From positions 1-46,155 of IMG/VR virus record IMGVR_UViG_3300043449_001372: a stretch of DNA of 46,155 nucleotides, one strand, 5' to 3'. How positions within the stretch are numbered: position 1 is the stretch's first letter; each line of letters opens with the position of its first letter. Source of the stretch: a virus. The translations under genes were made by a program, and so were the position numbers. This document shows positions 1 to 46,155 of this stretch, one piece after another. Below the pieces are notes generated by a model. The model was given only the letters and a program-made list of their open reading frames with translations, was not told the origin of the DNA and did no database searches.

Positions 1-275
1 AACAGCGTGAATATTTACCAGGAGACTTTACGTGGTGTTATCTAGGCGTCTCGGTAAAAGTATATTGTCGCGGTGAATCCGCACAAGAAGATCTAGAAAA
101 CTTACTAGTAGACTTAGAAACTGTTATAGATGCTAATCGTGTATTGGTATATGACGCAGACAAAGGATACGAGACCACCGAAATATTGATTAGTTCAATA
201 ACAACCGATGAAGGACTACTAGCTCCTTATGCGGTCGGTGAAATTAACCTACAAGTGCGATATTCGCAAATGTAA
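1..275 (+). CDS. Tail terminator/completion-like protein, 3' part only
   Basis: The reading frame enters from the left window edge (first full codon at base 3) and stops with TAA at 273-275, giving the last 90 residues. The peptide starts QREYLPGDFTW and ends INLQVRYSQM. It is a soluble alpha/beta-looking sequence with no motif I can name. Its place directly before the tail tube gene is where siphovirus tail terminator or completion proteins usually lie, so that role is an inference from position only. The true start lies outside the window. Confidence 0.6.
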   Translation, partial: QREYLPGDFTWCYLGVSVKVYCRGESAQEDLENLLVDLETVIDANRVLVYDADKGYETTEILISSITTDEGLLAPYAVGEINLQVRYSQM

Positions 276-356
276 CCAAGTAGTGTATGAGTACTAAAGC
301 AGATAAATATCTAGTAGGTGTACTCCATTATACTATAAACCTAAAAAGGAAAGATT

Positions 357-1463
357 ATGGCATTAAATTTAGTTCGTAATAGTAGAGTATTCTTCACTAC
401 AGACGTTAATAGCATTACAGGCGTAGTAGATACAGGTGCTTTAGAAAGCGCTAAAACCTGGGAAATTCAAGTTCTGGATGGACTGACTTTCTCACAAAAC
501 ACAAACCAAGAAACAGTAAACATCAACGAAGCCGGTAGCGCCCCTGTTCGTGGTCAACGCAGCTTCAACGTTAGTTTAGCTCCAGTTGACTTCTCTATGA
601 GTACGTATATGCGTCCACGCATGGGTACAACAAACGTAGAAGCAGAAGAAAGCGTATTATGGGGTGCACTATCAAGCACTACCGGAGACGGCTGGACGGC
701 TGGCGATACTAATTCTACTGTGGATTTTGATAGCAGCAATGCACACCAACTACAAAAATTTGGTTTAATTATTATCCTAGATAACGTTACTTATGTTATT
801 GATGATTGCGTGTTAACACAAGCAACAATTGATTTCGGTATTGATGCTATTGCTACAATTGCTTGGACTGGTCAAGGCAAAACCCTTCGTAAATTAAGTA
901 CTAATGCTACAGCAGCAGCAGGTACATTTGGTGGTGGTTTAACAGGTTCTTACACTCAGAAAAATACTAGCGCACCGTTTATTGCTAATAAGCTAAGCAC
1001 TGCTACTGTTTCTCGTGGCGGCACTACTTATCAAGTAGCTATTACTGGTGGTAGTTTAACTATCAACAATAACGTTACGTACTTAGTACCAGCTAACTTA
1101 GCGGTTGTTAACCAGCCAGCTACGTACTTTACAGGTACTCGCGCTATTAGCGGCAGCTTAAATGCATACCTAAAAACCGGCGGTACAACAGACACCGGCG
1201 CCCTGTTAGCATCCATGTTAGCAGACACAAGTAACGTTGAGCCTAATTTTAGCGTACAAGTTGCAATTGGCGGATCTACAAACAGCATTAAAGTTGCACT
1301 AGATATGCCAACAACTATGTTGACAATTCCAACAATTGACGTTCAGCAAGTTGTTTCTACTACAATTAACTTCACGGCTCAGGGCTCTACAGGTGGTACA
1401 GCTGGTAGCGCTTACGACATTAGCGCTACTAACGAATTAACTGTTAAGTACTACGCAGCTTAA
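357..1463 (+). CDS. Major tail tube protein
   Basis: A 368-residue protein likely to polymerise into the tail tube around the tape measure. Near the N-terminus it has the pattern seen in phage tube proteins: a segment around TWEIQVLDGLTFSQNTNQET, then beta-rich sequence including SFNVSLAPVDFSMSTYMRPR. The C-terminal third (roughly residues 200-368) is Thr/Gly/Ala-rich and ends in LTVKYYAA. An AAAGGA ribosome site lies 7-8 bases before the ATG. It sits just before the tail-assembly chaperone pair and tape measure, the canonical siphovirus order, and no sheath gene lies between, which argues against a contractile tail. The call rests on context plus sequence character. Confidence 0.8.
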   Translation: MALNLVRNSRVFFTTDVNSITGVVDTGALESAKTWEIQVLDGLTFSQNTNQETVNINEAGSAPVRGQRSFNVSLAPVDFSMSTYMRPRMGTTNVEAEESVLWGALSSTTGDGWTAGDTNSTVDFDSSNAHQLQKFGLIIILDNVTYVIDDCVLTQATIDFGIDAIATIAWTGQGKTLRKLSTNATAAAGTFGGGLTGSYTQKNTSAPFIANKLSTATVSRGGTTYQVAITGGSLTINNNVTYLVPANLAVVNQPATYFTGTRAISGSLNAYLKTGGTTDTGALLASMLADTSNVEPNFSVQVAIGGSTNSIKVALDMPTTMLTIPTIDVQQVVSTTINFTAQGSTGGTAGSAYDISATNELTVKYYAA

Positions 1464-1483
1464 TTTAGTGTAGTTTTTACACA

Positions 1484-1514
1484 AGGAGTGGCTTGATCAC
1501 CACTCCTACTTTTT
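1484..1514 (+). terminator. Intrinsic terminator after tail tube gene
   Basis: An 8-bp stem (AGGAGTGG at 1484-1491 with CCACTCCT at 1500-1507) and an 8-base loop are followed by ACTTTTT. It probably reduces transcription from the abundant tail tube message into the chaperone genes. Confidence 0.65.
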
Positions 1515-1541
1515 CATTATATAATAGGATAAAAATCCAAA

Positions 1542-1961
1542 ATGGCAAATATTTCCCTTAAAACTCTTTTAGTACCTTCAAAAACAGTAGAAGTAGAATA
1601 CCCTGGGCTAGTAGGCTTTAAAGTAAAAGTAAGCTTCTTATCCCGCGAAACCTTGGTAAACATTCGCAAGAAGGCTACAAAAACTTCTTTCAAAAATCGT
1701 CAACCTGTTGAAGAATTAAACGACGAGTTATTCTTGCAGCTTTACGTTAAAGAATCTATTCAAGGCTGGGAAGGTTTAAAGCTTTCTTATCTTGAACAAC
1801 TTGCACCGGTTGACTTAACTGGGCAAGATCCAGAAGCAGAACTAGAGTACTCAGAAGAAAACGCACTGTTCTTGATGAAAAATTCATCAAACTTTGATGC
1901 CTTTGTATCAGAAACGGTTACTGATCTGGGAAACTTTCAAACGAGCAGCGACAAGAAATAA
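1542..1961 (+). CDS. Tail assembly chaperone, short form (lambda gpG analogue)
   Basis: A 139-residue soluble protein, rich in charged residues toward its C-terminus. In siphoviruses the two-gene unit between tail tube and tape measure encodes chaperones that coat the tape measure during tail assembly. Most ribosomes should stop at TAA 1959-1961. A slippery heptamer GGGAAAC at 1928-1934, in the phase G GGA AAC, lies eight codons before the stop and should send a fraction of ribosomes into the next gene. The role is inferred from position, size and the frameshift site rather than sequence identity to gpG. Confidence 0.8.
   Translation: MANISLKTLLVPSKTVEVEYPGLVGFKVKVSFLSRETLVNIRKKATKTSFKNRQPVEELNDELFLQLYVKESIQGWEGLKLSYLEQLAPVDLTGQDPEAELEYSEENALFLMKNSSNFDAFVSETVTDLGNFQTSSDKK
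1928..1934 (+). promoter_or_regulatory. -1 programmed ribosomal frameshift site
   Basis: The heptamer GGGAAAC fits the X XXY YYZ rule and is in phase with the upstream gene (codons CTG GGA AAC at 1926-1934). Lambda uses GGGAAAG at its G/GT site. The -1 frame is open from 1925 to the stop at 2315-2317. After slippage the next codon is CTT at 1934, giving ...TDLGN-LSNEQRQEINRMLESFF..., a fusion of about 258 residues. No strong downstream hairpin is obvious. Confidence 0.8.
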
Positions 1962-1966
1962 ATAGA

Positions 1967-2317
1967 ATGCTTGAGTCATTTTTTCAGAATATGTCTGCTA
2001 AAATGACCAAGGACTTATATTTTGAAATGTGCGCAGCTCTTGGAACTGAACCTAATGAGTCTGAAATCCCTGTTGAAATCGACGACTTCCCAGAAGAGGT
2101 TCAGGAAGCCATTAATGTATACTACAAATTGCGAGATGAGTGGGACACTATGAACGGTGTTTACATGGGCAAAAGTTATACAGGCCTAAGTGATATTCTA
2201 GATATACTAGAAATACCGAAGCAAGATCGAAAGTATGTGTTGGAATGGGTGTCTATTATGGATGCCGCAAGGTCAAAAATGCTTGAAGCACAACGACCAA
2301 AATCAACTACAAAATGA
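1967..2317 (+). CDS. Tail assembly chaperone, frameshift extension (gpT-like part)
   Basis: A 116-residue acidic, helical segment, probably made mainly as the C-terminal part of a frameshift fusion with the preceding chaperone. Its frame is -1 relative to that gene and is open from 1925. The internal ATG at 1967 has no recognisable ribosome site (ATAAATAGA precedes it), which supports frameshifting over independent initiation. By analogy with lambda gpGT, the extension would bind the tail tube protein while the G part binds the tape measure. It ends just before a strong terminator. Confidence 0.75.
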   Translation: MLESFFQNMSAKMTKDLYFEMCAALGTEPNESEIPVEIDDFPEEVQEAINVYYKLRDEWDTMNGVYMGKSYTGLSDILDILEIPKQDRKYVLEWVSIMDAARSKMLEAQRPKSTTK

Positions 2318-2350
2318 AACCCCGTAGGAGAAATCTTACGGGGTTTTTCT
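2317..2350 (+). terminator. Strong intrinsic terminator after chaperones
   Basis: AAACCCCGTA (2317-2326) pairs with TACGGGGTTT (2337-2346), with the U-tract TTTTTCT following. It overlaps the last base of the chaperone stop codon and closes that unit before a new promoter. Confidence 0.85.
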
Positions 2351-2370
2351 TTGCCTAAAAAATTCTGGTA

Positions 2371-2399
2371 TTGACTTTCCAGACCTTAGGTGATATAAT
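2371..2399 (+). promoter_or_regulatory. Sigma-70-type promoter for the tape measure unit
   Basis: TTGACT (2371-2376), a 17-bp spacer ending TGA (extended -10), then TATAAT (2394-2399). The -10 lies between the arms of a small inverted repeat, ACCTTA (2383-2388) and TAAGGT (2399-2404), a possible operator. Transcription would start near 2406, leaving a leader of about 70 bases before the tape measure start. Confidence 0.8.
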
Positions 2400-2475
2400 A
2401 AGGTGGATGTAGAAAATACACATGAATTTTAAAAGCTTTAATTAGCTTTGAATATGATTCCTAATAGGAGAAACT

Positions 2476-5400
2476 ATGTCAGGAACAAATATAAAGATTG
2501 GTGTTGTTGTCGATGATGGCGGCAGTACCAAAAAAGTAACCAATGGAGCAGAACTACTAGCTAAAGGTCTTGATGGCGTAACCGCTTCGGCTACTAGAGC
2601 TAGTGCTGCTGTTAAAGCTGCAATGGCTCCAAGTGGTGGGTCAAAAACAAAAGAAGCTTTAAAAAATGCCACAACACCTACACAAGAAGGTCTAGAATAT
2701 GGGCGTGCCCGTGCTGCTGTAGGTACTGGTGCTGCTGGGCGAGATTTTGCAAATCAGGCTCAAGGTCTTGGCGGGTTAGTTCGTTTATATGCTACTTACG
2801 CTGCTAACCTATTTGCTGTTAGTGCGGCTTTTCGCGCATTGAGCGAAGCCATGGACACATCAAACATGGTTAAGGGGCTAGATCAGTTAGGTGCCGCAAC
2901 GGGTAGAAATTTAGGTGGTTTAAGTAAGCGTTTGGTAGAGCTTACCGATGGTGCAATCAGCTTCCGCGAAAGTATGCAAGCAGTAGCCCAAACCACTAGC
3001 GGTGGAATGAGTTCAAAAAATATAGAGCGTTTGGCTTTGGTTGCTAAAAATGCAAGTATGGCCCTTGGTGTATCTATGCCGGACGCCATAACTCGTTTAA
3101 GTCGTGGTATTACTAAGCTTGAACCTGAACTACTGGACGAACTAGGTATTATGACTAAAATTGGTCCTGCTACCGAAATGTATGCTCGTCAAGTAGGTAA
3201 AGCTGCCAGCCAGCTAACAGATTTTGAAAAACGTCAAGCTTTTGCTAACGCTGTACTAGCTGAAGGTGAAGAAAAGTTTGGGGTATTAGGTGCTTCAGCT
3301 GCTAATCCATACGATAAACTATTAGCTTCATTAAAGAACGTATCTCAGGCAGGATTAGAGGTAGTAAATAAGGTACTGGGCCCTCTTACTTCAATACTTG
3401 CCTCTAGCCCAACAGCGCTCGCAGCCGCAATAGCAGCAATAGGTATAGCACTAGTAAAACAAGCTTTGCCGGCTATTGGAGAGTTTAAAGCAGGTTTGGC
3501 CGCAGCTGCTGACAAAGCAACACAGCTATCTGTTAAAAAAGCCGAAGATGCTGCTAATGCTCGCACAAAGATTAATGCCAAAATCATTGCAGATGCAGAA
3601 CAGCGCGCTTCAGATGAGGTTAATGCTGTTGATAATGCAGAAGCAAAAATCGCCCAATTACGCGATGCCGGATATAAAAAGAATAGTTTAGCCGCAAAGT
3701 TACTATCACAAGACTTAGAAGATATAAAAGAAAAAGATCTTAAAAAGCAAGAAGCTATTGCAAAAGGCCAAGCAACAATGGCCAATAAGTTAGCTACTGA
3801 AGGCGGAGACCCTGCTGCCATAAAAGCTTTAAGAGTACAGTCTGATGCTAATATGGAAGTTGCTGCGAGCCTTCGTGGTGCAATTAAAGCACATGAAGAT
3901 TACAAGGTAGCAGTAGATAACGCTATAAAAGACAGTGAAAAAGCGGCTAAGGGCCACAGTATATATGGACTAACAGTAGAGGCGGCTAGAAAAGCACAAG
4001 ATGCTTCTACAAAGAAAAGCATCATTAGTAATGCTGCGTATAATGGAAGTCTTATAGGTATGAATGGTGCCTTTAAGTTAATGCAAGCAGATATTGAAGC
4101 TTCTGGTCTTTCGTTAAGTAAGTGGGAAACCAGAATCTTAAAAGGCAAGGCTGGTTTAGCCATGTTTGTAGGCGTATTAGGTACTGTAGGTGGTGCAATT
4201 AGTTCCGCATTAAACTGGATAGGACTTATCACAGCCGCAGTAGGCATGCTAGACATGTGGTGGAGCAAAAACGCCAAAGACATGGAAACATTTAACAGTG
4301 CAATAACATTGGTGAATGATTCAGTTGAAAATGCTTCAAGAACTATTGATGTATTAAATAAAAAGGGTGGTTACTCTAACTCAACCATTGAAGGTATATC
4401 CGCAATGGCAAATGCACTAAATGAGTTGGCAACCTCTGCGGAAGCTGCCGTTAATGCAGCTACCAAAGCCAAAGCATCCATGGGTGTTTGGGATAAAATC
4501 AAAAACTCATTCTTTAGTGCTTTTGGTGGTGGCGTAGATAAGAATTTAGCTAAAGCTCTTAGCGTTGATGTTGAAAGTGCGTTAAATATTTTACGTCGCT
4601 CCGGACTAGGTGATAAAGCTGAGTCTACATTTAAATCATTACTAAACGTAGAAGCATTAGATGTAGAAACAGTTAGAAAAGCTATATTAGGTTTGTCTGA
4701 AGACGGACTACAAAAGTTTGTAGTTGGGTTTAATAAAGCCAATACAGAATTAAATAATGGTAGCTCAAGACTTAATAGTTTTAAAACTGCCACGGAAAAT
4801 ACTACTAAAGCATATCAAGACTTTATCGTATCAACTGCAAATACTAACCCAATGTTTAAGTTAGGTGCTTCATTAGAAAACCTAACCCAAACCATGTTAG
4901 TTTTACAAAGTGAAGGTGTAGATGAACTAAAAGCAGCAATGCTAGACTTGGAAAAGTCTCCTGAAAAAGCTGCATTGTTTGGTGACGCTTTTGTAGATAG
5001 ATTAGTTGAAATAAAAGAAGGTTTCCAAGATCAAGCAACAGCTGTTGGAGCCTATACTAATAGACTGTCTGAGTTAAATGCTGAAATAGAAAAGAATAAA
5101 TCAATTTTACCAAAAGGTTATGACTTTGAAAAAGATCCAAGTAAATTAGCCGTTGGAGGTACTGCTGGACAGTCTACTGCTATTAATGCGTTAAAACAGC
5201 TATCCAAAGACAAAAAAGTAATTGAGAATACGCTAGACTTACTACCAAAAGATAAGATCGTTGCCGCTAAAAATCTATTTAGTGAAGGCATTAGTGCTGC
5301 ATTTAAAGAGTCAAGTAGGCTAATGGACGTAGCTCTAGGTCAAAGTGCTGAAAAAGCTGCTATTACTATAGGTAAAGCAAAATTAGCTGGACTAACCGGC

Positions 5401-8400
5401 GAAGAACGCGCAAAAACAGAATCAGCATTAAATCAGCAAGAGTTAATGCTAAGAGAAACAGCTATTAATACTAACATTGATCTAATACTAAGTCAGGAAC
5501 GTTTAACCGCAGCTATAGATTCTAGCACAGCAGAGAGTGCTCTATCTAGAGCAGAAGCCAAAGGATTAAAGGGTCCAGAACTACAGGCATTTAAAGACCA
5601 GGCAGATGCTGCTAACTTATTTAAGGACTTACTTGGCAAAAAAGGCGGCAAAGTAAACCTTGGTAATATTACTGCACAAGAAGGTGATACTGTTGGGGCT
5701 ATGGTTATGGCAAAAGCTATGCCAGTGCGTCAGCGTTTAGCACAACAACAAGCATCTTTAACAGAACTTGGTGGCGAAAAAGGTGCCGAAGCTGTTCGTG
5801 GAAAAATAGCAGAAGAAGCCGGAAGATTAGAAGATACACAAAAACGTCTGGGACTAGAGGCATCTATAACCCAGGTACTGCAAGCTAGACAGAGTATAGT
5901 TGCTAGTATAGTGGGTATTGCCAGTGAGCAATCAATTTTAGATCAGAATGAGTTAGATCGTAAATCTTTAACTAACAAACAGCTATCAGAAATTTCTGCT
6001 ATTAATACAGCCATTAAAAATGCAACCAGTGATACAGAGCGCGAAAAGCAAAAAGGGTATAAAAACCTAATTTTACAAAAACAAGTAGAAGAAGATACTA
6101 ATTTAGCTCTACAACAAAGACAAAGACTACTAAGCTTAGAGTTGGATAGTATTAATAAGAGATACGAAGTAATTAGAGTTACTCGTGAATTAGAAAATAC
6201 CAAACAAACAGGTAGATTAGATGTACTAAACCAAGAGTTAGCCTCTTATTCTAAATTATATGAAATGTCCGAGGGTTTCACAAATACTCAGCAATTTATT
6301 GTTGATAAAAAGCGTACTGAATTAGAGGCTACTAATGCTATTAGAGCGGCAGAAGAGTCTATGCAGCAGAAACGCGATGAAGCCGATGCCAAGAAGAAGG
6401 CTCTAGACCCAACTTCTACTACCTTTGTGGCGGATACGTTAGTCATAGATCAAGAGCTTACTAGACAGCAAAAATTAACGGATGCAATAATAGCTACAGC
6501 TAATGCACAAAAATCATCTAAGCTAGATATATTGAACATCGTAAAACAGACAAACATAGAGCAAGAAAGATATAATCAATTAATAGCAACTTCAGTTACT
6601 TTTGCCGATTCATTAAAGTCAGTATTTGGTGATTTAGGAGAAAAAGTTGGCGGATTTACTTCCGCTCTAACAGAAGTAACTGCACAGACAGAGAAAAATG
6701 CTGCTGCAATGAAATTAGCTGGAAAAGCTAAACAAGCTGCTTATGATAGCCAAGACGTCGAGCAAATAGCTGCAGCAGAAGCTGGTTATGATGCACAAAA
6801 GCGTAAGTCGCAAAAAGATGAGCTTAGTGGCAACTTAAAGTTAGTATCTTCCGCTAAGACTATGTTTAAGGAAAAAACTTTAGCATATAAAGCTCTAGAT
6901 AAAATAGAAAAAGCAATGCACTTATATCGCCTAGCAATGGATGCTAAAGAATTAGCTTTCAAAATAGGTAATATGATAATGGGTACTACAGCTAAAGCTG
7001 GTGCTGAAGCTGCTGATACTGGTCTGACTTTTGCTGGTGTTGCTGCTCGTTTACCAGCATATGCTGCAGAGATATATGGTAAAACTATTGGTCAGTTGGG
7101 CCCAATAGCCGGGCCCGCTGTTGCAACAGCTTTGGTAGCAGCTATGTTTGGTTTATTTGGTAAGGGCGGAGGTGGCGTTGCTACTTTTGTACCTAATGCA
7201 GAGCAGCGCCAAGAAACTCAAGGTACTGCAATGGGATATGATTCTCAAGGCAATAAAGTTCAAGTACGTCGGGGAGTATTTGGAGATACAGAAGCTAAAT
7301 CAGAGTCGATCGCTAATTCTTTAGAAATTATCAAAGACAATAGTGTAGACGGACTAAGCTACGATAATCGTATGCTTGAGCTACTTACAAGTATTGACAA
7401 CGGTATTAATAGTGCTGCAAAAGGTATATTCAATATCCAAGGCTTACGTAGTGGTAGTATGTTTGGTACTGTAACAGGCACACAAAGCGGCGGCGGTTTA
7501 CTAGGTACGGGTTTCTTGGCCAGTAAAACAAGTCGAAATATTACTGATAGTGGTCTACTAATTGAAGGTACCTTCGCACAACTTGCTAGTGATACAAATA
7601 AATCTGTATTAGACTTTTTTGAACAAGTTACTGTAAGCAAGAAAAATTGGTACGGCAAAACAAAAACTTGGGTTGAAACATACCGCAAAGAAGTTGATGA
7701 TGCTACTTCTGAATTCTTTCAAGATATTTTTGGTAACGCTACTGAAATGTTCATTGAAGTAGGCAGCAAAGCAGGCATCAATGCACAGGTAGTAAATCAA
7801 GTATTAAACAATTTAGATCTTGGTCAGTCTTTTGCTAGTTTACGCGGACTAAAGGGCGAAGAGTTCCAAACAGAGCTTAGCGCTATTATTGGCAGTGTAT
7901 TGGACGATGCTAGTTCCAAAATTTTTACTAGTTTTGAAAGCTACGCAAACTTTGGTGAGGGTATGCTAGAAACGGTTATTCGTGTTGTTGATACCAACGA
8001 CAAGATAAACCAACAAGTAAAAAATCTGGGTATAAACATTGCTCCACTGGGTTTTGCTATCACCGAGTCGCTTGCCGATCTTGCTGGCGGTATGCAAAAC
8101 TTCATAGATCAGAGCAACTATTTCAGAGAAAATTTCCAAACAGAGGCAGAACGTTTAGCGCCTACACAGAAAGCTGTTATTAAGCAGTTAGCTGCTATGG
8201 GATACGCTAGTGTAGATACAAAAGACGAATTCAAAGCTTTAGTAAAAAGCTTAGACCTTACTAACGATAATGCTCGTCAGACGTATCAAAGCTTAATGGA
8301 TTTAGCTCCAGGATTTAATGATGTAATAGAAGGTATAACTAATGGTCTAGCTGATACAAAAGCCGGATTAGAAGACACTGTTTCTTCTTTTAGCGACTTT

Positions 8401-9120
8401 GCTAAAAATATTAAAGCTTTCCGTGAAAGTTTAATATTAAGCGCAAGCTCAACAGCTACCCCACTAGAAAAGTATGCAGAAGCAAAAACCCAGTTCGAGT
8501 CAACTTATGCACTAGCCCTGACTGGTGATAAAGATGCTATGAACAAGGTTACTAGTTCAGCTAATACTTTACTAGACCTAGGTAAATCATTGTACGCAAG
8601 TAGTGATGAATACTCTAATCTGTTTAACTATATTTCCGAGAAGCTGAGTTCCGCAGAAATCAGCGCTTTAGCTAGTGTAGACGTTGCCCAACTTCAGCTA
8701 AATGCTCTCGATAGTTCAGTTAGCTTATTGTCTGAAATTGCAGCTAATACTGCAGCAACAGCCGGCATCACAGCGCACGCCGCAGGAGGCTACGCCTCAG
8801 GCTGGGCACTAGTCGGTGAACGTGGGCCAGAAATGGTTAACTTCTCTGCTCCTGCTCAAGTATACACAGCGGATCAAACTGCTGGTATGTTTGCTCCAAA
8901 CACTGGTATGGCTCCTGCAATCGGTGCAATGGTAACAGAAATCAAACAGCTTCGTCAAGAAGTAGTACAGCTGAGAAAAGATCAACAGAAACAAACTGGT
9001 GATATTATTATCAGTAATTACGATGCTCTACAAAAATCCTCTGAAGAAATTGCAACAGCAGTTGTAGAATCTTCTCAAGATACTGCGTGGACAGCTCGTT
9101 CAAAATCCGAAATTAAGTAA
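2476..9120 (+). CDS. Tail tape measure protein
   Basis: At 2214 residues this is the largest gene in the window. It fixes tail length and is ejected into the host envelope at infection. Long Ala/Lys/Glu-rich helical and coiled-coil stretches are interrupted by hydrophobic segments near residues 310-335, 558-597 and 1540-1565. The C-terminal part carries the segment HAAGGYASGWALVGERGPEM followed by VNFSAPAQVYTADQT, a signature common at the end of siphovirus tape measures. A GGAGAAACT ribosome site precedes the ATG. At the usual 0.15 nm per residue the tail would be roughly 330 nm (inference). I see no clear peptidase or muramidase domain. It has its own promoter (2371-2399) and ends at paired hairpins. 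Confidence 0.95.
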   Translation: MSGTNIKIGVVVDDGGSTKKVTNGAELLAKGLDGVTASATRASAAVKAAMAPSGGSKTKEALKNATTPTQEGLEYGRARAAVGTGAAGRDFANQAQGLGGLVRLYATYAANLFAVSAAFRALSEAMDTSNMVKGLDQLGAATGRNLGGLSKRLVELTDGAISFRESMQAVAQTTSGGMSSKNIERLALVAKNASMALGVSMPDAITRLSRGITKLEPELLDELGIMTKIGPATEMYARQVGKAASQLTDFEKRQAFANAVLAEGEEKFGVLGASAANPYDKLLASLKNVSQAGLEVVNKVLGPLTSILASSPTALAAAIAAIGIALVKQALPAIGEFKAGLAAAADKATQLSVKKAEDAANARTKINAKIIADAEQRASDEVNAVDNAEAKIAQLRDAGYKKNSLAAKLLSQDLEDIKEKDLKKQEAIAKGQATMANKLATEGGDPAAIKALRVQSDANMEVAASLRGAIKAHEDYKVAVDNAIKDSEKAAKGHSIYGLTVEAARKAQDASTKKSIISNAAYNGSLIGMNGAFKLMQADIEASGLSLSKWETRILKGKAGLAMFVGVLGTVGGAISSALNWIGLITAAVGMLDMWWSKNAKDMETFNSAITLVNDSVENASRTIDVLNKKGGYSNSTIEGISAMANALNELATSAEAAVNAATKAKASMGVWDKIKNSFFSAFGGGVDKNLAKALSVDVESALNILRRSGLGDKAESTFKSLLNVEALDVETVRKAILGLSEDGLQKFVVGFNKANTELNNGSSRLNSFKTATENTTKAYQDFIVSTANTNPMFKLGASLENLTQTMLVLQSEGVDELKAAMLDLEKSPEKAALFGDAFVDRLVEIKEGFQDQATAVGAYTNRLSELNAEIEKNKSILPKGYDFEKDPSKLAVGGTAGQSTAINALKQLSKDKKVIENTLDLLPKDKIVAAKNLFSEGISAAFKESSRLMDVALGQSAEKAAITIGKAKLAGLTGEERAKTESALNQQELMLRETAINTNIDLILSQERLTAAIDSSTAESALSRAEAKGLKGPELQAFKDQADAANLFKDLLGKKGGKVNLGNITAQEGDTVGAMVMAKAMPVRQRLAQQQASLTELGGEKGAEAVRGKIAEEAGRLEDTQKRLGLEASITQVLQARQSIVASIVGIASEQSILDQNELDRKSLTNKQLSEISAINTAIKNATSDTEREKQKGYKNLILQKQVEEDTNLALQQRQRLLSLELDSINKRYEVIRVTRELENTKQTGRLDVLNQELASYSKLYEMSEGFTNTQQFIVDKKRTELEATNAIRAAEESMQQKRDEADAKKKALDPTSTTFVADTLVIDQELTRQQKLTDAIIATANAQKSSKLDILNIVKQTNIEQERYNQLIATSVTFADSLKSVFGDLGEKVGGFTSALTEVTAQTEKNAAAMKLAGKAKQAAYDSQDVEQIAAAEAGYDAQKRKSQKDELSGNLKLVSSAKTMFKEKTLAYKALDKIEKAMHLYRLAMDAKELAFKIGNMIMGTTAKAGAEAADTGLTFAGVAARLPAYAAEIYGKTIGQLGPIAGPAVATALVAAMFGLFGKGGGGVATFVPNAEQRQETQGTAMGYDSQGNKVQVRRGVFGDTEAKSESIANSLEIIKDNSVDGLSYDNRMLELLTSIDNGINSAAKGIFNIQGLRSGSMFGTVTGTQSGGGLLGTGFLASKTSRNITDSGLLIEGTFAQLASDTNKSVLDFFEQVTVSKKNWYGKTKTWVETYRKEVDDATSEFFQDIFGNATEMFIEVGSKAGINAQVVNQVLNNLDLGQSFASLRGLKGEEFQTELSAIIGSVLDDASSKIFTSFESYANFGEGMLETVIRVVDTNDKINQQVKNLGINIAPLGFAITESLADLAGGMQNFIDQSNYFRENFQTEAERLAPTQKAVIKQLAAMGYASVDTKDEFKALVKSLDLTNDNARQTYQSLMDLAPGFNDVIEGITNGLADTKAGLEDTVSSFSDFAKNIKAFRESLILSASSTATPLEKYAEAKTQFESTYALALTGDKDAMNKVTSSANTLLDLGKSLYASSDEYSNLFNYISEKLSSAEISALASVDVAQLQLNALDSSVSLLSEIAANTAATAGITAHAAGGYASGWALVGERGPEMVNFSAPAQVYTADQTAGMFAPNTGMAPAIGAMVTEIKQLRQEVVQLRKDQQKQTGDIIISNYDALQKSSEEIATAVVESSQDTAWTARSKSEIK

Positions 9121-9125
9121 GATAG

Positions 9126-9180
9126 ATAAGGCCTCGAAAGAGGCCTTATTCTAAAAGGCTTATTAAGTCTTTTAGAATAA
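9126..9180 (+). terminator. Two overlapping hairpins after the tape measure gene
   Basis: Hairpin 1 pairs ATAAGGCCTC (9126-9135) with GAGGCCTTAT (9140-9149) around a GAAA tetraloop. Hairpin 2 pairs TTATTCTAAAAG (9146-9157) with CTTTTAGAATAA (9169-9180). The two share 9146-9149, so they compete. Neither has a classical U-tract, so this could be a weak terminator, an RNA processing site or an attenuator for the downstream tail genes. Confidence 0.6.
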
Positions 9181-9196
9181 ACAGAGAGGCAAAATA

Positions 9197-10876
9197 ATGA
9201 ATAATTATCAGGCTTGGTTAGAAACACCGGGTGTAGTAAGAATAGCCTTGGCACAAGTGCAAGGGCTTGTCGGCGGAACACTAACAACAAGGTACATTTC
9301 TACACATGGAGTTACTATAGACGGTATACAGTATTCACCAATAATTAAAGGCACAATCTCCATAGACGAATCATTATCGCTTAACTATACTTCTAGTATT
9401 AGTTATGGTGACATTGAACTAGCCAATAATAATGGCGAATACGATAGTTGGCTAGAAGATATATGGAGCAACAAACCAATACAAATATACGTAGGAGCAA
9501 TGCCAGCGCCTGGCACTACTTCCACAATAAGTGACTTTGAGTTAATTTTTAGTGGTCTAATAGATGACGTGGATTCTAAATCTCGCGGTTCACTGAACCT
9601 AAAAATACGCGATAAACTGGAAAAGCTAAATACCAGTGTAAGTGAGGCACTTCTTGGTAATTATAACCCACAAGGTTTAACCCCATATACTAATCAATAT
9701 CAAAATAGTTTAAAACCACTATGCTATGGAGAAGTACACAACATAACTCCACTGTTAACTGATCCAGCTCTATTAGAATATATGGTCAACTTGGAAGCGG
9801 TAGAGCAAATCATAGAAGTCCGAGATAATGGTGTTCCAGTAGCGTTTACCACTTCCGGCACTATAACAATACCTCCAGGTAGTTTTAGACTGTTAAAAAC
9901 TCCAATAGGTACTATAACTTGTTCTGTACAAGGTATGAAACGTACTGTAAATGTTACAAGGGATTATACTCAAGATTCCGTGTCTAACACTTATACAAAT
10001 ACTGCTAGAAATATTATTTTAAGTATCCTTAAACTGACTGGACAGACATTAGATTACTCTGAAATAGACCGAGTTAGTTTTGGTCCAGAAGAGGCTACGC
10101 TTGGTACTCAAGCCGTAGGTTTATATCTAACAGATAGAACAAACATATTAGCTATCTGCCAAGAGCTGGCTAAAAATTGCGGCTTAGTGTTATGTACTAC
10201 CAGATTAGGTGAGGTAAGATTAGTAGAGTTATCTATACCCACAGAAGCAACCATTGATTTTGCAAAGTACGTGGAAGCAAATCCTGATTTGTATTATTAC
10301 TGGAGTACGGATCTATCCTTACACGGCGTGTCGAAACGAGAATATGGCTATCTTCACTACTATCCCTTTGGTCTGTCAGAAGGCAGAACTATTACCAGAT
10401 TTGAGATCACAGAATCTGATCTGTTGCTAAATACTTTAGGTATATCGCAGCGACCCGAAGTTGTAGCAGGTGTTAAACTTGGTTATGCTAAAAACTGGAC
10501 GATTCAAAATAACCTAACTACTGCTATACCGCAACAACACAAAGATATGTATGCAACTGAGTGGTTGGAAAGCATACAAAAAGACGACACAGTAAAAACC
10601 AACTATTTAGTTAGTGTGGAACCTACACTAGAAAGTACTTATCTTATTGATAAAACTCAAGCAGATGCAGTTGCTCAAAAGAAACTTGATTTATTTAAAA
10701 CACGTAGAAAAGTACTAACAATGACTTGTACTGCTAAATTTTTATCCCTACAAGTAGGTGATGCTATTAAATTAACCGCATCAAGATTTGGTTTAAATTC
10801 AGGCTCTTTTGGCCGAGTAGTTTCCACAAAACCAAACTGGTTACGTGGAACAATTGAAATAGGAGTGTTAGTCTAA
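9197..10876 (+). CDS. Tail tip/hub-like minor tail protein
   Basis: A 559-residue protein directly after the tape measure, where siphovirus distal-tail or hub proteins sit. The N-terminal 130 residues are beta-rich and include ISYGDIELANNNGEYDSWLED, here read in two overlapping parts (ISYGDIELANNN and EYDSWLEDIW), resembling the first domain of phage tail-hub proteins. The middle (roughly 240-360) looks like a hub domain with a helix-strand pattern and the C-terminus ends in a compact beta region. GAGAGG precedes the ATG. The stop overlaps the next start as TAATG (10874-10878), so the two are translationally coupled. The exact hub assignment is inferred. Confidence 0.7.
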   Translation: MNNYQAWLETPGVVRIALAQVQGLVGGTLTTRYISTHGVTIDGIQYSPIIKGTISIDESLSLNYTSSISYGDIELANNNGEYDSWLEDIWSNKPIQIYVGAMPAPGTTSTISDFELIFSGLIDDVDSKSRGSLNLKIRDKLEKLNTSVSEALLGNYNPQGLTPYTNQYQNSLKPLCYGEVHNITPLLTDPALLEYMVNLEAVEQIIEVRDNGVPVAFTTSGTITIPPGSFRLLKTPIGTITCSVQGMKRTVNVTRDYTQDSVSNTYTNTARNIILSILKLTGQTLDYSEIDRVSFGPEEATLGTQAVGLYLTDRTNILAICQELAKNCGLVLCTTRLGEVRLVELSIPTEATIDFAKYVEANPDLYYYWSTDLSLHGVSKREYGYLHYYPFGLSEGRTITRFEITESDLLLNTLGISQRPEVVAGVKLGYAKNWTIQNNLTTAIPQQHKDMYATEWLESIQKDDTVKTNYLVSVEPTLESTYLIDKTQADAVAQKKLDLFKTRRKVLTMTCTAKFLSLQVGDAIKLTASRFGLNSGSFGRVVSTKPNWLRGTIEIGVLV

Positions 10877-13698
10877 TGGCAGACTTATTAAACGATAGAA
10901 ACGAACTACTATACACAGCTCCTAGTAGAGTAACTGGTGCAACGGTAGCTATAAGTTCGGGAGTTGCAACAACTCTGGTTGTTCCTAAAGGAGCAACTGT
11001 TACGACTCCAAGCAGTTTATCCTTACAAGCTAATACTGCTGGATATGTAACTCCAAGCTTTTCATGGAGCTATAGATTTAGTGATACTGGTGGCTGGACA
11101 AATATATCAGGCACAGCAAACACAATTACTTTTGCTTGTGATGCGGCTTTTTTAACAGCAGCAGGCACTAATACACTAGTGCAATTCAAGGTAGATGTGA
11201 TAGAAACAAGCGGTATTCTAGGTGTTAATGGTTCGTCTTATACACTTGCCCTACCTATTTTGCGTGAAGGTGAAAATGGAACTAGTGGTATTAACAATAT
11301 TGTGCTGTATTTATACCGTCGCACAACTGCAAACATTATTCCAGAAGTAATTACTACTGGTAATACTACTTATACATTTTCTTCCGGTCAGGCAGTTGGG
11401 CAGCCTAGTGGTTGGTCCCAAGCTGTACCAGGTTCAGCCAGTGGCTCTTATTTATGGCAAATACAAGTAGTAGCGGCAAGTGTTACTAACTCTTATGCTT
11501 TTGCTAACACACTATGGTCTACTCCAATCTTATTTGCACAAGACGGATCTGCGGGTGCAGATGGTTATAACTCTGCACAAGTCTATGCCTACCAACGCTC
11601 AGCAACTGCATTAACCAGTAATCCAGGCACTGTTGACTATAGTTTTACCACCGGTACAATTACAACAGCTACGCTAGCTAATAGTTGGTCAAAAACTATA
11701 CCTGCTGGAACAGATCCCCTATATGTAACACTAGCTACCGCGTATTCAAAAACGTCCGGCGATACTATTCAGGCCAGCGAGTGGGCAGCCCCAGTACTGC
11801 TTGTGCAAAACGGTGCGGATGGTACAAACGGTATTAATACTGCCACTGTATTTTTATATGCAAGAAATAGTAACTCTAGTACCGCACCTACTTTAGATAC
11901 CGCAGGCTCTATTACTTATGCTTTTGCTACTGGTGTAATAACTGGCATTATACCTACCGGTTGGTATACTACCTTACCAGCAGAAGCTAGTGGTAGTGTA
12001 ATATGGGTAGTACAAGCTACTGCAGCAGCTAATACTACTACAGATACTATAGCTAATACTGAGTGGGCCGCTCCAGTAATACTTGCACAAAAAGGTATTG
12101 ATGGTACCGCAGGTATTCGTGGAAGTCGTCAACTATATTCCACCACTCCTGGATATAGTGCTGCATACACCTATAAAGGTAATACTGCAGGAGCAGCCAG
12201 CTATGCTGTTAAAGCCACTGATTTAATAGCAGCAGCCGTAGCAGGTTCTATACCTACTACACCGATTCAAGGGGATACAGTAACGTTTAGTGGAACAAGT
12301 TACGTCTATACAATTACTTTTAATGGTACAACCTGGGTGACCCCAGGAACAGTTATTGATGGTAGTTTATTAGTAACAGGTTCAGTTACTGCTGCAAAAA
12401 TTAATTCCAATGGTTTAAGTATTAAAGATGGTGCGGGGGCCACTATACTCGATGCGGGCAATAGTACAGTAAATTCTACCTTAAGTATTAGTCCTGTAAC
12501 GGGTGCAGGGTTTCGTGCTGGAGACTTGACTTGGAATTCTACAGGTGAACGTACTGGAGGCAAAGGTGTGGCAATAACCCCTGGTGGGTTACTTGGCCAT
12601 AATGGTACTAAAACCACGTTTGCTATAGATGCCAATACTGGGGACGTTGAATTTTCTGGTAATATTGATGCAGCCTCAATAACAACTGGTAAAATTACGG
12701 CGAGTCAAATTGATAGTCGTGGGCTCGATATACGTGATAGTAGTAACAATGTTATTTTAGCTGCCGGAACTCCCTTAGCTACTTCCTACTTAACTAATGC
12801 AAGTTTTGCTCCGTATTATCACTACGATTTTAATGATAATACTGAAGGATTTACTTTAAGTGGTGTAAATCATTATATAAGTAATAGTATTCTTGGTATT
12901 ACAGCAACTACTGGCGACCCTATTATAGAAACTCCTAATATAAATATGAGAGGCGATGTTTACCATATTATTCGTATTAAAATTAGACGTTGGGGCACAG
13001 GTTTAGGTAGCTGGGATGGAGGTATTTTTTATAGTACTACTACTCATGGGTATAGTGAAAGCTATAAGGGACAAGTGCCTTATATAGAATCAGGGGATAC
13101 TAGCTGGCACATACTTGATATTGATATGCACAACCAAGGGCTTGGTGCCCCAGATTGGTTTAATAGTACGATTACTAAAGTACGGTTTGATTTTGGCGGT
13201 GCTGTAGGAGATGTGTTTCAGATTGATTGGATTGCTTTTGGTAGATATACTACTGCAAGTAAAATAGATTCTAATAATATTAGTACTTATATTGCAGACT
13301 TGGCTGTTAACACACTACAAATTGCAGGAACGGCTGTAACATTACCTGTGGGGGCAACTGCTGCTGGTAGCGGGGCAAATGCTTCAATATCGCTTGATGC
13401 CGGCACAAAAGTTTTTATATCTGGGTATGCTGGAGGAACATCCACCCCTGAAGGTGTGCTTGCCGGAACAACCAGAACAACATCTATTATTGTCTCAGGA
13501 GCGGCATCAGGAACTTTAGCATCCATTGTTATGGGTTATGTAGGTATGTTTGATGGTACGAGTTCTATTAATTACCCAGCTGCATGCCCAATTATGGCTA
13601 TTTATACAGCTCCAGTAACTGGGACGTATACTTTTACAGTTACATATTCTAGAGGCGCCGGACCAACTGGCGTTCAAGTAATAGGATTAAAAAGATGA
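10876..13698 (+). CDS. Modular tail fibre / central tip protein with collagen-like linkers
   Basis: A 940-residue adhesin. An N-terminal beta domain (1-130) is followed by three related repeats of about 95 residues (roughly 135-225, 230-315, 320-405). Each is introduced by a short Gly-X-Y run such as EGENGTSG, DGSAGADG or NGADGTNG and ends in a sequence like WAAPVLLVQ. A further beta region and the segment SVTAAKINSNGLSIKDGAGA (about 500-520) recur in phage tip proteins as an attachment and coiled region, repeated near residue 605 as GKITASQIDSRGLDIRD. A C-terminal globular beta domain (about 640-940) may bind the receptor. AGGAG lies before the overlapping start. Confidence 0.75.
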   Translation: MADLLNDRNELLYTAPSRVTGATVAISSGVATTLVVPKGATVTTPSSLSLQANTAGYVTPSFSWSYRFSDTGGWTNISGTANTITFACDAAFLTAAGTNTLVQFKVDVIETSGILGVNGSSYTLALPILREGENGTSGINNIVLYLYRRTTANIIPEVITTGNTTYTFSSGQAVGQPSGWSQAVPGSASGSYLWQIQVVAASVTNSYAFANTLWSTPILFAQDGSAGADGYNSAQVYAYQRSATALTSNPGTVDYSFTTGTITTATLANSWSKTIPAGTDPLYVTLATAYSKTSGDTIQASEWAAPVLLVQNGADGTNGINTATVFLYARNSNSSTAPTLDTAGSITYAFATGVITGIIPTGWYTTLPAEASGSVIWVVQATAAANTTTDTIANTEWAAPVILAQKGIDGTAGIRGSRQLYSTTPGYSAAYTYKGNTAGAASYAVKATDLIAAAVAGSIPTTPIQGDTVTFSGTSYVYTITFNGTTWVTPGTVIDGSLLVTGSVTAAKINSNGLSIKDGAGATILDAGNSTVNSTLSISPVTGAGFRAGDLTWNSTGERTGGKGVAITPGGLLGHNGTKTTFAIDANTGDVEFSGNIDAASITTGKITASQIDSRGLDIRDSSNNVILAAGTPLATSYLTNASFAPYYHYDFNDNTEGFTLSGVNHYISNSILGITATTGDPIIETPNINMRGDVYHIIRIKIRRWGTGLGSWDGGIFYSTTTHGYSESYKGQVPYIESGDTSWHILDIDMHNQGLGAPDWFNSTITKVRFDFGGAVGDVFQIDWIAFGRYTTASKIDSNNISTYIADLAVNTLQIAGTAVTLPVGATAAGSGANASISLDAGTKVFISGYAGGTSTPEGVLAGTTRTTSIIVSGAASGTLASIVMGYVGMFDGTSSINYPAACPIMAIYTAPVTGTYTFTVTYSRGAGPTGVQVIGLKR

Positions 13699-14135
13699 AC
13701 TTTGTTGTTTACGAATTAAAAACAGGAAAAATTTTTCAATCAGGTTCCTGTGATGATAGTCAGTTTGATATTCAAAGGGTTCCTGATGGGTACGCAATAT
13801 TGCCGATTGAAGCTGACCCGTTTAATCAATATATTGAAAATAACCAAGCAATCTCAATGTCTGAAAAGCCAGCTGACTGGTACATTTTTGATTACAGTTT
13901 AAAAAAATGGGCTGATCCAATTTCTCCGGAACAAAAATATAAAACTCAAGCTGAAAAAATAGTTAATAGTAGGAACTTTTTACTTGAAAAATCTGACTGG
14001 ACTCAAATACCTAATAACGCTTTAACTATTGGGCAGCAACAAGCATGGGCAGATTATCGTCAACAACTTCGAGATATTACCTCTCAAGCTGGCTACCCTT
14101 TTGAAGTAGTTTGGCCGGTATCTCCACAAGGATAA
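13695..14135 (+). CDS. Tail-assembly-chaperone-like protein (Phage_tail_APC type), copy 1
   Basis: A 146-residue protein whose C-terminal 65 residues carry the pattern SRNFLLEKSDWTQ...AWADYRQQLRDIT...WPVSP. This is the hallmark of the small phage tail-assembly chaperone-like family often found behind fibre genes. The N-terminal half is unrelated to the second copy at 24030-24458. Its start overlaps the fibre stop as ATGA, so it is coupled to that fibre and may help it fold or attach. The family name is from recognised motif. The fibre-partner role is inference. Confidence 0.75.
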   Translation: MNFVVYELKTGKIFQSGSCDDSQFDIQRVPDGYAILPIEADPFNQYIENNQAISMSEKPADWYIFDYSLKKWADPISPEQKYKTQAEKIVNSRNFLLEKSDWTQIPNNALTIGQQQAWADYRQQLRDITSQAGYPFEVVWPVSPQG

Positions 14136-14138
14136 TAT

Positions 14139-14858
14139 ATGGCACAAAACAACTTAAGAATAGTTAGCAATAATTTGGTAACGCAAGTAAACGCTTCAAC
14201 TACAGCAAAAAGTCTTAATGACTATAAATCGCAGTATGATACAGGCACCTCATTTACCATTACAACCGGGCCCTTAACAGGGCCAATCGCTATAGTTGCA
14301 ATGCTAGCAGAAACTACTGGCGCAGTAACCATGACCGTGACCGGTCAAACCGCTGTAACTGAGGCCACTACCAGTAACTATACTGGTCAAACGGTTGGTT
14401 TTGGTGGTGGCAAGTATATTGCAAAATACTTTACCCCCGCCGCAGGAACTACCGGCTTTACCGTAACGTTTTCTACCAACGTAAAAGTTTCCAGGTTTAT
14501 AGTTGGAAACTACTGGTCTCCAAAATACAACACTGGTTTTGGTGTTCAAACAGGTTGGGAAGATGCAACAACAGTTGAGCGACTACAGAGTGGAGATCAG
14601 TACGTTACAGTTTCTCCAAGAAATCGAACTCTACAGTTTGACTTGCAGTACATGGATGAATCAGACAAGTTTACACTGTTTGATATAACCAGATCTCTGG
14701 GTAAAACTCGACCAATATTTGTATCAGTATTTCCAGAGGACAGCGATCAACAAAAAGAACAAATGTATTCAATATATGGCAGACTTGCTAGCCCACCAAA
14801 TATTGCACACACTATGTTTACAATGTACTCTAGCTCACTTCAATTAGAGGAAATTTAA
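14139..14858 (+). CDS. Putative minor tail/virion structural protein
   Basis: A 239-residue protein with no signal peptide or membrane segment. The N-terminal 120 residues are Thr/Gly-rich beta-type sequence. The C-terminal half (about 120-239) has mixed composition with aromatic residues, e.g. RFIVGNYWSPKYNTGFGVQ. AAGGAT precedes the ATG, three bases after the preceding stop. It is the last gene before a strong terminator, closing the unit that begins at the tape measure promoter. I do not recognise its family. Position among tail genes suggests a virion component. Confidence 0.65.
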   Translation: MAQNNLRIVSNNLVTQVNASTTAKSLNDYKSQYDTGTSFTITTGPLTGPIAIVAMLAETTGAVTMTVTGQTAVTEATTSNYTGQTVGFGGGKYIAKYFTPAAGTTGFTVTFSTNVKVSRFIVGNYWSPKYNTGFGVQTGWEDATTVERLQSGDQYVTVSPRNRTLQFDLQYMDESDKFTLFDITRSLGKTRPIFVSVFPEDSDQQKEQMYSIYGRLASPPNIAHTMFTMYSSSLQLEEI

Positions 14859-14860
14859 TA

Positions 14861-14893
14861 AAATACCTACCCCAAAAGGGTAGGTATTTTTTT
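14861..14893 (+). terminator. Strong intrinsic terminator
   Basis: AAATACCTACCC (14861-14872) pairs over 12 bp with GGGTAGGTATTT (14878-14889), loop CAAAA, followed by a run of T to 14893. It ends the tape measure/tip unit immediately before a new promoter. Confidence 0.9.
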
Positions 14894-14896
14894 GTG

Positions 14897-14925
14897 TTGT
14901 CAACAGTATGCTCTTATGATATAAT
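14897..14925 (+). promoter_or_regulatory. Sigma-70-type promoter for the fibre region
   Basis: TTGTCA (14897-14902), a 17-bp spacer ending TGA, then TATAAT (14920-14925). The start would be near 14932. It lies four bases after the preceding T-tract, the same terminator-then-promoter arrangement as at 2317-2399. Confidence 0.8.
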
Positions 14926-14931
14926 AGTACA

Positions 14932-15052
14932 AATTATTTATGGGTATTCGGTTTTTCTTGGCTACCGACCCTAAACCGTTAAAATCACGGAATTTCCCAA
15001 AACCATTGAATACAGCACTAATATCCTGCTAGTACGTGAGGAGACTTATTAA
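14932..15052 (+). promoter_or_regulatory. Structured 5' leader (about 120 bases)
   Basis: This untranslated leader has competing pairings. GGGT/CGGT (14942-14945, 14949-14952) can pair with ACCG/ACCC (14964-14971). Alternatively CGGTTT (14949-14954) can pair with AAACCG (14973-14978). A third stem joins CCGT (14976-14979) to ACGG (14987-14990). The second excludes the other two. I match it to no known riboswitch class. It could be a translational control element or incidental folding. Confidence 0.35.
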
Positions 15053-15406
15053 ATGTTAGAAACAAACCCAGAGAGTGTGATTCAAGTCCTCGGTAGTATA
15101 GCTTTGGCAGTTATTGTGGTTTTTGTAAGTGCACAGAAACTTCTTAAAGATTGGCGAAGCGGTAGTGCAGAAGGCTCCGTTATTACTTTAATGCATACTG
15201 AATTGGAGCGTATGGCTGAGCAGAATACTCAGCTAAGTACAGAACTAGGTCGCTTGCATGGTGAAGTAATTGCACTTAATCAACAACTACAAAAATTAAC
15301 CGTTGAAAATCAACGACTGCAGTTAGAGGTTGTGGCCCTAACCCGCGAAGTAACCAGACTGCAATCCGTGCTACATAAAGGAGAACTAAATGGCAGCACC
15401 AATTAA
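15053..15406 (+). CDS. Membrane-anchored coiled-coil protein
   Basis: A 117-residue protein with one hydrophobic segment at about residues 9-27 (VIQVLGSIALAVIVVFVSA). A basic stretch follows, then a nearly continuous coiled coil at about 45-110 with Leu at heptad positions. GAGGAG precedes the ATG. It is the first gene after the structured leader and overlaps the next gene by 17 bases. Function is unknown. A single membrane anchor plus coiled coil could suit a holin-associated, tail-to-membrane or fibre-chaperone role, but nothing in the sequence decides. Confidence 0.6.
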   Translation: MLETNPESVIQVLGSIALAVIVVFVSAQKLLKDWRSGSAEGSVITLMHTELERMAEQNTQLSTELGRLHGEVIALNQQLQKLTVENQRLQLEVVALTREVTRLQSVLHKGELNGSTN

Positions 15407-15974
15407 ATTAAATTTAAAAATATATCAGGGCAGCACATTTCGTCAAGTATTGCGTTGGGAATCGGCTACAAAAGTATACGTTCCAATTACAAATATATCA
15501 AAGAGCGCTCCTGTGGTAATAACTGCACCCAACCATCAAATCCCTCTAGGCTGGCGTGCTCGTGTAACTAATGCTGGTGGCATGAAAGAAATCAATTCCA
15601 CAGACTATAGTACGGTAACTGCCACTACAACAGATACTGTTACATTCAATCAAGTTAACTCGCTAGGGTTTACTGCTTATACAACTGGTGGTGTATTAGA
15701 ATACAATACACCTGTTGATTTAAGCGGTTATACTGCACGTATGCAGATTCGTGAAAAATTAACTTCAGATACTGTTATTCACACATTAACTACAGAAAAT
15801 GGTGGAATTGTTTTTGACAACACACTAAAAACTATTACATTGCTTATACCAGATGAAACGACCACAGAGTTTAACTTTGTGTCAGGAGTATATAGTTTAG
15901 AACTAATGGTAGCTAACGAAGTTATTTCTTTTGCTGGCGGCAATGTAGCACTACAACGTGAGGTAACCAGATAA
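15390..15974 (+). CDS. Putative tail/baseplate structural protein
   Basis: A 194-residue beta-rich protein beginning MAAPIKLNLKIYQGSTFRQV. Its opening, with a basic strand followed by QGSTFRQVLRW, recalls N-terminal attachment domains of phage baseplate and fibre adaptor proteins. It contains an Ig-like middle section (YTARMQIREKLTSDTVIHTL). GGAG lies about 7 bases before the ATG, which is inside the preceding gene. Its stop overlaps the next start as TAATG. It is probably an adaptor for the following fibre genes, by position and sequence character only. Confidence 0.6.
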   Translation: MAAPIKLNLKIYQGSTFRQVLRWESATKVYVPITNISKSAPVVITAPNHQIPLGWRARVTNAGGMKEINSTDYSTVTATTTDTVTFNQVNSLGFTAYTTGGVLEYNTPVDLSGYTARMQIREKLTSDTVIHTLTTENGGIVFDNTLKTITLLIPDETTTEFNFVSGVYSLELMVANEVISFAGGNVALQREVTR

Positions 15975-16273
15975 TGGAGCAAGTAAACCTAACTACAGAA
16001 CAGGTAGTACTTGCTGAGCGAGATACTGTAGAGCAAGTAACTATAAGCGAAACAGAAACTGTGGTGGTTGAATCCGATAGTGCAGTAACTATTGTAACAG
16101 GCATGATAGGCCCAAAAGGTGCCGATGGTATTGTACTAGGAATTTCTTCGATTCCTGATGTAGACGCATCTAATCTACAAGAAGGTTCGATGCTTGTGTA
16201 TTCTACTAGTGCCAGCAAGTGGCAAGCCACTACCACACTAAGCAACCAGACGCTTGAAGCTGGTCAATTTTAA
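15974..16273 (+). CDS. Small acidic virion-type protein with Gly-X-Y motif
   Basis: A 99-residue acidic protein with Val/Thr/Glu-rich repeats in the first 45 residues (TTEQVVLAERDTVEQVTISE). A short collagen-like GPKGADG follows at about 47-53, then a C-terminal tail with SKWQATTTL, a form common in trimeric fibre stalk ends. It is coupled to the upstream gene by a TAATG overlap and lies 11 bases before the large fibre gene. Likely a fibre-associated linker or adaptor. No family recognised. Confidence 0.55.
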   Translation: MEQVNLTTEQVVLAERDTVEQVTISETETVVVESDSAVTIVTGMIGPKGADGIVLGISSIPDVDASNLQEGSMLVYSTSASKWQATTTLSNQTLEAGQF

Positions 16274-16284
16274 AAGGATATAAT

Positions 16285-17961
16285 ATGTCATCAGTAATTG
16301 TACAGGGAGGGACATCTTCTCCTCCAACACCAACATCAAAAATTAAAATTAAAAGATCAGAAGTAAGTGGTAACCCAGCAGTCTTGGGTGCAGGTGAGTT
16401 AGCCTATAGTGGACTAGCTGATAACGGGTCAAACGGCGGTGACCGCTTATATATCGGTATGGGTACAGAAACTGCTGGAAATGCAGTTAACCACGTAGTT
16501 ATTGGTGGTAAGTACTTTACAGATCAAATTACAGCAGCTACGTCTGCTGGATTACCCGGTAGACTGGTAAGGCTAGATGCTAGCGGTAGTTTTACAGCAA
16601 CTACCGTTACAGCCTCTTTAGCAGGTAATGCGTATACCGCATCAAGTTGGGTTACTGCACGTAGCATCTCACTAACAGGTGACGCAACTGCAACTTTTGC
16701 AAGCGTAGATGGTAGTGCAAACGTAACTACTGCTATTACATTAGCAAATAGTGGAGTATCCGCTGGTACATATGGTGGGTCCGGCAATATACCAGTAATT
16801 AATGTAGATAGTAAGGGGCGTATAACCAGCGCATATAATATAGGCGTTAGTACAGTTCTTGGAATAAATGCCGACACAGGTACCGGAGGCTTAACCTTAG
16901 GTACCTCTAATTTAGTATTTGCTGGTGGTACTGGAGTAAGTACTTCTTTTAATAATAGCAGTAGTACACTTACTTTTGCAATTGGTCAAGCAGTCAGCCC
17001 TACTAGTGATGTTACTTTTAACAACGTAACAGTTAATGGATCACTAGCTTCCGATGACATTACAGCTGCTAACATCAGCGTAGCAGGTAACGCTACTATT
17101 ACTGGCAACTTAACTGTTCAAGGTACAACAACCACTATTAATTCCACAAACTTAGCAGTTGCTGATGTTAATATTACCCTAGCCAAAGACGCTACAACAG
17201 CTGCTGCTGCCAATGGCGCTGGTTTAACAGTTACTGGACCTGCTACAGCTGCTAAACTAACATATTTAAGTGCAGATGATAGCTGGAACTTTAACAAAAA
17301 CTTAAAGGTTGCCAATGTTTACGGTGCATTAGTAGGCAATGCAGATACGGCTACAAAGTGGGCAACAGCACGTAGTATTAGCATCACAGGTGATGCAACC
17401 TGGACTACAAGCATTGACGGCAGCGGTAACGCAACAGGTGCAATTACTCTTGCTGCAAGTGGTGTAACAGCCGGTACTTATACTTCGGTAACAGTAGATG
17501 CAAAAGGTCGTGTAACAGCAGGTACTTCTGCTACATATCTATCTGCAAGCGATATTGGTTCAAGTGTACAAGCCTATGATGCAGACTTGGGTGCAATTGC
17601 TGCACTAGCTGGAACAAGTGGTTTATTAAAGAAAACAGCAGATAATACCTGGGCACTAGATACTAGTACGTACCTAACGGCTAACCAGTCTATTACAGTA
17701 AGCGGCGACGTGACTGGTAGTGGAACAACAAGTATTGCACTAACATTAGCTACTGTTAATAGTAATGTAGGAACTTACGGTAGCGGTACTAGTGTGCCAA
17801 CACTAACAGTTAATGCCAAAGGTTTGGTAACTGCTGTTAGTACAACAGCTATTCCAACAGCTACAAGCTCAGTACTTGGTTTAGCCAGTTTTGATTCAAC
17901 AAACTTTACAGTTACCTCAGGTGCAGTAACTATTGCATCTATTGACGGCGGAACGTACTAA
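16285..17961 (+). CDS. Tail fibre protein, Mtd-like N-terminus and beta repeats
   Basis: A 558-residue fibre. The N-terminal 60 residues (SKIKIKRSEVSGNPAVLGAG then ELAYSGL and DRLYIGMG) look like the attachment domain of Mtd-type phage receptor proteins. A version is also at the start of the next fibre gene. The rest consists of Thr/Ser/Ala/Gly-rich repeats (ARSISLTGDATATF and ARSISITGDATWTT, VNVDSKGRI/VTVDAKGRV/LTVNAKGLV) typical of trimeric fibre shafts. No intramolecular chaperone domain is visible at the C-terminus. AAAGGA precedes the ATG. It ends before a hairpin terminator. Confidence 0.75.
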   Translation: MSSVIVQGGTSSPPTPTSKIKIKRSEVSGNPAVLGAGELAYSGLADNGSNGGDRLYIGMGTETAGNAVNHVVIGGKYFTDQITAATSAGLPGRLVRLDASGSFTATTVTASLAGNAYTASSWVTARSISLTGDATATFASVDGSANVTTAITLANSGVSAGTYGGSGNIPVINVDSKGRITSAYNIGVSTVLGINADTGTGGLTLGTSNLVFAGGTGVSTSFNNSSSTLTFAIGQAVSPTSDVTFNNVTVNGSLASDDITAANISVAGNATITGNLTVQGTTTTINSTNLAVADVNITLAKDATTAAAANGAGLTVTGPATAAKLTYLSADDSWNFNKNLKVANVYGALVGNADTATKWATARSISITGDATWTTSIDGSGNATGAITLAASGVTAGTYTSVTVDAKGRVTAGTSATYLSASDIGSSVQAYDADLGAIAALAGTSGLLKKTADNTWALDTSTYLTANQSITVSGDVTGSGTTSIALTLATVNSNVGTYGSGTSVPTLTVNAKGLVTAVSTTAIPTATSSVLGLASFDSTNFTVTSGAVTIASIDGGTY

Positions 17962-17970
17962 ACAAAAACA

Positions 17971-18004
17971 CCAAGGCTTTTTAGCCTTGGTTAATTCCTT
18001 TTTA
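17971..18004 (+). terminator. Hairpin terminator between fibre genes
   Basis: CCAAGGCT (17971-17978) pairs with AGCCTTGG (17983-17990) around TTTT, followed by TTAATTCCTTTTT. The U-tract is interrupted, so it may be leaky. No promoter is visible after it, so downstream fibre genes would depend on read-through. Confidence 0.6.
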
Positions 18005-18014
18005 GGGGTCAACA

Positions 18015-18668
18015 ATGACTAGCAGTATAATATTAAAGAAATCCTCCGTAGCAGCGCGTGTGCCTGTTGTGGGGGATTTGGCGTATGGTGAGCTTGCATT
18101 AAATTACGCCGACGGAGCGCTTTATTACAAGCGTAGTGATAATACCATTCAAAACTTACTGGCCGGTGCGGGAAGCAGCGGTGTTAGTAGTTTTAATACT
18201 CGCACCGGAGCAATCACACTAACCAGCAGCGATGTTACAGATGCACTAACCTACACACCTTTTAACAGTGCTGGTGGCACTATTAACGGTAACGTCGGCA
18301 TTAACATAGCACCAGGAGCAACTCCGCTAGACGTTAATCACGTTGGCGGTTTGACTTATGGCTTTCGCGTGGGAGATAATGCTACCGTTGCAAACTCTAC
18401 AGGTATTTACTTACGAACAACCTCAACAGCAACGCTTGCGTGGGGTGCGGGCGGTAAGCTTGTATTTGCTACAAGTGGTGGTAGTGTTACACGGTTTAGT
18501 ATCGGTTCGGTAGGTCAGCTTGGCGTTGGTGCCTCTGAGAGTTTTGGTACAGTTGGGCAAGTTTTAACTTCAGGCGGTCCAAGTGCTGCTCCAACATGGT
18601 CTACTCCAAGCGGTGGTGGAATTACAACAGGCAAAGCGATTGCAATGGCAATGGTCTTTGGCGGATAA
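18015..18668 (+). CDS. Short tail fibre protein with Mtd-like N-terminus
   Basis: A 217-residue protein. Residues 1-50 (SSIILKKSSVAARVPVVGDL, AYGELALNYADGALYYKRSD) match the Mtd-type N-terminal domain used by many phages to fix fibres to the tail. The remainder is a Gly/Ser/Thr-rich beta shaft with SSFNTRTGAITLTSSDVTDA, a motif common in freshwater and marine phage fibres, ending in GKAIAMAMVFGG. It starts 54 bases after the preceding fibre, across a hairpin. It may be an alternative or accessory fibre sharing the same tail socket. Confidence 0.75.
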   Translation: MTSSIILKKSSVAARVPVVGDLAYGELALNYADGALYYKRSDNTIQNLLAGAGSSGVSSFNTRTGAITLTSSDVTDALTYTPFNSAGGTINGNVGINIAPGATPLDVNHVGGLTYGFRVGDNATVANSTGIYLRTTSTATLAWGAGGKLVFATSGGSVTRFSIGSVGQLGVGASESFGTVGQVLTSGGPSAAPTWSTPSGGGITTGKAIAMAMVFGG

Positions 18669-18680
18669 AGGAAAAAACAA

Positions 18681-19040
18681 ATGGCAGCTCCAAATATTGT
18701 TAGTGTAACCACTATCACAGGAAAAACCGCAGTACTAACAGCAACCACAACAGCTACAGCTATTGTAACCAATAGCGCAGCTTCTGGTAAAGTACTAAAA
18801 ATTAATACTCTTAATATTGCCAACGTAAATGGCACTACTGCTGCAGATATTACCGTAGACCTATACAGAAACTCTACAGCATATAGATTACTATCCACAG
18901 TATCAGTCCCCGCAGACGCTTCATTGGTAGCAGTATCAAAAGATACAAGTATTTATCTTGAAGAAGGTGATAGTTTAAGACTAACTGCAAGTGCTAACTC
19001 TTATCTTGAAGGTACTTGTTCATATGAAGAAATTAGCTAA
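18681..19040 (+). CDS. Small beta-rich virion structural protein
   Basis: A 119-residue protein, all-beta by composition, with no signal peptide. It contains a central DITVDLYRN and a C-terminal pattern LEEGDSLRLTASANSYLEGT followed by CSYEEIS. Proteins of this size and pattern occur among phage fibre genes and look like a single jelly-roll or Ig-like domain. AAAGGA precedes the ATG. It lies between two fibre-type genes and may be a fibre tip or decoration subunit. Function is inferred from neighbours. Confidence 0.6.
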   Translation: MAAPNIVSVTTITGKTAVLTATTTATAIVTNSAASGKVLKINTLNIANVNGTTAADITVDLYRNSTAYRLLSTVSVPADASLVAVSKDTSIYLEEGDSLRLTASANSYLEGTCSYEEIS

Positions 19041-19051
19041 GGGGGTAACCT

Positions 19052-21763
19052 ATGGGGTTTTATAATCGCAATAATGGTTATATTGGGTTTGTTAATAACT
19101 CCCCGATTGCAAATACTAAAGCATCTGTTGTTAGCTCTACTTCTGTTAATACTACTTCTTTATTGCTAAATACTACTGCAAACAACGGGCAGCAGAACAA
19201 CACGTTCTTGGACAGCAGCACCAACAACTTCACTATTACCCGCAACGGTACGCCTACGCAGGGTTCTGTGACTCCGTACTGGCCTGATGGTCAGTGGAGT
19301 AATTACTTCAGTGGGTCTGGGCAATACATTACTGCACCGGCTGGAACAGCGTTTAATTTAGGTTCTGGAAATTTTACCGCTGAGTGCTGGGTTTATCTGA
19401 CATCCTTTGCTTCAAGCATTCGCGTATTTGGTCAAACAGATTCGTCAGGCACTTCTGGAAGCACAAGCATTTTGATGGACGTCACATCAGGAGTTGTTAC
19501 TGCTTATTTAGGATATAGCAGCACTCCCAATTCTTTTATTTCTTGCACCAATTCTGCAACAATTACAACTAATGCTTGGTATCACTTGGCAATGGTGCGG
19601 AATGGATCGGAATTTAGAGTTTATGTGAACGGCGCTCAAGGTGCTTCTTCAAATGTATCTGGACTTACAGTTTCGAGCAGTGCGGAACCTTTCACAATTG
19701 GCAGAAACGGAAGTTTCAACGGCTTATATGTGCCTGGGTATGTCAGCAACCTTCGCATCGTCAAAGGAACAGCCCTCTACACATCCAACTTCACCCCTAG
19801 CACCACACCTCTGACAGCAGTAAGCGGAACATCCCTGCTGACCTGCCAAAGCAATCGCTTCCGTGACAACAGCAGCAACAACTTTGCAATCACTGTGACA
19901 GGCGCTCCGTCTGTGCAGCGGTTCAGCCCGTTTGACCCTGCTGCTGAGTACAGCACGAGTGTGATTGGTGGTAGTGGGTTCTTTAGTGGGTCTGGACAAT
20001 ATTTAAGTAATACAACAGCAACAGTCACTGATTTTGGAGCGGGTAACTTTACTGTTGAGTATTGGGTGTATCCAACGACTACAAACTCAACTTACCAACA
20101 GCACGTCGGGAGCGCCACAACATCCACGGGTTTTGGCTGCGGGATGTTGAATACTGCTGGAACAATCTATGCAACCACGATTTCTACGGGATATGATACA
20201 GGTGTTGCATTTGCTCGAAATGTTTGGACGCATATTGCTTGGGTGCGTAATGGAACAACATTAACAGCATATAGAAATGGTGTAAGTATTGGCTCATTTA
20301 CAGTCAGTACAAATTTTAATGAAACAGGTGTAGGTATTGGCGCTCAACCTAATGGCGCATTTATAACAACTGCTTGTTATCTTTCTAACATTCGCATCGT
20401 CAAAGGCACTGCTGTTTACACCGCAGCTTTCACCCCGCCAACATCCCCTGTCACAGCAATCACAGGCACATCCCTGCTGCTGAACTGCACCAACGCTGGC
20501 ATCTACGATGCTGCTACGTTGAATGATCTGGTGACTGTGGGTGATGCACAAGCAAGTACAACACAATCAAAGTACAGTGGTTCTTCAATATATTTTGACG
20601 GAACAAATGATTACATTTACTGTACTGATGCTAATCAATTTGACTTTGGTACTGGAGACTTTACTGTTGAAGCTTGGATAAGACCTAGTAGTGTTGCAAC
20701 TAGCATAAATAATATTGCAGGTGGGTTAGGTCCAACAAACGGAGACTGGATGTTTGCGCTAGATTCTTCTACTCAGTTACGTTGGGGTCGCAATCATGTG
20801 GCCTGGGACTTAACAACATCTGGTGTTACCTTTTCCGCTAACACTTGGTATCATGTCGCAGTTACTAGATCAGGTACAACACTACGTATTTTTGTAGACG
20901 GAATAACACGAGCTTCCGCCACTAACTCTACTGCCTATAATATTGCTAATAGTTTCTTGGCTATTGGAGCTAGACAAGCGAACAGTGGTAGTTTTGGTCC
21001 TGGAAATTTCTTTAATGGTTATATAGAAGATTTTAGAGTTATAAAAGGTTATGCAGCATATACTGCGGACTTTACTCCTCCCGCGGCCTCTTTAACTACT
21101 TCTGCTATTATACCGGTATATAGTTACTCAGACTACTATGGTACTGGTGTGTTAACTAATATTGAGAATCAAACTCAATTTGTGTTAAACAGTGTACCTG
21201 GTTTAGCGGGTAAGTTCTTTAATGGTACCAATTGGAGAAGTATTCTTGCTAGTGGGAATATTGGAACGTTGCTGCTTACATCCACAAACGATTCTAGTAA
21301 TGTAACAGGTACTACTGGACTACCATCTGCTGATCATCGTTACGGTGTAAACAGATACGATTATATTACTTATAGTAGTGTTGGTGATAACTATGGGTTT
21401 ATTGCCCTTGGATACTTTAAACCTCCAGCTACAGGATCTTACACATTCTATACGTCTTCCGATGATTATTCAGGCGTTTGGCTTGGTGGTATTGCTTTAG
21501 CTACCTCAGGTAGAACTTCTGCTAATGCTTTGGTAAATAATGGCATGGGAGGTACCTTGGGTCAGGGAAATACAAAAGTAGGTGGTACTATTACACTTTA
21601 TGCTGGAATTTGGTATCCAATACGAGTTGTACACGAAGAAGGTGGCGGTGGAGACAACTTGACCTTAAGTTGGTCAGGTCCGGGCATAACCGAAACAACC
21701 GATTTATCACAGCATTTTAGAACGCCGTCTAATGGCAACATTTTAACAGGACACTACATATGA
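19052..21763 (+). CDS. Large adhesin with three LamG-like domains and a PA14-like domain
   Basis: A 903-residue protein. After a short tail-binding start (1-40) come three concanavalin/LamG jelly-rolls at about 45-260, 290-480 and 500-690. Each shows FxxGNFTxExWV, a central TWxHIAxVRNG-type strand and a terminal RIVKGTAxYT repeat. The C-terminal 190 residues resemble a PA14/GLEYA sugar-binding fold (GYFKPPATGSYTFYTSSDDY then SGVWLGG). Such domains bind glycans, so this is probably a receptor- or environment-binding fibre. Domains 1-2 use noticeably more G/C-ending codons than domain 3 and neighbours, suggesting domain import. The stop overlaps the next start as ATGA. Confidence 0.8.
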   Translation: MGFYNRNNGYIGFVNNSPIANTKASVVSSTSVNTTSLLLNTTANNGQQNNTFLDSSTNNFTITRNGTPTQGSVTPYWPDGQWSNYFSGSGQYITAPAGTAFNLGSGNFTAECWVYLTSFASSIRVFGQTDSSGTSGSTSILMDVTSGVVTAYLGYSSTPNSFISCTNSATITTNAWYHLAMVRNGSEFRVYVNGAQGASSNVSGLTVSSSAEPFTIGRNGSFNGLYVPGYVSNLRIVKGTALYTSNFTPSTTPLTAVSGTSLLTCQSNRFRDNSSNNFAITVTGAPSVQRFSPFDPAAEYSTSVIGGSGFFSGSGQYLSNTTATVTDFGAGNFTVEYWVYPTTTNSTYQQHVGSATTSTGFGCGMLNTAGTIYATTISTGYDTGVAFARNVWTHIAWVRNGTTLTAYRNGVSIGSFTVSTNFNETGVGIGAQPNGAFITTACYLSNIRIVKGTAVYTAAFTPPTSPVTAITGTSLLLNCTNAGIYDAATLNDLVTVGDAQASTTQSKYSGSSIYFDGTNDYIYCTDANQFDFGTGDFTVEAWIRPSSVATSINNIAGGLGPTNGDWMFALDSSTQLRWGRNHVAWDLTTSGVTFSANTWYHVAVTRSGTTLRIFVDGITRASATNSTAYNIANSFLAIGARQANSGSFGPGNFFNGYIEDFRVIKGYAAYTADFTPPAASLTTSAIIPVYSYSDYYGTGVLTNIENQTQFVLNSVPGLAGKFFNGTNWRSILASGNIGTLLLTSTNDSSNVTGTTGLPSADHRYGVNRYDYITYSSVGDNYGFIALGYFKPPATGSYTFYTSSDDYSGVWLGGIALATSGRTSANALVNNGMGGTLGQGNTKVGGTITLYAGIWYPIRVVHEEGGGGDNLTLSWSGPGITETTDLSQHFRTPSNGNILTGHYI

Positions 21764-24015
21764 GACATAACTCAGGTATTATAGGTGCAAAACAGCCTGT
21801 TAATTATCAGAGTGCTACAGGTATTCATGACACAACAGATGTGTTAATAGCTTTAAAACAAACTCGTTGGCCTTTTGCTAAAACATACGTAAGTACGTCA
21901 CTTTCATCCAATGTTGATTATAACGAAGGCAGCAGTTTTAGTGTAACAATAAACGTTACTGGCTTTTTAAACGGTGAACTAATTTATTATACTATTGACG
22001 CTGTAAGTGGTACTGTAAATACTTCTGACTTTACAGACGGGGTAGTTTCCGGCTCCCTAACAGTTAATAACGGTACTTGCACACTATCAAAAACTCTTGT
22101 ATTTGACGGAACATCAGAAGCAGGCGATTCCTTTAAAATAAATATTCGAGACGGCAGCACCAGTGGCCCAATTAAACTATCCACTGGTACTATCAGTATC
22201 TTAAACCCCAGCTTTACAGTTAATCCGGGTGCCTCATCTGTTAATGAAGGTAGTTCAGTAACATGGACAACTACTACAACCAACGTTAACAATGGTACAA
22301 CGCTCTATTACACACTAAGCGGTGTTGAAGCAGCTGACGTTGCAGCAACATCGGGCAGCTTTACGATTAGTAGTAATACCGGATCTTTTACGACAACAAC
22401 AATTGCTGATGCGCTTACCGAAGGTGCTCAAACAATAACTGCACAAATTCGTACAGGCAGTACTGGTGGCACCATAGTGGCCACAAATACTTGTATTATC
22501 AACGATACTTCGCTAAACCCCACAATTTCCGCTAGCGCAACTACTATTGATGAAGGCGGTACAGTTACTTTTACAGTAAGTACAACCGGATTGGCTAACG
22601 GTACTACGCTGTACTGGTCTACTAATGGTGTAACAGGTACTGTTGCAACCACTGATTTTACGGATAGTTTACTAACAGGCTCATTTACAGTTACTAGTAA
22701 TACTGGCACAATTACCAGAACACTAACCAGTGACTTTACAACAGAAGGTTCCGAATCTTTTACCCTATCAATTAGAACAGGAAGTATTAGTGGCACTGTT
22801 GTGGCAACAACGCCTACAATTACAGTTAACGATACTTCTCAGCTGCCCTCTGCTACTATTACGCCAAACGTAACTTCTTTAAATGAAGGTGCCACAGTTA
22901 CTTTTACAGTTAATACAACTAACTTTACAAACGGTACACTATACTGGACTACTAGTGCAGTAACTGGTACAATTTTACCAACTGACTTTTCGGATAATAG
23001 TTTATCTGGCACTGTTACTATTGCAGGCAGCACAGGTACAATATCACGAGCCGTATCTAGTGATACAAAAGATGAAGGTACAGAGTCATTTACAATTAGT
23101 GTACGGTATGGGAGTGTAACTGGTTCAGTTATTGCCACAAGTTCTACCATTACAATAAATGATACGTCAACAGGTGGTGGATACGAACTTATTCAGTACA
23201 TGACGCCATCTGATACTCCGGTTACCTATACCGTTCCTAGCGGTATAACCTCTCTTACAGTAAATATGTGGGGCGGTAATGGTGGTAGTTCAAACCCACA
23301 ACTTTATAGACTTAATATAGCTAATACACCTAATCCAGGAGGTGCTGGGGCATACTTAAGCGGTACAATGTCGGTTACTGCTGGCGATACCATACTGGTG
23401 TATGTAGGCGGTGCTGGTGGTGATGCGGTAAACGGCACTACTCCCGGTACAGCTGGCATTAACGGCGGTATGGCAGGTGCTCGTGGATCTTACCAAGGAT
23501 CAGCTCCTGGATCTTATGGCAGCGGCGGGGGAGGTGGTGGATATACAGGCATTAAAAAGAACGGTACTTGGTTTGCTATTGCCGGCGGAGGAGGTGGCGG
23601 AGGTCACGGTGACGGATATGGAAACCGTGGTTATGGTGTTGGTGACGGGGGTGCTGCAGGAATCGGCTCCACAAGTGGAGCAGGTGTTGCAGGTTCTGTG
23701 CCTAGTGGTAACCGTGGTGGTGTTACATACTCTAACGGTGGAGGCAGTGGCGGTACTGTTGGTTCGGTCCCTTCTACAGGGTCAGTGGCTCTTGGTAGTA
23801 CTAACTCACTATCTACTTACGACAGTGGAGGTGGAGGTGGAGGCGGGGGCGGAGCTAACGGTGGAAATGGTTCACAAGGTGCTGATGCCGGACACCCTTG
23901 CCCCGGAGGCGGAGGTGGGGCCAGTATGATACCAAGTGGATGGTCTTCTAGCTATGCTCGTACGTACAGTGGAGCTCCAACAGCTAATGGTGGAGTTATT
24001 ATTACCCCAACTTAA
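21760..24015 (+). CDS. Calx-beta-repeat adhesin with glycine-rich C-terminal domain
   Basis: A 751-residue protein. Residues about 45-470 hold four repeats of a Calx-beta-like domain, each opening with NEGSS/DEGGT/NEGAT and containing NGTxLYxT and SFTISVR-type strands. The last 270 residues are extremely glycine-rich, with runs of Gly at about 590-625 and 685-735. This resembles the polyglycine-helix sandwich of receptor-binding adhesins such as T-even gp38 (structural analogy, inferred). Start overlaps the LamG gene stop (ATGA). It probably forms the distal, receptor-contacting part of the fibre set. It is followed directly by a tail-chaperone-like gene. Confidence 0.75.
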   Translation: MRHNSGIIGAKQPVNYQSATGIHDTTDVLIALKQTRWPFAKTYVSTSLSSNVDYNEGSSFSVTINVTGFLNGELIYYTIDAVSGTVNTSDFTDGVVSGSLTVNNGTCTLSKTLVFDGTSEAGDSFKINIRDGSTSGPIKLSTGTISILNPSFTVNPGASSVNEGSSVTWTTTTTNVNNGTTLYYTLSGVEAADVAATSGSFTISSNTGSFTTTTIADALTEGAQTITAQIRTGSTGGTIVATNTCIINDTSLNPTISASATTIDEGGTVTFTVSTTGLANGTTLYWSTNGVTGTVATTDFTDSLLTGSFTVTSNTGTITRTLTSDFTTEGSESFTLSIRTGSISGTVVATTPTITVNDTSQLPSATITPNVTSLNEGATVTFTVNTTNFTNGTLYWTTSAVTGTILPTDFSDNSLSGTVTIAGSTGTISRAVSSDTKDEGTESFTISVRYGSVTGSVIATSSTITINDTSTGGGYELIQYMTPSDTPVTYTVPSGITSLTVNMWGGNGGSSNPQLYRLNIANTPNPGGAGAYLSGTMSVTAGDTILVYVGGAGGDAVNGTTPGTAGINGGMAGARGSYQGSAPGSYGSGGGGGGYTGIKKNGTWFAIAGGGGGGGHGDGYGNRGYGVGDGGAAGIGSTSGAGVAGSVPSGNRGGVTYSNGGGSGGTVGSVPSTGSVALGSTNSLSTYDSGGGGGGGGGANGGNGSQGADAGHPCPGGGGGASMIPSGWSSSYARTYSGAPTANGGVIITPT

Positions 24016-24029
24016 TAAAGGAAACTAAT

Positions 24030-24458
24030 ATGTTATATACATTAAATGGGGCTTATCCAGGTGAGTTACCAAACAGAATCAGACTTTCTACTGGAGCTAC
24101 CAGAACTGATTCATCTACTTTTACAGCGGACGAGATTCAAGATGCAGGATACTTTGAAGTAGCACCAGCACCTGAGTATGATCCACATATTCAGGTGCTG
24201 GAGTGGGGTAATGCTAATTCTTGGTACGTTCGTGATAAAACAGACCAAGAGCTGTTAACACAAACAGACAATCAGTGGAACATTATCCGCGCTAAGCGCA
24301 ACCAATTGCTACAAGAATCTGACTGGACCCAAATGTTGGACGTTGTTGCATATGCTTCGTTTGACTTCAAGGATAATTGGAGAGTTTATCGACAGGCATT
24401 GCGTGATATCACCCTTCAGTCCGATCCTTTTAACATAACCTGGCCTGTTAAGCCATAA
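24030..24458 (+). CDS. Tail-assembly-chaperone-like protein (Phage_tail_APC type), copy 2
   Basis: A 142-residue protein whose C-terminal 60 residues (RAKRNQLLQESDWTQM... then YRQALRDIT...WPVKP) match the same family as the gene at 13695-14135. The N-terminal half differs between the two copies. AAAGG precedes the ATG, 14 bases after the glycine-rich adhesin. Both copies follow an adhesin, so each may serve its upstream fibre. Family assignment is from motif and the pairing is inference. Confidence 0.75.
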   Translation: MLYTLNGAYPGELPNRIRLSTGATRTDSSTFTADEIQDAGYFEVAPAPEYDPHIQVLEWGNANSWYVRDKTDQELLTQTDNQWNIIRAKRNQLLQESDWTQMLDVVAYASFDFKDNWRVYRQALRDITLQSDPFNITWPVKP

Positions 24459-24476
24459 TCACTGAAAGTTTAAAAA

Positions 24477-24896
24477 ATGTTTTTAATTTTCAAAATCTTT
24501 CCAGATTGGCTTTGGTGGCTCTTACTTTTTAGCGGATTAATTACGTTTTTTGCAAGTTATTTGCCTCAATTAAAAACGTATGAGTTAGTGTTCAAAAGTT
24601 TGGGACTTGCTACCATAGCCACAACAATTTTTGTTTTTGGAATGTTGTATTGCGATCGCACTTGGAAAACCGCTGCTCTTGAGTTAGAAGCCAAAGTAAC
24701 TGCATTAGCTGCTGAATCTCGCGGAGTTAATGAAGTGCTAAAAGAAAAAGTGGTTACTAAAGTGCAAGTTGTTAAAGTTCGTGGTAACGATGTAGTCAAG
24801 TACATTGACCGCGAAGTCACCAAAAGTGATGTAACCTGCCAAATCCCGCCAAGCTTTGTGCAAGCACACAATCAGGCGGCGGAGGTACCACGATGA
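24477..24896 (+). CDS. i-spanin-like protein (Rz analogue)
   Basis: A 139-residue inner-membrane protein with two hydrophobic segments (about 10-28 and 40-58), followed by a charged periplasmic coiled region (TAALELEAKVTALAAESRGV, then KEKVVTKVQVVKVRG) and a Cys near residue 122 (TCQIPPSFVQAHN). This C-terminal pattern is typical of phage Rz-like spanins. Classical Rz has one membrane segment, so the extra one is unusual. It overlaps the lipoprotein o-spanin gene by four bases (ATGA), the expected spanin pairing. The ribosome site is weak (GAAAG). Confidence 0.75.
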   Translation: MFLIFKIFPDWLWWLLLFSGLITFFASYLPQLKTYELVFKSLGLATIATTIFVFGMLYCDRTWKTAALELEAKVTALAAESRGVNEVLKEKVVTKVQVVKVRGNDVVKYIDREVTKSDVTCQIPPSFVQAHNQAAEVPR

Positions 24897-25159
24897 GACT
24901 ATTGCTTGTTATTTTAGCACTTTCACTAACCGCGTGCTCTACAGTTGTTCCAGTTACAGCAAAGTGGCCACAAGCTCCAGGAATACTTGTTCAGGAGCCT
25001 TGCCCCAATTTACAAAAGCTACAAACCGACCCTAAACTGTCAGAAGTAGCAAAAACTGTAGTCGATAACTATTCAGAATACTACCAGTGTGCTGCCAAAC
25101 TAGACGCTTGGCAGCGTTGGTATCAAGAACAAAAAGCCATCTATGAAGGGCTACGATGA
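24893..25159 (+). CDS. o-spanin lipoprotein (Rz1 analogue)
   Basis: An 88-residue outer-membrane lipoprotein. The signal sequence (1-14) ends in a lipobox LTAC, so Cys15 would be lipidated. The mature part has Pro residues early (TVVPVTAKWPQAP) and further Cys at about 37 and 66. With the i-spanin it should bridge the periplasm and fuse the membranes at lysis. GGAGGT precedes the ATG. It overlaps the i-spanin at its start and the endolysin at its end (ATGA both), a compact lysis operon. Longer than lambda Rz1 but within the range of separate-gene spanins. Confidence 0.8.
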   Translation: MRLLLVILALSLTACSTVVPVTAKWPQAPGILVQEPCPNLQKLQTDPKLSEVAKTVVDNYSEYYQCAAKLDAWQRWYQEQKAIYEGLR

Positions 25160-25785
25160 CTCATCAATTAAGCTATAGTGAGCTACAACAGCTTATACCT
25201 AAAAATCCGTACATCAAGCAGTGGCATAGTGCACTAGCACAGCTGCTACCAGACTACGAAATCAACACACCACAACGAATCGCTGCTTTTATTGCACAAT
25301 GTGCGCATGAGAGTGCAGGATTTACAGCCCTACGCGAAAACTTAAACTACCGCGCACCTACACTACGCAAGGTTTTTCCGAAATACTTTCCGGACGACCA
25401 AACAGCACAACACTATGCCAATCTACCAAATAAGCAAGCCGCTATTGCTAATCGCGTATATGCTAATCGTATGGGTAATGGCCCTGAAGCATCTGGTGAT
25501 GGTTATCGCTATTGTGGTCGTGGGCTTATTCAGCTTACTGGTAAAGATAATTATTCTTGGTTTGCAGCTAGCTTGGGCATCAGTGTGGAAGAAGCTGCCC
25601 AGTATTTAGAAACGTTTGAAGGTGCTGCGCAGAGTGCTTGTTGGTTTTGGGAAACCAACAAACTAAATCAGTGGGCGGATAGTGGAGATATAACAACACT
25701 AACCAAGCGTATCAATGGAGGTACAATTGGCTTAGCTGATCGTATCAAGCACTATGAGCATGCACTACACGTACTAGGAGTTTAA
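25156..25785 (+). CDS. Endolysin, glycoside hydrolase family 19 (chitinase-like)
   Basis: A 209-residue enzyme likely to cleave the glycan strands of peptidoglycan. GH19 features: AQCAHESAGF at 48-56 with catalytic Glu52, a second Glu near 61 (ALREN), the substrate-cleft motif YCGRGLIQLTG at 119-129, and the C-terminal INGGTIGLADRIKHYEHAL (helical, about 187-205). There is no signal peptide or membrane segment, so it needs a holin to reach the periplasm. Translationally coupled to the o-spanin (ATGA overlap). Length is normal for phage single-domain GH19 endolysins. Confidence 0.9.
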   Translation: MTHQLSYSELQQLIPKNPYIKQWHSALAQLLPDYEINTPQRIAAFIAQCAHESAGFTALRENLNYRAPTLRKVFPKYFPDDQTAQHYANLPNKQAAIANRVYANRMGNGPEASGDGYRYCGRGLIQLTGKDNYSWFAASLGISVEEAAQYLETFEGAAQSACWFWETNKLNQWADSGDITTLTKRINGGTIGLADRIKHYEHALHVLGV

Positions 25786-25786
25786 T

Positions 25787-26716
25787 ATGAGAAAGATTTT
25801 AGTTGCACTACTGCTTTGTGCTGGCGTAGCTCAGGCACAAACAGTTTATGATTCTAGTACCCTTGTGGATACAAATAATACTTCTGTTAGTACAAGTACA
25901 GTATCAACCACTAATAGTAGTTCTAGTACTAGCTCCAACACGAGTGATAGTACTGTAAACAGCACCAGTACAAATACTAATACCAATGTTAATACAAACA
26001 ACAATATTAATAGTGGTACTCAAACACTTAACAATAACAATGTTAACACCGGAACAATGACGTATAACAACAATAACGTCAACAGCGGTACACTAACGTA
26101 TAACAACAATAATGCTTCTACTAGTGCCAGCACTGCTGTTAATACAAACAATAACATTAATAGCGGTACCTTAACATATAATAACAATAACGTATCTGCT
26201 AGTACCGCAGTTAATCAAAATACAAGTACCGCAGTTAATCAAAACGTGCAGACTGGTGATATGACCAATCGTAATATAAACGATACTAATATAACACAGC
26301 GCGTTATTCAGCCTCCACCAACAGCTATTGCACCTACTATGATGAGTGGTGGTAATGCAGATCTTTGTAGCACAGGTACATCAGGCAGCGTACAAACTCA
26401 AATTTTTGGTGTAAGCGGTGGCGGTACTGTACGTGACTTAAACTGTGAGCGTTTAAAGTTATCTAAAACACTGTTTGATATGGGTATGAAAGTAGCGGCT
26501 GTAGCTACTATGTGCCAAGATCGTCGCGTGTTTGATGCTATGATGGCAGCAGGTACACCTTGTCCTTACGAAGGTAAAATCGGCGAAACTGCTCGCGCAT
26601 CATGGGAAGCTAATCCTAGCAAACTACCAAAGCCAGACGAGGTAAAAACAGATGATACTTATAAGAAACTTGGTATTGGTGCTTTGTTGGGTGCTATTAT
26701 TTTTAAAGCCTTCTAA
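25787..26716 (+). CDS. Secreted Asn/Ser/Thr-rich repeat protein, unknown function
   Basis: A 309-residue protein with a Sec signal peptide (MRKILVALLLCAGVAQA, cleavage near 17). Residues about 25-165 are low-complexity Asn/Thr/Ser, with repeats of NSGTLTYNNNN type. The C-terminal domain (about 185-290) has four Cys (LC, NC, MC, PC contexts), possibly two disulfides. A short hydrophobic end (KKLGIGALLGAIIFKAF) could be a membrane anchor. AGGAG precedes the ATG, one base after the endolysin stop. Its last 65 bases overlap the next gene in another frame. No family recognised. It heads an envelope-directed cassette. Confidence 0.65.
   Translation: MRKILVALLLCAGVAQAQTVYDSSTLVDTNNTSVSTSTVSTTNSSSSTSSNTSDSTVNSTSTNTNTNVNTNNNINSGTQTLNNNNVNTGTMTYNNNNVNSGTLTYNNNNASTSASTAVNTNNNINSGTLTYNNNNVSASTAVNQNTSTAVNQNVQTGDMTNRNINDTNITQRVIQPPPTAIAPTMMSGGNADLCSTGTSGSVQTQIFGVSGGGTVRDLNCERLKLSKTLFDMGMKVAAVATMCQDRRVFDAMMAAGTPCPYEGKIGETARASWEANPSKLPKPDEVKTDDTYKKLGIGALLGAIIFKAF
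25970..26250 (+). repeat. Degenerate AAC/AAT-rich coding repeats
   Basis: Tandem, imperfect copies coding for INSGT(L/Q)T(Y/L)NNNN blocks. The block AATAATGTTAATAGTGGTAC-like core recurs about four times with synonymous changes. The repeats sit inside the secreted protein gene and could expand or contract by slippage. Confidence 0.6.
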
Positions 26717-28214
26717 TGCAGAGCTAGTAACTGTACCACTAGAAAACGGATTATCAGTTACTGTTTCAACCGGAACTACAGCTCCTGCACTACAAAACTT
26801 GTACACCAACCCACTGGCTACTGACATAACCATGGGTGATGACAGCAATCAGCGCGTTCCACTCCAGTTTCAGTTTCCATTTTATAACAAAACATTCACA
26901 GAATCTTGGATGTACTCTAACGGTGCAATAAGTTTTACTGGCAGTAATGCTCCAGGCGGTTTTTGTTGTGGTGGACAAGACTTAACACAACTACGAGATC
27001 CAGCCTATAATTACTCTATTGTACCCCTATGGACTGATTTGATAGCGATACAAGGCGGCAAGCATTATACATTGGGCACGCCATCTAGTCAAACTTACGG
27101 GTGGTACGGCGTTAGTGAGTACTTTGACCCTACTAAGCGTAGTTCGTTTGAAGTTACTATTAACAGCAGTGGTTATGTTAATACAACATTTTCAGGTGCT
27201 TTAGTTTCTTATCACCCCGTTACTAGCGGAATGATAGGAGATATAACAAAAGGTGAATATTACCAAAACTACTATGGTAATGGAATTAGTTCCGGCCCTT
27301 TTAGCTGGTCAGCAACAACCAGCGCTTATGATCCGTGTAAAGATAATCCACTAGCATCACCAAGCTGTTCCGGATTTTTGGAAGCTGCAGCAGCACTCTT
27401 GCCACCAACAGTAGCAGAAACTGTGCAAACCATAGCAGAGTCTGCAGCAGTACCAGACTCTGCTTCAAGTGTAGCAGCTGCTATCTCTAGTTTACCTGTT
27501 GTTAGTGCCAGTACTTTGGTTGTTACTGCATCACCTGTTAGTACACAAACGACAAAACCTGGAGTATCGCTATCACAAGTTCTACGTATAGTAGGAGCGG
27601 AACAGTCTAGACTAGCAAATGTGGAAAGGTCTGCGGCACAATCCGCAACAGATCAGGCAACTAAATTAGGTGAACAAGCAAGAACTACTGCAGAAACAGT
27701 TGCACTTGCATCTACACTATCCTCTTACGCTCAAAGTAGTCTAGGCAATAGTGTGGTTAATACCACAAAATTCACACAGCAAGATACCACAGCAAACACA
27801 ACAAATACTGGCAATAATCAATTTAATGTTGGCAGCACTGCAACAGCAAAAGCAAATTTGGTAACAGAAATAGAAGTTACACAACAAGAGTCAGTAACTT
27901 TTAGTGGTCGAAGTGTAATAACAGATTACTTAACAGAAAGTAATTTAAAACTATCTAGTATGCAAGAAACTACTCAGATTACTAACTCTGCAAGAGTTAG
28001 TGGTAGCAATAGTTTAGCTGCTGGTGTAGAAATAACAAGTATAGCAGTGATACCTACCGGATACTCTGCATATACTATTCAGCTTACAGACAGTAAGTTT
28101 TATGATCCTAAAGATATTTATAAAGGTCAGCAAACGGTAGATAATATTAGAGTTTTACGTGGATTAGGTTCTGATCAAAAACATCAAGAAATGATACAGA
28201 GCCAGTATAGATAA
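26652..28214 (+). CDS. Secreted protein with nidogen (NIDO)-like N-terminal domain
   Basis: A 520-residue protein with a Sec signal peptide (1-23, ending KPSNA). Residues about 65-190 show FPFYNKTFTESWMYSNGAIS followed by VPLWTDL, the layout of extracellular NIDO-type domains, with a CC pair near 98 and two more Cys near 228 and 239. Residues 245-310 are Ala/Ser/Val-rich. Residues 305-360 look coiled (LRIVGAEQSRLANVERSAAQ). The rest is Thr/Gln-rich and ends in a charged segment. GAGGT lies about 8 bases before the ATG, inside the preceding gene. NIDO domains are usually adhesive. Role in a phage unknown. Confidence 0.6.
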   Translation: MILIRNLVLVLCWVLLFLKPSNAELVTVPLENGLSVTVSTGTTAPALQNLYTNPLATDITMGDDSNQRVPLQFQFPFYNKTFTESWMYSNGAISFTGSNAPGGFCCGGQDLTQLRDPAYNYSIVPLWTDLIAIQGGKHYTLGTPSSQTYGWYGVSEYFDPTKRSSFEVTINSSGYVNTTFSGALVSYHPVTSGMIGDITKGEYYQNYYGNGISSGPFSWSATTSAYDPCKDNPLASPSCSGFLEAAAALLPPTVAETVQTIAESAAVPDSASSVAAAISSLPVVSASTLVVTASPVSTQTTKPGVSLSQVLRIVGAEQSRLANVERSAAQSATDQATKLGEQARTTAETVALASTLSSYAQSSLGNSVVNTTKFTQQDTTANTTNTGNNQFNVGSTATAKANLVTEIEVTQQESVTFSGRSVITDYLTESNLKLSSMQETTQITNSARVSGSNSLAAGVEITSIAVIPTGYSAYTIQLTDSKFYDPKDIYKGQQTVDNIRVLRGLGSDQKHQEMIQSQYR

Positions 28215-28224
28215 GGAGCCAAAT

Positions 28225-28779
28225 ATGGCACAAGATTTAAACAAAAAAGTAGATGAGCTAGAGGCAGCCGCTAAAAAGTATGCCAGTAAAGATACTGTAA
28301 TTAGTATTGGTGGATACGAATTTACCCCTGCTAAGTTAATGGTTGCAGCTACGCTAGTATCATCAATACTAGGAGGCCTATATGGCACGTTTGAAGTATA
28401 TAAAGATTATACTGGCATGAAAAAGAAAATTGCAGAATATGTATCCCCTGATTTAACCGAAGTACATAAAAAACTAGCTGTTATTGAAGAAACTTCTACT
28501 AAAACAGGCGACTATACTCGTGATATTAAAAATGACTTAAAAACAGATATTCGTCGTAACGAAGCAGTTACAGAGCAAATTGAGCGTAGTGTTAAGCAAT
28601 CTCAGCGTGAAATGGATCAAGACATGAAATCTTTATCTAAAACTATTGAGAGCTCACTACAACGTACTCGTGACGATATGGATAAGCTAAAGCGCGATAC
28701 AGACATTAAGCTTGATCGTATTAATAAGTCTGTTGATGACAAGATTCAAAAAGCAATCGATAATCCACTGGCAAAATAA
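28225..28779 (+). CDS. Membrane-anchored long coiled-coil protein
   Basis: A 184-residue protein with one hydrophobic segment at about 35-54 (KLMVAATLVSSILGGLYGTF) and a highly charged coiled coil from about 75 to 175, rich in Lys, Asp, Arg and Glu. AAGGAG precedes the ATG. The N-terminal 30 residues are also charged, so topology is unclear. The architecture resembles membrane-tethered coiled-coil proteins near phage lysis genes, but no enzymatic motif is visible. It lies in the cassette of envelope-targeted genes, starting 11 bases after the NIDO-like gene. Confidence 0.6.
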   Translation: MAQDLNKKVDELEAAAKKYASKDTVISIGGYEFTPAKLMVAATLVSSILGGLYGTFEVYKDYTGMKKKIAEYVSPDLTEVHKKLAVIEETSTKTGDYTRDIKNDLKTDIRRNEAVTEQIERSVKQSQREMDQDMKSLSKTIESSLQRTRDDMDKLKRDTDIKLDRINKSVDDKIQKAIDNPLAK

Positions 28780-28780
28780 T

Positions 28781-29065
28781 ATGCATGACGATAAAAAGTT
28801 ATTTAAATGGGCAGCACTATTACTAGCCTTACCTCTAGCCTTGGCATTTTTTGGGCACGAACAGTTTCGTTATCCTTGCCAAGACCCTAAAAACTGGGAC
28901 AAAGAGTTTTGCCAAAAACCTGCGTGCGATGTAACCCGAACTTGTCCAGAGCATATATTCAAAGGGCAAAAAGACCCAAGGACTTTAACAAATGAATTTA
29001 CTCAACCTGTGGGACAAACTCCAACAGCATCTACACCGCCCAAAGGAGCCAACTGTGTCAAATAG
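28781..29065 (+). CDS. Small Cys-containing membrane-anchored protein
   Basis: A 94-residue protein with a hydrophobic segment at about 7-24 (LFKWAALLLALPLALAFFG) and a periplasmic-type tail with several Cys (YPCQDP, EFCQKPACDVTRTCPE, and NC near the end), enough for two disulfides. I chose ATG 28781, two bases after the preceding stop, over an in-frame ATG at 28712 that lies inside the preceding gene. Neither has a clear ribosome site. It overlaps the next gene (GTG 29055) by 11 bases. No family recognised. Confidence 0.55.
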   Translation: MHDDKKLFKWAALLLALPLALAFFGHEQFRYPCQDPKNWDKEFCQKPACDVTRTCPEHIFKGQKDPRTLTNEFTQPVGQTPTASTPPKGANCVK

Positions 29066-29507
29066 TTTTGTTTATACTGAAGATCAGCTAATGGCTCGTC
29101 TAAAGTTCTTTATTGGTATTTGTTTAGCACTAACACTTACTGGTATTGTATTTGTTGTGCTATACTCAATTATTTTTGTAACGCAGCCACTAAATGCCAT
29201 TAGTCCAATTGATCAAAAATTCTTTGAGTTAATTATTCCTATTGCTACATTTTTAACTGGTACACTAAGCGGTATTATGTTGGCTGGTGGTAGCAAAGAA
29301 GAAATGGAAATGAAAAAAGATCTGTTAAAGCAAGCACAAGAAAGTGCTAGTACTTATGCTAAGGCTAATCCACTGAAAATTGAGCCTACGCTTAGTGCGC
29401 CACTTCAAACAACTGCTGGATTTAACGGTACCACAGGGTACCATACAGAAATTATTTATATTAACGGCAAGCCAGCACCGGCACCTGCCCCTCAACCGGA
29501 GTTATAA
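29055..29507 (+). CDS. Two-segment membrane protein, holin candidate
   Basis: A 150-residue protein starting at GTG 29055, chosen because AAAGGAG lies 6 bases upstream. In-frame starts further upstream would overlap the previous gene more deeply. Hydrophobic segments lie at about 16-40 (LKFFIGICLALTLTGIVFVV) and 58-77. A charged, Lys/Glu-rich helix and a Pro/Ala-rich tail (PAPAPAPQPEL) follow. Two membrane segments with a charged tail, near spanin and endolysin genes, suit a holin, but no holin family is recognised. It could equally be a structural membrane component. Its stop overlaps the next start (TAATG). Confidence 0.55.
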   Translation: MSNSFVYTEDQLMARLKFFIGICLALTLTGIVFVVLYSIIFVTQPLNAISPIDQKFFELIIPIATFLTGTLSGIMLAGGSKEEMEMKKDLLKQAQESASTYAKANPLKIEPTLSAPLQTTAGFNGTTGYHTEIIYINGKPAPAPAPQPEL

Positions 29508-29692
29508 TGAAACCATTAATTTTAGCACTTGCCTTAACCCTGTTTGGCGCACCGCTTTTTGCTGCGGAAACAAAAAAAGTCTGCATAGATCAAACCGATG
29601 CCAAAACACAAAAAACCAAGCAAGTATGTAAAGACGTAAAAGTCCACAAAAAGCTTGAAGGCACTGTAGTGCCTGATAAAAAAGCTAAGTAA
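29507..29692 (+). CDS. Small secreted basic protein with two cysteines
   Basis: A 61-residue protein with a Sec signal peptide (1-19, ending LFA) and a 42-residue mature part rich in Lys with two Cys (KVC...KQVC) spaced for one disulfide. Coupled to the previous gene by TAATG. Small periplasmic proteins of this type are common but uncharacterised in phages. It is the last member of the envelope cassette, 10 bases before the phoH promoter. Confidence 0.6.
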   Translation: MKPLILALALTLFGAPLFAAETKKVCIDQTDAKTQKTKQVCKDVKVHKKLEGTVVPDKKAK

Positions 29693-29701
29693 AATTTATT
29701 A

Positions 29702-29730
29702 TTGACCACGCCGTGGTAATGTAGTATAAT
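29702..29730 (+). promoter_or_regulatory. Sigma-70-type promoter for phoH, inside a hairpin
   Basis: TTGACC (29702-29707), 17-bp spacer, TATAAT (29725-29730). The -10 lies in the loop of a 10-bp inverted repeat (29710-29719 and 29736-29745). Start would be near 29737, about 35 bases before the phoH ATG. Confidence 0.8.
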
Positions 29731-29752
29731 ATAGCTTACCACGGCATTTTTA
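29710..29752 (+). terminator. Inverted repeat overlapping the phoH promoter (terminator or operator)
   Basis: GCCGTGGTAA (29710-29719) pairs perfectly with TTACCACGGC (29736-29745), followed by ATTTTTAT. As RNA from upstream it could terminate the envelope cassette. As DNA it could be an operator straddling the -10. Confidence 0.65.
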
Positions 29753-29771
29753 TACACCAACAAGGAAATAC

Positions 29772-30530
29772 ATGGCAAGAAACAGCGGTAAAACTCATCG
29801 TACCTTTCCAGCAAAAAAGTCTAGTAATCGCCCAACACGAGCCGAACAAGCTCAGTGGCGAGAAGAAAAAGAGAGTGGGGCCGACCTAGCCCCACCACCT
29901 CGCAATTATACTTTCAAAGAAGTTAAGCCTTTAAATTATATTCAAGGTGAATACCTGGATGCAATTGAAAATGCTGAAATTATATTTGGTATTGGTAGCG
30001 CAGGTACTGGTAAGACATACATTGCAGCCAGCTATGCAGCAGGTGAGTTGTTCCATAAACGCGTCGATAAGATCATCCTAACACGACCAAACGTAGAAAC
30101 CGGCCGAGGCATGGGCTTTTTACCAGGTGAACTAGATGAGAAGTACGCGCCATACTTACAACCATTTGACCAAGTGTTTACACGTGCACTTGGAAAAGGG
30201 TTCTATGAGTATGCACTAAAAGCAAAAGACATTGACCCTAAACCGCTGGGGTTTATGCGTGGAGCAAGTTTTGAGAACTGCATTATCCTTGTTGATGAAG
30301 CTCAAAACCTAACTAAAACAGAATTTAAAATGTTATTATCACGTATTGGCAAAAACTGTAAGGTAATCCTTAGTGGTGATCCAAAGCAGACCGATATTTC
30401 AGACTCAGGCCTCCTAGACGCTACCAAGCGTTTAAGTGGTATTCCTGGCGTTGAGATTGTCAGCTTCCGTGATGAAGACATTGTACGTTCACAAATGTGT
30501 AAGCAAGTTATCTTAGCTTATAACAATTAA
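29772..30530 (+). CDS. phoH: PhoH-like ATPase
   Basis: A 252-residue P-loop NTPase of the PhoH family (ATPase/RNA-helicase-like fold, common in phages, role in infection unclear). Walker A GSAGTGKT at 75-82, the family motif LTRPNVETG at about 103-111, Walker B ILVDEAQN at about 172-179, and a sensor region VILSGDPKQTD at about 198-208. The first 45 residues are basic and disordered-looking. AAGGAA precedes the ATG. Driven by its own promoter. The next gene begins eight bases after its stop. Confidence 0.95.
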   Translation: MARNSGKTHRTFPAKKSSNRPTRAEQAQWREEKESGADLAPPPRNYTFKEVKPLNYIQGEYLDAIENAEIIFGIGSAGTGKTYIAASYAAGELFHKRVDKIILTRPNVETGRGMGFLPGELDEKYAPYLQPFDQVFTRALGKGFYEYALKAKDIDPKPLGFMRGASFENCIILVDEAQNLTKTEFKMLLSRIGKNCKVILSGDPKQTDISDSGLLDATKRLSGIPGVEIVSFRDEDIVRSQMCKQVILAYNN

Positions 30531-30537
30531 GGAATTT

Positions 30538-30918
30538 ATGGCAGAAACATATAAACCAACAGAAGGTATGGCTAGTGCAGCCCGTCGTGCACTAAAGTGG
30601 AAAGAAGAAGGCAAGCCCGGTGGTACGTTAGTTGGTTTAGCTCGCGCTAATCAACTAAAAGATCGTGAACCACTAAGTGCCAGTACCGTACTACGAATGT
30701 ACAGTTTTTTCTCACGCCACGAACCGGATAAAAAAGCCACTGGATTTAACAGTGGCGAAGAAGGTTTTCCAAGCAAAGGGCGAGTTGCCTGGGACTTGTG
30801 GGGCGGAGATGGTGGCTTTAGCTGGAGCCGTGAAAAACGCGATCAAATCATGCGTGAGCGTGAAGACGCCAAAGAACTGAACATTGTTGCTCAGCTAATG
30901 GGCACACTAGACGGCTAA
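30538..30918 (+). CDS. Conserved small phage protein of unknown function
   Basis: A 126-residue soluble protein with the patterns MASAARRALKWKEEGKPGGT, LSASTVLRMYSFFSRHEPDK and GRVAWDLWGGDGGFSWSREK. The RALxWxxE...SFFxRHE.DK...GRVAWDLWGGD signature recurs in diverse phage proteins, sometimes fused to head or DNA-handling proteins, but I know no assigned function. AAGGA precedes the ATG. It is co-directional with phoH and is the last + strand gene, ending just before a two-way terminator. Confidence 0.7.
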   Translation: MAETYKPTEGMASAARRALKWKEEGKPGGTLVGLARANQLKDREPLSASTVLRMYSFFSRHEPDKKATGFNSGEEGFPSKGRVAWDLWGGDGGFSWSREKRDQIMREREDAKELNIVAQLMGTLDG

Positions 30919-30921
30919 ACA

Positions 30922-30957
30922 AAAAGCCCCTGAACAGCAATGCTCAGGGGCTTTTAT
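30922..30957. terminator. Bidirectional terminator between convergent arms
   Basis: AAAAGCCCCTGA (30922-30933) pairs with TCAGGGGCTTTT (30944-30955). It has T-runs in both directions (TTTTATTTT on +, TTTTTG on -). It separates the rightward and leftward transcription arms. Confidence 0.9.
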
Positions 30958-30958
30958 T

Positions 30959-31396
30959 TTATAACTCCATTGAGGAGTAGAGCATCCAACCGTGTTTACG
31001 GTGTTCGTCAATGCGCTCACTTAAAAATGCACACAATCCATGTTCAGCATACTCTTCAGCAAGAGCATAAGCCGCTAGTAGTGTTTCGTGTACTTTTCCG
31101 TTGTCGACGTAAAGTACCCGTAGCATTTCATTTTTTGGTAACACTTCCAAAGTGTCTGTGATCGACGAGTGCTCTGATAGCTGTGTAAAGCTAGCAGGCA
31201 CATAACAACGTATAGCACGAACACGCTCAGCAAAATCATCAAGCTCATCGTCTACCTCGTCATAGATTTTTCCAAACAGTTCGTGATACTGTAAGAAATC
31301 TGGTCCAGTTACGTTCCAGTGAAAGTTTTCCGCTTTTACTAAAAACGCGTAAGTTGTTGCAAAGGCATTTTTCATTGCCAATTTTAGGTCTTCCAT
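30959..31396 (-). CDS. Dps/ferritin-like protein
   Basis: A 145-residue four-helix-bundle protein of the Dps type. The helix-A motif KAENFHWNVTGPDFLQYHEL (21-40) supplies the His pair (His26, His38). IYDEVDDELDDFAER (44-58) supplies the acidic ligands of the intersubunit ferroxidase site, so the iron-oxidising residues look intact. Dps dodecamers store iron, remove peroxide and can coat DNA. The C-terminus is short, without the Lys-rich tail used by E. coli Dps to bind DNA. AAGGAAAT precedes the ATG. It is the last gene of an operon starting at 33024. Confidence 0.85.
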   Translation of the reverse strand: MEDLKLAMKNAFATTYAFLVKAENFHWNVTGPDFLQYHELFGKIYDEVDDELDDFAERVRAIRCYVPASFTQLSEHSSITDTLEVLPKNEMLRVLYVDNGKVHETLLAAYALAEEYAEHGLCAFLSERIDEHRKHGWMLYSSMEL

Positions 31397-31405
31397 ATTA
31401 TTTCC

Positions 31406-31948
31406 TTATGTTGTCCACCAGTGGTTATTATTAAAAATCACACTAATAACTTGGTATGGTGTATTTAATGTAATTGAAGATACTCCGTTAATAAGTGCAG
31501 GAGCTTGTGGCTCTATGGTTAATTTGCGTGTACCTACAGGTGCTCCAAATTCTAGTTTAATTACATACTCAGTACCTGGTTCTACATCATAAGGTAAAGT
31601 TACAGTAGCGGCATCCAGCAAGTCAGCGCCTATATAGTAATCACTAGGGGTTGCAGTATAGTCTTGCACTATGGTTACTACTCTACGTGAGCAATTGCCA
31701 GGTGGTCCAGGCGGCCCTACTACTTGACCAGCATCTAACACAGTTCCATCACTTAGGGTAATCAGCAAATTACCTGGGTTGGGTGTGACTTCTGCCCCAA
31801 CTACGCTTACACCAGATGGTCCAGGCGGCCCAGGTACTGGTGCTCCACCAACCACACTGTTTATAAATAAATCATTATCTTCTATAGTTGGAGGTAGGGG
31901 CAGGTATGGTAGCATAGGCCAGCCAAACGGCATATATTGTTGTTGCAT
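31406..31948 (-). CDS. Collagen-like small virion-type protein
   Basis: A 180-residue protein. Short Gly-Pro-Pro runs at about 34-41 (PGPPGPSG) and 79-84 (GPPGPPG) flank a small beta segment. The remaining 90 residues (from about residue 90) form a beta-rich globular domain ending NNHWWTT, as in trimeric phage decoration or fibre-tip proteins. I start it at ATG 31948 because AGGAG (31955-31959) lies 6 bases upstream. A longer in-frame ATG at 31975 falls inside a terminator hairpin with no ribosome site. Sits between the glycine-rich gene and the Dps gene. Confidence 0.65.
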   Translation of the reverse strand: MQQQYMPFGWPMLPYLPLPPTIEDNDLFINSVVGGAPVPGPPGPSGVSVVGAEVTPNPGNLLITLSDGTVLDAGQVVGPPGPPGNCSRRVVTIVQDYTATPSDYYIGADLLDAATVTLPYDVEPGTEYVIKLEFGAPVGTRKLTIEPQAPALINGVSSITLNTPYQVISVIFNNNHWWTT

Positions 31949-31961
31949 AGCAATCTCCTGT

Positions 31962-31996
31962 AAAAAAGCCCCCACGACTTGTGGTCTTGGGGGCTT
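31962..31996 (-). terminator. Terminator or attenuator before the collagen-like gene
   Basis: AAGCCCCCA (31966-31974) pairs with TGGGGGCTT (31988-31996). On the - strand a run of six T follows (31967-31962). It lies between two same-direction genes with no promoter after it, so the collagen-like and Dps genes would need read-through. Confidence 0.8.
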
Positions 31997-32003
31997 AGAC
32001 TAA

Positions 32004-32918
32004 TTAACGAATGTTAGTATTAGTGTTAGTTGGGCTGGCGGTTAGTGTACCGCTTCCAACGTTGATTGCTTCGTTGTTACTACGAATATTTTGACCTAAA
32101 GTCCAGATTAGGTTAGCTAGCTGACCGTACTGAGCTTGTTGTTGCTGTTGCTGTTGCATTTGGTTGATGTTGTTTGTTGTGTTAACTTCAATACCACGTG
32201 TAGCTGTTGCTAGGTTATTTTGGCTACGTAACTCGATCAGTGCAGCATTAGCTTCACCTAATTGACGGTTTAGGGTAGCTTCGTACTGCTGTACTATCAG
32301 TGCACGAGTCTTATCACCATCGCTGCTAATATCTTTTGCTAGTTCATAACGGTTTTCCATTACGTTTTGCTGAATAGCGTTCTGACCTTGCATTAGTGCT
32401 ACGCTATTAGCATTGATAATGTCTTTTAGACCATCAACGCGTGCTGCTAGTGAGCTAGTAATGTTATTTAGCTGAGTTGTAATACCAAGAGTTTGAGTTG
32501 CTTGTGAGGCTTCCATAGCTGCTGTACTAACAGCCACAGACTTGTCTACTGCACCAATACCGGCCATTAAATCCATGTTAGCTTGGTTTTGCTCTGGTGG
32601 ATTACGTAAGACTGCACCAGCTACGCCTGCACCATCTCCGCCTAGTAAGTTTCCGCCGTTGCGTAGTAGGCTTCCTAGGATAAGACCTCCAATTAGGCCT
32701 CCGCCACTGCCGAACCCCAGACCGCCGTCTCCGCCGCCACCCATAATCATACTTGGTGTCATAATTTCTGCCATTTTAGGCTCCTTTAAAGTTTCTTTAA
32801 GTTGAGATGCTAGCTGCTTGTAATATTCGTCAGCAAAACTAGCTTGTTTTTTAAGCGCTTCCATAGCTTCTTCAGTTGCAGCTGAAGAAGCAGGTACGCT
32901 AGTCGTTGTATCATCCAT
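32004..32918 (-). CDS. Glycine-rich, helical protein of unknown function
   Basis: A 304-residue protein. Order: charged N-terminus (1-50), a Gly-rich hydrophobic stretch at about 55-95 (MIMGGGGDGGLGFGSGGGLI and GGLILGSLLRNGG), helical/coiled sequence (about 105-245) with regular Asn/Gln/Ala spacing, a Gln run (MQQQQQQQ) near 255 and a disordered Thr/Asn tail. ATG 32918 is chosen because AGGAAA lies 9 bases upstream. An in-frame ATG at 32963 has no ribosome site and lies within an inverted repeat. It could be a virion or ejected protein that touches membrane, but this is inference. No family recognised. Confidence 0.6.
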   Translation of the reverse strand: MDDTTTSVPASSAATEEAMEALKKQASFADEYYKQLASQLKETLKEPKMAEIMTPSMIMGGGGDGGLGFGSGGGLIGGLILGSLLRNGGNLLGGDGAGVAGAVLRNPPEQNQANMDLMAGIGAVDKSVAVSTAAMEASQATQTLGITTQLNNITSSLAARVDGLKDIINANSVALMQGQNAIQQNVMENRYELAKDISSDGDKTRALIVQQYEATLNRQLGEANAALIELRSQNNLATATRGIEVNTTNNINQMQQQQQQQAQYGQLANLIWTLGQNIRSNNEAINVGSGTLTASPTNTNTNIR

Positions 32919-32946
32919 GCTATATAATTTCCTGTACTGGATAGAT

Positions 32947-32990
32947 ATGATACTGCGTATCATTGCGCAGTTCTTAAAATTTAAGAACTG
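32947..32990. promoter_or_regulatory. Two perfect inverted repeats, operator candidates
   Basis: Repeat 1: 32968-32990, a 23-bp dyad with 11-bp arms (CAGTTCTTAAA and its complement) around a single A. Repeat 2: 32947-32963, ATGATAC and GTATCAT around TGC. Both lie at or just past the predicted - strand transcription start (about 32989), well placed to bind a repressor or to fold in the 5' leader. Confidence 0.55.
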
Positions 32991-32995
32991 ATATA

Positions 32996-33024
32996 ATTAT
33001 ACAACAGTTTATGAAACACCGCAA
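32996..33024 (-). promoter_or_regulatory. Leftward promoter for the glycine-rich/collagen/Dps operon
   Basis: On the - strand: TTGCGG (33024-33019), 17-bp spacer, TATAAT (33001-32996). A + strand TGATATAAT (32989-32997) overlaps it, so the region could fire in both directions. Confidence 0.65.
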
Positions 33025-33166
33025 CCCAACTTTTAGGGTTCCAGGAGCAAAAATGCACGGTAATAAGAAATTATGCAGGATATTTTTGGGCAAGTGCATA
33101 GCTGAGTGTTACGAAATTTTGACGACAAAAAAGCCCCCGAATCTTTCGATGCGGGGGCTTTTCTTT
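33004..33166 (+). ncRNA. Possible short rightward transcript, no clear gene
   Basis: This gap of about 160 bases has no convincing gene. An extended -10 (TGATATAAT, 32989-32997) faces right but lacks a -35. A hairpin (AACCC 33023-33027 / GGGTT 33037-33041) lies near the start. A strong terminator at 33129-33162 would end a transcript of about 160 bases. This is a weak small-RNA candidate; the sequence may simply be spacer. Confidence 0.25.
33129..33162. terminator. Strong terminator after the RNR unit
   Basis: AAAAGCCCCCG (33129-33139) pairs with CGGGGGCTTTT (33152-33162). The - strand has TTTTTT after the stem and the + strand TTTTCTTTT, so it may act both ways. It ends the leftward replication/nucleotide operon. 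Confidence 0.85.
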
Positions 33167-33176
33167 TGGCTAGAAT

Positions 33177-33383
33177 TTACTCAACAGCTTCAGCAGTTAA
33201 TTTTTCTACTGTAGCTTCAGCAGCTTGCATTGCTGCAATCTGCTCTTGAGCTTGACCTTTTATTTTCTCGCTCAGGGGATTGCAGATTTTAGCTGGCAAC
33301 TCTTGTAGTGCAGCTAAAATAACGTTAGCTTCGTCAAGAGTGAGTTCAAAAGTAAAAGTTGGATTTTGATTAGGTTGTGTCAT
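33177..33383 (-). CDS. Small conserved phage protein, unknown function
   Basis: A 68-residue protein with FTFELTLDEANVILAALQEL, then PAKICNPLSEKIKGQAQEQI and an acidic helical tail. Short proteins with the pattern LTLDEANxILAALxELP...I..QAQ are common next to phage replication genes but have no known role. I choose ATG 33383, two bases after the RNR stop, as the start. A longer in-frame start at 33434 would overlap the RNR C-terminus. No ribosome site is evident, so it is probably translated by coupling to RNR. Confidence 0.7.
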   Translation of the reverse strand: MTQPNQNPTFTFELTLDEANVILAALQELPAKICNPLSEKIKGQAQEQIAAMQAAEATVEKLTAEAVE

Positions 33384-33384
33384 A

Positions 33385-35352
33385 TTATTTAATTGGGCAA
33401 GCACCTGTTGCACATTCGGCATCGGTGATTTCATCGAAACTATTGGTGTTATTTAGGTCAACAGCACCAAGGGTACTAACATATTCTTTGTAATCGTGTT
33501 CGGTTACAACTTCTTGTGGTAGGTATAAATAACCAAGGTCTTTGGCTGTTTTAGTTGGATCGGTGCGGTAGATAAAACTCACACCAACATAGCAATCCCA
33601 GTTGTCAAGCAGCCAGTCAATAATTCCTGGAACTTCTGTTGGATCATAACTGATCGTTACAGATGTATTTTGCTGATTCCAGCTAGTTTGGATTAGGCGG
33701 TAACGTTCAAGTTGCACAATAGCAGACTCTAAGTTAACTTCTTTACCCTCAACCACATCAAATGGAACACCTTCCCAGGCTACTGGGAACGTAACAAGAA
33801 CTCCAGAATCATCAACAGGATGATTAATAACGCGATAGTTAGCTTCACGTAGTTTTTCAACCACCGGGTCATGTTTGCTAAATTGAACATTGTTGAAAAT
33901 GTACTTTCCTAGTGGTTTGTGTACGCCTTCTGTGGTATCCATGATTTTACTCAAGGTACCGCTTGGCTTAACACAAGTAACGTTCTTTGGAGCTGGAAGT
34001 CCCAATTCTTGTGCCATGCCAATAGCAGCACCAGTTGCAGTACGCTTCAAGTATTCGTAGTCATAAGAACCCATATCTGGACGCATAGCGATACCAGTTA
34101 GTCCCACTCCACAAAGTCGCATGAAATAGTTGTTAAGGTGCCAAGACTCTTGAAGAATACCGTCCTGTAAGTTAACGCAGGTTTGTCGGTAGTTGGCACG
34201 AGCTGCCAGTCGAATAGCGTTGTGCAAACCGGCAGTATCGCCTTTGAACTTGGCAATGTCAGTTTCGGTAAGGTTACAGAAACTTTTGTTACCGAGTAAG
34301 ATTTCAACGCATGGATTGGCTCCCTTAAACCACGGAGCGCGTCGGAGTGCTTCGACTTCATTGATAAACCCTGGTTCCGATCCGCCTGCTTCAACCATCA
34401 TAGCGAAAATACGCTCTAGGTCTGACTTTAGTGGCTTTTCTTTAAATACTAAGCTGTTATTTGATTGAGTACGGTGTGCATTGTTATGTAACCACCAGTC
34501 TTTTTTGGCTACCGCAAATTCTTCCCATTCCGGCTGACCGTAATCGAAAAGTGCGATTTCAGCACTGCGACGACTGGATAGAATAGTGCCAAGATGGTTA
34601 ACAATGTCCAGAATATCCATCCGAGTAAGTAAACTATCAGCACGACCATTGAGAATATTGGCGATAGCAGTATAAGCAGTGCTAATTGCGCTATCACCCG
34701 AACTAATCCAACCATAACCTTTTAGTCTTTCCCCCGCTGGGCGTAACTGTGAGAAGTCAAGAACGAGTGTTTCTGCGGGATATTTTCCAGCCAGAAGTTT
34801 TCCAATGGATTTAGCCCAGGCTTCTGCTGAATCTCCAACGCTAATTGTCCAAGTACGGGATTGACTATCCCATGTTTCGACGTTATGCTCGCGTCCACCT
34901 TTGGCTGTGCGTGTGCTTCTAACCACGCGAATGTTGCGGATTGGCTTTGAAAATCCATTTAGTGTACCTACGATTGGTTTGAAACCTACGCCACAACCTT
35001 GTAGCAACAGCCATAAGACGTCAACTACGTCATAGATTGTTTCAACGTGTGTAAAGCTGCAATTAAATTGGGATGCTTCGCGTGTTTTGGCAACATTTGT
35101 ACCGCCAAGCCATAGTGTGCGGCCACTCATTGCCACCTTACGGTCTAGCATTAGCTGTTCCAGATCATAAAGCTCTGCGTATTCTACGTCATTTAAGTCG
35201 CGTCCGACTGCTCGTTCCCACAACCACTGTTGGTGGTCGATAACACGGGCAACTGTTTCTTCCCAAGTTTCAAATTGTTTTCCGTCGTCTGAAGTTGGGC
35301 GGTTGTAGGTACGACGTGTAATTACTTGTGCTCGTGTGCTTACTGCTGTCAT
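33385..35352 (-). CDS. nrdJ: Class II (adenosylcobalamin-dependent) ribonucleotide reductase
   Basis: A 655-residue enzyme that makes deoxyribonucleotides from ribonucleotides, resembling the monomeric B12-dependent RTPR type. Key residues are visible: FNCSF with Cys98 and SFCNLTE with Cys359 (redox pair), NPCVE at 347-351 with Cys348 (thiyl radical site) and Glu350, a KPSGT loop at about 482-486, and C-terminal Cys647 and Cys652 (CATGACPIK) to re-reduce the active site. No separate small subunit is needed. AAAGGAAACC precedes the ATG. It works alongside the upstream dUTPase and glutaredoxin. Activity would depend on host or environmental cobalamin. Confidence 0.95.
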   Translation of the reverse strand: MTAVSTRAQVITRRTYNRPTSDDGKQFETWEETVARVIDHQQWLWERAVGRDLNDVEYAELYDLEQLMLDRKVAMSGRTLWLGGTNVAKTREASQFNCSFTHVETIYDVVDVLWLLLQGCGVGFKPIVGTLNGFSKPIRNIRVVRSTRTAKGGREHNVETWDSQSRTWTISVGDSAEAWAKSIGKLLAGKYPAETLVLDFSQLRPAGERLKGYGWISSGDSAISTAYTAIANILNGRADSLLTRMDILDIVNHLGTILSSRRSAEIALFDYGQPEWEEFAVAKKDWWLHNNAHRTQSNNSLVFKEKPLKSDLERIFAMMVEAGGSEPGFINEVEALRRAPWFKGANPCVEILLGNKSFCNLTETDIAKFKGDTAGLHNAIRLAARANYRQTCVNLQDGILQESWHLNNYFMRLCGVGLTGIAMRPDMGSYDYEYLKRTATGAAIGMAQELGLPAPKNVTCVKPSGTLSKIMDTTEGVHKPLGKYIFNNVQFSKHDPVVEKLREANYRVINHPVDDSGVLVTFPVAWEGVPFDVVEGKEVNLESAIVQLERYRLIQTSWNQQNTSVTISYDPTEVPGIIDWLLDNWDCYVGVSFIYRTDPTKTAKDLGYLYLPQEVVTEHDYKEYVSTLGAVDLNNTNSFDEITDAECATGACPIK

Positions 35353-35360
35353 GGTTTCCT

Positions 35361-35555
35361 TTATCTCATACTACATTGTGGTAGTGATACAATACGTGTA
35401 CCACTGTTTTTGTTTTCTTCTTTTGCTACTTTTTCTACTACTTGTAGACAGGCATAGTAAGCCTTGCGTGTTTCGTGGCCTAGATATAGCAATGCACCAA
35501 GTGAGCACATTACTCCTAGCACTACAGCCGCTAGTGTAAATTTAAATTGATCCAT
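35361..35555 (-). CDS. Small membrane protein
   Basis: A 64-residue protein with one hydrophobic segment at about 6-26 (FTLAAVVLGVMCSLGALLYL) followed by a charged helix. It starts immediately after the dUTPase stop (TAA then ATG) and lies nine bases from the RNR start, within the same operon. No ribosome site is clear, so it is likely coupled to dUTPase translation. No family recognised. Confidence 0.6.
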   Translation of the reverse strand: MDQFKFTLAAVVLGVMCSLGALLYLGHETRKAYYACLQVVEKVAKEENKNSGTRIVSLPQCSMR

Positions 35556-36014
35556 TTATTTGCCTGTGGAACCAAAGCCGCCAGTACCTCGCTGTGTGTC
35601 ATTCCAAGCATCGTAAAATCCGGGAAGCTCTACACGCTGTACCACAAGCTGTGCGATTCGGTCACCCGCCACAATAGTATATGGATCTTCCCCAATATTT
35701 TTTAGCAGGACTTTTAAATTTCCACGATAGTCAGCATCTATTACACCAACACTATGAGGGATTGTAATCCCTTTTTTCCCTTGCGAGCTGCGGTTGAAAA
35801 TAAAGCCCGCAAACCCTCGTGGAATTTTAACCGCTACTCCTGTATCAACAAGTTTTTGTTCGCCGGGATAAATTTCACAGTTTTCACGCGAAAACAAATC
35901 TGCTCCGGCGTCACTGGGATGTGCACGTTCTGGAAGCTTAGCACCAGGATCTAGTTGACAGGCGATTTGTGAGTTTAGTTCGCCTTCTTTGCTATAATAT
36001 AGTAAGTTGCTCAT
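35556..36014 (-). CDS. dut: dUTPase (trimeric dUTP diphosphatase)
   Basis: A 152-residue enzyme that hydrolyses dUTP to dUMP and PPi, keeping uracil out of DNA. All five family motifs are present: DAGADL (35-40), RSSQGKKG (75-82), GVIDADYRG (90-98) with catalytic Asp94 region, GDRIAQLVV (117-125) and the C-terminal RGTGGFGSTG (142-151). Its start overlaps the stop of the exonuclease gene (ATGA). Full length for the family. Fits with the neighbouring RNR in nucleotide supply. Confidence 0.95.
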   Translation of the reverse strand: MSNLLYYSKEGELNSQIACQLDPGAKLPERAHPSDAGADLFSRENCEIYPGEQKLVDTGVAVKIPRGFAGFIFNRSSQGKKGITIPHSVGVIDADYRGNLKVLLKNIGEDPYTIVAGDRIAQLVVQRVELPGFYDAWNDTQRGTGGFGSTGK

Positions 36015-36856
36015 TTTAGATAAATTTGTAGGGTTTCGTCAATTGTTGCAATGTTGTTGGTACCAATGGCTTCTTCACAATGTGTTACCAAGTCCATTAG
36101 CTGATAGTTAAGCATTAGTGTGTCTTTGCACTTGTTGAGTTCTTGGATATACTTGTATTTACCTGCGATAGGAATACTAGCAATAATATCGTAAGTAGAA
36201 CCATACTCGTTAACAAGAGCCACGGCACGCTTGGGCCCAATACCGGGAACACCAGCCACGTTATCTCCAGTATCGCCGGTAAGACACTTAATACTAATAT
36301 AGTCTTCGGGGTTAAAGTCATAGTGGTCATTCCAGTTGTCTACGGTAACTTCTTTGCGTGTAACATAGCTAAAACGCGATACACCTGGCCCTACCAACAA
36401 GTCCCAGTCTCGGTCACTGGAAATAAGCCAAATATCATCTGTGCTCAACTTAGATTTTTGTGAAACAATATAAGCCGCAATATCGTCGGCTTCTACGCCC
36501 TGAAACTTCAGCACAGGATAAGTAGTGGTAGTTTCAATAGCTTGGATAGTAGCCAAGAAATCTTCAAAGAAAAGTTCAAAAGCTGCGCGTTCAGCATCAG
36601 TTTGTTGTTCTTGTTTATCTTTACGATTTTGCTTGTATTCTGGGCTAAGAGCTTTGCGGTAGCTAGAGCTACCTTGATCACAAGCAACAATAACGTGAGA
36701 TGCTTTATAGGACTTTTTTAGGCTATCTACTGTGCGAATATAATCTGTGGCAAAATCTGTGGCTCCACTATGCTTGTAGCGAAAAGCCAAGTTTAGTGCG
36801 TCTACTATAAGCAGAGTATTGTTTGATTCTGTTGCTTTTTTAAATGTAATACTCAT
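36011..36856 (-). CDS. 5'-3' exonuclease / flap endonuclease (FEN family)
   Basis: A 281-residue enzyme like T5 D15 or T4 RNase H, which removes RNA primers and 5' flaps. Acidic metal ligands lie in LLIVDALN (Asp19), VACDQG (Asp60), GVEADD (122-125), SSDRDWD (Asp148, Asp150) and GDTGDN (194-199). The helix-hairpin-helix loop VPGIGPKRA (203-211) follows. Its own promoter with a palindromic -10 lies 26-55 bases upstream. It is the first gene of the FEN-dUTPase-RNR unit. Confidence 0.9.
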   Translation of the reverse strand: MSITFKKATESNNTLLIVDALNLAFRYKHSGATDFATDYIRTVDSLKKSYKASHVIVACDQGSSSYRKALSPEYKQNRKDKQEQQTDAERAAFELFFEDFLATIQAIETTTTYPVLKFQGVEADDIAAYIVSQKSKLSTDDIWLISSDRDWDLLVGPGVSRFSYVTRKEVTVDNWNDHYDFNPEDYISIKCLTGDTGDNVAGVPGIGPKRAVALVNEYGSTYDIIASIPIAGKYKYIQELNKCKDTLMLNYQLMDLVTHCEEAIGTNNIATIDETLQIYLK

Positions 36857-36882
36857 GGTGTATTCTTTGTGGTTAAGTGTAT

Positions 36883-36911
36883 ATTATACACTAATAACCT
36901 TTATTAATCAA
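36883..36911 (-). promoter_or_regulatory. Leftward promoter for the exonuclease-dUTPase-RNR unit
   Basis: On the - strand: TTGATT (36911-36906), 17-bp spacer, TATAAT (36888-36883). A 17-bp dyad (36876-36892, arms AGTGTATA/TATACACT) is centred on the -10, a likely operator. The -35 overlaps the end of the resolvase gene. Confidence 0.8.
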
Positions 36912-37366
36912 GTCACAAATTGTGGCTGCTCGTGCACCAACCAATCTTCTAAGAGCGCAACAAAAAACTCGTGTTCGTCACAGTTTACAAAAACGTAACG
37001 GTATCGGTTAGTGGATGGCATTTCTTCAAAAGCCACAAACACTTTACTGCGATCATATTTAAAGATTAAAAGCGGTTGTTTGCCGACTTGGTGACCTTGA
37101 CGCACAGCTTGTTCCCAGAACTGTATTAGTTGAGGAGATTTGCTGGTTAAGATAGCACTGGTAAGGTGATCCTCTGCGTAACCTTTTACTTCTACGCACC
37201 AAAGGTTAGTTCGCCCAGGTACATAAAGATCGCCTTTTAGCAAATGCTTAGGGTCTAATGCACCACTTCCAGGTACACGTTCCCAGCCAAGACTGGTATG
37301 TTTCTTTAAGAGATCACGAACTGTGGTCTCAGTTCGTGCTCCTTTAGCTCTTGCGTCTACAGCCAT
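36908..37366 (-). CDS. Holliday junction resolvase-like PDDEXK nuclease (Hjc type)
   Basis: A 152-residue nuclease. The Hjc-like active-site pattern is present: KGARTE with Glu13, RVPGSGAL (30-37), KGDLYV with Asp46, and CVEVKGY with Glu59 and Lys61. Such enzymes cut four-way junctions and debranch phage DNA before packaging. Its start overlaps the preceding stop (TAATG). Placed between the SbcC-like subunit and the FEN exonuclease, consistent with a recombination role. Other PDDEXK roles (e.g. VRR-NUC-like) remain possible. Confidence 0.85.
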   Translation of the reverse strand: MAVDARAKGARTETTVRDLLKKHTSLGWERVPGSGALDPKHLLKGDLYVPGRTNLWCVEVKGYAEDHLTSAILTSKSPQLIQFWEQAVRQGHQVGKQPLLIFKYDRSKVFVAFEEMPSTNRYRYVFVNCDEHEFFVALLEDWLVHEQPQFVT

Positions 37367-37683
37367 TATTTTTTAGCGGATCTTGGCGCGGGCTTGACAA
37401 TTGTGGGCTTTACCGCTTCCGTAGCCTCACCTGAAGCTTCCAAGGTTTCGGAACTCGATTCAATACTTTTAGGGGGTTCTTCCGCTGTTAGTTCGCCACG
37501 TTCTGTGTTAGCATCAATCTCTAGGACTTCTACTTCGTCAATACTGTAAACGATAGTACCAGTTGTTTCAATAGTCCCAAGCTCTTTGGCCGTAACTGTC
37601 ATACCAGTATACACTGGCTGACGTACTTCGTTACGAATAATAGTTGCTTTAGCACCATTCTTTAGTTGTTCAATTTTAATCAT
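37366..37683 (-). CDS. Small acidic-tailed protein, unknown function
   Basis: A 105-residue protein. The N-terminal 55 residues are compact and beta-rich (ATIIRNEVRQPVYTGMTVTA). The C-terminal half is disordered and rich in Glu, Ser, Pro and ends in basic PAPRSAKK. GAGG lies 6 bases before the ATG, overlapping the SbcC stop. Coupled to the resolvase gene by TAATG. Possibly an accessory protein of the recombination enzymes. No family recognised. Confidence 0.6.
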   Translation of the reverse strand: MIKIEQLKNGAKATIIRNEVRQPVYTGMTVTAKELGTIETTGTIVYSIDEVEVLEIDANTERGELTAEEPPKSIESSSETLEASGEATEAVKPTIVKPAPRSAKK

Positions 37684-37684
37684 A

Positions 37685-39523
37685 TTATACCTCTATTTGG
37701 GATATGTTATTGCTTTTTACCACATTGACTTTTTCTAGTAATGGGTGGCTAAAGCCGTGAGACACTAAGAATGTATTTAAGTGCTCTTCGCGCAATAAAA
37801 CCTCAATTAAACGCTCTTTGCCGTCCACGTCTAGTGCTTCTACTGTTTCATCAAGTATTAAAAGATTAATACGTGAGCTAGACAGTGTTTGCATTAGCTT
37901 ACGAATAGCAAGTAGCGTCGCTACATTTACTCTAGCACGTTCACCACCAGATAGTGCTAGCATTTCAATATCTCTGCCATTGTCCGTAATAACTACATTT
38001 AGTTTATCACTAGCCGAGACTTTAAAACCAATTTGGAATCGACCATCGCTTAAGTCAACCAAGTACTGGTTTGTTATTTCTTCCAAGTCTTTTACAAGAC
38101 ACTCAATTTTATAAGCTACTAGACCTGTAGTACTAAACGTTTTAGTTAGTACGTTAACAATGCTCATGCGCTCTGATAGCTCATGAAGTTTTTCACTGTA
38201 GGTTTCCAGTTCTTCATTCATTTCAACCATTTGCTTTGAAATGATTTCTACTTTTGCATTGTGTGCACTGGCCGTGGTATTGTGTTTTTCAGCCTTTGCA
38301 ATAGCAGCTTTTAGGGTAACAATACTGGCTTGTAGCTCTGAGAATTGTGCTTCAAGCGTGGCCTTATCAAGCAAATCTTCTTGCATTGTGGTATCAATAA
38401 TTGCATGATACTTTTCCCACTCCTCAGTTGCACGATTTGCAGCTTCCCAGACTTTCATGCGCTCAGCAATATCACTTCGCAGCTCATCTAGTTCACGAAT
38501 ACGTGCAGCAATGCGCACATTACTTTCACGAGCAGTATTCTGAATATTTTCTTGCTCGGCTACAAGTTCAGCAATTTTAGTTTCGTTGATTTCTTGCAAA
38601 CAAGTCGGGCACGTTCCGTGCAGTGCGCCAATCTTTTTAACAAATGCTTGCGAATCGCGTACAGTTTTTGCAAGTTCCACAGACTCGGTGTTAAGCTTGC
38701 TAGCTTCTGTTTGTAGCGGCTTAGGGTCTGTGGTTGGCTTATCAGGAATAGGAAACAGCTTGATTTTTGCCTGAAGCTGTTTGTACGTATTGTTTTGCGA
38801 AATCTTTTTGTTAGTAGATTCTATGTTTTTAATACTGCTAGACAGCTGCTCCAACTCCACTAACTGCTCTGCATCTAAAGCACTTACAGGTTCCAGCGGC
38901 ATTGGTGTTAAGTCTGCTTTTGCGTACTTGTCTAACCAAGCACTAACAGTATTAACCTGCGACTGCACAGCAGTAATATCTTTACTAAGCTCTTGCGCTG
39001 TTTCTTTGAAAACTTCTTGGGCTCGTGTGTACTTGCCTAAGTTTAAGATTTCAATAAGAAACTTTTTACGAGCAGTGTCAGCCGCAGTTAAAAACTCTAA
39101 ACTACCTGCGTTGCTCTGATAAACAATTTGCGAGAAGGTTTTGTGGTCAAACCCTAAGATTTCTTCAATATTCTTGTAAGTTTGTGTGGCTGTGTGTGCA
39201 CTAATATCCACACCATTTTTATACAGCTTAACAGTTTGTGTAGTACCACGCTTAGAATCAATACGATACTCAGTACCGTCTTTGTCAAATACCAAACTAA
39301 TACTATAGGCTTTGTCTTTTACATAACGATTAAGAATGTCTGCCTTTTTAATAGACTTTGAATTCTTGTTAAAAAGCACTTCTTCAAGCACTAGGGCAAT
39401 AGAGCTCTTACCATGCCCATTCTTTCCTACTAGCTGAGTTAACTGTGCAGAAGAAAAATCAATTGTATTATCTGCACCGTAACTAAAAGCATTAGACCAT
39501 GTTAGTGTTTTTATTGTTATCAT
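37685..39523 (-). CDS. SbcC/Rad50-like recombination ATPase (T4 gp46 analogue)
   Basis: A 612-residue SMC-type ATPase that with the SbcD-like nuclease would process DNA ends. Walker A VGKNGHGKSS at 32-41, long coiled coil in the middle, zinc hook CPTC at about 305-308, ABC signature LALSGGERARV at about 519-529, Walker B NLLILDETVEALD at about 550-562 and a D-loop/His switch near 583. Short compared with cellular SbcC (shorter coiled arms), matching phage gp46. Its ATG lies inside the glutaredoxin gene (32-base overlap). Confidence 0.95.
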   Translation of the reverse strand: MITIKTLTWSNAFSYGADNTIDFSSAQLTQLVGKNGHGKSSIALVLEEVLFNKNSKSIKKADILNRYVKDKAYSISLVFDKDGTEYRIDSKRGTTQTVKLYKNGVDISAHTATQTYKNIEEILGFDHKTFSQIVYQSNAGSLEFLTAADTARKKFLIEILNLGKYTRAQEVFKETAQELSKDITAVQSQVNTVSAWLDKYAKADLTPMPLEPVSALDAEQLVELEQLSSSIKNIESTNKKISQNNTYKQLQAKIKLFPIPDKPTTDPKPLQTEASKLNTESVELAKTVRDSQAFVKKIGALHGTCPTCLQEINETKIAELVAEQENIQNTARESNVRIAARIRELDELRSDIAERMKVWEAANRATEEWEKYHAIIDTTMQEDLLDKATLEAQFSELQASIVTLKAAIAKAEKHNTTASAHNAKVEIISKQMVEMNEELETYSEKLHELSERMSIVNVLTKTFSTTGLVAYKIECLVKDLEEITNQYLVDLSDGRFQIGFKVSASDKLNVVITDNGRDIEMLALSGGERARVNVATLLAIRKLMQTLSSSRINLLILDETVEALDVDGKERLIEVLLREEHLNTFLVSHGFSHPLLEKVNVVKSNNISQIEV

Positions 39524-39764
39524 TTGCTAGTTTTTGTTTAAGCTCTAGCAGTCCGCCTACATATTCACCATCAAGGAAAATCTGTGGCACACTACGAGCA
39601 TTTGGAACTTTTTCGATTAAGTCTTTTTTAGTGTATCCGTTGATGCCAAGCATACACTCCTCAATTTTAATGCCTCGCTGTTCTAGCAAGCGTTTGGCTT
39701 CGGTACAAGCTGGGCAATTTGTTTGTGACCATACTTGGGCGGATTTAATTGAGTTTGTCTGCAT
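39492..39764 (-). CDS. Glutaredoxin
   Basis: A 90-residue thioredoxin-fold protein: redox motif CPAC (Cys17, Cys20), cis-Pro motif SVPQIF (58-63), and DGEYVGG (65-71) for glutathione binding. It probably re-reduces the RNR, as T4 NrdC does. ATG 39764 is preferred: AGGAG lies 10 bases upstream and the product has normal glutaredoxin length. An in-frame ATG at 39794 would add ten basic residues inside the SbcD gene. It overlaps SbcD by 20 bases and SbcC by 32. Confidence 0.85.
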   Translation of the reverse strand: MQTNSIKSAQVWSQTNCPACTEAKRLLEQRGIKIEECMLGINGYTKKDLIEKVPNARSVPQIFLDGEYVGGLLELKQKLANDNNKNTNMV

Positions 39765-40707
39765 GATTTTGCATCTCCTGTAGAACCTTATCAATAGTAG
39801 GTTCTGGTAATTCTAATATATAGGTAAGGTACTCTTTGACTTCAGCGTCCAGCGACATTTCAGGGTCTAGCATTAGTGCAGAGTCCGTGTCTCGCTTAAG
39901 TACTTTGCTGGCAATAAGCTCGCTATCTTCAAGCTCTCCGAGTTCTTGCATATCCCCTTGCACTTCGTAGATTGTGTGATCAAAGGAGGTGGCGGTGGCG
40001 GTGGAGGCCTCTTGGGCGGATACTGTCCGCTTGAGTAGCTGCGGGAGTTTGAACTTTCTCCACTCATGACTGAGAGTATCAGCATCAAGGAGAATAGCGC
40101 CAGTATCCACGGGGGAGCGGTGAAAACTAGTAGTATAAGGACTACCAGGATACAAAATATTGCGCTGAGAGTTTTCATATGAATGCAAGTCACCCGCTAA
40201 AACAATGTCCCAGCGATTGAATATGTCCAAGTCTACTTCGGGTTTAACGTGTGGAGGAATCTCTCCACGAACGTGAGTGCATAGGATACGGCCATTGAAC
40301 TCTCGACCGTGCTTTTCGTAGTCTTTTAGTTTGTTGTAGGGAATAATGTCCACACCAAAACCGCAATTCTCATAGTAGTCATCAACAAGCGATACCAGTG
40401 GGTTTAAACGGTGTGTGGATTTTTTAAGATAACTCAAAAATGTTGTGTCTTTTTTCAACATTTCATGATTACCTGGATAAATAATGGTTGGCTTGGTAAA
40501 AGACTCTACAAAGTCAAAATAAAGCTCTACTTCATCCATTGTTGGTAGGCGGTCAAAAATGTCTCCGCCTATGATAACTAAGTCTGCGTCTGCCTGCATT
40601 TCTGCAAACTGCTCAACAAACATCTGAAAACGATTGCGCGCCCAATCAACTGGAACGTTCTTTTGACCTAGTTTAATATGTACGTCTGCTGTGAAAAGTA
40701 TTTTCAT
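39745..40707 (-). CDS. SbcD/Mre11-like nuclease (T4 gp47 analogue)
   Basis: A 320-residue metallophosphoesterase. Signature residues: DVH at 8-10, GGDIFDR (47-53), YPGNHE (77-82), CTHVRGEIPPH near 144-154 and AGDLHSYENS near 172-181, then YPGSPYTTSFHR. These are the phosphodiesterase motifs of Mre11/SbcD. It forms the nuclease half of the SbcCD complex with the gene two positions downstream, the glutaredoxin gene lying between. No clear ribosome site precedes its ATG. A terminator hairpin lies just upstream, so expression may depend on read-through. Confidence 0.95.
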   Translation of the reverse strand: MKILFTADVHIKLGQKNVPVDWARNRFQMFVEQFAEMQADADLVIIGGDIFDRLPTMDEVELYFDFVESFTKPTIIYPGNHEMLKKDTTFLSYLKKSTHRLNPLVSLVDDYYENCGFGVDIIPYNKLKDYEKHGREFNGRILCTHVRGEIPPHVKPEVDLDIFNRWDIVLAGDLHSYENSQRNILYPGSPYTTSFHRSPVDTGAILLDADTLSHEWRKFKLPQLLKRTVSAQEASTATATSFDHTIYEVQGDMQELGELEDSELIASKVLKRDTDSALMLDPEMSLDAEVKEYLTYILELPEPTIDKVLQEMQNHADKLN

Positions 40708-40716
40708 AAGTATGAG

Positions 40717-40754
40717 ACAAAATAGCCCGCTAAGCTTTGCAGTCTAGCGGGCTA
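40717..40754 (-). terminator. Terminator after the ssDNA-binding protein gene
   Basis: TAGCCCGCTA (40723-40732) pairs with TAGCGGGCTA (40745-40754), and TTTTG follows on the - strand. It probably separates high ssDNA-binding-protein expression from the nuclease genes, with read-through supplying those. Confidence 0.8.
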
Positions 40755-40762
40755 TGTGATTA

Positions 40763-41404
40763 TTAACCTAGTTCTTTAACAGCTTCTTGTGCAGAGTCAT
40801 CCCCTGCATCGCCGTCATCAGTGTTAGTTGTAATTTTCTCCAACAGTGCCAGTACTTCGGCTTCAGTTGGGCGAGGGTACTTTTCGTCAATAGACTTGGC
40901 TTCGGCAACTGCCTGACGCTCTGCATCAGTTAGAGGGCGAGGCTTGCAACGCAGCACGCTCAAGTCGTAGCTGATGTTAAAAGCCAGTGGGCCTGTTTTT
41001 GTGCGCTTAAACACAACATCCCAGCCAGTATCTGGATCAGTAGGATCACCCAGGTCTTCTGCTGCACTCACGATCTGCTCGAATAGTTTTTTCTTTAAGT
41101 TGATAGCCACAACTTTACCAGACTTAGGGTCGATACAGTTAGCTGTGTAGCTCCATGAGCACTTCAGGTCTGGAAAGTATGCTGGAACGTGGTCTTTTTC
41201 CACATTATCAAACTTTTCTTTGTCACGACTAAAAGCCAAGCACTCAATTGGAATGTCTTTGTTGTTAGCGCCTTTAACCCAGTAAATATAGCGAGGAAGC
41301 ACTCCACCGATCAAACGAACTGTGTTTTCACCGTCTTTGTACTCGAATGCTTCGACTTTGTTGGATTGTGCTTTGCCTTTAGTGTTTTTGAATGAGATTG
41401 CCAT
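40763..41404 (-). CDS. Single-stranded DNA-binding protein
   Basis: A 213-residue protein. The N-terminal basic start (MAISFKNTKGKAQ), an aromatic/basic core (RYIYWVKGANNK, PDLKCSWSYTANC), and an acidic disordered tail (NTDDGDAGDDSAQ) near the C-terminus match the general plan of phage SSBs such as those of T4 and T7. It sits among replication genes, directly before a strong terminator, and is probably abundant. Family name is from architecture and context. No classical OB-fold signature can be proven by eye. Confidence 0.75.
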   Translation of the reverse strand: MAISFKNTKGKAQSNKVEAFEYKDGENTVRLIGGVLPRYIYWVKGANNKDIPIECLAFSRDKEKFDNVEKDHVPAYFPDLKCSWSYTANCIDPKSGKVVAINLKKKLFEQIVSAAEDLGDPTDPDTGWDVVFKRTKTGPLAFNISYDLSVLRCKPRPLTDAERQAVAEAKSIDEKYPRPTEAEVLALLEKITTNTDDGDAGDDSAQEAVKELG

Positions 41405-41407
41405 TTT

Positions 41408-41785
41408 TTAATTGCTTTCGTATTTGAAATATATTTTGTTTTGTTTTATGTCGAGCAGTGGGTTTTGTTTAATTATGTCTAAATCAATATCCTTGAAGTA
41501 ACTAAGATCTAAATAAGTTGCTTTATAAAGTTTATATAAGCTATAGTCTCGCCTTCCTGCTAATCGGATATATTGTGCTTTAAAAGCTATATCCGTGTTG
41601 TCGTTGAAAAGAGGAGTGGCATTAAGTAAAAAGCTGTGACCCGCTAGGTTTCGATAATTATTTTTATCGCGGTTGTTTTTCGGTATTAGCTTTTTGCCAG
41701 AATGACGCTCTAACATAGATAACATTATTTTAGGGTCACAATTAGATTCAGACTCCAGTAGTTCTAGGTTGAAAAATAAAGCCAT
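41408..41785 (-). CDS. Unknown small protein
   Basis: A 125-residue protein rich in Leu, Lys, Asn and Tyr, with no signal peptide, membrane segment or recognisable motif (MALFFNLELLESESNCDPKI at the start). Composition is more AT-driven than its neighbours. It starts just after a strong leftward promoter and lies three bases before the SSB gene, so it is the first gene of that unit. Could be a regulatory or host-takeover protein, but this is speculation. Confidence 0.6.
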   Translation of the reverse strand: MALFFNLELLESESNCDPKIMLSMLERHSGKKLIPKNNRDKNNYRNLAGHSFLLNATPLFNDNTDIAFKAQYIRLAGRRDYSLYKLYKATYLDLSYFKDIDLDIIKQNPLLDIKQNKIYFKYESN

Positions 41786-41804
41786 TTTGTGTAACTCAGA
41801 CTAT

Positions 41805-41833
41805 ATTATATCACAGTGACCAACATCTGACAA
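41805..41833 (-). promoter_or_regulatory. Leftward promoter for the SSB unit
   Basis: On the - strand: TTGTCA (41833-41828), 17-bp spacer ending TGA, TATAAT (41810-41805). A short dyad TCACTGTGA (41819-41811) overlaps the extended -10. The start would be near 41798, about 12 bases before the ATG. Confidence 0.85.
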
Positions 41834-41844
41834 GTGTAAATTTA

Positions 41845-43140
41845 TCATACCGTTATTACCTGCCATCCCTTGCGTAAATAAAGCGCAAGGCGATCGTTGT
41901 TTTGTTTCTTATCTGCGTAGCCAGCAAAATTAATGTCCACTACTAGCGGGTCTAACTTGCCGTCATGCATACGCTGTACACGACCCACAATCTGCTCTAG
42001 TAAACTATCGTTGCTCATTGGGGCTGCAAGGATAACGCAGGATAAGCTGTTAATAGAAATGCCTTCTGAGAAGATTTGCCTTGAGCCGCATATGGCTTTT
42101 TTCTCTCCACTGAGAACTTGCTGTTTGACAAGTTGTCTGTCTTCAAATTCTGTGTCGCCTGTAACAACCGCGCAATCATCACCAATGTATTCCTTGACTT
42201 TATGTAAAAACTCTACTCGATCTGCAATAACCAAAACCGAATGTCCACTAGCAATATGCATTTGTGCTAGTTCAGCAATAAACCACCTGTACTTTTCAGA
42301 TTCTAGTAGTTCTGTTACTTTTTCAACCCAAGGCACACCAGGCTTGAGTGTGATTCCACTCTTAACAATATGCACAGTGGGAGTAAGCGTGTTTGACTGC
42401 GGCGGCTTGTAAACTAATGGGCCAAAGTAGTCACGGAATAAAATGTGCTTGCCGTCTTTGCGAATCATTGTGCCACTAAGGGCGATTCGGTAGCGGGCAT
42501 GAAAAGCATCCACTGTTTGTGCAAATGTAGTGGCAGGACAGTGGTGTGCCTCGTCCAGGATAATAGTCCCAAAACTCTTAGCCAAATCTGCACTATGCTT
42601 AGCAAGGGTTTGGATGTTGGCAACTGTGATGAAATGGTCTTCGTGGTCCATTCGTCCACCACCAATAAGTCCGCACGGCGTCCCGAATAAGACGGTGATT
42701 TCTTCGCACCACTGGTCGCGGAGTGCTGCGGTGTGGGTAATAACAAGAGTTTTTTGTCCGAACTTGTGTGCAAGGTGTAAGGCTGTAAAAGTCTTTCCCC
42801 ATCCCACAAGGGCATTGATAAAGCACGTGTCGTCGATTGGGTCATAAACCACTTGTTGTTCGGGTCGTAGAGGATATTTAGGCGTTGGGAAAGGTACATC
42901 CTCACATACTCGTTTATCAATGATTTCATAGTCTTCAGGCACTAAGTCTAGGCGACCTTGTGGGATTGACAGTATGCCTTTGGGCAGCACTTTGTAGTTT
43001 TTGATACTTTCCACTGTGGCAAACTGCTTTGACCCAGTGTCTTTTTTGATTTTGTATGTTAGCTCTTTGATAACCTTTTTAGTGTGTTCTACCCCAGGGT
43101 TATCCATGTAAATGCGATTTGATATTACTGCTTTAGGCAT
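41845..43140 (-). CDS. Superfamily 2 DNA helicase (UvsW-like)
   Basis: A 431-residue ATP-dependent helicase. Motif I GWGKT (113-117), Ia THTAALRDQW (135-144), II DEAH (196-199), III SGT (222-224), VI QIVGRVQR at about 386-393. The size and motif spacing match phage UvsW-type helicases that drive branch migration and recombination-dependent replication. The ATG overlaps the preceding small gene by eight bases. Positioned between polymerase and SSB genes. Confidence 0.9.
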   Translation of the reverse strand: MPKAVISNRIYMDNPGVEHTKKVIKELTYKIKKDTGSKQFATVESIKNYKVLPKGILSIPQGRLDLVPEDYEIIDKRVCEDVPFPTPKYPLRPEQQVVYDPIDDTCFINALVGWGKTFTALHLAHKFGQKTLVITHTAALRDQWCEEITVLFGTPCGLIGGGRMDHEDHFITVANIQTLAKHSADLAKSFGTIILDEAHHCPATTFAQTVDAFHARYRIALSGTMIRKDGKHILFRDYFGPLVYKPPQSNTLTPTVHIVKSGITLKPGVPWVEKVTELLESEKYRWFIAELAQMHIASGHSVLVIADRVEFLHKVKEYIGDDCAVVTGDTEFEDRQLVKQQVLSGEKKAICGSRQIFSEGISINSLSCVILAAPMSNDSLLEQIVGRVQRMHDGKLDPLVVDINFAGYADKKQNNDRLALYLRKGWQVITV

Positions 43141-43381
43141 CCACTATTCCAAAACATTCTTTTATATCGTCCCGAATCTCACGCAGTGCATCATATGTCC
43201 ACTCGCAAGCTAATTCACCACTAGCACTATTACCAACTGGAATACGGTACGTTTCAATTTTGTCAATGCACTCTTGCGCGGTAAGTTTAACTAGCTGCTC
43301 AATAAATTTGGTTTGTGCTTCCCAGCTATCGCCGCCAGCACTAGCTGCTTTATCCCAAAGCGATCTGATTTTATCATTCAT
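43133..43381 (-). CDS. Small conserved protein, unknown function
   Basis: An 82-residue, mixed-charge helical protein (MNDKIRSLWDKAASAGGDSW, then LVKLTAQECIDKIETYRIPV). ATG 43381 is chosen: GGAG lies 6 bases upstream and the start overlaps the preceding stop as ATGA. A TTG four codons upstream is less likely. It overlaps the helicase start by eight bases. Proteins of this length with a C-terminal AxxxREIRDDIKECFG helix recur in phages without a known role. Confidence 0.65.
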   Translation of the reverse strand: MNDKIRSLWDKAASAGGDSWEAQTKFIEQLVKLTAQECIDKIETYRIPVGNSASGELACEWTYDALREIRDDIKECFGIVDA

Positions 43382-43947
43382 ACCATTCTCCAACTATCTG
43401 GCTTAACTGTTTCACAAAAGCCATAAAATAAAAATCCTAAACCAAGGTTTAGTACTCTAGCATACTGTTCGTGCTCACTAGGGCGATGTAGTGATAAGAA
43501 CCGTGAACTAATGCCTTCCAGTTCAATCACACATCCTAGACCATCCGCAGGTAAAACTTGTTTGATCTTCCTTGTAGTCAGTTTGGCGCGAGTATTTTTT
43601 TCGTATTGAAATACTCGCCCACTACTGTCAATAAACCAAGCTGTTGATTTGCCCAACTTGATTAAATCAGCCAGCAAGTATACGGCAGTGCGAATAGGGT
43701 AAAGCTTTTCGCCTTGCGCTTTTAGCGCTAACCTGCGTAACCCTAGGGTCGGCTGTGGCAAGTTCTTGTCGTCTACTAACCTAGCAGTAAGGCTAGTAAC
43801 ATTATTGTTGTCTACGTACTCTGTGTAAAAGAAAACAAGCCCGTCACGCTGTACGGGCTGTTTATCTGCTAATTTAAATACGGGCCAAACTATCTCCGAC
43901 AACGTGGTAAACTTCTTCAAAGTGTCCAAAGCTATAGTCCTGTCCAA
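43378..43947 (-). CDS. Unknown protein overlapping the polymerase gene
   Basis: Up to 189 residues. The frame has no early ATG or GTG. The longest form starts at TTG 43947, with other TTG codons at 43929, 43920 and 43902, so the start is uncertain. The longest form would overlap the end of the DNA polymerase gene by 74 bases. The protein is basic in its middle (KNTRAKLTTRKIKQVLPADG) and has no membrane segment. It lies between polymerase and helicase genes, suggesting a replication-associated role. No family recognised. Confidence 0.6.
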   Translation of the reverse strand: MDRTIALDTLKKFTTLSEIVWPVFKLADKQPVQRDGLVFFYTEYVDNNNVTSLTARLVDDKNLPQPTLGLRRLALKAQGEKLYPIRTAVYLLADLIKLGKSTAWFIDSSGRVFQYEKNTRAKLTTRKIKQVLPADGLGCVIELEGISSRFLSLHRPSEHEQYARVLNLGLGFLFYGFCETVKPDSWRMV

Positions 43948-46155
43948 TATCTTGATCTACACCAATTGGTGAGTTAGGGATTTCACAACCCCACTTGTGC
44001 TGTGTATTACGCTTTAGGATTTCGCAGTATTCTTCAACACAGTCATCACGAACAATGGCAACAACAGAGTCATGTACCAGCATAAAGATTTTAGCGTCTA
44101 GCCCTTTCGCCGCAATCTCATTTGCTGTTCGCATAGCTCCAAGTAAGTTAACATCGGATGCAAGACTTTGTACTTCGGCGTTGATTCCACTACGCACTTC
44201 GTGAGCGGCAATGCCTTTATCCGCGCTAAAGACATTAGGTAGTCTGCGTTTCCGACCAAAGAATGAGTATGTGTAACCATTAGTTTCAATAAATCGTTTG
44301 CGATCATCAAGCCATTTCTTTAGCTTGCTGAATTTAGTAAAGTATTGTTTAATATCGTCGCGGGCTTGTTCAACTGGATAGCTCTCACCTTCTGGCAATC
44401 CTTTAGTAACAGTTGCGGCAACTTTGTTAGCCCCCGAACCATAAAGAATACCAAACGAAATAGCCTTTGCACTTTGACGCATAGAGCCATACAGCTTTTT
44501 AACGTCTTCAACAGCACAAGGCAAGTTAAATACCATTTTAGCAATTGTTGAGTGAAAGTCACCACCGCTAGAGAAAACTTCTTGCAAGTTCTTGTCACCA
44601 CTCAACACAGCAGCGTAATACATTTCTGCTGTTGTCAAGTCTTGAGAAACAATCTTGTAGCCTGGTGGGGCTTGCAAGCAACCCTTGATAATTGGGTCAT
44701 CACGAGGAATCTGTTGAGCATTAAACTTACCGCTAGAACTAAGACGTCCACTAGTAGTAAAGATCAAGTTGAAGTTTGTACGAATACGCCCATCACGATC
44801 AATTTCTGGTAGAATCTTAGAAATATAAGTATTCTGAATCTTGCCCAGCTGACGAACTTTTAGAATCGCCGCTGGCAGTGCATGCTCTTCGGACAACTCA
44901 CCGAGCACTTCTGCATCGGTCGAAACTGCTCCGGTAGCTGTCTTTTTACCAGTAGGAGCAAGCCCCAGGTAATCGAAAAGCACAACACGAAGCTGCATAA
45001 CTGAGTTAGGGTTAAAGATTTTTCCACTGTCGCGCTCATACTGTTTTACTGCCTCAAAACTATAAACAACTTTTTTGGCTTCCTCAATCTCATAGTCCAA
45101 GTACTTACTAGCAGCAGCCATACGCTCTGTGCTAACGGGAATACCTACTTCTTCCATGTCCATAAGGAACAATGTACCTGGAATCAGGATTTCACTGTAA
45201 ACCTTGCGTAGCTTTTCGTTCGCTTGAACAATAGGCCAGAATTTATGGAAAAGGTCAAAAGTAACGGCAGTGTCAATACTAGCGTACTTAGCGATTGTTT
45301 CAAACGGGATAAGGTCATAAGTAAAGTCATCCTGAAGCATACCGTGACTTGCACAGTATTCTTTCTTAAAGCTGTCTAGCTCACTGTCATAATCGCCATA
45401 ATCGGTGTACTTTAGGGCCAGCGGCTTCAGACCATGACTGTCGGTTTCATCCAACACATAGTGCATAACCATTGTATCGTGTACTCGATCACGCGGAAAG
45501 TCGATGCCAAGGTGATACTTAATCATCTTGAAGTCGAACTTCATGTTGTGAAACACTGGATGGAATGTATTAGCAATTTTTTGTAGCAGTGCAATACACA
45601 ACTCATCTAAACAATCGGTTTCAATATAACGACCCTGATGAGTTTTGTATGTTAGAGACAATCCAAGTACGTAACCGTCGCGTGGGTAAAGTGCAGTTGT
45701 TTCTGTGTCCCAAGCAACAAAACCTTGTGCATTATCCAAGATTTCGCGTAAGTAACGCTTGGCTTCTGCTGTGTCCTGAATACCAGCATAATCGCCACTG
45801 GTTGTAGTAGGTTTAAGCTCACCTTTGATGTACTTGTGAATTTTGTCACAAGCACGCTGAAAGTCTGGTTTGCCCTCTGGCTTAAAACTCAACATGGCTG
45901 GATTCGAGATAGCAATAAACTTATCGTCTACTAACTGGCCTGCCATGTTTGTGACGGATGTAATCTTGGCATACTCTTTGGCGGCTTCCGCACCCACCAA
46001 GATAACGTAATCGTACTCAGTTAAATCAACCTCTAGGTCAACATCTTTTTTCAGCAATTTAGTAATTGGCACTGAACTCATGTGATAGTGATCGAATTCA
46101 AACTCGAAATAATCACTATAACGTGTGCGATTGGGTGCTTTATCAATTAGCGCAA
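43874..46155 (-). CDS. polA: Family A DNA polymerase with 3'-5' exonuclease, N-terminus cut by window
   Basis: The replicative polymerase. Numbered from the first in-window ATG (46081): exonuclease motifs WDTET (124-128), HNMKFDF (178-184) and YASID (266-270). Polymerase motif A SQDLTTAEMYY near 478, motif B RQSAKAISFGILYG near 535-548, motif C VHDSVV near 667-672. The frame stays open upstream of 46081 to the window edge (ALIDKAPNRTRYSDY...), and no ribosome site precedes that ATG, so the real start is outside. Residues about 22-85 (VILVGAEAAKEYA, then ISNPAML) resemble the C-terminal half of a uracil-DNA-glycosylase-like domain. Confidence 0.95.
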   Translation of the reverse strand, partial: ALIDKAPNRTRYSDYFEFEFDHYHMSSVPITKLLKKDVDLEVDLTEYDYVILVGAEAAKEYAKITSVTNMAGQLVDDKFIAISNPAMLSFKPEGKPDFQRACDKIHKYIKGELKPTTTSGDYAGIQDTAEAKRYLREILDNAQGFVAWDTETTALYPRDGYVLGLSLTYKTHQGRYIETDCLDELCIALLQKIANTFHPVFHNMKFDFKMIKYHLGIDFPRDRVHDTMVMHYVLDETDSHGLKPLALKYTDYGDYDSELDSFKKEYCASHGMLQDDFTYDLIPFETIAKYASIDTAVTFDLFHKFWPIVQANEKLRKVYSEILIPGTLFLMDMEEVGIPVSTERMAAASKYLDYEIEEAKKVVYSFEAVKQYERDSGKIFNPNSVMQLRVVLFDYLGLAPTGKKTATGAVSTDAEVLGELSEEHALPAAILKVRQLGKIQNTYISKILPEIDRDGRIRTNFNLIFTTSGRLSSSGKFNAQQIPRDDPIIKGCLQAPPGYKIVSQDLTTAEMYYAAVLSGDKNLQEVFSSGGDFHSTIAKMVFNLPCAVEDVKKLYGSMRQSAKAISFGILYGSGANKVAATVTKGLPEGESYPVEQARDDIKQYFTKFSKLKKWLDDRKRFIETNGYTYSFFGRKRRLPNVFSADKGIAAHEVRSGINAEVQSLASDVNLLGAMRTANEIAAKGLDAKIFMLVHDSVVAIVRDDCVEEYCEILKRNTQHKWGCEIPNSPIGVDQDIGQDYSFGHFEEVYHVVGDSLARI

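Follow-up and report, generated by a model that had tools for sequence, protein, structure and literature searches.

Phage lambda shifts frame at the slippery heptamer GGGAAAG. Its tape measure chaperone gpG/gpGT is produced by a programmed −1 shift near the end of the first open reading frame, with the second half read only after the shift, as described in the relevant passages of one account (PMC5009743), which also propose GGGAAAC for the archaeal virus HCTV-1. GGGAAAC has been proposed for the same role in Burkholderia phage KL1 and Caulobacter phage Colossus, according to the available excerpts. Excerpts of a second account (PMC3498833) mention phage Mu gpGT as a case of programmed −2 shifting, and describe influenza A virus PA-X, in which +1 slippage at UUU_C of the sequence UCC_UUU_CGU, with CGU in the A site, was shown by mass spectrometry. 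In the T5 group, the genome announcement of phage Sugarland (PMC6256483) reports a chaperone, like that of T5, without a predicted frameshift signal, and cites Zivanovic 2014 for this. The term 'frameshift' is absent from three T5 structure papers, and a full-text literature search, with most subscription papers outside its scope, returned no report of a frameshift for T5-type chaperones among the matches listed.

The locus described here lies in a window that spans an entire virus record, 46,155 bases long, which may itself be a fragment. As in the lambda G/GT kind, two overlapping reading frames, here called ORF1 and ORF2, stand between the tail tube and tape measure genes, with the same gene role and a predicted −1 shift near the end of ORF1; however, the heptamer in the window ends in C, and the searches brought up no sequence relationship with lambda G or T. 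The window shares both its heptamer and its gene role with KL1 and Colossus, which belong to other phage groups, and on both sides these are predictions only. The T5.143/T5.142 pair of the Demerecviridae (phrog_313 and phrog_3914) has both halves homologous to those of the window and also lies near the tape measure gene, but there ORF2 is in the +1 frame, TTT CGN stands at the homologous codon, and a further tail gene is present between the tube and chaperone genes.

A predicted −1 frameshift in the tail assembly chaperone genes

The features of the locus are listed in Table 1. The earlier note had proposed a lambda-type −1 frameshift at GGGAAAC in exact slippery phase near the end of the first chaperone, and both the phase and the position between tail tube and tape measure genes are borne out. 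The heptamer is read in ORF1 as CTG GGA AAC TTT CAA, with its first G at codon position 3. The −1 frame is bounded by a TGA at 1922–1924 and is therefore open from 1925, as had been noted, to a stop codon at 2315–2317, and the length of the joined product, given earlier as about 258 residues, was counted at exactly that. The overlap holds a single in-phase heptamer of the form X XXY YYZ (Y = A or T), which is GGGAAAC; the other in-phase heptamer in ORF1, TTTAAAG at 1775, comes before the −1-frame TGA and thus outside the open stretch.

Table 1. Coordinates of the chaperone locus and neighbouring genes in the window.
Feature	Coordinates	Strand	Basis
Major tail (tube) protein, upstream of chaperone	357..1463	+	phrog_3575, E 7.3e-64
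ORF1, tail assembly chaperone, 139 aa (0-frame product)	1542..1961	+	phrog_313, E 2.6e-18
Predicted 258-aa fusion (1542–1934, then 1934–2314)	1542..2317	+	Frame translation
ORF2, chaperone second half, −1 frame, entered from 1934	1925..2317	+	phrog_3914, E 2.3e-17
Slippery heptamer G GGA AAC, predicted −1 frameshift site	1928..1934	+	Phase and conservation
TTT (Phe) directly 3' of the heptamer	1935..1937	+	Homologous to the TTT of the T5-type TTT CGN +1 site
Tail length tape measure protein, 2214 aa, downstream	2476..9120	+	phrog_3779, E 5.7e-47 (first 600 aa scanned)

We propose that this chaperone pair is expressed as a bulk ORF1 product together with a minority 258-residue GT-like chaperone made by −1 slippage on G GGA AAC, a reading to which we assign a probability of about 0.93; the site itself is real and almost certainly used. 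We infer the slippage from the sequence, and the roles of ORF1 and of the fusion are assigned by analogy with lambda G/GT. ORF1 would be made in bulk as a G-like chaperone coating the tape measure protein. A minority of ribosomes would slip back by one base, with tRNA-Gly and tRNA-Asn re-pairing on GGG and AAA, and these ribosomes would pass the ORF1 stop and add the 127-residue domain of ORF2, giving a product expected to connect the tape measure with subunits of the tail tube. The rate may be low with a heptamer ending in AAC because, in the relevant excerpts of PMC5009743, A_AAA_AAG shifts much more than A_AAA_AAC in a synthetic Escherichia coli context. The site in the window is a tidy fresh example of a widespread and already known tail-gene frameshift.

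Relationships of the two halves

The term lambda-type holds for mechanism and gene position only; in sequence the pair is of the T5 type, and no lambda G or T family was found among the Pfam and phrog matches. Among named phages ORF1 is closest to those of the T5 type (722 records), with identities that all stay under 60% and reach about 41% at best among the matches listed; with Serratia phage Slocum ORF1 shares 40.5% identity (E 2e-27). ORF2 is homologous to its T5-type counterpart, with an hhalign probability of 99.5%. At the DNA level, named phages matched the 357–2317 region only over a short piece of the tube gene, in nine records, and scans of genome_contigs found no cellular or prophage relatives.

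Two Pfam families match members of the group weakly, Phage_TAC_5 in 26 of 42 (best 0.006) and DUF1799 in 6 of 40 (best 0.001), both below cut-off in the window. Among 998 chains aligned in VIA to the AlphaFold model of ORF1 (pLDDT 87.6), YqbN (3klu) ranked first with Z 5.5 and the HK97 tail assembly chaperone (2ob9) second with Z 5.0, the next chain being at 2.4. We take YqbN to be a chaperone on account of its XkdN-like family. A Z below 8 is not decisive, and this likeness in the model is suggestive only. Foldseek placed both 3klu and 2ob9 at E > 1 for ORF1, its best E values against the PDB being 0.6 for ORF1 and 1.4 for ORF2, and a profile search of PDB sequences returned weak unrelated matches only.

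Conservation and replacement of the slip site

A first scan of IMG/VR with ORF1 gave 215 matches, of which 80 were kept; ORF2 is in the −1 frame in all 80, with GGGAAAC at the same place in 77 and AAATTTT or AAATTTC in the other three. The full set of 230 sequences, the window included, was drawn from IMG/VR scans and 19 named T5-type records and classified with HMMs. Both halves were present in 229, one sequence (L153) being dropped for lack of an HMM match. Some contigs are present twice and some IMG/VR entries probably duplicate genomes of the named records, and a 180-nt key leaves 156 distinct sequences (115 −1 and 41 +1); for alignments and trees near-identical and truncated loci were dropped, leaving 94 representatives below 92% identity and with at least 100 residues of ORF2. 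ORF2 is in the −1 frame in 182 of the 229; the other 47 (19 named records and 28 from IMG/VR) have it in the +1 frame.

All 182 −1-frame sequences contain an in-phase heptamer inside the overlap: GGGAAAC in 152, AAATTTT in 25, GGGAAAG in four and AAATTTC in one. The retention of heptamer and phase in homologues, which the earlier note had put forward as a check, is thus seen throughout this class. The six bases GGGAAA are invariant in all 70 representatives of that type, including positions that are synonymous or wobble in ORF1, and the slip-site glycine codon is GGA in all 70, while other conserved glycine columns use several codons. Among the 78 −1 representatives only three kinds of codon triple occur: GGA-AAC-TTY (67), GGA-AAG-TTT (3) and GCA/TCA-AAT-TTY (8). 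In the last eight, and in those alone, the glycine is replaced by alanine or serine (GCA or TCA) and the next asparagine codon is AAT, so that as GGG is lost an A AAT TTT or A AAT TTC heptamer arises one codon downstream. This coupled replacement has a Fisher p of 4e-11, with sequences treated as independent and kinship uncorrected, and on the tree it amounts to four changes between the GGGAAA and AAATTT types, three of them forced by starred branches; there is a single change to GGGAAAG. One slip site has here given way to a second, which is what selection for slippage itself would be expected to produce.

The opportunity to enter the −1 frame is narrow. In 25 of the 72 distinct first-scan sequences a stop codon of the −1 frame ends 3 nt ahead of the heptamer, and in all 72 the 0-frame stop begins 19–43 nt after its first base, so that entry is possible only within a short stretch. 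The phenylalanine column 3' of the heptamer is invariant in a 15-sequence alignment.

Initiation signals, selection on ORF2 and possible stimulators

The downstream gene had been noted to lack a ribosome site, and in the window the Shine-Dalgarno (SD) pairing of the ATG at 1967 is indeed only −0.7 kcal/mol, whereas the tape measure and ORF1 starts reach −7.3 and −4.0, respectively. Across the −1 class, strong SD pairing is found at 3% of 115 first ORF2 ATGs vs 94% of 100 tape measure starts. The missing SD is not decisive alone, because the ORF1 starts of the −1 clade are also weak (strong in 26% of 111); tape measure starts of the +1 clade, picked by script, are strong in 15% of 40. In the segment that separates the ORF1 stop from the first ORF2 ATG, 54 pairs of −1-class sequences show 93, 73 and 154 differences at codon positions 1, 2 and 3 of the ORF2 frame (chi-square p 6e-8), and dN/dS in these pairs is 0.27 before the ATG vs 0.13 after it. 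On these substitution patterns, ORF2 upstream of its first ATG in the −1 class is evolving as protein.

A conserved downstream structure was not found in the −1 class, where the mean fold z of 77 sequences is −1.03 vs −0.86 for the control, and alifold on 40 of the 78 −1 representatives gave no structure; the +1 class has a mean z of −1.41 (16 sequences) vs −0.62. In the window itself the 86 nt 3' of the site form a slightly more stable fold than shuffled versions do (z −2.07, 7/200), and an Rfam scan of the window returned nothing. The 20 nt 5' of the −1 heptamer pair with the anti-SD at a mean of −4.23 kcal/mol, stronger than 19 of 20 upstream control positions, and an SD-like element here is a possible weak stimulator. 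SD-like pairing 5' of the +1 site (mean −2.59 kcal/mol) is within controls.

T5-type relatives and a predicted shift in the opposite direction

In the T5-type loci (L082–L100, L101–L126, L154–L155, L231–L236, and T5.143/T5.142 of T5, AY543070) ORF2 is in the +1 frame, and TTT CGT or TTT CGA is present at the homologous phenylalanine just 5' of the ORF1 stop. A script found TTT CGN near the ORF1 end in 46 of the 47 +1-class sequences, and the 47th, Aeromonas phage Akh-2 (L090), has TTT CGA by eye. T5 itself and five more named records also contain TTT CGN, making 25 of 25 named records examined, most of them Demerecviridae, two without a family and one under Straboviridae. The Straboviridae entry is L235 (Klebsiella phage vB_Kpn_AM_K6, PP355768), a 261-kb record with a Sugarland-like tail module, perhaps a mixed assembly. 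The chaperone reading frame of Akh-2, which is unannotated, is interrupted by an in-frame TAG at about 1163, a sequencing error or a sign of a decayed gene, and this locus, with its TTT CGA downstream of the TAG, was therefore left out after classification. A joined CDS is annotated at the chaperone pair in none of the 25 named records.

Codon choice at the predicted +1 site is strict. In the 16 +1 representatives the shift-site phenylalanine is always TTT, with TTT:TTC ratios of 10:5 and 10:6 in two other conserved phenylalanine columns, and the shift-site arginine is CGT in 13 and CGA in three, never AGR; TTTCG is the longest invariant run of the +1-class ORF1 alignment. A codon-choice product calculated for 14 lineages taken as independent serves as a rough guide only. 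The retention of CGN in the A site is puzzling, given that CGT is not rare among the arginine codons of these genes (52 of 184 in 15 representatives). The +1 frame stays open across the segment that separates the ORF1 stop from the first ORF2 ATG, and this segment has about the same dN/dS as the gene body (0.126 vs 0.133), with differences of 21/16/73 at the three codon positions before the ATG (p 2e-12), both in 16 close +1 pairs. The first ORF2 ATG lies 78 nt after the shift in 28 of the 41 distinct +1 sequences; there is no ATG, GTG or TTG before the 78-nt point in 27 of them, and an earlier GTG or TTG within 54 nt in six. The annotated start of T5.142 lies 61 nt after T5.143, and the predicted T5 fusion would have 129 + 148 = 277 residues.

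We consider it probable, though with less confidence than for the window, that the T5-type pair, that of T5 included, is expressed by a +1 shift at UUU_CGN on the phenylalanine codon that follows GGGAAAC in the window clade, the P-site tRNA-Phe sliding from UUU to UUC. We infer this from frame, motif, codon choice and selection, and it would be more surprising than the −1 site of the window. The motif class is that of PA-X, with UUU_C in the P site and CGN in the A site; however, PA-X belongs to a eukaryotic virus and an independent origin is assumed. The motif is not that of the window, which lacks the features of the class, its ORF2 being in the −1 frame and its sequence at this point reading TTT CAA. 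A −2 shift, which leads to the same frame, was considered for the T5 clade and set aside by reasoning only, since a tRNA moved back by two bases on TTT CGN would seem to pair poorly, while UUU to UUC is cognate. An in-phase CCCAAAA occurs near the ORF1 end in 15 of the 47 +1-class sequences and cannot serve ORF2, because the −1 frame closes within a few codons in the sequences looked at.

Homologues without GGGAAAC, which the earlier note took as counting against the site, do occur, some with a replacement heptamer one codon downstream and the T5 group with TTT CGN and the opposite frame. In our judgement these strengthen the case for a selected frameshift rather than refute it. In a quick tree of the 94 joined proteins a single branch separates the +1 and −1 classes (SH-aLRT 100, unrooted), and a tree of ORF1 only that includes L152, unrooted and with many long branches, also has one direction change. 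The direction of frameshifting thus appears to have changed a single time, with the fusion retained throughout. L152 is a long-branched −1-class sequence with A AAT TTT, 37% identical to a Vibrio T5-type ORF1 and up to 49% identical to the window clade, and may lie near the point of this change. A change of direction has precedent in a fungal gene whose frameshift direction differs between species, according to the excerpts available (PMC5009743).

The value of these observations is comparative, with two opposite recoding events predicted for one gene pair, at one codon position, in two siphophage clades that are sisters. Should the T5-type shift be real, T5 gains its missing GT-type chaperone and the frameshift signal that it reportedly lacked, the annotated 5' end of T5.142 is too short, and a +1 motif known from eukaryotic viruses (the PA-X-type UUU_CGN) works in bacteria. 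How the direction can change without loss of the fusion is a question within reach of a small set of reporter constructs.

Alternative explanations

ORF2 of the window could instead be a separate protein translated from one of the internal ATGs at 1967, 1991 and 2003, through either termination-reinitiation or an SD-less start, with the heptamer incidental. The ATG at 1967 sits 5 nt past the ORF1 stop, where a restart is possible in the window itself, and most relatives have an ATG at about the conserved M of MTK; however, an ATG at the place of 1967 is the first one in just 23 of the 115 distinct −1 sequences, and conservation argues against termination-reinitiation at this codon. Annotation lends the internal start some support, in that among the 25 named T5-type records ORF2 starts inside the overlap in five, is unannotated in Akh-2 and starts downstream of the ORF1 stop in the others (as for T5.142). 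The higher dN/dS before the ATG than in the body of the −1-class genes is a point against the frameshift reading. An internal start nevertheless has to contend with the lack of SD pairing at the first ORF2 ATG and with protein-level selection upstream of it, and it leaves both the in-phase heptamers in 182 of 182 sequences and the coupled codon change unexplained; we regard it as unlikely.

Joining of the two frames at the RNA level, by RNA polymerase slippage or a programmed indel, would yield the same fusion, but there is no long homopolymer at the slip site and the conserved feature is a tandem-slippery pattern in a fixed codon phase, which is kept even where A AAT TTT has taken over one codon downstream; to our knowledge, GGGAAAC is too short for known polymerase slippage. 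We consider such joining highly improbable, and equally so a chance heptamer in a relic, with ORF2 unexpressed or the overlap a sequencing error. GGGAAAC is not rare as such (three in the window vs 3.5 expected), and 3.8% of 7014 overlapping 13-codon stretches from nine window ORFs contain some in-phase heptamer of the form X XXY YYZ (Y = A or T); GGGAAAC itself is in phase in none of them. Chance would also have to account for the same layout in 182 sequences (115 distinct), with frame, heptamer and ORF2 kept across contigs of different samples, and for the selection on ORF2.

Other features of the window

A terminator-like hairpin is present between the tail tube and chaperone genes (1484–1507), and a palindrome with a T run, read from the sequence, lies just 3' of the chaperone (2317–2346). 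A good sigma-70-like promoter, TTGACT-17-TATAAT, is found 5' of the tape measure gene (2371–2399), although chance alone would also yield sites of this kind. A separately regulated transcript may carry the chaperone pair. On the minus strand between 33385 and 46081 the window encodes ribonucleotide reductase, exonuclease, SbcC/SbcD-like nuclease, helicase and DNA polymerase genes, a set that we take to recall the T5-like phages.
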